Assembly: GCF_026210795.1 (NCBI RefSeq) | Contig: NC_089459.1 | Span: 992,001 to 1,056,000, forward strand | Direction: 5' to 3' | Length of the DNA: 64,000 nt | Origin: Rhizophagus irregularis | Lineage: Eukaryota; Glomeromycota; Glomeromycetes; Glomerales; Glomeraceae | Shown: piece by piece, positions 1 through 64,000 of the stretch | Layout of the letters: every line of letters begins with the position of its first letter | How positions within the stretch are numbered: the stretch's first letter is position 1 | Translations under genes and position numbers: made by a program | Notes under the pieces: model-generated | The model's input: the letters and a program-made list of their open reading frames with translations, nothing else | What the model was told of the DNA's origin: nothing | Databases searched by the model: none

Positions 1-764
1 CATGATTAGGTAAGTTAATTGACGCAGGACCTGGCAAGTTGTCACCAGGACAATTTGTCCGGTGTACAAATTATTCCATGGTTTAATCCATTAGAATTTT
101 ACGTTATAAATATTCCTCAAGATTGAGACAAGTTTTGCAATTTTTACAAATTTTTTAAATTTTTACTGTAACCTGTTTTTTCTTTCGAAAAATAGTTGGT
201 TTTAAAGTTTTTGATACAGAATTTTATAGGAAGTGTTTGATAATATTAAATTTACTACAGAGACAGTAGTAAAAATTTTATTATCAACGCACCGCTTATC
301 ATTTTAGATTTCTTAACGTGACACATAAATAAACTGTTATACTTTTGATCGTATTTTTATTTTCTGTTATCACTGAATTTGGTTAATAAATTGATAAATT
401 TATTAGAGATGGTTAGCTTTGATCGTAATTGAATAAACATAGATTTAATAGATTTTTTAACATATACGTAAAAAGGTCAGGTACGAGTTTGCGTACAACT
501 AGTCAAAAAAAAACATGAAAATCTTTCCTTTTCGTGGAAATCTAGTGTCTTTTTTGGACACTGACCGAAATTATTATAATTCTGGCCCTGAAAAAAATGC
601 GTATAGCCAACAGTATAATTTTTTTGGCTGTCATTGACCTTTTTATATATATATTTCGGGTTTCATATAATATAAGGTATTAGGTATACTTATTTGTGTT
701 AACATAAATTAGTAATCAATTTAAAAATATGATGCAAATTAAATTTTAAATAACTAAATTAATT
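1..764. other. Gene-free A+T-rich stretch
   Basis: No exon chain or long open frame that I can support. Around 565-590 there is a degenerate copy of the dispersed word that elsewhere reads GGCCGGAATTA (here an inverted pair around an AATTATTATAATT core), probably a transposon-end relic. Confidence 0.5.
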
Positions 765-960
765 ATAAAAATGAATGATTTTTCGAGAGAATTATTATTT
801 TCTTTAGTAAAAACTATAAATTATAATATAAATAAACTTACCAACTATAAATTATAATCCGAAGGTATCCAAAAAAATTAAAAGCTTTAGTAATTATAAT
901 ATGACAAATAATTCAATTATAATAAAACTTACTACCATATACACGCAATTGTCCATCTTT
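765..960 (-). repeat. Fragment: SCA7-gene tail plus two microexon-like units
   Basis: Bases about 765-815 match the last exon and 3' flank of the SCA7 gene at 21600-21690. Immediately after, on the minus strand, are two splice-flanked units like those of kinases K1 and K2: a TTG triplet at 842-844 between TTTATAG and GTAAGTTT, and a 24-nt unit at 933-956 between AAAAAAG and GTAAGTTT. The stretch 840-930 is nearly the same as 5715-5810 inside kinase K1. It lies downstream of the stop of locus K0, so it looks like a stray duplicated piece, not part of a working gene. Confidence 0.55.
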
Positions 961-1293
961 TTTATTAAGCTGTTTCTTTATATGCACACATCTTGTGCAA
1001 CAGTCTCAATATAATACTGATCCTCAGTTTTTTCGAAGACAGGGTAAATATCCTTTTTTAATTCATCCTAATATTTCTAATGCTAATACACCAAATATCG
1101 CTATTGATAATTTATCTGAATTAATGAGTAATATATTTAAGGGTATGTTCTTTACATTAATAATATTATATTTTTTACACAAAAGTCACGTTACCGAAAA
1201 CTTTTTGGTGGTAGTTAGAAGTGTATGCAAATTGTGATTTATCAATCCTTTTTTGTAAATCTAATGATATAAATTCGTTAACAGTTAAAACAA

Positions 1294-2759
1294 TTATGAG
1301 ATATCCAATGATCTTGAACGATAAGCCTCTTTCAAATCTATAATAAAGAAAAGATCAATAATTTAAATAATTTATGCTATTAATTTATAAACAATTTACC
1401 ATCCAAAGAAAAATTGTAAGTTTGTGTCATATATCTAGAATCTAACAATAAAAATGATATTAATTATTTAATTATTTTTTTTTAAAGCAAATTGTTACAT
1501 TAAAACACCTACCTTCTTCTTCATTAAATGTATCATCTCTGTCATTATTATCTTTATAAAAATGTTACAAACATTAACGTTAAAATTTTGATGTTTAGTA
1601 ACTCAGTAAATCAGTAGTTATAGTTAGATCGATGATTGAAAATGTTCAATTTTTAAATATACTAATAAAAAAAATACTAATATAATATTACAAACAATAT
1701 CCACCTGATTGTCCATCAAAAATTTAGTGGCCCTTTTAGCTCGATTTAAGACATCATCTTTATTTCCATGAGTAACATTATTATCAAATAATCTATTAAC
1801 TTCGTCTTCGGTATACTTGAGTGCCAAATCAGTAGCTTTAGATACATATTCTAAGGTCTTATTTTGGGCTCTTTCAAGTTCAACTTTACATTTTGCCCTG
1901 GCAGCTGCTCCTGCTACAATCAATTCGGAGTTAAGATAATGATCTTTTTATGTTACAGCACGACCATCAGATCCATAAATAACAGATTGAGAAGGTTTAT
2001 TTAAAACTTCTGTGACGATGGTAGTATTTTTGCTATTGAGAAATTCGCAACCTTGTTGAATCAAATATTGTTCACAGGCTGAATATAATTCTTTTTCCAA
2101 ATCAGAATTATGGACTTGTTCGCTGATCCAGGCACTTGCACGAATTCGTATTCAACCAAAACAATTTTGAAATAGGTGACAATGAATGCAGATATCCAAA
2201 GACTCTTATCAAGACGCCTCAAACGTAGACTACCAACATAAGATTTAAGAGTTTCGACAGCTTCTTCGGGTGAAGAAATCTTGAGTTGTTCGGAAATTAT
2301 TTTGTGAAGAGTGAAAGATCCATTGTTATGTTGGGATTTGCATAAAGAAATAAAGAGCATGGTCAACTTTAGCATCAGATCTAAGTCCATTATATATGGT
2401 AATTTTTGTTGTTTCATCTACATCAAGCTTAGTAACTTGAACATTTATGGTTTGATTATTATAAGCCTCCACAGCTTTTTCAATCAGATACTGGTCGCAG
2501 GCAGAGTCTAATTCTTCCAACTCTTCTTTACTAAGTTGTTTACTGACTACCCATTTATTTGCTTTTTCACAAATGTTACGCCATTCACTTTCGTAATCAA
2601 CTAAAACATATTTGAAATATATATGTAATAGTAAATAAAGTTTGCCAGATTGATTTATCACAATTTTTTTAGATTTTTGGTGCCAACATAACGAGTAATT
2701 GAATCGTTTATTAATTTCTGATTACATTGTATACAAATGATATCTTCTAACACGTTCAT
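1294..2759 (-). pseudogene. Kinase-family locus K0: deleted kinase domain, decayed repeat domain, intact tail exons
   Basis: The start at 2759 gives the kinase-family N-terminus MNVLEDIICIQCNQKLIND, nearly the same as K1 and K2. After about 21 codons it passes without a kinase domain straight into sequence resembling the repeated domain of K3 (motifs W-x-SKQLSKEELEEL, SACDQYLIE, SACEQYLIQ). At least two frameshifts and a stop (TGA at 2658-2660) break this part. A further open piece (1711-1923, RAKCKVELERAQNKTLEYV) is not recognised. The 3' exons are clean: 1513-1551 (DNNDRDDTFNEEEG), 1400-1441 (SRYMTQTYNFSLDG) and 1294-1337, ending LDIS and a stop; all are phase 1-1 and match the tails of K1, K2 and K3. 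The best reading is a recombinant pseudogene made by an internal deletion. An expressed repeat protein with unusual splicing is less likely. Confidence 0.7.
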
Positions 2760-3599
2760 GATGGCAAGAAAATATCAAGAATATATTTTTTATGTTTAGT
2801 AACCGTCATACTCCATATTTTTAACGTTGTTTAAATAAAGTGAAGATCTACATCGCAGACATGAATGAAATCAGGTGACGCAAATATTTACGTTAATCAC
2901 TGTCATTTTCGGGTTTGTGGGCGCGGTTTCTACTTTATGCACCCCACAAAACCGGGTGCAAGTCATAACTAGTTGTCATACAAAGATAATACAAAAAAAA
3001 GTGGCTTGACACGTGACTTTTGACCCGCATTACGGCATTATGCACTAACATGTGAAAATAAACAGTGACGAATAAGTTTTTACTTACTCGAAAAAACCAA
3101 TCTAAATCCCTCAGATAAATATAAAAGTGGAAACGTGACGGTTGTGATGAATAAAATGCAGTCACGTGTCAGCCACTTTTTTTTTTGCCATGGCTATGGT
3201 TGTATATAAAGACGTATGGGCGTAATTTAAGTTAGTAATCTCCAAACAAGATTCAAGTAATTTACACATGCATTGGTGTGATAAATAAACTGGTTTTAAT
3301 CAAAAAGATTCATTTGCGATAGAAACTATATATTATCAAAAAAAAAAAAAATGCTATAAATACAGTATACTGTATTAATAATGATAATATTTTTAAAGCA
3401 ATGCGTGGAATTTAATATAAATTTTACGATATTATATTTTTTTAAAAAAAAAATTCATTGATAACCCGAAAAACAATATTATTATACAGCGTATACTTTT
3501 TGATTGGTTAAATAGATCATTTGTTTTATAAATTAGTAAGTATAATCGGTTATTATAATGCTTACATAAAAATATGATACAAATTAATTAAATTAATTA
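2760..3599. other. Duplicated 5' flank shared with K1 and K2
   Basis: This non-coding stretch is the upstream flank of K0 and is clearly homologous to 21050-21600 upstream of K2 (same words GAAGATCTACATCGCAGACATGA, here interrupted after 20 bases for length limits, and ACAGTATACTGTATTAATA). It is more weakly homologous to 8040-8460 upstream of K1. It probably holds the promoter of the ancestral kinase. No open reading frame of note. Confidence 0.6.
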
Positions 3600-4290
3600 A
3601 TTAATTAATTATAAAAATGAATTTTTTTTGAGCGAATTATTATCTTCTTTAGTAGAAACTAGTGTTGAAGCAAGGAGACATTATTAGTATTTTTTTTTTC
3701 TCAGAATAAATATAAAAATTTAAAGTAAAAAATTATATTTGTTATAAATTCACCTTCTTTCTCTATATCATCTTTTTTATCGTTATCGGTTGACTTTGAC
3801 ATGCCATTATCTCAACATATAAATAAATTAGATAACAATAATATAAATTTATACAAAAATGTACATATAAATTAATTACCCTTGATGAGCCTGATAGATT
3901 TTGTTTTTTCTGATATTTGAATAAGTAAAATAACATATGACATTTCGAATGAGGCGTGTACAAGGCTTATTACTAGGCGGCACAATTATATGTACTTCGC
4001 ATTGATTGTCCAAATAAATCACACTAATTTTAAATTAAATATTAAAAAAGTCTAAAAAGTTGTCAAAATTTGGAATTTGTAAATTTCCTGCAACCTCTAT
4101 TACGTCTTATAATTTTCTACTCTTTTTAATCTTTTGTTTTTCCTAGGGAATTCTTGCGAGAATTAGACCTTTTTTCTAAAATTTTATAAGAGTGGATTAT
4201 AATCATTCAAATGAAAAATTTTGAAGAAATATAAACTTACGAATTTTTTTTTTCTTTCGTCTTTGACCTGTTGACCATAGATCTGATTTT
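3600..4290 (-). pseudogene. Decayed copy of the SCA7-domain gene
   Basis: Colinear with the intact gene at 21636-22533. The last exon (STKEDNNSL, near 3625-3665) and the penultimate exon (MSKSTDNDKKDDIEKEG, near 3760-3815) are still readable. The zinc-binding SCA7 exon (about 3890-4030) is broken: the first cysteine region (QCEV) and a CTR remnant remain, but the frame is lost and the C-x-x-H part is gone. Pieces of the two basic exons are visible near 4130-4190 and 4240-4260, and exon 1 with the start codon is not found. It was copied together with the kinase upstream flank at 2760-3599. Confidence 0.7.
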
Positions 4291-4969
4291 AAGAAAAACA
4301 AAATAATGAAATTTTATTGGTCTATATATCTCATTATGACTTCTAATATTTAGATTTCATGAATAAAAAAAAAAGGGTTAAAGAATTTCGGTGTATAAAT
4401 CTGCGGAATCAGAATTTAAAATAATAAACTTATTTGTTAAAATTAACATATCTTTAATATAGAACATCCGATTTCAATGTCGTTAGCATGTGGTTATAAC
4501 TTATAAGGCCATGCACTTTGTATTTTTTTTTTTATTATCCTTTAAACGGTAAAAATATTTCTACCAATTATTACAGTAATAGTCAAAATTTTTAAAATGA
4601 AATTGATGTTATTAATTTTATTAGCTAATTTTTTTAATTTGTACCATAATACAATCCAAAGTTTCAAAAAGGAATGAAGTCGTAAAACAAAATCACAAAA
4701 ACCAAAACAAAGTATAATTATAAAATTCGAAAATCAAAATACACACTAAGCAAAACAAAGAAATGCATAAAAATCCAACAAAAAAAGCAAAATGTAGTAA
4801 AACTGACCAAAAATGAAAAATAGAAAAATAAATGATAAAGAAAAAATGAATTCCCAAAGATTCATCATATGTTAAATTATATGTCACATAATGTGGTATT
4901 TCGCACAATTTATCGATCCTGTTAAAATTTAGTAATAGAATTTATGAAATATCTAATAATCTTGAACGT
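4291..4969. other. Gene-free A+T-rich stretch
   Basis: I see no gene here. It separates the decayed SCA7 copy from the 3' end of kinase K1. Confidence 0.4.
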
Positions 4970-7900
4970 TTATCGTTTATTCGTTAAATCATTATAAGCC
5001 TCGTTCAAGTCTATATTAAAAAAAAAAGATCAATAATTTAAATATTTTATGCCATTAATTTACAAATCACTTTACCGTTCAAAGAAAATTTGTAAGTTTG
5101 AGTAATATATCTAGAATCTAATAATAAAAATTATGTTAATTAAATATTTAATTATTTCAAAATAAATGTTATGATATTAAATTTTATACCTTCTTCTTCA
5201 TTGAATATGTCATTGTTGACATTAACATCCTTATAAGGAACTACTTGTATCGGAGATACTTGTTCTATATCAATTTTAATTAAATTTTAGTAATATAAAA
5301 TATTATGTCATTAATAAATACTTATTTCAATAAAAATATTTGGTCATAATTTCAAAATCAAACCGGTTTTCTGTTTTTCAACTAACAATTTAGATTTAAA
5401 AATAAGCAAGTTTTAATCATTAAATAATTAAGTTATAATATAAATAAACTTACCATATATATTGTCTAATCATATACAAAAGGATATTTATTTAATTATT
5501 GTTAATGGAAAATAATACAATTGCTAACTAATTAAGTAATTATAATAAACCTACTAACTACAAATATAAAAATTAAAGCTATAATTTGGCAAATAATTCA
5601 ATTATAATAAAACTTACGATTATTATCTTCATCCTCATATTCTATATAAATTAATTATTAGCAGCAATTAATATAATTGTTAGATAATTAAACTATAATA
5701 TAAATAAAACTTACCAACTATAAATTATAATCCGAAGGTATCCAAAAAATTAAAAGCTTTAGTAATTATAATTTGGCAAATAATTCAATTATAATAAAAC
5801 TTACTATCATCAGATTCTATATAATTAATTATTAACAACGATTAATATAATTGTTAGATAATTAAATTATATTATAAATAAACTTACCAACTATAAATTA
5901 TAATGTGAAATATTTCCCGAAGAGTAAAATTTTGAAAATTAGTAAATAATTTAATTTATTAAAAAATAAGCTATAATATAAATAAAAAATAAACTTACAT
6001 TCTTAAAAAATGTAGCATAAAAAAATCAAAACATTGATGTTAGTAGTTTTATTTAAATAAATAATTAATTAATTTAAAAGAGCACATCATATATCGAGTG
6101 CATTAGTCGTCAATAAACTTACGAACTATAAATGTATTTATAAAAAAAAATTAAAATATTGATTTTTAGTACTCATAATTAGCAAATGTTTTAATAATTA
6201 GTATATAATGCAATAACTTACATTCTTTAAAAATGTAGTATAAAAAAAATTTTGATGTTTAATAAATATAATTGGCAAATGTTTTAATTATTAAATAATT
6301 AAAATAATATTAAATAAACTTACTACTAGTACGACTTTCTTAAAGTATTAATATTAAATTGCATTCCAAAATAAAGTTATGCAACAATTAGTAAATGATT
6401 TAATTATATATTAATAATAAGTCATAATGTTAGTAAACTTGCTTTAAATATAGTAATTAAAATATACTTACGTAAAGCATCTATTAACCAGAAGTTAATA
6501 AAGTTTTGATATTTAATAGTTATGATTTATAAATGATTTGTTATTATTTGAATAATTAACGTATACTTTATCATATTTTAAAAAATATTGTATACTGACT
6601 TTTAAGAGTATATTCATATGAGTGCTTTAGTTTCATATTCTAAAAATACAAAATGAAATTAGAATTTACTTAATTACACACATTTAAATATCTATATATA
6701 CCTGGTTGGATACTATTTTCATTTGAATCTGTTACATAATTAGGTTGAGTTGATGTTGATTCAGACAAACCAAAAGCAATTTTTGACGAAATCGTATCAT
6801 CATCAATCATTTTACATAGTTCCATCATTTCCTCAAATAATTTCGGTAAATGAGAAGCATCAGGTCTTTTTAATGGTTCAAAATTCCAACATTGTTTCAT
6901 AAGATTAGAATAAAAATCGGGCGTTCCTTTAATATCTTCGGGTCTCAGTCCATCAAGAACTGCAAGCGCAAAACCTGCGTCATGTTGTCTATTTGAAAAT
7001 GGTGGTTCGTCTGAAATTAATTCCCACATTATCATACTTAAACTATACACTTCTGATTGTTTTGTATATGGTTTACGTCTCAGAACTTCAGGAGCGATAT
7101 AAGGTAAAACTCCTTGAATGCTATCCGAAGTTTCTAGAAAAGCAAAATATAATTTTGTTAATTATTTTATGAAACAAAAAATTGTTTTTCTTTAATTTTT
7201 ACCTATTTCAGAGTCAATTGATTGACAAAGTCCAAAATCACTTATAAAAATTCTATCATTTTCGTCTACTAAAATATTTTTACAATGAAAATCCTTATGA
7301 ACTAGATTCATTTGGTGAATTGAATTTAAAGCTTTTGATAGTTCAATAAGAATCTTTGCTCTATAAGTCCAAGTTAATTTTGGAAAAAATTTACGAATAT
7401 AATTTCGTAGATCTCCATGTTCTGCATGTCTTATTACCATAGCGTATTCATTTCCTCCAGGTGCTTTTGTTATTCCATAGAATGGCACAACTCTTGGATT
7501 ACGGCATTGATGGTGAATTTTAAGCTAAATAAATAATAATAATTAATTTCAGGGAAAAAGTTTATTTCTATTGATTTTATTTTTTCTTACCTCGTTGAGG
7601 ATATTATCATTAATATTATCGGAATCATTAATGGCTTTTAAAGCAACTTTAGAAGATAATTGATTTGAAACTATTGAAGCCAAAGACATGTTTAACATTA
7701 AATTCCAAGTTCCAAAATAAACTTTGGAATTTCCTCCGTTTGTTAAATATTTTATATTTTCTAAATTTGAACGTGGAATCCATTCAATAAAATCATCACA
7801 ATATTTTGAATTTAATTGAGTTTCTTTAATAAATTCGTCCAATATAGAATTCCCACTTATCTTGCTATCAATAAATTCCTTTTTAGTTATGTTTACTTCA

Positions 7901-8034
7901 TTAATTTTTACGCTACGAGTTTCACTGTATTCATTTATTTGCGAAGAAAGGAACTGTTTTCTACAAAATTTAATTGAATCGTTTATTAATTTTTGATTAC
8001 ATTGTATACAACTGGTATCTTCTGATACATTCAT
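4970..8034 (-). CDS. TKL-type protein kinase K1 with microexon tail
   Basis: Predicted cytosolic signalling kinase. Exons by splice signals: 7591-8034, 7203-7524, 6702-7133, then eleven small exons between 6480 and 5454, then 5190-5264, 5076-5117 and 4970-5010; together 481 residues. The N-terminus has C9-x2-C12 and C24 (possible metal site, inferred). Kinase marks: glycine-loop-like NGGNSKVYFG, lysine in VALKAI, catalytic loop VHKDFHCKN, DFG in ISDFGLC, and APE. HKD in place of HRD still keeps the catalytic Asp. The tail is acidic (ESDD, EYEDEDNN, FNEEEG) and ends with the family exon SRYITQTYKFSLNG. Exon 3 ends QP-G in phase 1, as do all later exons. A further exon-like stretch at 6600-6639 is 40 nt long and has an in-frame TGA; if it were included the protein would end there, so I left it out. 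The kinase domain is well supported, the tail splicing is inferred. Confidence 0.8.
5454..6480 (-). repeat. Microexon cluster in the tail of kinase K1
   Basis: Eleven candidate exons lie between consensus acceptors (TATAG, TTAAG, TTAAAG, TTGTAG, ATTAG) and GTAAGT or GTAGGT donors. In transcript order with lengths: 6472-6480 (9), 6324-6338 (15), 6222-6224 (3), 6123-6125 (3), 5999-6001 (3), 5888-5890 (3), 5805-5816 (12), 5715-5717 (3), 5618-5641 (24), 5555-5557 (3), 5454-5465 (12). Every length is a multiple of three. Read in phase 1 after the kinase exon, they contain no stop codon. The intervening sequence is a diverged, A+T-rich repeat with a period of roughly 80-150 bp, related to the array in K2. 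Confidence 0.6.
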
Positions 8035-9480
8035 TTTGTTTATTTTTTAGTAACAATGCAAAAAAAAATATACTGCATTTATTTATATACAGTATCTATT
8101 TAGACAAAAAGGACCTATATAAATGAGCCACGTATTAACGTCGACTATTAAGGGAAGATCTACGCAGTAAAGAATTAACCGATTAAGGTTGGCACAATTA
8201 TTAGCATTTTCCGTACAAGTTACACTAAGAAATTCATGAAAGGTTGTTTATGAAAGAAACTTTAAATACTAAGTAATCTTCGAACCAAATTTCGAAACAA
8301 GTTACTCATACATGCATTTTAGTGATAAATCAATCGTTTTAATCAAAAGAAGATTCGAATTAACTGTTATTATTCAATACATTATAAAAAAAAATTATGC
8401 TATAAACATATTTATTATAACTTTTAAGGTCTTGAAGCAATGCATTAAATTTAATCTTTATACTAGGAAATCCAAAGCAAAATTAGAATTTGCGATTTTA
8501 TTTGGTGAAGATCATGCATTTATTATGAAATATTTGGAAATTTTCGATTTTTTGATGCTTCAATTCATTGTATTAAAAGCAAGAGAATGGAGAAATTATA
8601 AAATTGAGAATCAAGGATAATGATGATGATTGGAATATCAAAAGGAAGAAAATTAAATTAAAAATTCGCAAAATAAAAAAAAAATCTAGTGGGATTTATT
8701 CACTTTAATTTATTATTTAGCGCAGTTTCTTTTTTATTAATTACATTATTAATTATAATACTTTTTAGACTTTTAGCACAAGAAAAAATTATTTGTACAG
8801 AAATTATAAAATTAAACGTTTCTTCTTTATCAATTTGTTTTATTTGTTTATATTTTATTCTTATTTTATTCTTTTTTCTTTTGTTCTCTTCAAGATTATT
8901 TAATATCGACATGTCGGCATGTCGTGTAAACGGATAGCTAATTATTATCATCAATTTATGATAAGCTTAATATTAATAATTATTATAAGTTTATTATACT
9001 TAAAATGAAAGATTAAGTTAACTGGATCGCAAGTTCTTTTTGGAGTTTTTTTTTGTATGCAGAACTGTGAGACAAATTTAGATATCGCGTCGCGTCCGCT
9101 TTTATAATACGACAAAGTTTTTGAAAAGAAATTTTCAACTTTTGAAGATTGCTGCGGGTGGCGAAGTAAATTACGACTACATACAAATAAGAAAGTGATT
9201 GTAACGGAAGTAGCAAATTTTGTACACTCCACCTTGCAGATAGTTTGCAGATCCTTAGATCAAGGATAAATAAGAACGAAAATAATTTAATATTCCAAAA
9301 AAGATTCTATTTCCAAGTGGGAGCCTTTTTCTGGAAGGATGGTAATACTTATAGTTTTTTTAAAATTATAGTATTTGGAATTTTATATTAGCTAGTATGT
9401 GGCGTATGTAGTGTCATTTTTACAAGTGTAACATTTGCATAGATTTTCAATAAAGAGAGAATTTCCGTCTAACAAAAGAA
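8035..9480. other. K1 upstream region, no supported gene
   Basis: The first 430 bases resemble the upstream flanks of K0 and K2, with a minus-strand TATA-like word (TTTATATAGG) about 85 bases before the K1 start. The remaining open frames here are A+T-rich and low-complexity, and I do not support them as genes. Confidence 0.45.
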
Positions 9481-9765
9481 ATGGAAGAGAAATTTCTTAA
9501 AGGTGGATCAAATATAGCTTTATCAAAAAATGAACGAACGTATTTTTTTAGGATGTTTGACGCAAAATTGGATGCAACAAAAATAAAAGAGAGATACGCA
9601 TGGCAAGCATATAAAAAATTAGATGACAAGGAACAGGATAAAAAGGATTACGTTTTAGTAACAGAATACATTAAAAATACGGTGGACATTTTGCCAAAAT
9701 TATCAAAATCAACAAAATCAGATATATTTCAACAACGAAAACGATATAATGAAGGCAATTTATAG
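9481..9765 (+). CDS. Hypothetical protein, lysine-rich, 94 aa
   Basis: ATG-started open frame with protein-like composition (KIKERYAWQAYKKLDDKEQD), rich in Lys, Asp and Glu, with no signal peptide or membrane segment. I do not recognise it. A second open piece of similar character follows at 9887-10141 on the same strand, so the two may be parts of one spliced gene or of a decayed mobile-element protein. No clear donor links them. Confidence 0.35.
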   Translation: MEEKFLKGGSNIALSKNERTYFFRMFDAKLDATKIKERYAWQAYKKLDDKEQDKKDYVLVTEYIKNTVDILPKLSKSTKSDIFQQRKRYNEGNL

Positions 9766-9886
9766 ATCTACAATGGACGAAGATATGGGGAATGGTCTAA
9801 AAATGAAAAATCAAGATGAATTAATAGGAAAGGATTGAGTTTATAAGAAAAGGACCGGGACCAATAAGTTTAGTGTACCTACATAA

Positions 9887-10141
9887 ACAACATCTAAGGG
9901 TGAAAAATTCGTAGACGCACTATCAAGTCATCTTTCAACGACACCTCGAAGTAAAGAAGAACATGAAGAACTTGATGATTTGAATAATAAATTTAGCGAA
10001 CGCCTGGATAAATTAGAGAAAAAGAAAGAAGATACAATGACAGAAGGACCTACGAGTGCAGAGAAAGAAGACAAAATTAACGATAACAAAAAACGTGTAG
10101 TGGCAACACAAGGACGAAGAGATGATTCCGACAGCGAATAA
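9887..10141 (+). CDS. Hypothetical coiled-coil-like C-terminal fragment
   Basis: Open frame without its own good start that ends DDSDSE and a stop. It contains a charged, probably helical stretch (DLNNKFSERLDKLEKKKED). Its composition and strand fit the ORF at 9481-9765, which it may continue after an intron or a frameshift. Function unknown. Confidence 0.3.
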   Translation, partial: TTSKGEKFVDALSSHLSTTPRSKEEHEELDDLNNKFSERLDKLEKKKEDTMTEGPTSAEKEDKINDNKKRVVATQGRRDDSDSE

Positions 10142-10976
10142 ACAAATTTGTCCAAAATTAATGAAACAAAGTTGAGATCAAGGTTTCTGGATTTACGCTT
10201 AGATTTGGTTGAAGAAAAATACGCGGACGAAGATGGAATTTCGGACAACTTTTGGATAGTACATTTCTGTCAAGGGCGTAAATTTAGGGATTTCTTTTTT
10301 CTTAATAATTAATATTAATTTTTTTTTTATCTCAATTTGTCTTTAGTTTACAAATGATTTTTGAAAGAGATTAATGTTTTTAATTTTTTATTTTGGTCAA
10401 TATCATATTATTTTAGTATTATTTTGAGATGTCAGAAAAGTTTAGAAAATTTAGAAAACATAGAATAATATCAAAAAAATCAAAAAAATTCAAAACAATT
10501 CAAAAAAATTCAAAAAAGTTTTAGATTAGTAGCGTTTTTAACACAAAAAGATAGATTTTAAATTAACAATTAATTTTTAGATTTATCATAGTTAGTATTT
10601 GTTTAGATTCTTTAGAATAGATTGGTTAGTTATAGAGGGTAATATTATTTATTTATATTATTTTCTAGGTGTTTGTATAATTATGCAATTGTCTTGATAT
10701 TCATAATTAATAAACGCGTTACTAATTATAAAAAAAAAAAAAAAAATAAAGAGAAATTTTTTTTAAAAAAAAATATTCTTTCTTTTGTATATGTCATGCA
10801 TATCATAAATTTAGGTAGTACAACGCAATGTTTGCTTAACATTCGCTTTGGTTACACCGACATTACTATTTTAATATTTATAACTTCGGAGTTAAAACAC
10901 CGGTTTCAACCTTTCTTTTTTTTTAATTAATAAATATATTTTTATAAGAATTTAAAGCCTTATAACATATTTCATT
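10142..10976. other. Gene-free stretch with A-rich short repeats
   Basis: Contains a short run of repeated ATTCAAAAAA-type words (10470-10520) and homopolymer A and T tracts. Nothing coding is supported. It ends at the start of kinase pseudogene K4. Confidence 0.4.
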
Positions 10977-13497
10977 ATGTCATATAGTAAAAATAAATTA
11001 ATTAATAATGCAATTAATAGATCATTTGCATTAATAGATTACAATATTCATAATGATATACACAAAATATATGAATTCCAAAAACAAACAATTCTTGATG
11101 ATGAATCACTTATAGAAAATGAAAAATCTGAAGTAATTAGCTCACTGACTCAAAATTATGATCTTAATAAACTTACTTTTAATAAAGGAACAAAAAGAAT
11201 TTGTGAAAATTGTAATCAAGAATGTTTAGCTACAACATAGTGAATATTGTATTCGAAACTATTCAAAAGCAAATTTTTCAAATTGGACATCTGGAAATGT
11301 TATTATTGATAATTTAATACAAGAATGTCAAATGAAATCAATTGTCCCATATAAAATACCAGAATGGATATCATATAATAATCTACAAAATATTGAATAC
11401 CTAACAAAAGGTGGATTTTCAGAAATTTATACAGCAGTCTGGATTGATGGGCGTTTTATTGAATGGAATTCTGAAAGGCAATAATTAAAAAGATGATGTA
11501 GTACTTAAAAGATTAGAAAATGTTGAAAATGCAAATCAAAGTTGGTTTGAAGAGGTTTGTAATCTAAATATTAAAAAAAGAACAGATAAATTTTTGTTTA
11601 AAATTTTTTAATGGTTTTTTATAGGCTAAATCACATTTATTCTTAAGCAATAAATGGAATGATATTGTTAAATGTTTTGGATTAACACAAAATCCATCAA
11701 ATGGAGATTATATGCTTGTAATGTATAATATGGATATAGATTTAAGAAGATATTTACAACAAAATCATAATCAACTTACATGGAAAGAAAGAATTCAAAT
11801 TATTGTTTATATAATTAATGCACTATCAAGGATTCATAATGAAAATGCAATTCATAGAGATTTGCATTCTGGAAATATATTATTTAAAACTAAATTTTTT
11901 ATTAAACAGTATATACGGAAATCTTCCTTATATAGCGCCTGAGGTTATTATTGGAAAAGAACAGACTTTTAAATCTGATATTTATAGTATCGCAATACTT
12001 ATGTGGGAAATTTCATCTGGACAACCACCATTTATTAATTATGATCATGATTATGATCTTGCAATGCATATTGTTAACGGTATAAGACCAAAAATTGTAC
12101 CAGGAACTCCTTCAGAATATAAAAATTTAATGAAACAATGTTGGGATGCTAAGACCACACAAATTCAATTTTTCGGTTCACGTAAATTGAAATTTAAAAT
12201 CGACCCGGGGACCCGGGGTTTATTGTTTATTAGTAAAAAAAAGTTTATATATAAAATCGTGACATTTGATTGGTTGACTTTTAAAAGGGAGGAATTTATT
12301 TTCGCTCTAGAAGTTCTCAGCCGCGTGATAAACTTACCCACCAATAAATTTACGTCCTGATCACGTGATAAATTTTTTTATATATAAACTTTTTTTTATT
12401 GAAATTTGAAAAAGTGACCCGGCCGGGTGAAGTGAACCGAAAATTCGAATTTGTGTGGCCTAATCCATCAAAAAGACCTAATATTTATATACTTTGGAAA
12501 AAATTAAATGAAATTAAATTATTTTATCAAAATAAATCAGATGAACTAGAAGAAAATAATAGTTTCGAAATAGAAAATTATACTAGCAGTAGCAAACTAT
12601 TTACAAGTAAACTTCATCAATTTGATAATCTTCCTGAACTAAGAAATGCAACAGAAGGTATTATATTAATTTTTGTTAATTTTAAAAAGTTGTATTAATA
12701 TATTTAATTAATAATGTTTTATTTTTTTAATTTAAATAATAATAGAAGAACAAGAAGGTATAAATTAGACAAATTCTTATATAATTTTAATTTATAAAAT
12801 TAATGATAATATGGTTGATTTTTTTATAGCATTTCATAGTAATAAATCATATGATTTTCATATTCGTAATAATAGTAAGTGCAATTACATATAAATATCA
12901 TAACAAGGCATTATTTATTGATTCATTTTGCTTTTTTTAGTTGATGATTTTAATAAATTAAGTAGTAAGAAAAATAGTACTTCAAAAATAAACACCATAT
13001 TTAAAGGTAATTAAATACTAATATATTTTATTTTGAATAATCAATGAATGAATAACTTACTGTATATTTGAGATTATCTAGTTAGCAGCAAAAAGTTATC
13101 CAATATATCTAAAAGAAGCTCAAAAAATGGCAAGTAAAATAATTTAAAATGTGTTAATTTTATAATAATATTAAACATGACTTATTATTTAGATGATTAT
13201 AAGATTGAATCAATGCAAAAGCGAATAAAGAAACTTCATATTAATGATAATGGTACGATAAAACAACTATTTAAATTCTTAAAATAATTATTCTATAGCA
13301 TATTTTTTGATTTTTAATTTTAATTTATATCTGATAGATGAATATGAAGCACATAACAATCCAAATCTTCATTCAGAAGAACAAGATGAATTAGAACTTC
13401 CTGAAAGTAAGAATTATTTTTTAAAATGTTTAAATTTTACCTCTTAAATTACCAAATTTAACGTAATATTTTTTTTTTCTTTATTTTAGATATTTAG
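10977..13497 (+). pseudogene. TKL-type kinase pseudogene K4, disrupted by a MITE
   Basis: Starts MSYSKNKLINNAINRSFALID, a common N-terminus in the Rhizophagus kinase family (from memory). Breaks: a frameshift near 11238 just after the C-x2-C motif (CENCNQEC); a stop and frameshift near 11490 before the VVLKRL lysine; a deletion with frame change near 11880-11920 that removes the whole DFG segment after HRDLHSGNIL; and a 308-bp element inserted at 12153-12460 inside the QCWDA-NPSKRP motif. The intron at 11555-11624 is clean. Downstream the tail exons are intact and all phase 1-1: 12746-12757 (12 nt), 12830-12874 (45), 12941-13006 (66), 13086-13133 (48), 13193-13252 (60), 13338-13406 (69) and a last exon of NI-stop at 13490-13497. 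The catalytic domain is dead, yet the tail has kept its frames. Confidence 0.85.
12153..12460. mobile_element. 308-bp MITE, PIF/Harbinger-like, inside kinase K4
   Basis: Terminal inverted repeats of 28 bp with 25 matches: left 12153-12180 (starts GACCACACAAATTC) and right 12433-12460 (ends GAATTTGTGTGGCC). The flanking trinucleotide TAA is present on both sides (12150-12152 and 12461-12463). Removing the element plus one TAA restores the conserved kinase text around QCWDA-NPSKRP. A TWA target duplication and GG/GA-CC ends fit PIF/Harbinger non-autonomous elements. No coding capacity. Confidence 0.85.
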
Positions 13498-14239
13498 ATA
13501 TAGAAGAATTATATAAATTAGATAAAATTATTACACCTGATTTTTTTTTCTTATAAATTATTTAAACACTATGACTTTCTTCAAGATTCTTAGTTTGTAA
13601 TTTGAATTATTTATTTTTTATTTTATTTTTATTTGTTTTTTTATTTTTATATTATTTATATTATTATATCAGTAAAATATCATGTGCGTAAATTGAACGC
13701 GTTTTTATTAAATAAATTTTTAAAGTATATCATTAAATTTAAATTTTGTAATATTTTCATGTACGGTAATACGATTAATATAAGGAAATATATAAATATA
13801 AATAGCGCATAAAGGCAAATTCATTAAAATAATAGTGATCTTTAATATGAATGAATTGTTGCAAACTGGCCGAAATTACCAGAATTGTCATAATTCTGGG
13901 TCCAAACCACATGATATACTTGCTATATATATTTGATATTTCACGTCCGCATCTTCGGTATTATAGCGCTTTCACTAACCAACATACATTTATTCTATAT
14001 TTAAAAAGGAAAGGAGTTAAAAATTATATATATATATGTGAGCAGACAGAACTCGATTTTGTTGTTGGGCGATGATCCCGTGATCACGGATTTTTAATAA
14101 CCAAATATTATGTATATAATACAAGGTAATTGTTACATAGTTTATAAACTAATAAGTAGTATAAGCATCAATTATAATTATAATAGTTATGCAGGTAAGA
14201 AATACTGTAAGATACAAATTAACAGAAAAATTCTGTATA
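13498..14239. other. Gene-free stretch
   Basis: No gene supported. A GGCCGAAATTA-like word with an inverted partner (AATTCTGGG) occurs near 13868-13900, one of the dispersed transposon-end-like motifs of this window. Confidence 0.4.
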
Positions 14240-14395
14240 ATAGATAAAATTATAAAAATGAATTTTTTTTGAGCGAATTAAAATCTTCTTTAGCATTAGA
14301 AACTAGTATTGAAGCAGGAGAAATTTTAGTAATTTTTTTCCCTTCAAATAATAATTTTAAAAATTTTAGAGTAAAAAAGTATATGCACCTTCTTA
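14240..14395 (-). pseudogene. Fragment of the SCA7-gene 3' end
   Basis: Matches the last exon of the SCA7 gene (minus-strand text ending in the region of TAATTCGCTCAAAAAAAATTC, shown here in shortened form) and the following intron up to a CACCTTCTT remnant of the penultimate exon. Only about 150 bp is left. It is the third copy of this tail in the left part of the window. Confidence 0.5.
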
Positions 14396-15120
14396 TATTT
14401 GTAAGGTTGTAACATCAAGCCGTAAAGTTGTAATTTTATGCCGTAATTGGTTGAATGGATGAAATAGGTGTGAATACTAATCTGCAATTCTAAGATACAT
14501 AGTTGTTAGATAACTATAGAAGTGAGGTTATTTGATTAATATTAAAAAAAGTCTATGAGGATTTAATAAAAATTCTGGCCGGAATTAAGATTTTTACTTG
14601 TACAGTTTAATTTTGGTCATAATCTGATTATTTTTACTGACTGCACTAAATTGTGTCATACATAGCAGAGTGAGCAGACCGATAGTAAATATGATTTAAT
14701 CATCTACAACCAATCACGACTTACGTATTACAACTTTAATACGATATATTCGCGGTTTGCACCTCATGTTGTAATCTGAAACGCTGTAATTATTATTAAC
14801 GGCCAGCCACTTTAATGGATAGTATAAATTATAGTAAAACTTTAATTCTGAAAAAAAGATCAAATTAGAATTTTTCAATGAAACGTATTTTGATTTGTTT
14901 TAAATATACAATGCATTCAATATCTTAATAATAAATATATTTAATGTATATTAGATAATATAAAATTGGAAAAAATGTATAACTCAAACTCCTTTAAAAG
15001 AAAGATACTGTTAGTCTTATTTCAAAACAAATATTAAATATTAACAGTTTTAATCTAAAAGCTAACAGGTGAAGCTGAATAACTTTGGTGATTTTAACGT
15101 ATATAATTTTACTAAACTTA
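14396..15120. other. Gene-free stretch with transposon-end-like motif
   Basis: No gene supported. CTGGCCGGAATTA occurs near 14576-14588. The stretch ends at the TTA that flanks the foldback element. Confidence 0.4.
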
Positions 15121-15647
15121 CCCTATAAAAAGTATTATACTTAAAATATACTTAAAATATATTTAAAATATACTTAATTTAAAAATTGCAAAATACTTAT
15201 AATATATTTTTAATATATCTAAAATATACTTAAAATTATCTTAAAATATATGTTTAATATATTTAATTTTTGCCCATACACTTAAAATATATTTAAATTA
15301 TATTTAAATTAAAATTTAAGTATATTATAAGATTATTATAAGTATATTTTTTACATACTTAAAATATACTTAAAATATATTATGAAATATATTATAAGTA
15401 TATTTTAAGTATGTAAAAAATATATCTATAATATACTTAAATTTTAATTTAAATATAATTTAAGTATATTTTAAGTATTTGGGCAAAAATTAAATATATT
15501 AGAAATATATTTTAAGATAATTTTAAATACATTTTAAGTATATTATGAGTATTTCGCAATTTTTAAATTAAATATATTTTAAGTATATTTTAAATATATT
15601 TTAAAAAGTTTTTAATTATATTTTAAATATAAATACTTTTTATAGGG
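15121..15647. mobile_element. 527-bp foldback (palindromic) MITE
   Basis: The element begins CCCTATAAAAAGTATT and ends with its reverse complement AATACTTTTTATAGGG. Pairing continues inward over almost the whole length around a centre near 15385, including a shared ATTTTTGCCCA block and many ATACTTAAAAT words. The trinucleotide TTA flanks both sides (15118-15120 and 15648-15650), fitting a 3-bp target duplication. It has no coding capacity and lies just beyond the 3' end of kinase K2. Confidence 0.8.
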
Positions 15648-15998
15648 TTATAGGTTTATTTCTATATGCTGTATATGTACTATGTATAAATGTAGAAACA
15701 TTCTTACAAATGATGGTTGACCTAACAGATAGTAATGATAATTTGTTCTTATTTAACCCGTACAACAAGCACATTATTATTCTTAAATTCGTATCAACAA
15801 TATTTTATACATTTAGAATTTCAGATTAGAAATAAATATTATATATATATTTAATAAAATGTTAAATGTTCCTTTAGTAAAGTAACAAAAATAAACAAAA
15901 ATACTCTATAAAATATGTTGCAAATAATTATGGATTTAATATTTGCATAATTTGCCAATCCTTTTCGTGTAATTCATTAACAGTTAAAATTAAAATAA

Positions 15999-18900
15999 TT
16001 ATGAAATATCCAATAATCTCAAACGATTATTAATTAAATCATTATAAGCCTTGTTCAAATCTATATAATAAAAAAAAGATAAAAAAAGGTAATAATTTAA
16101 ATATTTCATTATTAACTTATAAATCACTTTACCGTCCAAAGAAAATTTGTAAGTTTGTGTATTATATCTAGGATCTAATAATAAAATGACATTACTTAAT
16201 TATTATAATTATTTTTTTTAAAAAAAAAAAATAATATATTAAAATAAATACCTTCTACTTCATTAAATATATTATTGTTATCATCATTATCATCTTTAAT
16301 TTCGTAAAACTTTAATAACTTATTTTATATAGTACCTAATTATTAAATAATAAATTATGATATAATAAACTTACCATCTATAAAATGTAATGTAAAAATT
16401 AAAATAATATTAATAATATTGATGTTAGTATTCATATTAGCAAATCATTTAATTATTAAACAATAAGTTATAATGTAAATAAACTTACTACTATCTATAA
16501 AATGTAATATTAAAAAGTTAAAACATTGATGTTAGTATTATGTTAGCAAATAATTTAATTATTAAACAATAAGTTATAATGTAAATAAACTTACCTTCTA
16601 TAAAATGTAATATAGAAAAATTAAAATATTGAAATTAGTAGGTATGTTAACAAATAATTTAATTATTAAACAATAAGTTATAATGTAAATAAACTTACGA
16701 TCTATAAAATGTAATGTAAAAATTAAATAATATTGAAATTAGTAGGTATATTAACAAATAATTTAATTATTAAACAATAAGTTATAATGTAAATAAACTT
16801 ACCAACTATAAAATGTAATATAATAAAGATTAAAACATTAATGTTAATAGTTTAATTAGCAAATAATTTAATTATTAAACAATAAGTTATAATGTAAATA
16901 AACTTACAATCTATAAATGTAATATAAAAAGGTTAAAATATCAATGTTAATAGTTTATAGCAAATAATTTAATTATTAAACAATAAGTTATAATGTAAAT
17001 AAACTTACGAACTATAAAATGTAATATAATAAAGGTTAAAATATTGAAATTAGTAGTTATATTAACAATAATTTAATTATTAAACAAATAAATTATAATG
17101 TAAATAAACTTACTGTCTATAAATGCAATATAAAAAAGGTTAAAATATTGAAATTAATAGTTTATAGCAAATAATTTAATTATTAAAAATAAGTTATAAT
17201 GTAAATAAACTTACTAATTTCTATAAAGTGTAGTATAAAAGAGTTAAAATATTGCTTATATTAGCAAATAATTTAATTATTAAACAATAAGTTATGATAT
17301 AAATTAACTTACGCCCTACAAAATTTAGTATAAAAAAGTTAAAATATTGATGTTAGTAGTTAAGTTAGCAAATAAATTAATTATTAAACAATAAGTTATA
17401 ATGTAATAAACTTACAAGCTATAAAATGTAATGTAAAAAAGTTAAAATATCAATGTTAGTAGGTATGTTAACAATAATTTAATTATTTAACAATAAGTTA
17501 TAATGTAAATAAACTTACATTCTATAAAATGTAATGTAAAAAATTAAAATAATATTGATGTTAGTAGGTATGTTATCAAGTAATTTAATTATTAAACAAT
17601 AAGTTATAATGTAAATAAACTTACGATCTATAAAATGTAATGTAAAAATTAAATAATATTGATGTTAGTAGGTATATTAGCAAATAATTTAATTATTAAA
17701 CAATAAGTTATAATGTAAATAAACTTACCAACTATAAAATGTAATATAATAAAGATTAAAACATTAATGTTAATAGTTTAATTAGCAAATAATTTAATTA
17801 TTAAATAATAAGTTATGTAAAAATCATATAATTAAATAAATAACATACTCCCTATATTATTAAATAAAAAATTTAGTTAGTTTAAATTATATGTAAATAT
17901 AAATATAATAGATTAATGTTAGTAGTTAAATTAGCAAATAATTTATTCATTAAACAATAAATAAACTTACATTCTATAAGATGTAATATAATAATTAATA
18001 AAGGTTAAAATATTGAAATTAGTAGTTATATTAGTAAATAATTTAATTATTAAACAATAAGTTATAATGTAAATAAACTTACCGTCTATAGAATGTAATA
18101 TAAAAGGTTAAAATATTGAAATTAGTAGTTATATTAGCAAATAATTTAATTATTAAAAATAAGTTATAATGTAAATAAACTTACTAATTTCTATAAAGTG
18201 TAGTATAAAAGAGTTAAAATATTGCTTATATTAGCAAATAATTTAATTATTAAACAATAAGTTATGATATAAATTAACTTACGCACTACAAAATTTAGTA
18301 TAAAAAAGTTAAAATATAGATGTTAGTAGTTAAGTTAGCAAATAAATTAATTATTAAACAATAAGTTATAATGTAATAAACTTACAAGCTATAAAATGTA
18401 ATGTAAAAAAGTTAAAATATCGATGTTAGTAGGTATGTTAACAATAATTTAATTATTTAACAATAAGTTATAATGTAAATAAACTTACATTCTATAAAAT
18501 GTAATGTAAAAAATTAAAATAATATTGATGTTAGTAGGTATGTTATCAAGTAATTTAATTATTTAACAATAAGTTATAATGTAAATAAACTTACCGTCTA
18601 TAGAATATAATATAAAAGGTAAAATATTGAAATTAGTAGTTATATTAACAATAATTTAATTATTAAACAAATAAATTATAATGTAAATAAACTTACTGTC
18701 TATAAATGCAATATAAAAAAGGTTAAAATATTGAAATTAATAGTTATATCTGCAAATAATTTAATTATTAAACAATAAGTTATAATGTAAATAAACTTAC
18801 CTTCTATAAAATGTAATATAATAAAGGTTAAAATATTGAATCAATTCGTAGTTATATTAGCAAATAATTTAATTATCAAATAATAAGCTATAATGTAATA

Positions 18901-21034
18901 AACTTACGTGCTTTTTTTTTAAAATGTAGTACAAAAAAGTTTGATGTTTAGTAATTATGTTAGCAAATAATTTAATATTAAGCAACAAGTTATATCAAAT
19001 CCAGTTTGTTAAAGCCAGCATTCCTATAAATAAACTTACGAACTAAAAAAAGTTAGTTTTTATTGAAAGATTGTTTAATTAGTATTAAGTATAATACAAT
19101 TGTGCTCGGGTTATTTTATATGGATCATGAAAAAATTGGCCGGAATTAGCCTAATTCTACCATACATTATACCCGGATATATTATAACGAGGTGGGTCTT
19201 TAGTATAATGTACTACTTACTTGTAGGAACTACAGTATAAACCAAAAGTTTAAAGTTTGATATTTAGTATCAAATAATATAATTATTAAATGGTTTGCTT
19301 TTATTTTATATTTTAAAATTCTGTATACTGACCTTCGAGAGTATAGTCAAACGCTTTGGTCTCATATTCTAAAATATAAAATGAAACTCAAATTATTTAC
19401 ATTTAAATGTCCATACTATAAAATAAATATTGTACCTGATTGAATAATACTTTCATTTAAACTTGTTACAGAATTAGGTTGTGGTGATAATTCTATATCT
19501 ACTGAATTATTATTATTTATCATAACCGTTTTTTCCTTAGGGTAATAAGTTGGTGCCATATTAAGATTATCAGTTGCTCTAGTGCCATATCCTAAAAAAT
19601 TTCAATATTACAATATTTATTTTAAGTTATAGTGCATTCAAATTATTATTCATATTTTTACCTGAAATAACACTATTATTAGTTACAAAATTAGATTCAG
19701 ACAATGATGAATAACAAGTTATTTTTGATGAAGCTATATTATCATCAGCCACTTTACATAGATCTATCATTTCTTCGAATAATTTCGGTAAAAGAGAAGC
19801 ATCAGGTCTTTTTAATGGGTCAGAACTCCAACATTGCTCCATAATGCTAGCATAAAATTCTGGTGTTCCCTTAACAATTTCGGGCCTCAGCGGTTTCAGT
19901 TCATCAAGAACTTCAAGCGCAAGACCCGCGTCATGATGATTATTTGAAAATGGAGCTTCATCAGAAGTTAATTCCCACATTATCATACTTAAACTATACA
20001 CTTCTGATTGTTTTGTATATGGTTTACATCTCAGAACTTCGGGAGCGATATAAGGCAAAACTCCTTGAATACTATTCGAAGCTATTAGTAAAAACAAAAT
20101 ATAATTATATTAATTATGTTTATGAAATAAAAAATCGTTTTCTTTAATTTTTACCTATTTCAGAGTCAATTGGTTGACTAAGTCCAAAATCACTTATAAA
20201 AATTCTATCATCTTCGTCTACTAAAATATTTTTACAATGGAAATCCTTATGAACTAAATTCATTTGATGGATTGAATATAAAGCTTTTGATAGTTCGATA
20301 AGAATCTTTGCTCTATCAGTCCAAGTTAATTTTGGAAAAAATTTACGAATATAATTTCGTAGGTCTCCATGTTCTGCATATCTTATTACCATGGCATATT
20401 CCTTTCCTACAGGTGCTTTTGCTATTCCATAGAATGGTATAACTCTTGGATTACGGCATTTATGGTGAACTTTAAGCTAAATAAATCATATAATTAATTT
20501 TAATATTTATATATTCTTTTATTTGATTTCATTTTTCTTTACCTCGTTTAGGATATGATCATTGATATTATCAGAATCATTAATGACTTTTAAAGTAACT
20601 TTAGAAGATAATTGGTTTGAAGCTATTGAAGTCAAAGACATGTTTAACAATAAATTCCAAGTTCCAAAATAAATTTTGCAATTTCCTCCATTTGTTAAAT
20701 ATTTTATATTTTCTAAATTTGAATGTGGAATCCATTCAATAAAATCATCACAATATTTTGAATTTAGTTGAGTTTCTTTAATAAATTCGTCTAGTACAAA
20801 ACTCCCGCTTGTCTTGTTATCAATCAATTCATTTTTAGGTAATTTAGACTTAATCTTAAATAATTTAATTATATATGATTTGGCTTTAGAAAGTTTGTTT
20901 AATTTAATTTTTTGTACGCCTCGAGATTTATTTATTTGCGAAGGAGAAAGGAGTCGTTTTCTACAAAGTTGATTTGGATAATTTATTATTTTCTGATTAC
21001 ATTGCATACAAATGATATCTTCTAACATATTCAT
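15999..21034 (-). CDS. TKL-type protein kinase K2 with long microexon-array tail
   Basis: Exons: 20543-21034, 20155-20476, 19662-20081, 19436-19591, 19333-19368, about 27 microexons from 19229 to 16375, then 16252-16293, 16133-16174 and 15999-16060; together 555 residues. N-terminal C-x2-C (CMQCNQK) and a later C. Kinase marks: NGGNCKIYFG, VTLKVI, VHKDFHCKN, ISDFGL, APE, so likely catalytic. Exon 4 is a Ser/Asn-rich linker (TVMINNNNSVDIEL). The 42-nt exon gives DDNDDNNNIFNEVEG, and the last two give PRYNTQTYKFSLDG and LNKAYNDLI...LDIS-stop. All exons after the kinase domain are phase 1-1. Upstream sequence is shared with K0 and K1, and the SCA7 gene lies 600 bp upstream on the same strand. 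The kinase part is firm; whether every microexon is used in the mRNA is inference. Confidence 0.82.
16375..18910 (-). repeat. Tandem array of intron-plus-microexon units in K2
   Basis: About 25 tandem units, period about 95-125 bp (mostly 101-106). On the transcribed strand a unit contains a TACTAAC/TACTAAT-like branch point, then TTTATAG, then a variable 3- or 6-nt block, then GTAAGTTTATTTACATTATA. Microexon positions (left base) and sequence in transcript order: 18908 CAC; 18801 AAG; 18697 ACA; 18595 ACG; 18489 AAT; 18386 CTT; 18283 TGC; 18185 AAATTA; 18083 ACG; 17971 AAT; 17849 GGA (donor GTATGT); 17729 TTG; 17635 ATC; 17519 AAT; 17416 CTT; 17313 GGC; 17215 AAATTA; 17114 ACA; 17009 TTC; 16908 ATT; 16803 TTG; 16699 ATC; 16595 AAG; 16499 ATAGTA; 16375 ATG. 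Two more lie just upstream: 19221-19229 (9 nt) and 19040 TTC. Confidence 0.85.
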
Positions 21035-21635
21035 GATAGTTATTTAAAAATAATGCAAGGAAATATCAAGAATATATTTTTCTGTTTTCATACCCCATAT
21101 TTATAACGTTATAACGTTGGGCAAATACTGTTTAAAAAAAGGAAAGATCTACATCGCAGACATGAGGGGACGGGACGTCGGGACGGTCGGGACGCAAATA
21201 TTTACGTTCATCGGCCGAACAAACTAGGAAATTCATGAAAGAAGTAGTTTATGAAAAAAACAAGTAATTTATACATGCATTGGTGTGATAAATAAATCGT
21301 TTTAATCAAATTGCGATAGAAACTATGTATTACCAAAAAAAAAAAAATGCTATAAATACAGTATACTGTATTAATAATGATAATATTTTTAAAGCCATGC
21401 ATGTATTTAATATAAATTTTACGATATTATATGTTTAAAAAAAATTACACCCGAAAAATAATATTATGCATATAATACAGCGTATACTTCTTGATTGGTT
21501 AAATAGATCATTTGTGTTATAAATTAGTAAGTATAATCGGTTATTATAATGCTTACATAAAAATATGATACAAATTAAACAGATAAGTTCCGTTAATTAA
21601 ATTAAATTAATTAATTAATTATAAAAATGAATTAT
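21035..21635. promoter_or_regulatory. K2 upstream region, duplicated elsewhere
   Basis: Non-coding spacer between the K2 start and the SCA7 stop, homologous to 2760-3600. A small G+C-rich tandem of GGGACGG/GGGACG words (21165-21190) sits about 140 bp before the K2 start, in a place where K0 has none. No TATA box stands out. Promoter function is inferred from position and conservation. Confidence 0.4.
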
Positions 21636-22533
21636 TTATTTTTTGAGCGAATTATTATCTTCTTTAGTAGAAACTAGTGTTGAAGCAAGGAGACATTATT
21701 AGTATTTTTTTTTTTCTCAGAATATAAAAATTTAAAGTAAAAAATTATATTTGTTATAAATTCACCTTCTTTTTCTATAACATCTTTTTTATCGTTATCG
21801 TTTGACTTTGACATGCCATTATCTTTGAGACGTCAACATATAAATAAATTAGATAAAAATAATATAAAATTATACAAAAATGTACATATAAATTAATTAC
21901 CTTGATGACGCCCGATAGATTTTTTATTTTTCTGATATTGAATAAGTAGAATGACATATGGCTGTGATCTACCCACCACATTTCGTTTCGAAGCCAACGA
22001 ATGTTTCTTACAATTTAATGAGCGTACGCAAGGCGTATTATCAGGTTGCGCAATTACTCCGCATTGAACGTCCAAATCAATCGCTCCTAATTTTAAATTA
22101 AATATTAAAAAAAAAAAACCTAAAAAAAAATTGTGAAAAATAGGAATTTAGAAATTTCTTGCAACCTTTATTACGTCTTATAATTTTTTTCTTTTTCCTG
22201 CTCTTTTTAATCTTTTGTTTTTTCCTAGGGGATTCTTCAGCTGATATTGGAGAATTAGGTCTTTTATCTAAAATTTTATAAAAATAAATTAATAATCGTT
22301 CGTTAAACTTGGAGGATTATAAAAATGAACTTACTAGTTTTTTTCCTCTCGTCTTTGATCATAAATAAAAATATTTAATTATAAAAAATAAATAAATAAA
22401 ATAAATACATTTTGTTTAAAATTTGTAAATATCTATCTAAACATTTACCTTGTAATCCTTTATTTGTTTCATTTGTTACAATCGTTTCTGGTATTTTTAT
22501 ATTATAGGATTCAGTTGAAGTTGAAGCGTCCAT
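21636..22533 (-). CDS. SCA7 zinc-binding domain protein (Sgf73/ataxin-7-like), 161 aa
   Basis: Exons 22449-22533, 22335-22352 (18 nt), 22166-22267, 21901-22086, 21766-21822 and 21636-21673; all internal exons are phase 1-1. Residues about 69-130 carry the SCA7 signature: IDLDVQCGVI, then C in NTPCVRSL, then NCKKHSL, with basic KRNVVGRSQPY after it. The C...C...C-x2-H pattern is the known zinc site. Before it is a very basic stretch (KKQKIKKSRKKKK), likely nuclear. In yeast and animals SCA7 domains belong to Sgf73/ataxin-7, which anchors the deubiquitinase module of SAGA and contacts nucleosomes. This protein is far shorter than those and lacks visible other domains, so it may be a stand-alone chromatin binder instead of the SAGA subunit. 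The exon 3 donor (GTTGCA) is weak. Decayed copies lie at 3600-4290, 14240-14395 and 765-815. Confidence 0.72.
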
Positions 22534-25440
22534 TTTGATATATTTTTAACGAGTATTTAATAAAAATAAGAAAGAGGTAACAAAATTTTTACTGATGGCT
22601 TTAAATATTCTATCGGAGTAAACATTCTAAGAAGTTCGTCCACCCCCTTTTTATTTGCCAAGTCTGTGGCAAAACGCGCCACAGAATTTCCGGATTGCGG
22701 GAATAATTTATACCAAATTAGGAAAAGTCCAAAACTGTGTCACAGCAGCCATTTACACTCTGGGAAAAATGGATTTACAGTTTGAATAAATTTAACATGG
22801 GATGAAATTTCTTTAAATAGTATTCGAAACAGGAAAATGAACAATGATGTTACATTTGTTACATGATATTCTTTTTTTGTAAATAGTATTACCATCTAAA
22901 TGGAAAATTCCATGCGCATAATTATTTTGAATAAATATTTAAATAATAAATTTCCGAATCAAGAAAAAATCCGCCTCATGAAATATTATTTTTAGAATAT
23001 TCTAAAAAACCGAATCCATTTTTTTTTTATATTAGTACTTAATTGACTTGCAAATAATTTTTGATGAACCGAATTACCGAATTACCGAACCGAATTACCA
23101 AATTACAAGTTATAGTTTCCGCCTAGTACAACTATCCTCCTATTTTGCGCTATCTGTTATGTAAATATCATATCACATTATCACATGCTGGATTTACATA
23201 AATTTAGCTAACGCAGCACGAAGCGAAAAAAACGAGATTTAATGAAATTTATTATGAAATCTTTATAATTCACACAAATTTACTCATTTTTTACATGTCA
23301 AAATTCCATGAAAAATAAATGCATTTCTTGACTATCATTAGTATTAATTTCATGAGGAGTTGGGAATAATAGGGTTTTTTTTACGATGGGAAAAAAACCC
23401 TGATGTTCCCTTCCCATGAAATAAATGGAGCGTGTCACTCATTAAATATCAACTATTTTAAACTAACTATTTTAAACTAAAATTAGTAATTTCCCGGCTA
23501 TTTATATGAAGGCCGGGAAATAAGTAAACGAAGATTCCCGGTCATTTATAAACTCAGCTAATCACTCGCAATTTTTAAAAATTAGTATGGTGATCATGAG
23601 TGACACTTAGTGCGACAGGGGATTACTGCGTTTGTTCATATTCAATTATCATAATTATCATCCATTACTGTCTTCACTTTTGTTTGATTCAAATCTTATA
23701 ATTACTATTATACTAACTATATCATTTTTAATTATCATAATATTAATTATAGGAATTGAATAAGTAGAATAAAATACGGATATACTGTAATAATTATAAT
23801 CTACTTATTACACCACTAATTAATGAGCCTTCGCAAGACAAATAAAATTATCCCACATTTATTTTTTGATTCAAATTAAGAATTATAAATAATGAATAAA
23901 AATTTAAATTGAAATTTACAACCATATGTTTAATTTGATAAATCTACGTCCGAAGAATCCTAACTTATCTTTAACGTAAAGTTTAATAAAATTCTTTATC
24001 GATAATTTACTTCCGCGGAAACCTCAATTGTGTATAATTGCAATGGATTAATTTTTAACAATCTTAGTAGGCTTAACGTTCTAGAGTAGATTTACTTTCA
24101 CCGCATTATGTATGTACTGTGCATGTAATAACTTTTGTTGGTACGGTAAGAACTAATGACACAACTTCCATTCGCTGGCAGTTTTCTTTTTTTATTTTAC
24201 TTTTGCATGCAGATTTCTTTCATCGAATATACTGTAGTTTCACGTGTTTACAATATTTCACATGTGCTGTACGTAAATCCATCATTGTTCCCTAATAAAT
24301 GTAATTTTTTTTCACAACCTCCTACATTGTCACTGGTTACACAGCGAAAGTTAAAACGAAAAATTTATGTGAATTTCTTAATTTTAAACACAAATAAAAA
24401 GTACTGGTGATCCGATCTACAAATTCTATTATTTTAGAGTCACAAAAATTCGTATCTAAGATATGTCTTAGAGTAAAAATGCTGTATGTATAATTTTTCC
24501 CTTCTTCTTTCACTCCTCGTTAAGTGTAACAAACTCGCGCAATTTCGTAAACCATACTTTCGTGAATAAAAATAATATCAAATTAATCATATTCAAATAA
24601 AAAGCTCATTTTTTTTTTTAATAAAAAAATTCATAATATACATTATTACCATTGGTCGTTTGACTGGGCTTTGGCTGTTACCTGTTTGGTCGTTTGGCTG
24701 CGGCTTAATAACCAAAAAAATCTTTAGCCGTGATCAAATGCTAATCACCACCCATTAGGTACTAGTACTTTTGGCCAAAAATTTGGCCGCTTGCTGTTGG
24801 CTGTTTTGTCGCCAAAAAGTCCTTGACCGCAGCCAAAATCCCAACACTGAGTCATATCATTATCTAGTTGTTAAATGTAAATAAAAGAGACCGATATCGT
24901 TTAAACCAATCAAACCCCACAAAAATTCTGGTTAAATATTTAGCCCAAAGTTATTAAATTTTATTTGCCGTTAAAATAGTAAAAAGGGGTTAAAAAAAAA
25001 AATCTGCAAAAAAATGTAACTGATGATCTTACACAATCTTTTTTTTCTTCCATCATAAATTTTTTAAACTTTCAATAAATAATAATTATTATTTTTTAAA
25101 ATCTTATTTTACACAAGTATTAATTTGTGTTTATTGATAAATCTCTTTATCTCTTACTTAATAATTATTTAATTTTCTCCGTGATTTTTTTTTACATGTT
25201 ACAAAAATCATTTTAATCTTAAATTCCGGTTTTCATTTTTTGTAACTTTTTTTTTCCTATTGTGAATCTACATTACTCCTTTCTTTCACTTCACTAAATT
25301 AGAAACGTAATAAAGATAAAAGGGCAAATTAAATAAAATTAATTTTACAAAGTCAGCTAGCGGGGATCTTCTTCATTGAAATTTCGATTACGTACATATA
25401 TGGTGTGGCTTTTTATGATCGACGTTCCACCATTCAAATC
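22534..25440. other. Gene-free stretch, 2.9 kb
   Basis: No gene supported. There is a short GAACCGAATTACC tandem near 23065-23100, a CCCGGC/GCCGGG hairpin near 23490-23520, and near 24655-24850 a set of inverted TTTGGCTG/CAGCCAAA words that ends CCCAACACTGAG, which resembles a worn hAT-type terminus. The rest is plain A+T-rich sequence. Confidence 0.4.
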
Positions 25441-25461
25441 ATTAACAAAAATAATCAACAG

Positions 25462-25520
<59 letters not shown>

Positions 25521-25700
25521 TGTAACGCATCTTTATTAAGGTCTATTGATTACCCTAAATTACAAGTAATCAACAGAAGATTATTCAACTGAAAGACAAA
25601 AATAATCAACAGAAGATATTGACAAAATGATTCAACTGAAAGTGGAAATTGACAAAAATAATCAACAGAAATCTTAACAAAAAAGGCCAATAGATATTTA
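25441..25700. repeat. 50-nt T tract and AATAATCAACAGAAGA repeats
   Basis: An unbroken run of T covers 25466-25515. The word AATAATCAACAGAA recurs at about 25450, 25605 and 25657, with a shortened copy near 25567, partly interleaved with ATTCAACTGAAAG. The T run may be a retroposed poly(A) tail read on the other strand, or a slippage product. Its exact length is uncertain in any assembly. Confidence 0.7.
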
Positions 25701-25861
25701 CCGCGGAATAATACAATCATTAAATTAATCCATAAAAATTTTTATTTATAAAGAGGAAGTTATCTTCGTTATTCTACTTTTTTTCAAAAAAAAAAATATC
25801 TGAAATACGCTTTCAGTACACGAAAAAATTAATAATAATTTTATCATCTACTAGTATCAAA

Positions 25862-26809
25862 ATGGTACCTCCTGACCCTAACAAACCTACTTTTTCTCTT
25901 AATTTGAACATTAAAACCCCTGAACAAACTTGGTATGATACAGATTATCCATTTACTATGGACAGAGACAAACTTTTAATGAACTCGAATAAATCTAGGC
26001 CTGATATTCCACGTCCTCCAAATTCCTTTATTTTATATGCGAAAAATGAAGGCAATAAACCAAAATACAAGAAGATGCAAGCAAATAAAAAGTTTAGAAT
26101 AATTGGGAAACTCTGGCTAAATGAATCAAATGAAGTCAAAAATCTTTTTGACTGTGGCGCAAAAGTGGCAAAGAAAAAACATGCTAAACAACATAAAGGA
26201 TATCGATTTAGAAAGAGAAATCAACAAAAAGGAGCAAAAAATGTTAAAGAAAATAAGTTACCTATCCAATCTAACCTTTTTTCAACGTCGACTACATCAT
26301 CTACTTCATTAGAACATCATCCTCAATTACAGTATATCACTGAAGATCAATATAACTTTTCGTCTACGACTACCAACTTTATTGCTACAGCTAATTGTAA
26401 TCAACTTGAGTTATCTATTCCATCCAATTTAGAATCTCCTTTAACATTAAATTTTCCTTATATTCGACCTGTATCCAACTTCGCTGCTGCAGCTTGTGAT
26501 TTACCAGGATATATTAATTATAACCAAATTGAGACATCTAATCCATCTAACTTGGAATCTTTTTTAACTCCTTCTACATTAAACTATCCTTATATTCAAT
26601 CTAACTCCAACCTTAATGCTGTAACTTATGATTTACCAGGATATCCTAATTGTGACCTTATGGAGTCACCTATTCCATCCAACTTGGAATTTTTTTCAAC
26701 TTATGCAACATTAGATTATCCTTATATACAACCTGAAACCAACCTTACTTTTGGTTACAATTTGTCAGGATTGGTAATAAATGAGTCTTCCATAGTTCCT
26801 TTAGGATAA
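25862..26809 (+). CDS. HMG-box protein of MATA_HMG type, 315 aa
   Basis: Single-exon gene starting at ATG 25862. Residues about 47-120 form an HMG box: RPPNSFILYAKNE, IGKLW, ESNEVKNLF, then AKKKHAKQHKGYRFRKR. This order matches the fungal mating-type MATA_HMG class, a minor-groove DNA-binding fold; Glomeromycotina genomes carry many such genes outside any mating locus. The usual tyrosine before the second helix end and the YP of the C-terminal basic arm are altered (LF, HKG), so binding strength is uncertain. Residues about 170-300 hold three imperfect repeats of about 45 residues with the words IPSNLES, NYPYIQ and YDLPGY, possibly an activation or interaction region. The nucleus is the expected site. 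Its exact target is not deducible. Confidence 0.85.
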   Translation: MVPPDPNKPTFSLNLNIKTPEQTWYDTDYPFTMDRDKLLMNSNKSRPDIPRPPNSFILYAKNEGNKPKYKKMQANKKFRIIGKLWLNESNEVKNLFDCGAKVAKKKHAKQHKGYRFRKRNQQKGAKNVKENKLPIQSNLFSTSTTSSTSLEHHPQLQYITEDQYNFSSTTTNFIATANCNQLELSIPSNLESPLTLNFPYIRPVSNFAAAACDLPGYINYNQIETSNPSNLESFLTPSTLNYPYIQSNSNLNAVTYDLPGYPNCDLMESPIPSNLEFFSTYATLDYPYIQPETNLTFGYNLSGLVINESSIVPLG

Positions 26810-26929
26810 TTTACTATGGATTCTTTCTCCGTGAAATAGAAAGAACCTTTTCACGTTGCAAAAGGTGGAACCATATTGTGATCAGTTTAATAAGTCATGC
26901 TTATTATGACATTCGTAGGATTAAAGTAA

Positions 26930-27300
26930 ATATAGAGAAAAATGCTGCAAATGATCAAATAGCAGAATTAACTTGTAATCAAATAGCAAGAATTAACTCT
27001 GTAGAATTAACTCTGTTTTCAGATAGCAGAATTAACTCTGTAATCAAATAGCAGAATTAACTCTGTAGAATTAACTCTGTTTTCAGATAGCAGAATTAAC
27101 TCTGTTTTCAAATAGTAGAATTAACTCTGTTTTCAAATAGAAAAATTAACTTTGTAGTCAAACAGCAAAATTAACTCTATAATCAAACAGCAAAATTAAC
27201 TCTATAATCAAATAGCAAAATTAACTTTGTAAATCAAATAGCAAAATTAACTTTGTAATCAAATAGCAAAATTAACTCTGTAGCTAAATAACAGAATGAA
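26930..27300. repeat. Minisatellite, about 25-bp unit
   Basis: Tandem, partly nested copies of a unit reading AGCAAAATTAACTCTGTAATCAAAT with variants (CTGTTTTCAGATAGC, TTTGTAGTCAAACA). About 15 copies lie here and two to three more at 27495-27545, after a non-repeated stretch. It follows the HMG-box gene by about 120 bp. No protein-coding meaning is seen. Confidence 0.85.
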
Positions 27301-27549
27301 AGAAAATACCTAATATTAATTCATTTAAATAATGTATAATACTATTCATACAATTCTTCTCACTTATAGATGATATATTCATCTCACTGGATGATCTGAT
27401 AAAAGAGCAAAACGGTTGGACGATCTTTGCCAGACCAACATTAAAAAAAACTCAAACGCTCATCTCGGAACAATCAAGCAAAAGTAATAGGAGACATTAA
27501 CTTTGTAATCAAATAGCAAAATTAACTCTATAGTCAAATAGCAAATTAA

Positions 27550-28071
27550 TATAAATATTAAATAAAAAAGTATTTTAAAATTATTATTATTTCATTTCAT
27601 AAAAGTGGTTCTTGTAATATTATTCTTCAGATGCATATTGAGTATTGACAACGAATATTCTGTTAATTTAGCAGCTTTACTTTTTATTTTTCATGCACTG
27701 ATATAGGTTGTGCCAAGTTGTATATTCAATGGACTGTTATATTCCAATAAAAAAAGCAAAATATTAAAGTTAATAATTAAAAAACATTAAATATTTATAA
27801 AAATAGTGATAAACATGATAAATAATTAAATCTTTTTACTATACAAAAACAATAAATTGAAATTGATAAATTTACAAACAATAAAATACTGTAAACATAA
27901 TAAATAAATACAACGACAAAAAATTAGTGACATTAATAAGATTTCCGATTTCCAAAATTAAATTGGTATGAGGCTTTATGCACTTATTATGTGATATACT
28001 ATGCGTATTTTTGGCTGTTCTACAAATTTAATTAAAGACGGAATGATGGTTTAGAATACCATTTTTAACTT
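27550..28071. other. Gene-free stretch
   Basis: No gene or clear repeat supported. Confidence 0.35.
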
Positions 28072-28236
28072 TTATATATATAGCATTTTTTGAGAACGCG
28101 ATATATCGCACTTTTCACCACGAGAAACCATCGAAGCTGCATTATCGGTGTTCACATTTTCTGCTAATCCAAACTTGCGAAGAACTTCCGTTGGAGTATT
28201 ACCAGTACAACAGAATGATATCAAGAAGGAAAACTT
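28072..28236 (-). other. Open fragment, possibly an exon or gene relic
   Basis: A minus-strand open stretch without a start, ending in a stop at 28072, with protein-like text (GNTPTEVLRKFGLAENVNTD, then SRGEKCDIS). The Cys-rich FCCTGN is followed by a helix-like part. I do not recognise the family. It may be the last exon of a lost gene. Confidence 0.25.
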
Positions 28237-28873
28237 TTAACTTCCAAGAATTTTCAACATAATGAAAAGTAAGGCTTGTACTACTGTACACTTTCAATTG
28301 AAGATCCCATCTTATTATTGGGTATTTTTACAAAATCAAAGTAGTTATTTATATCCATATTTGGATTTTCTTCTTTTCTTATGATGGGATAGATTCTATT
28401 TTTTACTATTAAATACAAAAGTTTCGCAAGCCATGATTGTTATTATTTGTTTATTTAAGTTTAATATAAATGTCAGATATATACAAAATGATCTACACGG
28501 GTTTTCCCCAGCTGATGTAGTGATGTCATTTTAAATTTTAACTATTTACAAATCGAGTTAGTTATTGTACAAGCTTCCCAGAATTCTTATGACAATAACC
28601 AACTGAATATAGTAAACAGTGTTTTTATCGCTGATATATAAATAGGACAGTATTTTCCCTGGCACGAATTCCAAAATTTATTATTTGTATGAATTTTTAA
28701 TCGTAAAATAATAAGTTATTCGAGTCATAAATTCAAAAAAATGTAAAATGTAATCATGTCAATCATGTTAACTTATGGATTTTTTTAATAGGATACCAAA
28801 AAGCAATAGTTAAAAAAACGTTGATCGTCAATCTTAATAACAAATATGGTAAATGGCGTTTTTTGTTACGAAG
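28237..28873. other. Gene-free stretch upstream of K3
   Basis: No gene supported. It is unrelated by eye to the shared flank of K0, K1 and K2, so K3 has its own upstream region. Confidence 0.4.
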
Positions 28874-28880
28874 TATAAAA
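28874..28880 (+). promoter_or_regulatory. TATA box of kinase K3
   Basis: TATAAAA within AGTATAAAAAGGG, 42 bases between its end and the ATG at 28922. The spacing would give a very short 5' leader. The sequence match is good; the function is inferred. Confidence 0.5.
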
Positions 28881-28921
28881 AGGGTGCTTTTTTTGGATAT
28901 ACGAATTACGTTTGAAAAATC

Positions 28922-31900
28922 ATGAATTTATCCGAAGATTCAAAATTTACTATTTGTACCCATTGTAATCATATAATAACAAGTTATGTAGGTCAAAATC
29001 AAATATGTTTAAGAAAATTTCATTCTTCTCATTCTTCACAAAATAATCAAAAAAATAAGTCCAATGTAACCGCAACTCGTAGCATACAAACCAACAAAGT
29101 CAATAAATATGAAAATAAATTAATTGATACAACTGGAAATTCTAAATTAGATGAATTTATTGAAGAAACTCAAAATAATTCAAAATATTGTGATGATTTT
29201 ATTGAATGGATACCAAATAATTACTTGGAAAATGTAAATCATTTAGCAAAAGGTGGAAATTCAAATATTTTTTGTGGAACTTGGAATTTAACTATACCTT
29301 TGGCTATAAAATCTATTAAGGATACTGGTGATCAATTTCTAAACGAGGTAAAAAGGAAAAAGTTTCACACTGAAAAAAAAAAACTACTAATTTTTTTTGA
29401 TTTTTTTTTTTATGAATAGTTTAAAATGCATCATAAATGTCGTAGTCAAAGCGTTATACCATTTTATGGAATAACCAAAATACCTGGAAGAAATGAATAC
29501 GCTATGGTAATAAGACGTGCAAAATATGGGGATTTAAGAAATTACATTCGTGATTTTTTTCCAAAATTAACTTGGGCCGATAGAATAGAGATTCTTATAA
29601 ATATTTCGAAAGCCTTAAAACACATTCACGAAATGAACTTAATCCATAGGGATTTTCATTGTAAAAATGTTTTGGTAGACGAAAACAGGAGTATTTTAAT
29701 ATGTGACTTTGGACTTTGTACACCCGTTGATCTAGAAATAGGTAAATGATTTTGAAAAAAGTGTTACTTTTATTTTTACAATATTTTAAAAATGAATAAT
29801 TAAAATTTTTAATTTTTATATAAAAAGCTTCAGATAAAAAAATTCAAGGAGTTTTACCTTACATCGCTCCTGAAGTACTAAGGAATAAGCCATATACAAA
29901 GAAATCTGAAGTTTATAGTTTAAGTATGATAATGTGGGAATTAACTTCAAATGAACCTCCATTTTCAGATCATCCTCATGATAAGTATCTTGCAATTCAA
30001 ATTGTAAAAGGACAAAGACCTGATATTATTAAAGAAACACCAAATTTTTATGCTAAATTTATGGAACAATGTTGGGATCCTGATCCATCAAAAAGACCCG
30101 ATTCTTCTGACTTACCAGAATTATTTGAAGAAATGATGGTTTTATGTAAAAATCTTAAATATGATAAGGTTTTGCCAAATTTTTCATTAATTAGAAATAT
30201 AGGTATATAAGATGTAAAATTTGAATTTTATAAAAAATGGTACATTTTATTTTATTTTATTTTATTTATTTATTTATTTATTTTACTTTAGAACGCAAAA
30301 CTGAATCTGACAAATCATTAGGATATACTTTAAGTATACCTTCATTTGATTTTACTAAAAATGATGATGAAAGAGTATCCGTAGTAAATGATGATATAAA
30401 GTCATCGCCTCAGTCTAATCTCCCAACAAATTCAAAAGAAAAAAGCACTAGACCAGGTATATAAAAAGTGTAAGGGTGTGAATTTATAATAATTTTAAAA
30501 ATGGTACATTTTATTTTATTTTATTTTATTATTTTTTACTTTAGAACGCAAAACTGAATCTGACAAATCATTAGAATATACTTTAAGTATACCTTCATTT
30601 GATTTTACTGAAAATGATGATGAAAGAGTATCCGTAGTAAATGATGATATAAAATCATCACCTCAGTCTAATCTCCCAACAAATTCCAATACATCTAAAT
30701 ACGATTTTTCTAAAATTGATGATGCGTCTACTAATGAGTCAACATGGTCTGAGCAATACAAAAAAGCTAGTTTAGAAAAAGAAATTTTGCAATCATCACA
30801 AAAATTTGTTACTGAAGCTTCCACAAATGCTGTCCGCAAACAAGCTAAACAAGAAAAGAAGACCGAGAAAACTGCGGCATTGATCACTCTTAAATCAAAA
30901 ACCACTCCTGAAACAACCAAAAAGATCGTAGAAAACCAAAAACCCGATGGTTCTATTAAATTAGATAAAACCGTTTCCGATCAAATTAATATCTCTTCTG
31001 ATAACATACAATCCTCAGTTCAAACTTATGGTGTTAGCGATAAATTAAAATCAGTCCCAAAGAACGTATGGGAAACAGCCTTGTCACTCCGTTACTTAAC
31101 CATTACCTCTCAATCTCAAGATCAACATAAAGAACAATATGAAAAAGCCAAGAAGTACCTTATTGAGGAACTCAAAGATAAAGAATTAGTGGAAGAGTTA
31201 TTACCTACGTCAGAAAAAATTATTGTAGAAAAATGTGTTGAAAAGGAAAAGAAAGATACTGTCGCTACTATTCAGAACTCTACCACAACCGAAAAAGCAA
31301 AAGAAATAGTATCATCCCGAAAGGAAGATGGATCTTTAGAACTCACTGACACCGTTTATAAGGAGCTCGATGTTGAATCTAATGAATCATTAGTTTCATC
31401 TATTAAAACTTATTTCATCAATAAAGAAACGAAAGTACCAGAGAGCAAAAAATTAATAGATACCGCTATAACCTTATCCTTCCTCAGAAAAACATCATCT
31501 ACTGATACTTCACCAGAATTAAAAGAAAAAGTTGAAAAAGCAGAGAAATATTTAACAACTGAGCTAGGAAATGAAGAAAAAATTAAAGAATTATTAGAAA
31601 AAACCGATATAATTGTTGTTGAACACGCAACGAAAAAAGTAGTTAAAGAGAAAGCAGATCAAGTTGTTGTCGGAAAAGTTCAGGAAACTATAACTGAAGA
31701 AGAGATCACGGAAGTCATTGAAACTCAAAATAACGAAGGTTCATATGAAAAAATATCCGACAAGATTACCGAAAAACTTGGAGTAATTACAACTGAAAAT
31801 ATTTCATCCTCCATCCGTATCACTGATGAACGTGTCAAAAAATTTGATACCAAAGTATGGAATACATTTATAACAATTGCTTATTGCAATAAAGTGTTAG

Positions 31901-33956
31901 GTAAACAACAATCAAAAGTGACAACTCCAAATGAAAAAGCCCTCGCTTGGTTGCATACTCAAATCAAGGATGAAAAATTAATAAAAGAAGTTCTAGAATC
32001 CTGTGAGAAAATAGTAGTTGAAAAAGTTTCTAATAAGAAGAAGGATGAATCTACTACTACTATTTGGCCTTCTTTGACTGATTGGGGATCTAGTTGGGGT
32101 AAATATATTGCCGATACAGTTAAATCAACAACCGAAGGTATATACGAAGTAGCAAGACAAACAACCGATAGCGTACAACATACCGCTGACACTGTATCTT
32201 CTACACTTGTCAATCTTAAATCAAAAACCACTCCTGAAACAACCAAAAAGATCGTAGAAAACCAAAAACCCGATGGTTCTATTAAATTAGATAAAACCGT
32301 TTCCGATCAAATTAATATCTCTTCTGATAACATACAATCCTCAGTTCAAACTTATGGTGTTAGCGATAAATTAAAATCAGTCCCAAAGAACGTATGGGAA
32401 ACAGCCTTGTCACTCCGTTACTTAACCATTACCTCTCAATCTCAAGATCAACATAAAGAACAATCTGAAAAAGCCAAGAAGTACCTTATTGAGGAACTCA
32501 AAGATGAAAAATTAGTGGAAGAACTATTAACAACGTCGGAAAAGATTGTTGTTGATCAAAGTGTCAAAAAAGAAAAGGAAGATGCCGTTTCCACTATCCA
32601 AAGCTCTACCACAACCGAAAAAGCAAAAGAAATAGTATCATCCCAAAAAGAAGATGGATCCTTAGAACTCCCTGACACCGTTTCTAAGGCGCTTGATGTT
32701 GAATCTAGTGAATCATTAGTTTCATCTATTAAAACTTATTTCATCAATAAAGGAACGAAAGCACCGGAGGACAAAAAATTACTCGATACCGCTATAACCT
32801 TATCCTTCCTCAGAAAAACATCATCTACTGACACTTCACCAGAATTGAAAGAAAAAGTTGCAAAAGCAGAAAAATATTTGAAGACCGAGTTAGGAAGTGA
32901 TGAAAAAATTAAAGAATTATTGGAAAAAACCGATACAGTTGTTGTCGATCATGCAGTCAAGAAAGTAATCAAAGAAAAAGCGGAACAAACGATTGTCCAA
33001 GAAATTCAAGAAACTGTAACTGAAGAAGAAGAGATCACAAAAGTCATTGGAATTCAAAATAACGAAGGTTCATATGAAAAAATATCCGATAAGATTACCG
33101 AAAAACTTGGAGAAATCACAACTAAAAATATTTCATCTTCCATCCGTATTACTGATGAACGTGTCAAAAAATTTGATACCAAAGTATGGAACACGTTTAT
33201 AACAATTGCTTACTGCAACAAAGTGTTAGGAAAGCACAAATCAAAATGGACAAATCAAAATGCAAAAGCCCTCGCTTGGTTACATGAACAAATCAAGGAT
33301 GAAAAATTAGAAAAAGAAATTTTAGAATCTTGTGAAAAAATAGTAGTCGAGAAAGTTTCCAATAAGAAAAAAGAATCATCACCTTGGTTCAATTTGTTAC
33401 CCACCTGGGGTAGTAGTGATACCACAAAACAAACAACAATAAAGAAAATCGAATCCATTCCTGTAGCTCCTACCACTAGTACAACAAAATCCCCAGAAAA
33501 ACCTAAAGAAAGCGTAGTTAGTAAATTGGCTGAAAAGTTTTCCGGTACTCCTAGTACTGGTTCTCCTAGTACTGCAATATATCCCAAGAAAGATACTAGA
33601 AAAGCTCAACCTAAAAAAGATCAACCTACTCCTGAAACTGAATCTAAAACGAAATCAGGATGGTTTGATAATATTGCTACAACCGAAAAAGCCAATCATG
33701 AAATAGAAGGTATGTTTTATGAAATCTAATGAAATACATAATATATATTATCTTCGTGCTTTTTTAACAATAATTTTTAATAGATTCTAGATATAATACT
33801 CAAACATACGATTTTTCTTTGGATGGTGAGTTAAGCAATGCTTCTTTATCGGGGTGGATATTTCCAAACCGCCTGATAGTATTATGTATCTGTAAATTTA
33901 ATAATTTGATCTTAATATACTTAAATTATTATTTTTATTTTATAGATTTGAATTAA
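28922..33956 (+). CDS. TKL-type protein kinase K3 with six-repeat C-terminal domain, 1501 aa
   Basis: Exons 28922-29347, 29420-29741, 29828-30202, 30292-30456, 30545-33709, 33784-33825 and 33946-33956. Residues 1-142 hold the N-terminal C-x2-C (CTHCNH) and AKGGNSNIFCG loop; LAIKSI lysine, IHRDFHCKN, ICDFGL and APE follow, so the kinase is likely active. Residues 430-1484 come from one 3165-nt exon: six domains of about 110-130 residues in two blocks of three, with the words QKPDGSIKL, NVWETALSLRYL, EKAKKYLIEEL; a W-rich spacer (WPSLTDWGSSWGKYI) parts the blocks and a Pro/Ser/Thr-rich tail follows. The pattern GS..L...VW.TA..L.YL...KA..WL recalls the C-terminal region of VIT/VWA proteins and PARP4, a tentative match. 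The last two exons are the family tail SRYNTQTYDFSLDG-DLN. All tail exons are phase 1-1. Likely a cytosolic signalling scaffold-kinase. Confidence 0.88.
30205..30690 (+). repeat. Tandem duplication of an intron plus exon in K3
   Basis: The unit at about 30205-30433 is repeated at about 30457-30686 with an offset of 253 bp. Both copies start with a GTATATAA donor, hold a TTTTA microsatellite and end in the exon text RKTESDKSLxYTLSIPSF and DDERVSVVNDDIKSSPQSNL. Very few differences are visible, so the copy is recent. The exon copies are in frame and phase 1-1, so both can be spliced in without harm. Confidence 0.85.
30889..33390 (+). repeat. Six tandem protein repeats in two near-identical blocks
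   Basis: Block A (about 30889-32050) and block B (about 32215-33380) lie 1326 bp (442 codons) apart. The first repeat of each block is almost identical at DNA level over about 290 bp (30889-31180 against 32215-32506), with only about one change before 31185, while the second and third repeats have diverged more. That suggests recent gene conversion or unequal exchange focused on the first repeat. Confidence 0.85.
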
Positions 33957-36900
33957 AAAGTTATAACAAAAAAATGGAATTCTAAATTATAGTATTTAAC
34001 AATGTATTTAATAATAATATTTTGATAATATTATTGTACAAGTAAACTTTTTTTCCGAATTTTACAATATAGTAGTTGATTTGTCGCATGAATATATTTG
34101 AATATTATTTAAAAGTTTATCAGAAAAAAAAAACCGGTAGTTTGTTTATAAATCATGTAAGATTATAAAATCTGATACTAGCACCCTCATAATATCTTAA
34201 TACAAAAAAGATACAATCAAATTGGCAGATTTTGGACGTTCGTGTCTAATTATTTTTTTACAAATAAAATTTTTAAAGATTTTTTTTTTTATAATTATAG
34301 TTTGGAGCCAATATTCGGTACAATTATTTAACTTTAATATTCTTTATTAAAATCTTCATAGTTTGACGGTTTTTTAGTACTATATAAATATTACGGCTCA
34401 ATTTCTCTAATGACTTAAAATTTGAACGAACATTTTCCAATCATAAACTTTTAAATTTGATAAACGAAATTTTCCTATAAAAATGGCACATTTTTTTTAG
34501 ATGCTCAGATCGAACAACTTCTTCTTTCTCAAAGTTTTTTTACATTTACTTGAACTTTAAGTAGTTTTTCTATCTGATTTTTTTTAGGAATTTTATTATT
34601 AATGCAAGAAATCCTTAATCTTTATATGCTTTTTTTCTCAAAATGCAGGATCGTTAAAGCTATTGAAAATTGATTGATATTATCGTCATTATATTTAATT
34701 TGTATATATTTGCATTATTGTAATATTAAAATTTTAATTTATATTATCGTGCACCCCATTATTACGTGACTCTTCTTTTAAATATAGTGAAGAGAAAGTG
34801 GAAATCGATTATTTATCTAATCTGACGTAATTGGTTAAAATGAGACTACTATCCGAAATCAACATTTACTTTTAAAAAAATACTCATATTGTGATATTGA
34901 TCATATTAACCTCTATTACCTTACAGTACTCACATTTTTTGTAACTGCATATGAAGAATATTTATTAATACATAACATTTATAATATTCCAAATTTTCAC
35001 CAATAAATTCCAGCAGTTACCCAAGGATCCTTCCAAACATCTCTAACAGAAGTTAAATATTTATTTTTTACAAATGTGAAGAGTATAAAATAATTGAAAA
35101 TAATTTTTTTATCAGATACAATCATCGTCACTTTTTTTGAAAAATTTTTTGCCGGAAAATCCGTTAAATAACATGTGAATCTTATTTGGATTTTATTTTA
35201 ATAAACAAAAATTATTATGTATGGAATTCGCTGCATATGTATTACGTATCATTGTGTTTATCAGTTAATTTGCTTTGATTTCTGAAAATAAATAAATACC
35301 TCTTTCTGAACATCCTTTCGTTTTAGCCTTTTAATAAACTCTTTTAAGTATTGGATAATACTAATAATTAATTAGAAAGTATGTGTTTTTGTTTCCATTC
35401 GCTGATCTTTAAATCTTTTGCGTAATCTAGCGGGTATAATAAAAATAATATTCAGCTACTGGCGCGATGATCTCATTTTACTTATAATGAATTTATTGCA
35501 GAATTTTTAGAATCAATTCTTCAAATAACAACGTAATTTCGTTATTTCGAGGGCTGTAACCTGTTCAATACCTCAAAGTTTCTTAAATAATGGCATGAAT
35601 TTTCTTGATAATTGTGATGTTTTATAATTTTCTTTGGGAATAAGAATTTTACTGAATGTCACAAGTAGTAATATGAATTTTTTTTTTCAAATTTACAAAT
35701 TTTTAACTGAAATATATGTAAAAAAAAATAATATTACTATAATATATAATCCATGAGTAGAAGAAATTTATCTTAAAAGTTAAAAATACTGTTTTTTTAG
35801 ATAGTTTTAAGTAAAATTCGAAATAAAAAAACTTTTTCAAAATTTTAAATATAGGTACTGTCAAAATTTAAGAATTACGGCAGTGTCAATTTTGTGCATT
35901 TCCAAGGATAAAAGAGATTTAGCAATGATGAAATATGCACGGTGGTCGGCGTATAAATATTGGGGGGAAGACCAGTATATATATTATGTGACACGACTTT
36001 TACCATACAATAACTTATTAGATGAGGATATCAGATATTTTTATCTTCCAAAAATATATACAGTATACTGTACTTATTGAACGAATAATATTTTAATTTG
36101 CTATAATTTTATATAATTTTAAATTATTATAAATACACAGTATTATGAAATCGAAAATTTGTCTAATAAACGTTAGCCGAGCAAATTAAATTTTAGATTC
36201 TCATAATCTTTGCTTGTGCCAATTTCTCATAAATCACATGATTTTTTGTTCTAAAGTTTTACGCAAAGTCACAAACTTTTTTTTACACATCAGATACTTA
36301 AAAGCCGATTTTATGTTATGAGAAACTAAAAATTTATTTGTGCAGCCTTACCTAAATTCCAATTATATTGTGTAGACTGTGAGTAAGACAGTAAAAAAAA
36401 AAGAATTATAAAGAAATTCTATTGACGAAAATGCGTCGTCTCGTAAAAAAAAAGGAAAGGAGATTGAGAGCGAGAATAAGGTCAAAATAACATAAATATG
36501 ATACCTATATAATGTTATGATATTATAATGGACTAAACTATACTATATGTTTACAAAATTATTATTTAACCTTCAAATCTTATTCTAATCCGCGCTCTAA
36601 TACTTAAAACTAAATTCATCATTTAGTTACATTACATTTAAAAATTTTATAATAATAAATAAAACCCAATAGAAGTTAACAATTATGCATTCAAAATAAT
36701 AATAAACTATAATAAACATGCGTATCATCAAAAGTGCATATTAGGACGTAATTCGACTAAATCGTCATACTGCATAGAATTCAAATTCCATGCGAAAGTT
36801 TACACTATTCTTTAATATCATTCGTAAGTTTTTTTTTGATCGAAGTTCAGTGTTCAATCCTTATACCTTTACTTTAAATCTTAATCTTCCGATTTCATAT

Positions 36901-39161
36901 AATACAAAATGACGAAAAGTACAATTATCCTAATTAAAAAATCAATTTATCGAGAAACATATTAATTTCATTTTTTTACCTTGAAAACAAAATCAAAGAG
37001 TTAATTAAAGATGAGAAAATAATATTGACTAAAATCGGAGTAATCTTGTTAGAAGTTCCATGATATAAATTAAAACTTTCACCTTAACAAAGTAGACGTA
37101 CGTCATCTGAAAAAATACGCTTAATTTAATTGTGAAATTCTAAATTTAGTATCTCATGGGTTCACAAAATATATTAATATATAACGTAACCATTTTAGGC
37201 GTTCATTGAATCAATTAATATATTAGTAATATATTACATGCATGAAATTTGCCGGATTTACCGTGTAAAACCCGGAAAATTTTTTGATTCCGGAAATTTT
37301 GTTTGGATAAATCATATTACTAGATTTCCGGGAAATTTTATTAATGGTAAAAATTTTGATGAATTCACGGATTTTTAAATAAATTATTATGTATAAGGTC
37401 AATAAAAGGTAAAAGTCAAGGACAACGCTTAAAGATACGTAAAAAAATTTAAATTTAATTTGTAAAAACAAAAAAAATTCTAAAAAGTAATTATCGAAGA
37501 AAGAATCATATAAGCTTTTTTTTACAAAATTAAATTATAATTTATCATTTGTTTTAATTTAAAAAAAAAACAAGGTTCTTTTTGAAAATCTTTTAATATA
37601 ATTAATATTTGTTGTTCATATTCATTGATAAGGAATAATATTATGAAAGTACAGTTTTATTACACAAAGTAATACAAAAAGTACATTTATCCGGGCTTTT
37701 TATATTCCATGATTTTTTCCGAAAATTCATAATTTTCGTATCATGAAAATTATTCGCTTTAATTTCTTTTATTTTGCAGATTTATGTACAAAATATGATT
37801 ATTCGGATAAAATTATTTTTTATAAGGGAAAACAGAAGGGCTAACATAATTAAATAATTAAATATTCACTTATGAAAGATTGAAAGATTGGGAATCGATC
37901 GGTCAAGTCCATGATTCGTGAATGGTTAAAAATAAATATTCGAAATATTAATTCGATTCATAACCTTTTAAGCTTTGTTGTCATATTACGCATTAATTGC
38001 AAGTCGGTAAACCTCTACATCTAACATTTGTTGCCGACTTCTAACGACATATTGCATTTTTCAATGATCATAATTTAAAATTTCCATTTACAAACTTTAT
38101 TAACGTTGTGTAAAATTTTTACGAAATTGATTACCAATTTTTTTATTTCAAATTATCTTTTATGGTATCAAATTTTGTCAATAGTTTAGATTAAAGATTA
38201 TTCTAAGGTGAACATTCTTTTTTTTCATTTTTTTTTCTTTAAGAAAGAAATTCGGCGCAAAATAATTTTTTTGTTTTTTTTTTGAGAAAAAAAAAAATAA
38301 AGTTCCAACTTCCCAATTTTTTTCCAATCTCAGGTCAAGACCTTGTATTACAATTAATATTATTTTTTTTTAAGTAAAAAATATTAATAATAAATAATAA
38401 ATATTAATATTCAATTGAATTACTGACATATGTTGCAATTAAACCATTAGATCTAACATTCACTAAAAAATCGAAATATTTACAATATAGTACATGTGTA
38501 ACGTAAATTATATTGGTACATTGGTGCACGTTTTTGTAGATCTTTAATAAATTAAACACACTTTTCCTAATTTGAAAAGAGTAAATAAAAAAAAAAGAGC
38601 CGCTTAACAATTTAGTAAATTTTCAATGGTTCTGAACTTCTGATAAATTCCATCTAATTATTATGTGTAATAAATATTTCGAACACCAAAAAAAAAAAAT
38701 AATAAATCTGTTCTATGAGAGAAAAATAAATTTAACACCAACCCGCTACCGAGAGTTTTAAACTTATAATTCCCAAAATTGGATATGCAACAAAAATGTG
38801 CGAGTGTCATTCACATTTAATATAGTACAACAATTACACGATGACGTAAATTAAAATAATGACGTAAATTAAAATAAACATAAACGAAAATGCGAACACG
38901 ATGAAAAGTGTGTTTGTTTATTGGTTTTCATTTAAATATAATACGTATCTTTTATTATTTCCGTTTTATATTCACTTTTCACTTTCTTTTCTTTTAATCT
39001 CTTTCCATCTCATAATAATAATCCATTCCTTTCCATTCCCTTTTTACTTTAATTAATTTCCAAATTCATTAACATTTCTTCCTTTAGTAGTAGAAATTAA
39101 TGTCAATTCCTTCTTTTACACCTCATTTATTCTAAAAAAAACCTTTGGAAATTAATTAAAA
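33957..39161. other. Gene-free stretch, 5.2 kb
   Basis: No gene supported. One open frame at 35883-36080 (starts from GTG, contains ARWSAYKYWGEDQYIYYV) looks faintly protein-like but has no start, homolog or splice context I recognise. A few CCGGAAAT/ATTTCCGG inverted words occur at 37255-37340. Confidence 0.4.
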
Positions 39162-40792
39162 ATGATCTTACCACGACCCCTAATTTTTCTGTTACTAATT
39201 CTTTCTACACTTTTATTAACATCCGCTTTTCTTTGTCCTAATATACCAAAAGATGAGGTAGATACAGACCTAGAACAATACATTGTTTACCTTAAGCCTC
39301 CAGGTCTTCTAGACATCGTAGTTGATTTAGTAGACCATTTGCTATTATTGATAACGTGTTTAGGACGTACGGTTCAAGAACTTATACCTGGAGAAGGATT
39401 ATTCGGTGATGGACCAATTGATCTAAATGTTATAACAGATCTTTCCTTTGCTGGATCTGGTTTTAGATTGTATACCGGATTTTTTAATCCCGATTTTGTC
39501 GAAAACGTTTTAAAAAAAAGAAATGATGTTAAATTTGTTGAAAAAATCTGTCCTGTAAAAGCTGATTCCGCCATTCCTATTTATAATCTTAATTTAGAAA
39601 AAAGGACTACCCAAACCAGCGCACCTTATGTAAGTATAAGAGTATATTAAATAGGAAAGTACTTTTGGTTCCGAATTTATAATACCAACTAATAAAATTA
39701 TTTAAATCATTTTGATGACAGAATCTTGATCGTATAGATCAAAAGAATTTTCCCCTAGATGGAAGTTATTCTTACCCAAATGATGCTGGTTCTGAATCAA
39801 ACGTTTATGTAGTTGACACGTGAGTAGATTAATCTTTACGCCGCAGTTTTTACTATATATATATATATTTTTTGTTTTGTGGAACCTTTAACTAAAATTT
39901 TTTTCTGTTTTATTTCTTAGTGGAATTTTCGTCAGTAATGTTGAATTTGAAGGAAGAGCAATTCATGGGGGTACCTTTTGTGGCAATTGTTCTTCAACCG
40001 ATGATCATGGGCACGGAACCAACGTTGCCGGTGTGGTAAGTAAATATTTATTATTAAAAAAATTAATTTTTTCGTCATATCTATTATTCATTACTCATTT
40101 TAAACTTAAAAATTGGTAGATCGGCGGCAAAAAATTTGGAGTGGCGAAAAAAACAAAATTGATTGCAGTTAAAGTATTAAACCAAAATGGGCAAGGTACT
40201 TCTTCAACATTAGTAGCTGGATTATCTTATGTTATAACAAAACATAAGAATGGCTCCAACAAAAATACGATTGTGAAGTAAGTCTTTTTTTTATTTTAAT
40301 ATCCCATTAAAAATAATTTATTTATCAAATTTTCTTTCTTTTAGTTTGTCGCTTAGTGCTCCATTTTCTCAAGCAATCAATCAAATAGTAACCGATTGTA
40401 TTAATGCTGGTATTCATGTGGTTGCATCAGCAGGTGACCTAGGACAAAATGCATGCAACTTTTCTCCATCAACAGTCCCACAAGCAATTACTGTTGGAGC
40501 TACAGAAAAAACTTCAAATACCGTTACAAGCTTCTCCAATACTGGAGATTGTGTAACACTTTATGCTCCGGGAAGAGATATTATTGCAGCAGGTGCAGGT
40601 CAAAATACTTTTCTATCCCAAGCGTCAGGAACAAGTCAATCATGTCCACATGCTGCTGGTGCTGTAGCTTTGATCATTAGCAAAAATGGGAATAGCAGCC
40701 CATCAACAATGAAAAATTCATTGATATCATTGGCGACCAAAGGTATTCTTAATAAAACACCTAATGTATTTTTACGAGTACCTACTCCATAA
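39162..40792 (+). CDS. Secreted S8 subtilase 1 (proteinase K-like), 428 aa
   Basis: Exons 39162-39629, 39722-39819, 39921-40035, 40120-40277 and 40345-40792. Signal peptide about residues 1-22 (LIFLLLILSTLLLTSA), then an I9-type inhibitory propeptide (YIVYLK near the start, LYTGFFNPDFVENVL, VKFVEK near the end), then a dibasic LEKR at 145-148 where a Kex2-type protease would cut. The mature enzyme has the S8 triad: Asp in YVVDTG (188), His in GHGTN (220) and Ser in SGTSQSCPH (about 377). The oxyanion-hole position, Asn in AAGN of proteinase K, is Asp here (SAGD, about 311). Extracellular peptidase. The upstream 150 bp is rich in C and T. It lacks the intron that splits the GHGT exon in its two paralogs. 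Confidence 0.92.
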
Positions 40793-42648
40793 ACCTATAC
40801 ATAAACCACCTATACATACACCGATTCCATAAATTACCATAAATTACTTACTCCATAAATTACCTATAAATCAAGTTTTTGACAATGTCAATTATAGATA
40901 TACAGTAATCCCGTTTGTTATATAAATCAGATAGATTGTATCATTTTGAGACCAACAATAATTTAGTGTTAGAAACTATAACGAAATTTTATTACGAGTG
41001 CTTTTATAATAGGTGACATCACCAAATCATGTAATAATAATTTTTTTTATTGAATAAAATACAAACGAATAAAAAATCTTGTTTGATTTTAGTGATATCA
41101 CAGTGGGATCTGTGAAAAGTAATAGTCATTTCTAGTACCTCATTTATAATCCCTAAATTCCCATTCTTTCCATTTTTTCTAAAAATAAATAAATAAACAA
41201 AATAAAATTAAGACTCGAACTCACGTTCTCGGTGATAATAATTGTGGCTTAAAAATTTTTTTAGGGTCAAAATCATTTTTATTTTTTTGTCATTTGATTC
41301 AATACCAGTATATCTTATCCTTCTAAAAATTTATGTGCGATTGTTTCTTGCCTTCGACTAAAAATTTGAAATATTAGAGGCAAGTAGAACGTGTAAAGCA
41401 CTATTCAGAAGTTTTTCTGTTTGTCTATAAGGTCTACTATAGGGCCTTCCTTTTAATATGAATTATTAGAGTCAAGGAATTATACAAACTGAAGCTTTAG
41501 GATTCTTGCAATATTTGACCGAAAAAGAAAACTACAAGTATTCTTGATAATCAATCGACCAAAATATTTTTAAATATGCAAGAAGTAAAGCCGGAAAGTT
41601 GGCACATAACTTGTACATAACTGAAACGACACAATTTAAACTCATTTCTCGCAGGTTAACTTTACTTATAATAATTTTATCAAATTCTAACAAATTTAAT
41701 CAATTAGAATTTACAGGAATAGAACATGTTAACATGCAAACAAGTTAACTATAATTCAGTGTCAGGGCCTCAGATAACTCAGTAGATATGACACGAATCT
41801 AATAATCAACGAGACAACGTCGTTGTTGAGGAGGAACCAATAGTAATGTCCTTATAGTTGAAATATGGAAAGTACGAAGCTTTAAGTTATTTTTTTAAAA
41901 AAAATATAAATTCAAAATTATTCACATTTGTTGATGAAACATTTGTACCGCTCTTCCTTCAACATTGCCGATATCAATTTTACCAAGAAAAAAAAATATA
42001 TAACAAAGAAAAAGCAAGATTCCCAAAATATTTTTTTACATCAAACAATACAATTGTCCAACATACTATATGTCAAATATTAATTATTCCACATTTTCAT
42101 AATTTGTAAAAAGACTATTTCCTTTAAGTAATTGATAACTTCTTTGAAATTAAGTTTTGTAGCTACGAAAACGAAACAGAGATCAATTATCTCGAATTTT
42201 TCATAATCTTCTAAACAGATGTTTCCGTTATAAATATATCTATTGTGAAATAAAAGAATTAATTAATGATTAGTTACATAACTAGTATTAAGATAAGAAT
42301 AAAATTAATAAAGTATAATAAACTTTTAACTAAAAACAAATTTTATCTAAATTTCAACAACTTACTGGACGCAAATTCTTAGATTGGAGAAAATCATTTT
42401 AGTTTGAATGGAAAAAAATTGGCTAAAAGAGAAATAAATATAATCTTAATATTGAAAATTGGGTTTGTGACTTAGTGGATGTCATAATTTTCATAATTTG
42501 TAAATAGATCTATGATACGTAAACATCTTGTAAATCTATAAGGACCAGTAAACATTTCCTTTTTTTAAAAACTTTACAGACGCTAATTTTTTTATATACG
42601 AATTAAAATACTGTATATCACAACAATGTTATTTCGCAAGCAAAACGT
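40793..42648. other. Gene-free stretch with decayed retroelement-like sequence
   Basis: No intact gene. From about 41750 the sequence has a more even base composition (GAGACAACGTCGTTGTTGAG) and leads into the reverse-transcriptase relic, so it may be older parts of the same retroelement. The frame is lost throughout. Confidence 0.35.
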
Positions 42649-42768
42649 TATTGTTTCACATGTCTACCCTTTGGCTTGATGACAAGTCCTCGAATCTTCA
42701 CGAAGATTCTGAAACAAATTATCAAGATGGCAAGAGAAAGAGGGATACGTGTAGTAGCTTACCTACAA
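42649..42768 (+). pseudogene. Reverse transcriptase fragment (DIRS/gypsy-like)
   Basis: A 40-codon open piece reads LPFGLMTSPRIFTKIL, then ARERGIRVVAYL. LPFGL and the PR-FTK-L text are typical of DIRS-type and related reverse transcriptases, just before the catalytic YLDD, which here reads YLQV and then stops. Only this core fragment remains. Confidence 0.65.
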
Positions 42769-42985
42769 GTGGTTAATAAACGATTCGTTGACTAACGTAC
42801 GGATGAATCAGATACCAACATATTTGAAAGTCTTATTGATATAACTTAACAACGTTAAAGAACAAAATTGATCAAGAAATATCCTTTGGGCAATGAATTA
42901 TGCATATGTATTTGAACTATCGAAAAAATTGATTATAATAAAAGTACAACAAAAAAATTTAATAAAGATCCTTGTACTGCTGCTA

Positions 42986-43607
42986 TGGTGCAAGTAAACT
43001 ATACTCAACAATCACGTGATGATGTTTCAATTTTCTGGCGCAAGTTTTCATATCACGTGATCAGACCTTGTCCAATAAAAAACGAGAATTTTTATATGTT
43101 ACACTGTTTCGTACATAATATTTTATCTGTTATGTCAAAACGAAAAATTTATTCATTGAAACTCTTCATATTTAAATTACATGTATCTTACTAACTTGTT
43201 GTTGTCATTTTGTTTTACATGGCATCAGTAAACGTGTGATGATTTTCTCATAAATCAGAAGGTTTTCTCATTGTTAAAGGAATTTTCTCATCAAATGAAT
43301 GTGATAATTCGGGCAAGCATTGAAATATCATAATTTCGGCCTGAATTATAAAAATTTTTGACCAATAAGATAGGGCACGTGTGATTCAATTTGTTTCAAA
43401 TTTAGGCCGATCATATAAAAATTGGTTAGTTTTAAACGCCTATAACTTTTTATACAGATCTTTTTTCAAATATCTGACCGGTAATTTGATAGTACTTGTC
43501 TTGAAGAATAAAACTACCAGTTTATTTTCTTTAAAATTTATTTTTTAAAATTTTATAAGATTTTTTAGTACTACAATTTTATTGTTGAGTATAGTTTACT
43601 TGCACCA
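42986..43607. mobile_element. 622-bp MITE with perfect 27-bp inverted ends, TA target
   Basis: Left end 42986-43012 (TGGTGCAAGTAAACTATACT onward) and right end 43581-43607 are exact reverse complements over 27 bp. TA stands directly outside both ends (42984-42985 and 43608-43609), as for Tc1/mariner insertions. The inside has no transposase; it contains CACGTGAT words and a CGGCCTGAATTAT motif. Perfect ends suggest a recent insertion. Confidence 0.85.
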
Positions 43608-46600
43608 TATAAAGCTAATTTTATTAATGTAATTTTATATTATTAATATGGGTTTTATAATAAAGCAAATGACTTATCAAATAAAACTTCAATAATAGAA
43701 ATGGGTTGTCATTACAAGAAGAAGAAACTATTTTTAAATGACAATAAAAAGAATGCGTAGATATTGAGATGGAACTAATGGAAATGGTAGAAATAGACTT
43801 ATAATTTTATTAACTACGATCAGGTGCCAGAAAAAAAGTAGTGATTCCAGAACAGATTTATATAGTCGAATGCCCTAATTACATGTTCACATGCATTATA
43901 TTTAAAAAATCACATCATCACTTTTCACAGTCTGTTATATAGTTATCTTTTTGCAAATTAATCTAATCTACTTTAAAAGTATTATTTTAGATTTTTTCTG
44001 TGGTGATGCATAAACTGTAAAAAATCGTTTGTGTGTCGAGTATCACCACGTTTAAAACTCTTTTTGGATTTATATAAGGATTTCCGCGTGCTGAAGTTTC
44101 ATAACACGATGCTAGATATATATAATAAGAGTGTGTTAAAAATGTCAGTGAATAAGATTCGTTACCTTAAATACGAACGATATCGGATAAATTCTTTAGC
44201 TGTAATGGAGTGTCAGGAACTGTAAATCCACTAAATTGGTCAACGAGATATATTTCATGCATAGAATATATAAAAAAGTTCCTTCTATATACAAGTGTTA
44301 TGACTTCGGATCAATAAATGTTAAGTAATCCGAAAGTTTCTAAGTCTTCAAGACCTGGTTTTTTTTCAGGGAGTAGTTTCCGAAGATTAAAAAGGGCTCT
44401 TAACTTTTACTTTCAATTTACCTTTAAGTATTTTCTCTCGATCTTTGTTTGAATACATTTCCAACAACAACTCCAAGTGCTACTTGAACCAATTTTCATG
44501 GTAAATATAGCATCGTGATACCAACCATCAGCATTTGATTTAGACCTAGTTGGTTTCTCCGATAAACATTCTCCTCATCTCTAGTTGGAAACTATATGTA
44601 CAGGACAGCAAAACAAAAATAAAGTGACTCGCCAAACTTATCCAAAAGTGTTTGCAGATTATCCTCAAATAGGGGAAGAGAAATCGCTACTTTCTCTTCT
44701 TTCTAGAAAACAACATTCATTGTCAGTAAAATTAATCGAAAAATAAATAAAATGTAATAAATTTTTACCAGTCTAATTCCATTTTCATTCATTCCTGATC
44801 GGTATACAGGCGCTTAATTGGATCACAGATATTACACTCTGGTAGGAATATAATTCGGTACCTTGCAATACTACTTTTACTTTTAAGAAGTTTCTCGATA
44901 CTCAAGTTCTCTGAAACCTGTGATGCAGGAAAAGTTCTGTTAAGTGATGGTCAGTGATAGGCAGTAATGAATTATAAAGACAAAGATATCATACCATAGT
45001 TCCTGAAAATAGAATTCTCCTTTTTTTAACATCAAGATCCTCTGTCATTATTGATTGTGTAATATGAGAATTTGCTCATTTTTAGAAGTACTACTATACA
45101 TGTCAGAGCTGATTTAGATGGGGATCCTTTTCATCACTGGACGATCTTTCATTCGATACAAAAAAAGAATGTTCTTCGATATCATCATCATTACTATTCT
45201 GTTCATTTTGCAAGAGTAACCAGTTTGAATTTTGTTAGTGGCCAATCTTAAAATCATAGCAACAATAAAATCCAATAAAAGTCATCACCTTACACGTTTT
45301 TCTGTTCTTTCGTTGCCCTCGAGAAATCTCTTCGTGGTCGTTGATCCAGTACGCCTGTGTATGGAAAAGAGTGAAAGTTTTGGTCTACTTATGGTGCTCG
45401 CGTAAGGATATTCGTCATTGAATGATATGCTTGCGTATTCGTGATGTCTCCTATTCTTGTTTGTACGCAAATTATCAAACGAAGTCTGTTAGAGAGGATA
45501 CTTAAAACTTCTTGTTTTATCACTCTTAGGATAGTAAAAAATCGATTATAATAAAATGTTTCTGGAATATTCAAACCGGAAGATAAAACGTCAATATGGA
45601 GAATAAATTACATGAAGGTAGAGTTAATACGCAAGTGAAAAAGACGGTTCGGGAGTTGCAAAGTACTTCACTTTCTCATTCTCTCCAATCTAATGCACTC
45701 CAAAAGTCCATTGAGCGTAGCTCGTTCCCACTCCAAACACGACGGTCCGCAGGTACCGATAATATTGCTGAAAATTTGCTGATAGTAGTTAGGTCATTGT
45801 TATACCGTGCGTACTCAATTTTCATTTCTTCCAAGTCGCCAACCGAAACTTGAAAATCAAAAAATTTTTTGAGCGAATATTCGTCCAAAAGTCTACATAA
45901 TCACGTTGCTAAAATCATGTGATATATGTGAACTGACGCGATTGATCCGCGACTTTAGTGACCTTTTGAGGTCATGGGGTCATGGCTTAACAAGCCAGCG
46001 TTTCCCAACATTTTTTGTGTTGAACAACACATACGCCCACACAATGTTGATCATATTCGATATTCCGAATATCGGATATAATAAATCTGGATCGAATAGA
46101 TTATAAATAAAACCGGATTTATTTTTAAATCCGGTTCCAACCTCTAGACTTGAGACGCTATTCTGATCATTCCTTGAGAAAATGTTTTTTGGATTAGAAG
46201 AATTGATAGTAGAGTATCCTAGTCATCTGTTGAGAAATAATCAATAATAGTTTGAATTTGACTATCAGAATAATCAGATAATTCTGAAATAGCACTCACA
46301 CTATACATTTTGATATACTTGATTTATTTTTTCAATTAACCTATAGTTTTCTAGCTCTCTGGATACCTTTATATAAAGTTACTTGTTTGGTACCCGGATT
46401 CTGAGCAATAATAAAACATGAATTCGTCCTTTGGCCTTTTCAAACTTTTTCTTTGATCATAATTTCATCTACACTTCTATTCAATCCTATAACAAAACTA
46501 CACTAGCATAAAACCTCCGCAAAAATACCATAAACATAATCATGGTTTCAAATGCCTTTCACTTCTACTTATGTTCATCCTTTAAGGATGGAAGATGTAC

Positions 46601-46712
46601 CATGCGAGAAGGAATTAATTGCTTTGTAATCGGGAGGTTTGCAAAACTAATAAATAGTTACTCACACCACAAGCGCTTTATATCGTACTAAATTCTGGCA
46701 GATACCTATGGC
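43608..46712. other. Gene-poor stretch, 3.1 kb
   Basis: No intact gene supported. Composition between about 44300 and 46100 is less A+T-rich and several short open frames overlap on both strands, typical of a worn mobile element; one minus-strand piece near 44440-44560 (KSNADGWYHDAIFTMKI) is protein-like but unrecognised. Confidence 0.35.
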
Positions 46713-47152
46713 TAGGGATTGGAATCGATTCCCATTATTAGAATCGATTCTAAAATCGATTAATCGCGATTAATCGTTTCGCAAATACCGATTTTTTTTT
46801 ATACTATTTATAATAGGTTTGTTTAAACACATATCACGTGATTACAAAAATTACAGTGATCGACGAAAAATTTCCTTTTTTGGAAATTTGTACAACCTTG
46901 TGCGATAGCAACTTGAATTTTATTGGGAGATAAAATTTCCTTTTTAGGAAGTTTGTGTTCCGTCACGTGATTCGCGGGCGGAATTATGAATTTGGCCAAA
47001 ATTAACTATTATGAACAAATAATAATTTACGGTCAAATTAACGAAGCTGCGCCACAATAAGTAGATTCGATTTTTATTCGAGATTCGATTTAAAATCGAT
47101 TCTTATCGATTTTCGATAGTTTCGATTTTAATCGAATCTTTTCCGATCCCTA
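46713..47152. mobile_element. 440-bp hAT-type MITE with 8-bp target duplication
   Basis: The element begins TAGGGATTGGAATCGATTC and ends with the near reverse complement GAATCTTTTCCGATCCCTA. The 8-bp word CCTATGGC stands at both edges (46705-46712 and 47153-47160). TA-GGGAT ends with 8-bp duplications fit hAT elements. Inside are many AATCGATT words near both ends, and no coding capacity. Confidence 0.85.
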
Positions 47153-49985
47153 CCTATGGCTGATTTTGCTTGCCCATGGTTTTACATATTTTTCTTCGAG
47201 CGAATCATCTAAAGTTTTTTTTTGATTGCTGTACGACAGATTGTTTCGCCATGACAAGACATTTTGATGATGCAGAAAAGAAGGGTTATATTGAAACGAT
47301 CGTAAAAAAGGAGTATATTATGTTTCTTTTTAGATTCGCCAAGCTTTTTTACTTAAATAACTGTATAGCTTCTTTGTATTCTTGGTTTTTCAATTAAATA
47401 GTTAATTTTCTTGCAACTGTTCTTTTTGTTGCCATCTGTCTTATTATTGCTAATGACAAAAGTGAAATGATTCATATCGTATAACGTATTCCGTTCAATC
47501 TCCGGCGACTGTATTGGCTTAATTTTGTGAAAAGGGGATTTAATAAAGAGTTTCTTATTTGTAATATTGCCGTATTTCTTTCTGGTATAGGATTGGGAAT
47601 AATGACACAATATCGTAGAGAACCAACATTAGCAATATCATTGTTTGGACCGGAAGGATTTGTTGAAAAAATGATGATTTTATTATCATGGATAAAAAAT
47701 TACTGCTAAATAAATTACTAAACTTCAATTTGTGTAGGCTTTTTTTATTCATTATGCAATACTGTATGTATCAGTACCGACGTACCATTGCAAAAGTATA
47801 AAGATTTGTTACCACTGGTTATAATACAAAAGTTCGGGATGCCCGATTTTACGATATTTATCTGAAATTTGAGCATGTATTATAGGGTTATTGATTAATT
47901 ATAAGAGATCGAAACTTTTGGATGCTTGATCAACGAATTCTTTAATTTTTCGTATCCTTCTGGAATAGCAATTTCTGTCATACCATACCTTAATAAGAAA
48001 GATTCCAGGCGAGCGATTAACGACCTCGAGTTTTTTATCAGCTGGTGTTATGAAAATTCTTTTGTAGATCAGTCTTAATAAATAGCAAAAACTGGTAAGC
48101 TGTCTAGGTGGTTTCTACGGTAGATAGGGGAGACAATTACTCTTTTTTATTTCTTTTTGTATGTTTGTATCAATGATCTTGTATCGTTTACATTTTTTAA
48201 TTAATAAAATAGAGTGACGTACCTTAAATCAAATTCGTGATACTTATTTAAATAAATTCATGGCATTTTATTGTAAAAAAAATCAATTTTTAATTTCGGC
48301 TGGTAAAGTTTTTGGGACTTGCACTTAAAAAAAAAACATAAAAATGAAGACAAACATAAAATTATACGAAATCAAAAATCATTTAAATGAAATATTTTTT
48401 TTTATTTTTACTATCCGGATTTTGGATCAATCTGGGTATACGACCATCCGGTTACGGATTAAAATTAGTCTGGAATATGCGATTTTTCTTAGATTTTAAC
48501 TTCTTTGTATATTCTTCTATATTAGTCTTATTTTTACATTCTTAGCTTCAAGTTTATGAATTGTAGTTTCAATACAATTAATATTACTAATTCAGAATAT
48601 TAAGCAAATGATATTATTTGAACAAACAAAATTAATTAATACATAATTCAATACACTGTCCATTTAACGTGTTTGAAACAACTCCTCAGGTGCATTATAA
48701 TTTTTCCATGTTTGGTTTAATAAAGTCGTCAAATTACTTAAATTGAATACAGTAAATAGACACACAACAATTGTTTTTCTTAATAAGCAGCTGTAAAATG
48801 TACATATTATCTTTGATCGATTGTGTTTTCGGTTTAACCTGCAAATAAACAATTCTATTGGTGCATCAATAGTCAACCTAAATTATTGCTTGTCACGCAA
48901 CAAACAAATGCAAGAAAACCTGCGGCAGCTAACCAGCTTTCTATTTATTTAAAAAAGAGTGCGTATTAATTAATGTCCATATATAAACTATTATTTGGAA
49001 TTATTTTGAAAACGATTAATCTTAGTATAACTTCGTAAATTTTCATAGTATCATTTTTTTTTTCGTTATTTGGAATATCGAAGAAAATTTGGAAGTGGTC
49101 GGTTAAAAGATCTAGTGGTCGATTAAAAGATTCATGCAAATAGATATGCTGTCTAAATTTAAAGTTGTGTGGCTGTAAACAATTATAAATTCGACATGTG
49201 ATCTTCAAAATTATATTATTACATACATAATGGCTGACTTAATTTTAAAGTTAACTTCTTGTCCAATATTTAAACTTTTTATGAAATTTATTTATCGTTG
49301 ACTGATAATTTGTCAATTAAGAATCCTAATCATTAGTTAGAATAAAAGATAACTAATTGGAAATAATATTTGATATCATTTAATTTTTTAATATTTAATC
49401 AAAATATTATGAAAATGTTTCAACATTTTTACATTTTTTGTTACCTACTTTTATTGGATGGGGAGATATCGGTCAAAAACCACATTTTTTTATATTAATT
49501 ATTTATTAAATATATTTTTTTTATTTTTTTGGTAATTGATATAAAAATACGAAATAAACCAAATATAGTATATACATTTACCGAAAAAGGTAGCACGAGG
49601 CATATTTATTTTGATCGTACAAAAAACAAATATTGTTTTTCCTGATTATTATTATTATTAATAGGGTCCCTGGGCTGTATGCTGATTTTAGGTTGCTAAT
49701 TGTAAATAATTTTAATTAATTTAATACATTATACCGTAAGCGGTAAAATATGGGATGCAATAAATTTACACAACGTTTGGACATTGTTTAATGATAGAAG
49801 CAAGTAATCGTGTATAACATATAAAAATAGAAAAAAAAAATATATTTAATATCGCGTTTTTTTCATCTTTATCAATTTATGCCCTTCCTTTATTAGCTTC
49901 ACTCCTTTTGCTAATCCGTCCAAACTAATACCCTAATTTCTTAATTCCCTTTAATTTTCACATTCATTTAAATAAATTAAGAATC
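47153..49985. other. Gene-free stretch, 2.8 kb
   Basis: No gene supported. The last 130 bases before the subtilase start are rich in C and T and resemble the leader of the third subtilase. Confidence 0.4.
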
Positions 49986-51651
49986 ATGTCATCCCGTTTC
50001 TTAATTTTCTCCTTATTCTTTTTCTTTTCCATACTTTTATCATCGTCCATTACATCCGCTGTAAAATGTCCTGATATAATTCCACAACCTGCTGATTCTG
50101 ATATTGAATATTTGGTTTTTCTTAAAAATTCAGATAATAAACCGGGTCATTTTGATTTTCTCGAAAAGTGTCTTAAAAAAGCTATAAAGAAGTCCAAATC
50201 TGGTGATGGGATATTTGGCAAAGTTAAAAAACATGATAAAACTATTATCACCGACTTTTCTGTTGATGGAAGCTTTGCAGCTTATACTGGAATTTTTGAT
50301 AAAGATTTTGTTAAAAATACATTATCAAAAAGAGATGATATTGATTTTATTGAAGATCCTATTGCTGTAAAAGCTACTTATGCTGTTAACCTCATTAATT
50401 TATTAGAAAAGAGAACTGTTCAAAGTAATGCTCCTTTCGTAAGTATAATTTTATAATTTTATATATGAAAAATATTAATCAATATCTCATAAAAGTTCTA
50501 TATATTAAATAGAATCTTGATCGCATCGATCAAAAAGATTTTCCATTGGATGGGAATTATAATTTCCCAACTAATGCTGGTTCTGGAGTAAACATATACG
50601 TGGTTGATACGTGAGTACATGAATAATTTGTCCAATGCAATGACTTTAAAAATATTGGTTTTATCACTTTTTTTTTTCTTTCTTTTTTTAGGGGAATTGA
50701 TCTTAAAAATGTTGAATTTGAGGGTCGAGCAAGTTTTGGAGGAAGTTTTTGCACTAATTGCACATCAACTGATGATAATGGGTAAGTAATAAATATATAT
50801 ATAAATAAAATAAAGCTAATTCATCTTTTTTTTTTTTTTTGAATTTTAAAAATCTTTTTCTTATTTTTACATTTAGACACGGAACTAACGTTGCTGGCAT
50901 TGTAAGTAACATCATTGAAGTTTAAATTTTTAGTCCCATTCGTCATATTAATTGAACTTACTTCTGGTAGATTGGTGGTAAGAAGTTTGGCGTCTCTAAG
51001 AAGACGAATCTTATTGCAGTTAAAGTATTAAATCAAGATGGCCAAGGGTCATCATTAACGGTCACAGCTGGGTTGTCGTTCGTAATCGACCAACACAAAA
51101 AAAGTTCAAATAAGAACACGATAATCAAGTAAATCTTTACTCTTTATATATAGTTTTATTAATTAAAAAAAAAAATCTAACCAAATTAATTAATTTATAG
51201 CTTGTCGCTTGCAGGAGCGTTTTCTCAAGCAATCAATACGATGGTAAGCCAATGTTCCAATGCTGGTATTCATGTAGTAGTATCAGCAGGTGACGGATCA
51301 GGTGATGCATGTAAAGCATCACCAGCATCAGCTCCACAAGCAATTACTGTCGGAGCAACGGAAAAATCTTCAAATAATATTACAAGTTTCACTAATACTG
51401 GATCTTGTGTAAAAATTTTTGCTCCAGGAAGAGATATTATTGCAGCAGGTGCTTTTTTAGCTGATTCCTTATCTCAAGCTTCGGGAACAAGTCAAGCTTG
51501 CCCACACGTTGCTGGTACTGTCGCTTTAATTATTAGTAAAAAAGGCAACATGAGCCCATCATCTATGGTTAATGAGTTGATAACATCATCTACTAAGAAT
51601 ATTTTAAAAAATGCTACCCCCAATATATTTTTACGTGTTCCTAGTCCGTGA
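49986..51651 (+). CDS. Secreted S8 subtilase 2 (proteinase K-like), 424 aa
   Basis: Exons 49986-50438, 50513-50610, 50692-50781, 50877-50901 (25 nt), 50971-51128 and 51201-51651. Signal peptide about 1-24 (FLIFSLFFFFSILLSSSITS), I9-like propeptide ending near LLEKRTVQ with dibasic KR at 142-143, then the catalytic domain: Asp in YVVDTG, His in GHGTN (its codons are split by the intron between exons 3 and 4) and Ser in SGTSQACPH. The oxyanion Asn is again Asp ([11 protein letters not shown]). Several cysteines (FCTNCTS, DACKASP) may form disulfides. TTTCACATTCATTTAAA lies just before the start and is shared with subtilase 3. Likely secreted; the nutritional or symbiotic role is not visible from the sequence. 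Confidence 0.92.
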
Positions 51652-54011
51652 ATATAAAAAAATAGATAATTTAGTTAATTGTTTTGACATATAAGAATAA
51701 TATATTATACTTTTTTTTTATTTTATTTTTTATTATTATTTATGTAACTTAGAAAATGACAAGAATGTAATTCTTAAAACGAACATAGAATTTCTTATTT
51801 TAACTCTATTTCAAGTAAAACTTATAATACGAAAATGCTGTGGATTGTGGAACATGTGTCAAGGTTCCGTAATCGACTTTTTAAAATTTCAAATAAATAA
51901 ATAAATACAGTATTTCTCTTGACTTTCAAAAAAAAAAAAAGATTATGATACTGAATAAAGCCGAAACTAGCGAACTTTTTTTTAAGTACAACCAGTTTGA
52001 GATGATTGGCTTGAAATTGTCATCTTTTTAGCAGATAATTAGTGCTTACAAAATTAAGAGTAACATTTTGGCAGTTGAATTTTATTACATCATTTATACA
52101 GTATTAAATTAAATATTTAAAGACCACGCAATTGTTCTCTAGTTTGTTTTGCCATTCGACAAAAGAAATCCAATCTTTTATCTTGACAATTTGTACAATA
52201 AATATTGGTTTATATTAATATGTTATGTTCTATTAATAATTTGGACAAGAAAAATATTTACTTGGCTCGCCATAAACTTTTCGGAAAGTTTTGGCACAAA
52301 TTTCTTATTACGTCAACCTTGAACTATTAAAAAATGCCTTTCCTAATTTACATTTTGCGGATCATGCTTAAGTCAGGAAAATGATTACTATCGCTACAGT
52401 AAATCCGTTCTACAAATCATAAATTTTTATCGTTAGTTCATTTAAAATCGCAAAAATTACATGTATAATTTAATATACCATTTTGGGGATAAGGTTTTAT
52501 TTCCACTAATCAACTTGTATAAAGCATGAATAGGAATTAGCAGTATGTAACCCAATATATCTTCTAACTTGGATATTTGTCATTTACTGTTTTACTGATC
52601 TTGATCCTATGATGAACACTGTAGACTCTTTATTCCAATTTTGCATTATTTATGATGAATAATAAAATAGTTAATGCCTAATGCTATAATGTCTCAATTC
52701 CGAATTTTACTGAACACGTGATTAACCCTCGTTATCTCGTTATACCAATCCTTCTCGTTATACCGAATCTACCAATTATAATCTTTCTGTAAGATTACAG
52801 AGAATTTGGGGTACAAGATGGCAACTTTGCTATGTTAAGGGAGACTGTATAATGGATCATTTCTTCTATCTAATCTCCTTTGCGCAAAATTAACAGTTAA
52901 AAGCGTTGAATAAACCTGACTTCTCGTATTTGAAGCCAAATCTTTTTCACGTGATGCAATTATTTCGGAATCAACAGAAATTTACCACAAAAGTCAATAT
53001 TTATGAACTCTCCACATGTATTTCTGAAGTTAATTCTACTTTCACTGCGGAATTTGGCCTCGGATAATTATAATATTAGGAAAACGGAAACTGTTAAAGT
53101 CCGTCGTTCGGTATCTGTTTTTATTACATCATCAAAAAAAATCACGAAAAATAGCATAATATGACGCTATGTAACACTAAATAAAATACAAAATCATCAG
53201 TGTTACAAAAAAAGGAAAAAGCAAAGGCTAATATGTGAGGGACGTCAGCAGATGGAAGGAAGGAAAATTAATGCAGTACAGTAGAATGTCCTTCTCTAGC
53301 GCCCCGGACAAAAAGTCATGAAGTATATTAATTCGTGTTTTTGGTGGAAAGGTCATAAAAAAACGGATATTTTAAGCAAAGGCATACAGTATGTAAAAAT
53401 AGAATACCGCCAAATTAAGACAGTAAGTATATAATTTCATATAAAATTTTAATGTCGTATATACTTTGAGAGAATATTAAGACTAATTTTAACATCACCC
53501 GGATTAAGTGATTTAAATCACCTTAATATTTTAAATATTTCAAAATTATTTATGACATGTGTCACATTCACGTCATCGTTATTTTTTAAAAAAAAATTTT
53601 ATTTCTCGTAAACTTAGACAACAGCTTCTTGGATGGCACTAAAGGTAAGTTTCTCTTTTCTTTCTTTTAATGACTTTTATGAAGGCGTATACTAACTCTT
53701 TTTTTTATTTTATAGATTTTGGCTTCTCTGAACTATTCAAGACGCAAGGTATGCCGGTGTGTATGCCATATTTCTTAACTGCTTCAGCCATAAAAACTGA
53801 AACGGGTTAGTTTTGAAATGGAATAACTGTGGTGAAATTTCAACTGGCTAATTTTTCATTAAAAATCATCCGTTTATTATGTTGCTTCAAGCCAAAAACA
53901 TAAAAATCAAGAAAAAGAAGAGAAGTTTCTTTCAGTTAAGTTACGATCGTGCCCTCAATTTGTGTATAATTATTTTTAGGTATGTACTATACTATACAGT
54001 ACAGTATATTA
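51652..54011. other. Gene-free stretch, 2.4 kb
   Basis: No gene supported. At 52730-52860 a CCCTCGTTATCTCGTTATACC-like text (given here in shortened form) and GGGAGACTGT recall pogo/Tigger-type ends, but no matching second end was found. Near 53630-53800 a short GTAAGT...AG unit is followed by DFGFSELFKTQGMP, perhaps a kinase activation-loop relic. Confidence 0.35.
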
Positions 54012-54147
54012 TCTTTAGATATAGTGCGCACAATCTAAAGCCAGGTAATATGCAAAAAAGTGGCCAAATTTTCAACCATATAGATATCACGTGATTTGAT
54101 ATACAAATCATGTGACTTACATATTATAAATTTATTAATATTGTTAT

Positions 54148-56265
54148 TTATACGTTAATTACATTATTTGGAATACGTCTGTGAGATTTATATTTTTTAA
54201 CTGCATATAAAGCTTCTATTCCCTTCAATCCTTTCTTATATGCATCCATAAATCTCCAACTCCGCCTAGCATATTTTCGAATTTGTATTAGTGGTACTGA
54301 ATTTAAAGCATCAGGAACCATTTTCTCCAATCCTTTAAAAGTATAATCACAATTATTTCGCATAAATTGTTTTGCTGCACCCCAAAATTGTTCAATAAAA
54401 TTTAATCCACAATGGAATTTTGGGTAAAAAATAACCTTATGACCTCGATCTTCAATAATTTCTTGAATTAAGGGTTTTTGTGCGGCAAAGTCAAGTTGAA
54501 GAGAGAGAATTCTAACAGCACAGCAATCATTTTTTGTGGGTAAATGAATTTTGCATTCGGAACAAATTCTTTTTAACCCTTTTTTCCATAATCCTCTCTC
54601 TTCTAACACTAATTTAATACCTTTTGGACGCCCATCTGAAAGATGCATTGATTGAATTTCCCCATCAGATTTGAATCCATCTTTAAACTTTTTTTTACCA
54701 CCCGGATTAAGATTCATATGATGTGCAATTAAAGCATTAGGCGCATAGGCAGCATGACTTGTAGCATTATCAAATGCAAATACACCTATAGAATCAGGAT
54801 ATTTTTGCTCAAAAATAGGAATTGCTTTTTCCACTATCTATTGCATATAAAATAATATTGTCCATTAAAAATAATAAAATATGCTAAATTTTCAAAAAAA
54901 AGAATAAAATAAATTAATGTAACATCCATGTTTAACTAAATCTTCGTTTGTCTACCATCCATTACGGTTATTCCCAGGTTTCATTATAACACATGTTTCT
55001 TCATCTTCAAATTTTAAATGACTATCAATCTCAGTTAAAAAGTCACTGATATGAAGACTTAATCCATTTCCCTTTTTATTTAAAGGAGCATGATCTTTAG
55101 GGCCCCAATATGTTTTTTTCCCATCATTTGCATAAAATACAGATTCATCATGCATTACCAAAATATGCTTTTTTTTATTAGGATTTAATTGTGGTTTAAT
55201 AATTACTGTAATATCTTCATCCATCAGTTTTGGCATTAATTTTTCAAGTGCTTCCATTTCCAATAAAAAATTTTCTCGATAAGCAATAACATTTGGATAT
55301 TCATGTTCATCATAATAAATATTTTTTTTACCAATTTGGAAAAACCAGCCAAGTTTATTAAGCCAAATACGCGCAGTATTTTCACTGATAGTTTTTTTTA
55401 TTCAATTCCAATTGCTGGAAAAACAGTTTCTTCCACATAAATTTTGAAGTCTTTAATTGTTACTTCACATCCTTTACTCCACAGATATTTTAAAATCATT
55501 TTATTCACATCTTCATCCTATAAAAGGCTTTTAATTTTTTGATATTTACCATGCTCGGATGTTGGAATTGTTTTATTTTTCAAAAAATTCTTTGTCCAAA
55601 CAATTAACTCTACTTGATATTTCCCTTTTCCAATACTTTTAGCAACAATTCGACTTGCATTCATTGTTTTATATCCCATTTTACGTAAATTAATAAATTG
55701 AAAAATGAGCTGTAACCGATTTCTGCTTTGAATTGAAAGAGTTTTATCATTAAAAAGAGCTTTTAAATTTGATAAAATTGATTCAAAATCTAAATCTGCA
55801 ATTTGATTTTCAGAATCGTTATCATTAGGCTCTAAAATTTTCAGAACTTTATCTTTTTTAAAAAAAAAGGTTACCAGTTTTGTGTCTTGCGCAGCAATCT
55901 TGTATTCTGCTCTTTTTCGGCGTTGCATTCTTAACGAATTTCCAGTATAAGAAATAGGCCAAACTGCGTGAAAAACATTAGGTTTTTTAGCAGCAGTTAA
56001 TATTGTTTCAAAAGCTGTTGGAGAGAGTTTGTTAAGTTCATCTTCAAACTCCTCATCATTCTATACAAATGATACAATATCCTCTGATTCACTATCCGTT
56101 AACTGTTCATTTTCTTTATTATCTTTACTATTTTCACTATCCTCTAATGAAATATCCTGTTCAGTTTGTTCAACTAACAAGCACTTCTGCTTTTTTATAT
56201 CTCGAGCAAGTTTAAGTTGTACATTTCTCTTTTTTGAGGGTATATTCGGGTTGCAGTTTAAAGAT
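54148..56265 (-). pseudogene. DDE transposase, decayed (three in-frame TAG stops, one frameshift)
   Basis: The protein can be followed over most of its length: basic N-terminus (KKRNVQLKLARDIKKQK), acidic linker, helix-rich middle, then a DDE catalytic core with Asp in VMHDESVFYANDG, Asp in FAFDNATSHAAYAP and Glu in PKFHCGLNFIEQFWGAAK. The last motif is characteristic of a fungal DDE_3-like (IS630/Tc1-related) family. The C-terminus ends YKSHRRIPNNVINV. Breaks: TAG at 56061-56063, 55518-55520 and 54952-54954, all in the frame of the flanking protein, and an indel in an A run near 55390-55400. An intron-like gap lies at about 54840-54930. No start codon is visible before the basic stretch. Confidence 0.8.
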
Positions 56266-56339
56266 TAAGCGAAAAAGATTTTGGGATATGGGTTAAAGAT
56301 TATGTGATATAATCTTCACATTTATATATTAAAAAATCT

Positions 56340-56372
56340 GGCCGGAATTATCATCATAGCTTAATTCCGGCC
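56340..56372. repeat. GGCCGGAATTA inverted repeat
   Basis: GGCCGGAATTA (56340-56350) and its exact reverse complement (56362-56372) are separated by 11 nt. The same word or near copies occur at about 14578, 19138 and 62226, and in weaker form at about 565, 13868 and 43332, so it is a dispersed terminus-like motif. Confidence 0.75.
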
Positions 56373-56618
56373 TAATTTACGATGGCCAAATTCTTTGATT
56401 TTAATATGCCGTACATATAAAATTAGATAATCTTAAAAATAATAGATCTCTTGATCAAATTATCCAATTGGAAAAAACTCTCTGTTATTATAATTACAAA
56501 GTAATATTCTATCAAATAGCAGGTTTAAATTTTTTTATTTAATATAAAAAATTTTTTTTCTATTCATTTCAAGCTTCCCTTTGAAATTACCTGGCTTTAG
56601 ACTGTGTGCTCTTTAGAT

Positions 56619-58324
56619 GTGTAATTGCTTTTGATTTTATGTATCATGTTCTTGGCCTTTGTTATATCGCATTTTTAATCTATAGGTGTATTGCTCTTTG
56701 ATCTTATTCTTTTGATCTTTAAATATTTTACTTACGATCTTTAAGTGTATTATTTTTGATTTTTAGTACACCTCTCTTTATTGGCCTTTAAGTATCTTTT
56801 ATCATTGCTTGTTATATGGTTAATGTTAGTCAAGTTCCTTAATTCTAAGCTAAATTTCGTTAAATGGTATGATATTATATTATATAAATTTTAAAATATT
56901 ATATGTAAATTATTTTATGAGATGATTTGAGAAATACTAAAAATAGCAAATTTTCTATAAAAAAATTCATTTATATCAAAATTTGCTTTATGTTAGACTT
57001 ATAGATCCATTTTATATTAATCTAGTAGTTATGCTACTATATACAATGCTAATAAAAAAAAATAGTATTGAAGTTACATGATAAAAAGGATATTTTAATA
57101 CAATATAAAGTTACTGTATATGATAAAAATGTATATTTAAATATATATGTATATTTCCTTGGATTTTCATTAATACTTTGGGTGTGGACTTCTATTATAA
57201 TTATTGCAGAATCTATACCGCAGAAATTGAAAAATTGAGACACGTGATGATGGATGACTATTTTAACATTGATCAATAGAGATTTAATACTATTGAAGAA
57301 GCCTACCATAATGATTTTGGCTTAGTTAATGCTATAGAAACTCTCTAAAGGGAAGGAATTGATTTAATATTACACAATTATACAAAGAATTCAGCCAGTA
57401 GAATCTGATGAGTTTAGTGTCGCCAACCAATCTGAAACTTCAATTATGTGTTAAGCTCTTGTTCTTCTGGTGAAAAAAAAAAAGTCTATTGATAAATCAA
57501 TGCTATTTACTATATCTTACTAAAATATTTTATCACAGGCTCAAATCTAATAACATCCGTAGATATTAGCCCATCTATCTGGGCCCAATTCAAGCAACTT
57601 TTTCAATAAATCAAAAACAAAAGAAGTTTTACATTGGAGAGATGTGCCTTCACATAGCAATGGAAATTCACGCACTTAGTGAAAATTAAGACTACAGTTC
57701 AAGGGTTTTATAAGAGAAATATCAAGAAGAAGGATAGTCACATCAGCACGTTAGACGTTTACAAAAGAAAATCTCACCTTTTCAGTTTTCAAAGATGAAA
57801 AATAAAGTGACTATGTTTATCATTTTCTGAGTGATTATTAATAACTAATGTAGTTTCATTCAATAATACGGTAATCAAAATTTAATATAATCCGGTTATG
57901 TTTATGAATCCCAGTTTATCCCGTGGGTTTCTATTTTCTTTTTTATTACTAATGATTTTTTAAATCATTTTTAAAAAATCGGTATTTTACTTATTTAAAA
58001 ATCATCATTTTTAAAAATCGTTATTGTTAAATAAATAGCATTTCCAACTTCATCAAAATGCCATGACATAAGAAGTCATCTAAGGACGCTCCTTAAGCAA
58101 CTTGTTATTTATAATAGAGGACGAGAGAGGCTGATGATTCAGGTGAGGACTAGAGTACTTAGTAGGTCAACGATATGGTAGTTGTATTATAATAATTCTG
58201 TGAATATTAATTATTATTACATTCATGGACGTAATAATATAAACTTTTTACATGGTTTATACAGTCATATTTATTAAGTAGTCTTTATACGACTTTGTAA
58301 ATTTTAATTATCTAATTTTCATAA
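56619..58324. other. Gene-free stretch
   Basis: No gene supported. A degenerate tandem of TTGATCTTTAAGTGTATT-like words covers 56615-56800, right beside the transposon end. Confidence 0.4.
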
Positions 58325-60080
58325 TTATGGACTAGGTATACGTAAAAATCTATTAGGTTTAGCTTTCTTCGTATCTTTTAAAATATTTTTAGTAGATAAT
58401 GTTATTAATTCATTAATCATAGATGATGGGCTCATGTTGCCCTTTTTATTAATGATTAAAGCGACAGTACCAGCAACGTGTGGGCAAGCTTGGCTGGTTC
58501 CTGAAGCCATAGATAATGAATTATATAGATGAGCACCTGCTGCAATAATATCTTTTCCTGGGGCAAAAATTTGTACACAAGATCCAGTGTTAGTGAAACT
58601 TGTAATATCATCTGTAGATTTTTCCGTAGCTCCAACAGTAATTGCTTGCGGTGCTGATGCTGGTGACATTTTACATGCATCACCTGATCCATCACCCGCT
58701 GATACTACTACATGAATACCAACATTGGAGCAAAAGCTTACCATTTGGTTAATTGCTTGAGAAAATGCTCCTCCAAACGATAAACTATGAAATTAATTTA
58801 AATTACTATTAGTATTAAGATTAGTTTTTTATGTGAAGTTAAAAAAAAGGGAAGCTTTACTTAATGACTGTGTTTTTATTTGAACTTTTCATATGTTGGA
58901 GAATTACATAAGACAATCCTGCTACTACTGTTATTGAAGAACCTTGCCCATTATGGTCCAATACTTTAATTGCAATGAGCTTTGTTTTTTTTGCAACCCC
59001 ATATTTCTTGCCACCAACCTATTGAAAGAAAGAGAAAAAATCAGACTAAATAAGCATGAATGCAATTTAAGTCTCAAATCTCAATGATTTCTCGATTACT
59101 ACAATTACTATGTACTTGTACTTACTATTCCAGCAACATTAGTCCCATGGCTAATATTTTGGGAAAAGAAAAAAAAAGATTTTTTCTTAAGATCGGTAAA
59201 AAAAAATAAAAAATAAAAATAAAAATAATTTCATTATTTTACTTTACCCATGATCATCGGTTGATGAACAACCAGAGCAAAAGCTACCTCCAAAGCTTGC
59301 TCTTCCTTCGAATTCAACATTTTTAATATCGATTCCTCTAAAATAAACAAATAAATAAATAATGATATTAAAAGAAAGCCAATTCGTTGGACATACTCAC
59401 GTGTCAACTACATAAACGTTTACTCCAGAACCAGCATTAGTTGGATAATTGTATTTTCCATCTAATGGAAAAGTTTTTTGATCGATACGATCAAGATTCT
59501 ACCAATAAAAATTTAGATATTGAATTTAGTCTCTTTCTTTCCCATATGTATAATTACAATACTGTATACTTACAAAAGGTGCACCGGTTTGAATAGTTCT
59601 TTTTTCTAAGTTACTACCTTCAAAAATAATAGTATAATTAAAAGCATAATTGGCCTTTATATTAATAACCTTTTCAGTAAATTTAACATCTCCTCTTTTT
59701 GCTAAATTATTTTTAACGAAATTATTATCAAAAAATCCACTATAAACTGCAAAGACTCCGCCAATTGAATAATCTGTGATAAGAGATTTATCAGGTAGTA
59801 CTTTATTATTATTGCTGCTAAATATTCCTTTTCCAGATTTAAACTTTTCTACACGGCGTCCTAAGCACTTTGTAAGCATATCAAGATGAACATCTAAAAC
59901 TGATACAATGGATTGAGAAGAAAATTCTGGAGTTTTAAGGAAAATCAAAAATTCTTCCTGTGGATTGGAAGATTGCACAGTAGTTGAACGTGGACATTGT
60001 GCAGCCGATGTGATGAATGGCAATGACAAAATTACTGGAAGGATAGTGAATGAAAGTAAAATTAAGAAACGTGACAACAT
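58325..60080 (-). CDS. Secreted S8 subtilase 3 (proteinase K-like), 445 aa
   Basis: Exons 59574-60080, 59401-59498, 59248-59337, 59126-59150 (25 nt), 58861-59018 and 58325-58784, with exactly the same exon lengths as subtilase 2 in the middle four. Signal peptide about 1-25 ([17 protein letters not shown]), I9-like propeptide ([24 protein letters not shown]), dibasic LEKR near 158-161, then Asp in YVVDTG, His in GHGTN and Ser in SGTSQACPH. The oxyanion position is Asp ([11 protein letters not shown]) as in its paralogs. Closer to subtilase 2 than to subtilase 1. The leader has the same CT-rich tract and TTTCACATTCATTTAAA. Likely a secreted peptidase. Confidence 0.92.
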
Positions 60081-62860
60081 TATTTTTAAATGAATGTGAA
60101 ATCAAAGTGAAGGAATAAAGGATTGGCGAAAGGAGAGGAGTTGGTAAGAAGGGATATGAAATGGAATAGATGAAAATTTGATGTCGAATATTTTCTTTTA
60201 TTATATATTTATTATCTGTTACGCGATTGCGATTTTGTAATAAATAAATAATGTAATACAATGGATTAGATTAGCAAAACAATACCTTTTTATTTAGTTG
60301 CTGCATCCTATAATTTATTGGCATTTTTACTTTTTGGTAAATAGAACTAAATCTTGCTACATTGCTATTGTCCAGTCTTTACGTAGCATATATTTTTATA
60401 CGCATAAATGATTATATTTTGAAAAATCTTATTTTTTGTGTGACGAAAACAAAATTTGTCTCGTATTACTTATTCGCTCTATTTTAATAATTAAACGATA
60501 TCCAAATGTTATTGTTTCCGAAAGAATATTCGAGTTTAGAAAAAAAATTTATCTTTCAATCTAAATCTCCTTGTCTACTATGTTACTCAAAAAATCATCC
60601 AACTGCTCGAAACAAATAATATAGCTAAATTAATTAATTTCCAAATGGAATTAAAATAATATGCATGTATGTATGTAGAGCCTGGAACACAATAAGCAGC
60701 GTCAGTGTCACCTAGTAACTTTTATTATCATGCCATCAGTAAATCTAAATTTTGCAAAATAAACTTAATTAATAATATTTATTAAATGCATGCAAGATTT
60801 AATATTAATTGCATGTGTAATTAGACTTGCTCAAATTTGTCGATAATATGCCGAGAACACGGTAAAACTTTGTCGTATTGACACATAATAGGATCATACC
60901 TAAAAAAAAATGAAGGGGACGTTCTAAAGATCTGCAATTCCGACAAGCCAATACTTATTTTTTTTTCGTTCTAGGATCACAGAAGATAGGCAACATAAAT
61001 TTTTGGCAGGACTAACGTTATTAATTTACTATATCTATGTACAGTATAACTAATAAGTAAAACTTTCTCAAGATTTTTGGCAAACTGGTATGAGAGTGTA
61101 CGTTTTTACTATACTATAGTTATAAACAACACTTGGACTTACACCTTTAAGGCATGATGGTAAGAGAATAATTTTATCGTTTCTCTTGTTAACAAGTGTT
61201 ATACATATATATCAGTTATATACATATATATTATATTTACCTTTGACAAATGCACCCTTTAGTCCGGTCCCAAGCTTGTATGTTTTATAATTACTATAAA
61301 TGCACTATTTAAAAATTATGTATACGTTACTGTAACTAAAAATCTACATAAGTAAAACTTAAAATTAGAAAAAGAGAAATTTATAATTTTCCTACAAGAT
61401 AATTCACAAATAAATATTACAAATTCTGCAAAAATGATATGAATTTTATAATTAATTGTAATGTACAGTACTGTAAAAATATGAACCATTTTAAATTTAA
61501 ATATTCAATTATTGATATGTTAAAAAAACAAAAAATACACAATGCAGTAATGTACAATCGTACACACTTATTTTATTTTCTTGTAATTACGTTTAAGTTT
61601 TTAGGGAATGATTACGCTAAAGAAAAGGATATTAATAAAATTAACTCGAGCCAGAATTATAAACTTGACATTCTATATCTGATATCGTACAGTAATATGG
61701 CAATGTAGTTTTATGCGACAAGTAAAGATGATCTACGAACAAATGTTAGATGAGGTATTCTTCCAAATAGAGAATTAAAAGCACTACGATTGTTGAGAAA
61801 TCAATGCATGTGAAGACAATGTAAAGTTGAATTATTTCTTGTGGTGGTTTAATTTAGTTTACTTAATAACTAATAACTTAAATCACAATGAAATTAATAT
61901 ACCGGTACTTTGTAGGAATACATCAATTCTATAAAACAATAAAATTTCGTAGGTTTTTAGTATATTTAAGAATTTTTTTATGTTAATTAATGATTATATG
62001 CTAATATATATTTATTTTTTTATGTACTGTATTCTTCAGATTAAAAATGGTATTATTTAGTCAACAACGCCAATTATTTCAAATTTAAGCATTTAATCAA
62101 TATTAATAATACTTTTTAAAGTTATTAGAAAATTAGCGGATGATTGCGGTTAACTGCGTATGAACGAAATTATAATGTACCCGGATATGACATGCGGTTA
62201 AAAAATTTTAATTCGCTTAATTCCGGCCAATTGCGGCATGTTCCATTATTCCATACAAAATATTCCTCAATTTTTTTAAATAGGGGAGTATTTTAGTCGT
62301 ATTTATCTCTGCGTAAAGGTTTCACAAAAGTTTCACAGTCGATGCGGGGGTTCATTTAGTTACTTTTTGTGCTCCAGAAACTATTCCTTAGTTATATATG
62401 AATATATGACATAGTTATTACTAATTGCTTTGTTCTTGTTTTGTTTGCGAGTTTTTTTTTATATTTTATGTGGTATTCTTTGTCCTTTGTTATAATTTTT
62501 ATTATAAAGTGAAAGAAGGGTAAAAATGGATGTAATAAAAGATATTGGAAATAGTGGGTTTCAAGGGAGAAATAAAGCATGAAAAAAGTAATGCCTGCCC
62601 GGTAATAATTCCGACTTATCATGACATTAACGATGTTCTTTGAAATGTAAATCTGGGAATAATATACATGTGAATGGCTAGTTAACAATCGGAAAAAACG
62701 GTCCGTGGCGCGCAGACTGCGTTGTATGTCATTTTTTGTAGATCATTTTATTTTCATTTATAAAACCTGTAATACAAAATACATAAACACTAAAATATTT
62801 TTTTATTTTTTTTTTCCTCCATTGAATTTATTAATCCCTTTTTATTTAAAGATAATTAAA
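60081..62860. other. Gene-free stretch, 2.8 kb
   Basis: No gene supported. TAATTCCGGCC near 62219-62230 is another copy of the dispersed terminus-like word. A TTTATAAAAC at about 62758 may be the TATA element of kinase K5. Confidence 0.4.
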
Positions 62861-64000
62861 ATGAACCCAACAGAAGAATCAAAGTTTAAAATTTGTACAC
62901 AATGTAATAAAAAAGTGATAAGTTTTCCAAATAACTTTTGTAGGAAACAATTTCTTTCATCAATTGATAATGAGACAAGTGGAAATATCAATTTAGATGA
63001 ATTTATTAAAAAAACTCAATTAAATTCAAAATTCTGTGATGATTTTATTGAATGGATACCGTATTCAAATTTTGAGAATATAAAATATTTAACAAGTGGT
63101 GGAAATTCAAAGATTTATTTTGGAAATTGGTTATTAAACAAGTCTTTGGCTTCAATGTCATCGCTTAATGTCGTCCTAAAAGTTATTAGAATTAGTGATT
63201 CTCTAAAAGAGGTAAAATATGTTAATAATAGATTTATATTAATTATATAATTAAATTTGGTTAATTCAATCATTTAGCTTAAAATTCATCATAAATGTCG
63301 TGGTCAAAACATTATACCATTTTATGGAATAACGAAAGCACCTGAAGAGGATGAATATGCTATGGTCATACAATGTGCGAAATATGGAGATTTACGAAAT
63401 TATATTCGTAAATTTTTTTCAAGCTTAAATTGGACCGACAAAGCAAATATTCTTATTAAAGTTTCAAAAGCTTTAAATTTTCTTCATCAAATGAATTTAT
63501 TTCATAAAGATATTCATTGTAAAAATATTTTAGTAGATGAAGAACATAGAGTTTTAATAAATGATTTTGGACTTTGTCAATCTAGTGATTCGGAAATAGG
63601 TAAATGTATCATGTAATGCTGTAATACTTATCAATATATATATTAATCTAATTAAATAACTAACACATTTATGTATACAATACATTAAAAAGTTCCAAAT
63701 ATTCTTCAAGGAGTTTTACCCTATATCGCTCCTGAAGTTCTAAGACGTAAATCATATACAAAACAATCAGAAGTATATAGTATAAGCATGATCATGTGGG
63801 AATTAACTTCAAAGAAACCACCATTTTCGGATTGGTTTCATGACGTAGAACTTGCACTCGCAATTCTTGATGGAATGAGGCCTGATATTGTTGAAGGAAC
63901 ACCCGAATTTTATGTTGATATTATGAAACAATGTTGGGACCCTGATCCATCACAAAGACCTGATGCTACCCTTTTGCCAAAAATATTTGAAAAAATGATG
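62861..64000 (+). CDS. TKL-type protein kinase K5, 3' end outside the window
   Basis: Exons 62861-63211, 63278-63599 and 63693 onward, at the same positions and phases (0, then 1) as K1, K2 and K3. The start at 62861 follows the family pattern (MNPTEESKFKICTQCNKKV with C-x2-C). Kinase marks: SGGNSKIYFG, VVLKVI, FHKDIHCKN, INDFGL, APE, and the C-lobe MIMWELTSKKPPFSD and CWDPDPSQRPDA. Likely an active kinase. The window ends inside the third exon, at the place where its paralogs begin their variable phase 1-1 tails, so whether it has microexons cannot be seen. Confidence 0.9.

Follow-up and report, generated by a model that had tools for sequence, protein, structure and literature searches.

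A gene for a protein kinase in Rhizophagus irregularis leads, on the minus strand of the stretch analysed here (the window, 64,000 nucleotides), into a tandem repeat whose units each place only a few bases between an acceptor and a donor site. The question raised by this locus is whether those bases are spliced and translated or belong to a repeat that is discarded with a single intron. Judged from the DNA sequence, the bases are genuine microexons, translated in phase 1 as a segment of the kinase, with a probability of about 0.88, and the segment may be used in docking or recognition. Arrays of this kind most likely encode linkers or tails that diversify one codon at a time in an expanded family of kinases.

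Anatomy of the kinase gene and its array

The window kinase matches the NCBI model OCT59_022319 (P0001), which ends at the array, running from exon 5 into the next intron and then reaching a stop. When the exons from 21034 to 19333, the microexons and the exons from 16293 to 15999 are joined (Table 1), the frame remains open for 555 amino acids. A Pfam profile scan of the resulting protein gave significant matches to PF07714 (E = 3.8e-40) and PF00069 (E = 3e-37). The microexons supply 96 of the 1668 coding nucleotides, stop included, and longer exons supply the remainder. Both flanks of the array set phase 1, in which the 32 microexon codons contain no stop; phase 2 contains six and phase 0 none.

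The original prediction described about 27 microexons of 3, 6 or 9 nt, all multiples of three, most of them in about 25 tandem units of about 105 bp and two more (3 and 9 nt) upstream. All 27 were located on the minus strand between 19229 and 16375 (23 of 3 nt, three of 6 nt and one of 9 nt), and TRF returned a 104-bp unit in 24.4 copies. The array spans about 3 kb. Every microexon is preceded by AG and followed by GTAAGT (26) or GTATGT (1), so that the arrangement AG-exon-GT holds in 27/27, and the introns that separate them are 92–178 nt long. The window has 25 copies of the motif YAGNNNGTAAGT, 21 of them inside the array. A chance origin of the pattern was rejected, since only 0.58 copies of YAGNNNGTAAGT were expected and the maximum in 100 shuffles was 3.

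A kinase tail encoded one codon per exon had also been proposed. The open phase 1 frame, codon usage and avoidance of stops at junctions support a tail that would be translated in one-codon steps; however, the codons do not coincide with the exons. They appear to straddle the junctions, split 1+2, because the introns around the microexons are in phase 1. Gain or loss of units should be frame-neutral, as had been anticipated, given that both flanks are in phase 1, the units are multiples of three and the splice dinucleotides are invariant.

Table 1. Kinase gene and microexon array of the window, in minus-strand order; microexons with no length given are 3 nt.
Feature	Position	Strand	Basis or remark
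Exon 1, from ATG, 492 nt	20543..21034	-	Open frame and splice sites
Exon 2, kinase domain, 322 nt	20155..20476	-	Open frame; PF07714/PF00069
Exon 3, kinase domain, 420 nt	19662..20081	-	Open frame; PF07714/PF00069
Exon 4, 156 nt	19436..19591	-	Open frame; P0001 has identical residues
Exon 5, 36 nt, final exon ahead of microexons	19333..19368	-	Phase 1 at 3' end
Microexon 1, TTCCTACAA, 9 nt	19221..19229	-	Same exon in L012
Microexon 2, TTC	19040..19042	-	
Microexon 3, CAC	18908..18910	-	
Tandem repeat of about 104 bp (intron + microexon)	16337..18907	-	TRF; 206-bp higher-order period
Microexon 4, AAG	18801..18803	-	
Microexon 5, ACA	18697..18699	-	
Microexon 6, ACG	18595..18597	-	
Microexon 7, AAT	18489..18491	-	
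Microexon 8, CTT	18386..18388	-	
Microexon 9, TGC	18283..18285	-	
Microexon 10, AAATTA, 6 nt	18185..18190	-	
Microexon 11, ACG	18083..18085	-	
Microexon 12, AAT	17971..17973	-	
Microexon 13, GGA	17849..17851	-	Unit diverged, AG/GT retained (GTATGT)
Microexon 14, TTG	17729..17731	-	
Microexon 15, ATC	17625..17627	-	
Microexon 16, AAT	17519..17521	-	
Microexon 17, CTT	17416..17418	-	
Microexon 18, GGC	17313..17315	-	
Microexon 19, AAATTA, 6 nt	17215..17220	-	
Microexon 20, ACA	17114..17116	-	
Microexon 21, TTC	17009..17011	-	
Microexon 22, ATT	16908..16910	-	
Microexon 23, TTG	16803..16805	-	
Microexon 24, ATC	16699..16701	-	
Microexon 25, AAG	16595..16597	-	
Microexon 26, ATAGTA, 6 nt	16489..16494	-	
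Microexon 27, ATG	16375..16377	-	
First exon past array, 42 nt, Asp/Asn-rich	16252..16293	-	Phase 1; tail matched in P0007/P0008
Penultimate exon, 42 nt	16133..16174	-	Tail matched in P0007/P0008
Final coding exon incl. stop, 62 nt	15999..16060	-	Tail matched in P0007/P0008

Splice-site constraint and triplet variability

The array is not unique. Arrays were examined at 31 other loci, two of them window-like, with the array after the kinase domain, and 29 of a second kinase family, with the array before it. In dozens of protein-kinase genes, some 20 to 46 three-base exons are set between near-identical introns. Partial arrays (L031–L034) were left out of the counts, and L035 represents the L031 locus. 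The terminal 1-nt-exon motif has 83 exact matches in the genome, whose coordinates were considered along with those of 101 kinase hits, and the genome-wide total is extrapolated to be around 3,000 three-base exons. The protein of the second-family locus L029 also matches PF07714 (7.4e-43) and PF00069 (1.9e-37); in this protein and that of the window, the two scanned, no non-kinase Pfam family, NACHT/NB-ARC included, reached threshold.

Public gene models treat the arrays of the second family inconsistently. P0011 and P0043 leave the array out, while P0010 and other models take the triplets in phase 0 and finish with a 5-nt last exon. The omission would be expected if the array were a satellite-like tandem repeat in one long intron, carrying copies of the splice signals of a founder unit, removed in a single step and absent from the protein. 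The repeat is a clear minisatellite and the window frame stays open with all 27 microexons left out, both of which agree with this account. Its difficulty is that the splice dinucleotides do not drift while the rest of the unit does. In 24 aligned window introns, GT and AG are intact at 96/96 positions, where about 10 changes would be expected from the divergence of the intron body (mean major-base frequency 0.891). The three positions of the 22 exon triplets in the same alignment have major-base frequencies of 0.59, 0.41 and 0.32, far more variable than the introns. Phase 1 also fits codon usage in the window and in L012, and the only junctions at which stops are avoided are those of a triplet with its immediate downstream neighbor, some 100 nt away, as described below. 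A satellite removed whole is therefore improbable.

The same contrast is seen across loci. AG-N3-GT is kept in 485 of 499 units that were located by intron body and not by splice sites. Among 456 unit pairs with identical 80-nt flanks (18 loci), 120 nonetheless have differing triplets, 70 of them with two or more changes, whereas control windows gave 2.3% and 0.14%. Near-identical repeats with variation concentrated at coding positions are the pattern associated with concerted evolution of the fungal NLR type. Triplet diversity amid near-identical introns points to selection, or to a focused mechanism of change, that favors codon diversity.

An AG closely followed by GTAAGT also resembles the ratchet points of recursive splicing, and in a few units (L025, L030) AG is joined straight to GT. 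The sites could thus serve the stepwise removal of a long intron, with the three bases being incidental. This is very unlikely: the exonic length is three, not the zero of a ratchet point, in those 485/499 units, the three bases are hypervariable, junction stops are avoided and the window array is just 3 kb or so in length.

Reading phase across the exon junctions

A phase-1 codon takes one base from the end of a triplet and two from the start of the following triplet, which lies about 100 nt away in the DNA. Such codons were examined for stops in 29 loci (962 triplets, 921 pairs), excluding pairs that touch units other than 3 nt, removing spurious 9-nt calls in L013 and L042 and using bases 250–4270 of L035. 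Only 2/921 junctions are stops (L027, L037), compared to 18.2 ± 3.3 with shuffled triplet order and a minimum of 6 in 5000 shuffles. When distinct pairs were counted per locus, the depletion persisted (2/57 vs 196/606, p = 2.2e-7) and was absent with the triplet order reversed (18/60, p = 0.73); an i,i+2 control was mildly depleted as well (9/60, p = 0.02). Stops amount to 0.22% at spacing +1 and to 1.3–3.2% at the 17 other spacings and directions tested, none being as depleted. Since the depletion is confined to a triplet and its immediate downstream neighbor, something that reads the spliced mRNA should be its cause. The test needs DNA only and could be used to find other translated microexon arrays. 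Phase 2 was rejected, with 118 stops vs 99.5 in shuffles.

Codon usage, expressed as log2 odds per codon, favors phase 1 both for the window array (+0.24, compared to -0.81 in phase 0 and -3.06 in phase 2) and for the related array L012 (+0.54 vs -0.74 and -6.51), where it gives an acidic Asp/Ser tail. Phase 1 is negative in L011 (-0.51), yet it is the best phase there. The second family barely separates phase 0 (-0.57) from phase 1 (-0.49). Units of L011 that are not a multiple of three, and second-family units other than 3 nt, were excluded from the scoring. Near-identical units differ at 20 third-only, 17 first-only and 5 second-only positions, which favors neither phase 0 nor phase 1. By eye, array starts are conserved and the third base is the one that varies most there.

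In the second family, the frame is restored only with a 1-nt exon (A). If the array is assumed to begin in phase 1, 24 of 28 loci run in frame through this exon into the kinase exon, and four do not (L017, L025, L037, L041); the frame table retains a spurious 9-nt call in L013, which yields a stop there, and another in L042. The triplet ahead of the 1-nt exon never ends in T, which would create TAA (0/26 loci). The upstream exon was sought with a single pattern, which gave none at 17/28 loci; in the 11/28 where it was recognized, it is open and ends in phase 1 (11/11). The start codon and an optional exon were read by eye in L013 and L029 only.

These observations bear on a further alternative in which translation of the spliced triplets proceeds in phase 0, so that every triplet is a codon of its own, and the second family ends the array with a last exon AGTAA as in P0010. 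That model follows the array of its locus closely, with some triplets omitted (compared by eye), only 3/962 triplets are stops, and the variable third base at the array starts also speaks for it. Avoidance of stops across junctions would, however, be meaningless in phase 0, and the upstream exon ends in phase 1 wherever it was recognized. The second donor that phase 0 requires is GC in L021 and L026, whereas the first donor is GT in 18/18. The segment encoded in phase 0 would also be highly hydrophobic (GRAVY +1.60 vs -1.06), and this phase is a poor fit to the window and to L012. It is rejected for the second family mainly because junction stops are avoided, the upstream exon ends in phase 1 and two loci have a broken second donor, and there is very little probability left to it. 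If the phase 1 reading is correct, the architecture of the arrays explains why public models disagree over this part of the kinase genes.

Proposed mechanism and comparison with known systems

A unit would consist of three exonic bases and a short intron, roughly 100 nt in length, whose branch point resembles TACTAAC. The introns may be recognized by intron definition and removed in succession, a stepwise process resembling recursive splicing in which three bases are left behind at each step. One codon's worth of sequence would enter the mRNA per unit, each codon being assembled across two adjacent units, with one base from the end of the first and two from the start of the second. With split codons and 3-nt units, a unit that is duplicated in tandem, deleted or skipped should alter the protein by one residue and keep the frame. 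Unequal crossing-over and gene conversion could maintain the near identity of introns within an array. The product would be a variable, polar or aromatic-rich segment, probably disordered, adjoining the kinase domain (after it in the window family, before it in the second, larger family). It may act as a rapidly evolving docking or recognition part that sets what each kinase member binds. Long-read RNA, from Nanopore RNA-Seq of spores, has already been reported for the strain, R. irregularis DAOM197198 (PMC10234402). If the proposal is true, single codons set in repeated introns are added, removed or exchanged to edit a protein segment, and the fungus gains a route to kinase diversification without loss of frame. 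Models of exon recognition would be put to a hard test by the splicing of about 20 to 46 successive three-base exons.

A broader and more tentative reading, to which we give somewhat less than even odds, is that Rhizophagus operates a genome-scale system of diversification one codon at a time, producing a recognition repertoire for the sensing of partner, host or non-self. In the second family, the middle base is T or G in 96% of triplets; as this is the third codon position in phase 1, the codons would follow NNK, the scheme by which protein engineers cover every amino acid while allowing a single stop. Shuffling of units would then recode two neighboring residues and hardly ever make a stop, the segments would be rich in Arg, Asp, Trp, Asn, Tyr, Phe and His, and frame-neutral exon skipping in RNA would perhaps vary them further.

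Single microexons of 3–9 nt occur in animals and plants, and tiny exons in some fungi, but we know of no tandem array of one-codon exons. None of the matches listed from the open-licence literature describes arrays of this kind in R. irregularis. A single-nucleotide exon is accurately spliced in Arabidopsis APC11 (PMC4674806), and a 3-nt exon is described for Drosophila hth (PMC7392893). Such exons are single, whereas here they occur in runs of about 20–46. In Dscam1-type clusters, tandemly duplicated exons vary a protein segment through the choice of one among many; here, by contrast, the in-frame joining of all exons would be the simplest reading.

The exons of schistosome micro-exon genes (MEGs) are about 6–36 nt long. 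MEG coding regions consist largely of very small symmetric exons, the genes form families under accelerated evolution, and the products occur in parasite secretions and glands (PMC4350168). The arrays are similar in that symmetric microexons can be copied or skipped with the frame kept, all 27/27 window units being multiples of three between phase-1 introns. They differ in that the window gene is built mostly of longer exons, and in that the microexons are mostly 3 nt, lie in long tandem arrays with near-identical introns and stand beside a kinase domain in a fungus. Aphid bicycle genes have exons of tens of nucleotides and encode secreted effectors, and one-codon arrays are not known to us among them. 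The family evolves rapidly, and one paper on it mentions microexons (PMC9168663); rapid evolution as a gene family is the likeness to the kinases described here.

The HNWD family of Podospora and its relatives is described as having near-identical tandem repeats that change in number and contain a few diversifying codons each (PMC4986451). In the two proteins scanned here, only kinase-type families reached the Pfam threshold, unlike fungal NLRs, which have a NOD (NACHT/NB-ARC) domain and superstructure-forming repeats. In the NLRs, the repeat unit is coding sequence with a WD, ANK or TPR fold, while the unit of the kinase arrays is mostly intron, with one codon's worth being exonic. Nevertheless, near-identical repeats, a changing number of units and variation at few codons are features that the kinase arrays have in common with the fungal NLR repeats.

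The microexon array of the window kinase gene

The original prediction of a tandem microexon array within a kinase gene was confirmed. The minus strand carries 27 short blocks from 19229 to 16375, of which 23 are triplets of 3 nt, three measure 6 nt and one measures 9 nt. Each block is preceded by AG and followed by a donor, GTAAGT in 26 cases and GTATGT in one, and the intervening introns are 92–178 nt in length. Tandem Repeats Finder identified a 104-bp unit in the array (24.4 copies) with an additional higher-order period of 206 bp. The 64-kb window contains 25 copies of the sequence YAGNNNGTAAGT, 21 of them inside the array, versus 0.58 expected from 100 dinucleotide shuffles. Since the blocks are bounded by AG and GT, the 104-bp unit is repeated, and YAGNNNGTAAGT is in excess over the shuffles, the array is considered to be real.

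The window corresponds to C31:992001-1056000 of the genome searched (G000; 146,748,485 bases in 32 contigs). The DAOM197198 assembly GCA_026210795.1 is described as a 32-chromosome Nanopore assembly with a quality of Q36.27 after polishing, and its annotation as having drawn on both short- and long-read RNA (PMC10234402). A protein search identified the window gene as OCT59_022319 of Rhizophagus irregularis at NCBI. When five upstream exons, the 27 microexons and three downstream exons are joined, an open frame of 555 amino acids is obtained that contains a protein kinase domain (PF07714, E = 3.8e-40). The NCBI model (P0001) runs on into the intron 3' of exon 5 and terminates there. Since two other R. 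irregularis models, P0007 and P0008, end in the sequence NNDIFNEEEDSRYITQTYKFSLNDLNEAYNDLTNKR, which matches the exons 3' of the array, the gene most likely ends with these exons.

Exons of the window kinase gene and other features of the window
Feature	Position	Strand	Remark
Exon before array	21034-20543	-	Joined open frame
Exon before array	20476-20155	-	Joined open frame
Exon before array	20081-19662	-	Joined open frame
Exon before array	19591-19436	-	Joined open frame
Exon 5, directly before microexons	19368-19333	-	Joined open frame
Exon after array	16293-16252	-	Joined open frame
Exon after array	16174-16133	-	Joined open frame
Last exon after array	16060-15999	-	Joined open frame
AT-rich 11-bp tandem repeat, 45 copies	15136-15631		Immediately 3' of the window kinase gene
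Second kinase gene, same family	~8034-4970	-	Matches P0007 and P0008 from other isolates
132-bp tandem repeat (2.4 copies) and nearby 25-bp minisatellites	26436-26747, 26955-27282, 27496-27549		
Single TAG|TTG|GTAAGT unit	836-847	-	By the window edge; may belong to a further array gene

By eye, the tail of the second kinase gene has 3-nt units mixed with exons of 9, 12 and 24 nt, and its frame looks broken near the exon preceding the array. Such a mixed tail may illustrate how an array arises or degenerates.

Once joined, the triplets can be read in phase 1, where each codon combines the third base of a triplet with the first two bases of its successor, or in phase 0, where each triplet is itself a codon. 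In the window, phase 1 is dictated by both flanks, and the microexons read in it code for VPTIPQDNESLQINEWIDQSWQINIHFDQDSN. Phase 2 contains six stops, and phase 0 is open yet in conflict with the flanking phase. With 5,293 codons from long open frames of the fetched loci as the reference, codon usage gave log2 odds per codon of +0.24 for phase 1, -0.81 for phase 0 and -3.06 for phase 2.

Both GT and AG are kept in 24/24 aligned introns of the window array. In the body of these introns the frequency of the major base averages 0.891; at exon positions 1, 2 and 3 of 22 triplets it is 0.59, 0.41 and 0.32. Had the 96 splice positions changed at the intron-body rate, about 10 altered ones would be expected, an estimate that treats the units as unrelated; all 96 are intact.

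Arrays across the genome and in public gene models

A 941-base piece of the window array produced 110 matches to the genome DNA, and an array from a second, larger kinase family produced 200. Arrays of AG|NNN|GTAAGT units were present in 20/20 fetched loci. Two of these, L011 and L012, have the array after the kinase domain, as in the window. Every called unit of L012 is a multiple of three, and its phase-1 reading is acidic and without a stop (codon usage +0.54 for phase 1 vs -0.74 and -6.51). L011 also has one 4-nt unit (-0.51 for phase 1 vs -1.47 and -2.07). The remaining 18 loci (L013–L030) belong to the second family, with the kinase domain 3' of the array; this layout was read directly in L013, L014 and L029, while the downstream kinase exon was found by pattern in the others. 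Eleven further loci (L035 and L036–L045) enlarged the second family, and partial arrays were found in L032 and L034.

Units were also located by their intron body instead of their splice sites. Of 499 units found in this manner in 28 loci, 485 have AG-N3-GT; a prior run over 18 loci had given the full AG-N3-GTAAGT in 285 of 317. Among the other 14 of the 499 are genuine losses (for example, in L029 GT became TT, and in L025 AG directly abuts GT) as well as a few units that the search pattern merely missed. The dropping of one complete unit leaves the frame unshifted. A strict unit pattern had 984 exact matches in the genome and none for its control. Since this pattern recovers 297 of 928 known units, approximately 3,000 three-base exons are expected genome-wide by extrapolation.

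The upstream exon of the second family was recognised in 11/28 loci, and in all 11 it has an open frame with phase 1 at its 3' end. Its length is 51–123 nt, with all differences being multiples of three. Where recognised, the array starts with CTT/CTC, TTG/TTA, ATG, ATT, GGT or near variants. In 28/28 loci the array is closed by a 1-nt exon, which is A except in L030 and L045, where it is T, and the kinase exon that follows begins with A|TTT GGx or a near variant. The 1-nt exon is required for phase 1 to enter the kinase frame. A 20-base motif containing it had 83 exact genome matches, with none for a reversed control, and at least 64 of the 83 sit 329–506 nt 5' of a same-strand match among the 101 kinase matches listed. 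Assuming phase 1 at the array start, 24/28 loci are in frame through to the kinase exon; L017, L025, L037 and L041 are thrown out of frame by units of zero, 2 or 4 nt, some of which may be assembly errors at Q36. Insertions within array introns were observed in L029 (~4870-5020) and L013 (~2370-2690), both of which are still in frame.

The 1-nt exon shares its acceptor with a 5-nt alternative, and the two overlapping donors, A/GTAAGT and AGTAA/GTAATA, lie 4 nt apart. In L013–L030 the choice between them could change the reading frame of an entire array. L021 and L026 have GC at the second donor. Both donors seem to be used by public models.

A protein search with the second family returned 104 proteins, nearly all of them Rhizophagus kinases or unnamed Rhizophagus products by name. 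Many of the triplets are included in some of the models. One such model, P0010, holds about 30 of the one-codon exons of C11:4167301-4171800 (L035, L031). By eye, its end, ..ELGILGIELSKFGKS, follows the triplets of this locus in phase 0, probably the wrong phase, with some omitted. The R. diaphanus models P0020 and P0060 have a similar phase-0 appearance, which suggests at the protein level that arrays are also present in that species. P0011 and P0043 skip the array, and their upstream part runs directly into the DDFILEK.. stretch within the kinase exon, which resembles use of an internal acceptor; an isoform of the second family without the array is possible. P0009 and P0012 seemingly run into introns. 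The inconsistency of the models is taken to reflect gene finders meeting a structure that they do not expect.

Codons at the triplet junctions

Every phase-1 codon at the junction of two joined triplets is split in the DNA by an intron of approximately 100 nt. Stops at such junctions were counted over 29 loci (962 triplets, 921 adjacent pairs), which are related, so that the counts are not independent. Only 2 of the 921 junction codons are stops, compared with 18.2 ± 3.3 in 5,000 within-locus shuffles of triplet order, the minimum of which was 6. Over the same loci, phase 2 contains 118 stops and phase 0 has three TGA triplets. With distinct pairs per locus, a triplet ending in T precedes one starting with AA, AG or GA in 2/57 cases, versus 196/606 before other triplets (p = 2.2e-7). 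When each pair is counted once across loci, the values are 1/44 and 68/237 (p = 2.2e-5); counting distinct pairs lessens the dependence from kinship of the loci and does not abolish it. Reversal of the triplet order gave no depletion (18/60, p = 0.73), and the i,i+2 control gave a mild one (9/60, p = 0.02). The share of stops was 0.22% at a spacing of +1 and 1.3–3.2% at the 17 other spacings tested. Ahead of a 1-nt exon A, where a final T would give TAA, no triplet ends in T (0/26 loci), and in the two loci with a 1-nt exon T the preceding triplet is CTT.

Judged from sequence, stop avoidance that is one-directional and confined to nearest neighbours is what would be expected if the joined triplets were translated. 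The authors could think of no mechanism operating on DNA or unspliced RNA that would yield such a pattern.

Triplet diversity, a possible mechanism and related systems

In 18 loci, 456 within-locus pairs of units have identical flanks (40 + 40 bases). The triplets differ in 120 of these pairs, 70 of them at two or three bases; among control 3-nt windows within flanks, 2.3% differ, and 0.14% do so at two or three bases. Thus, the introns are homogenised while the triplets stay diverse. In phase 1, the second-family arrays of the 18 loci use all 20 residues, the commonest being Arg, Asp, Trp, Asn, Tyr, Phe, Leu, Ile, His and Gly. In 924/962 triplets the middle base, which becomes codon position 3 when read in phase 1, is T or G, giving an NNK pattern. 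Since the window array is without this restriction, splicing alone does not require it. One may speculate that the pattern serves to avoid stops; the plain alternative is that the units descend from a few founders.

From its position, composition and variability, the segment might be guessed to be a fast-changing docking or recognition part adjoining the kinase domain. Since the arrays contain block repeats, such as AAT CTT xGC AAATTA, which is present twice in the window array, units may turn over through unequal crossing-over or conversion inside the near-identical introns. Intron definition, with stepwise removal of introns across the array, would be the probable mode of splicing because it is implausible that a three-base exon is bound at both ends simultaneously. 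The same mode has been put forward for Arabidopsis APC11 and its single-nucleotide exon (PMC4674806).

Among the matches listed in the open literature, no description of one-codon exon arrays was found. The closest known systems include the micro-exon genes of schistosomes (PMC4350168) and the fungal NLR repeats, for which concerted evolution is described, together with positive selection on a small number of codons (PMC4986451).
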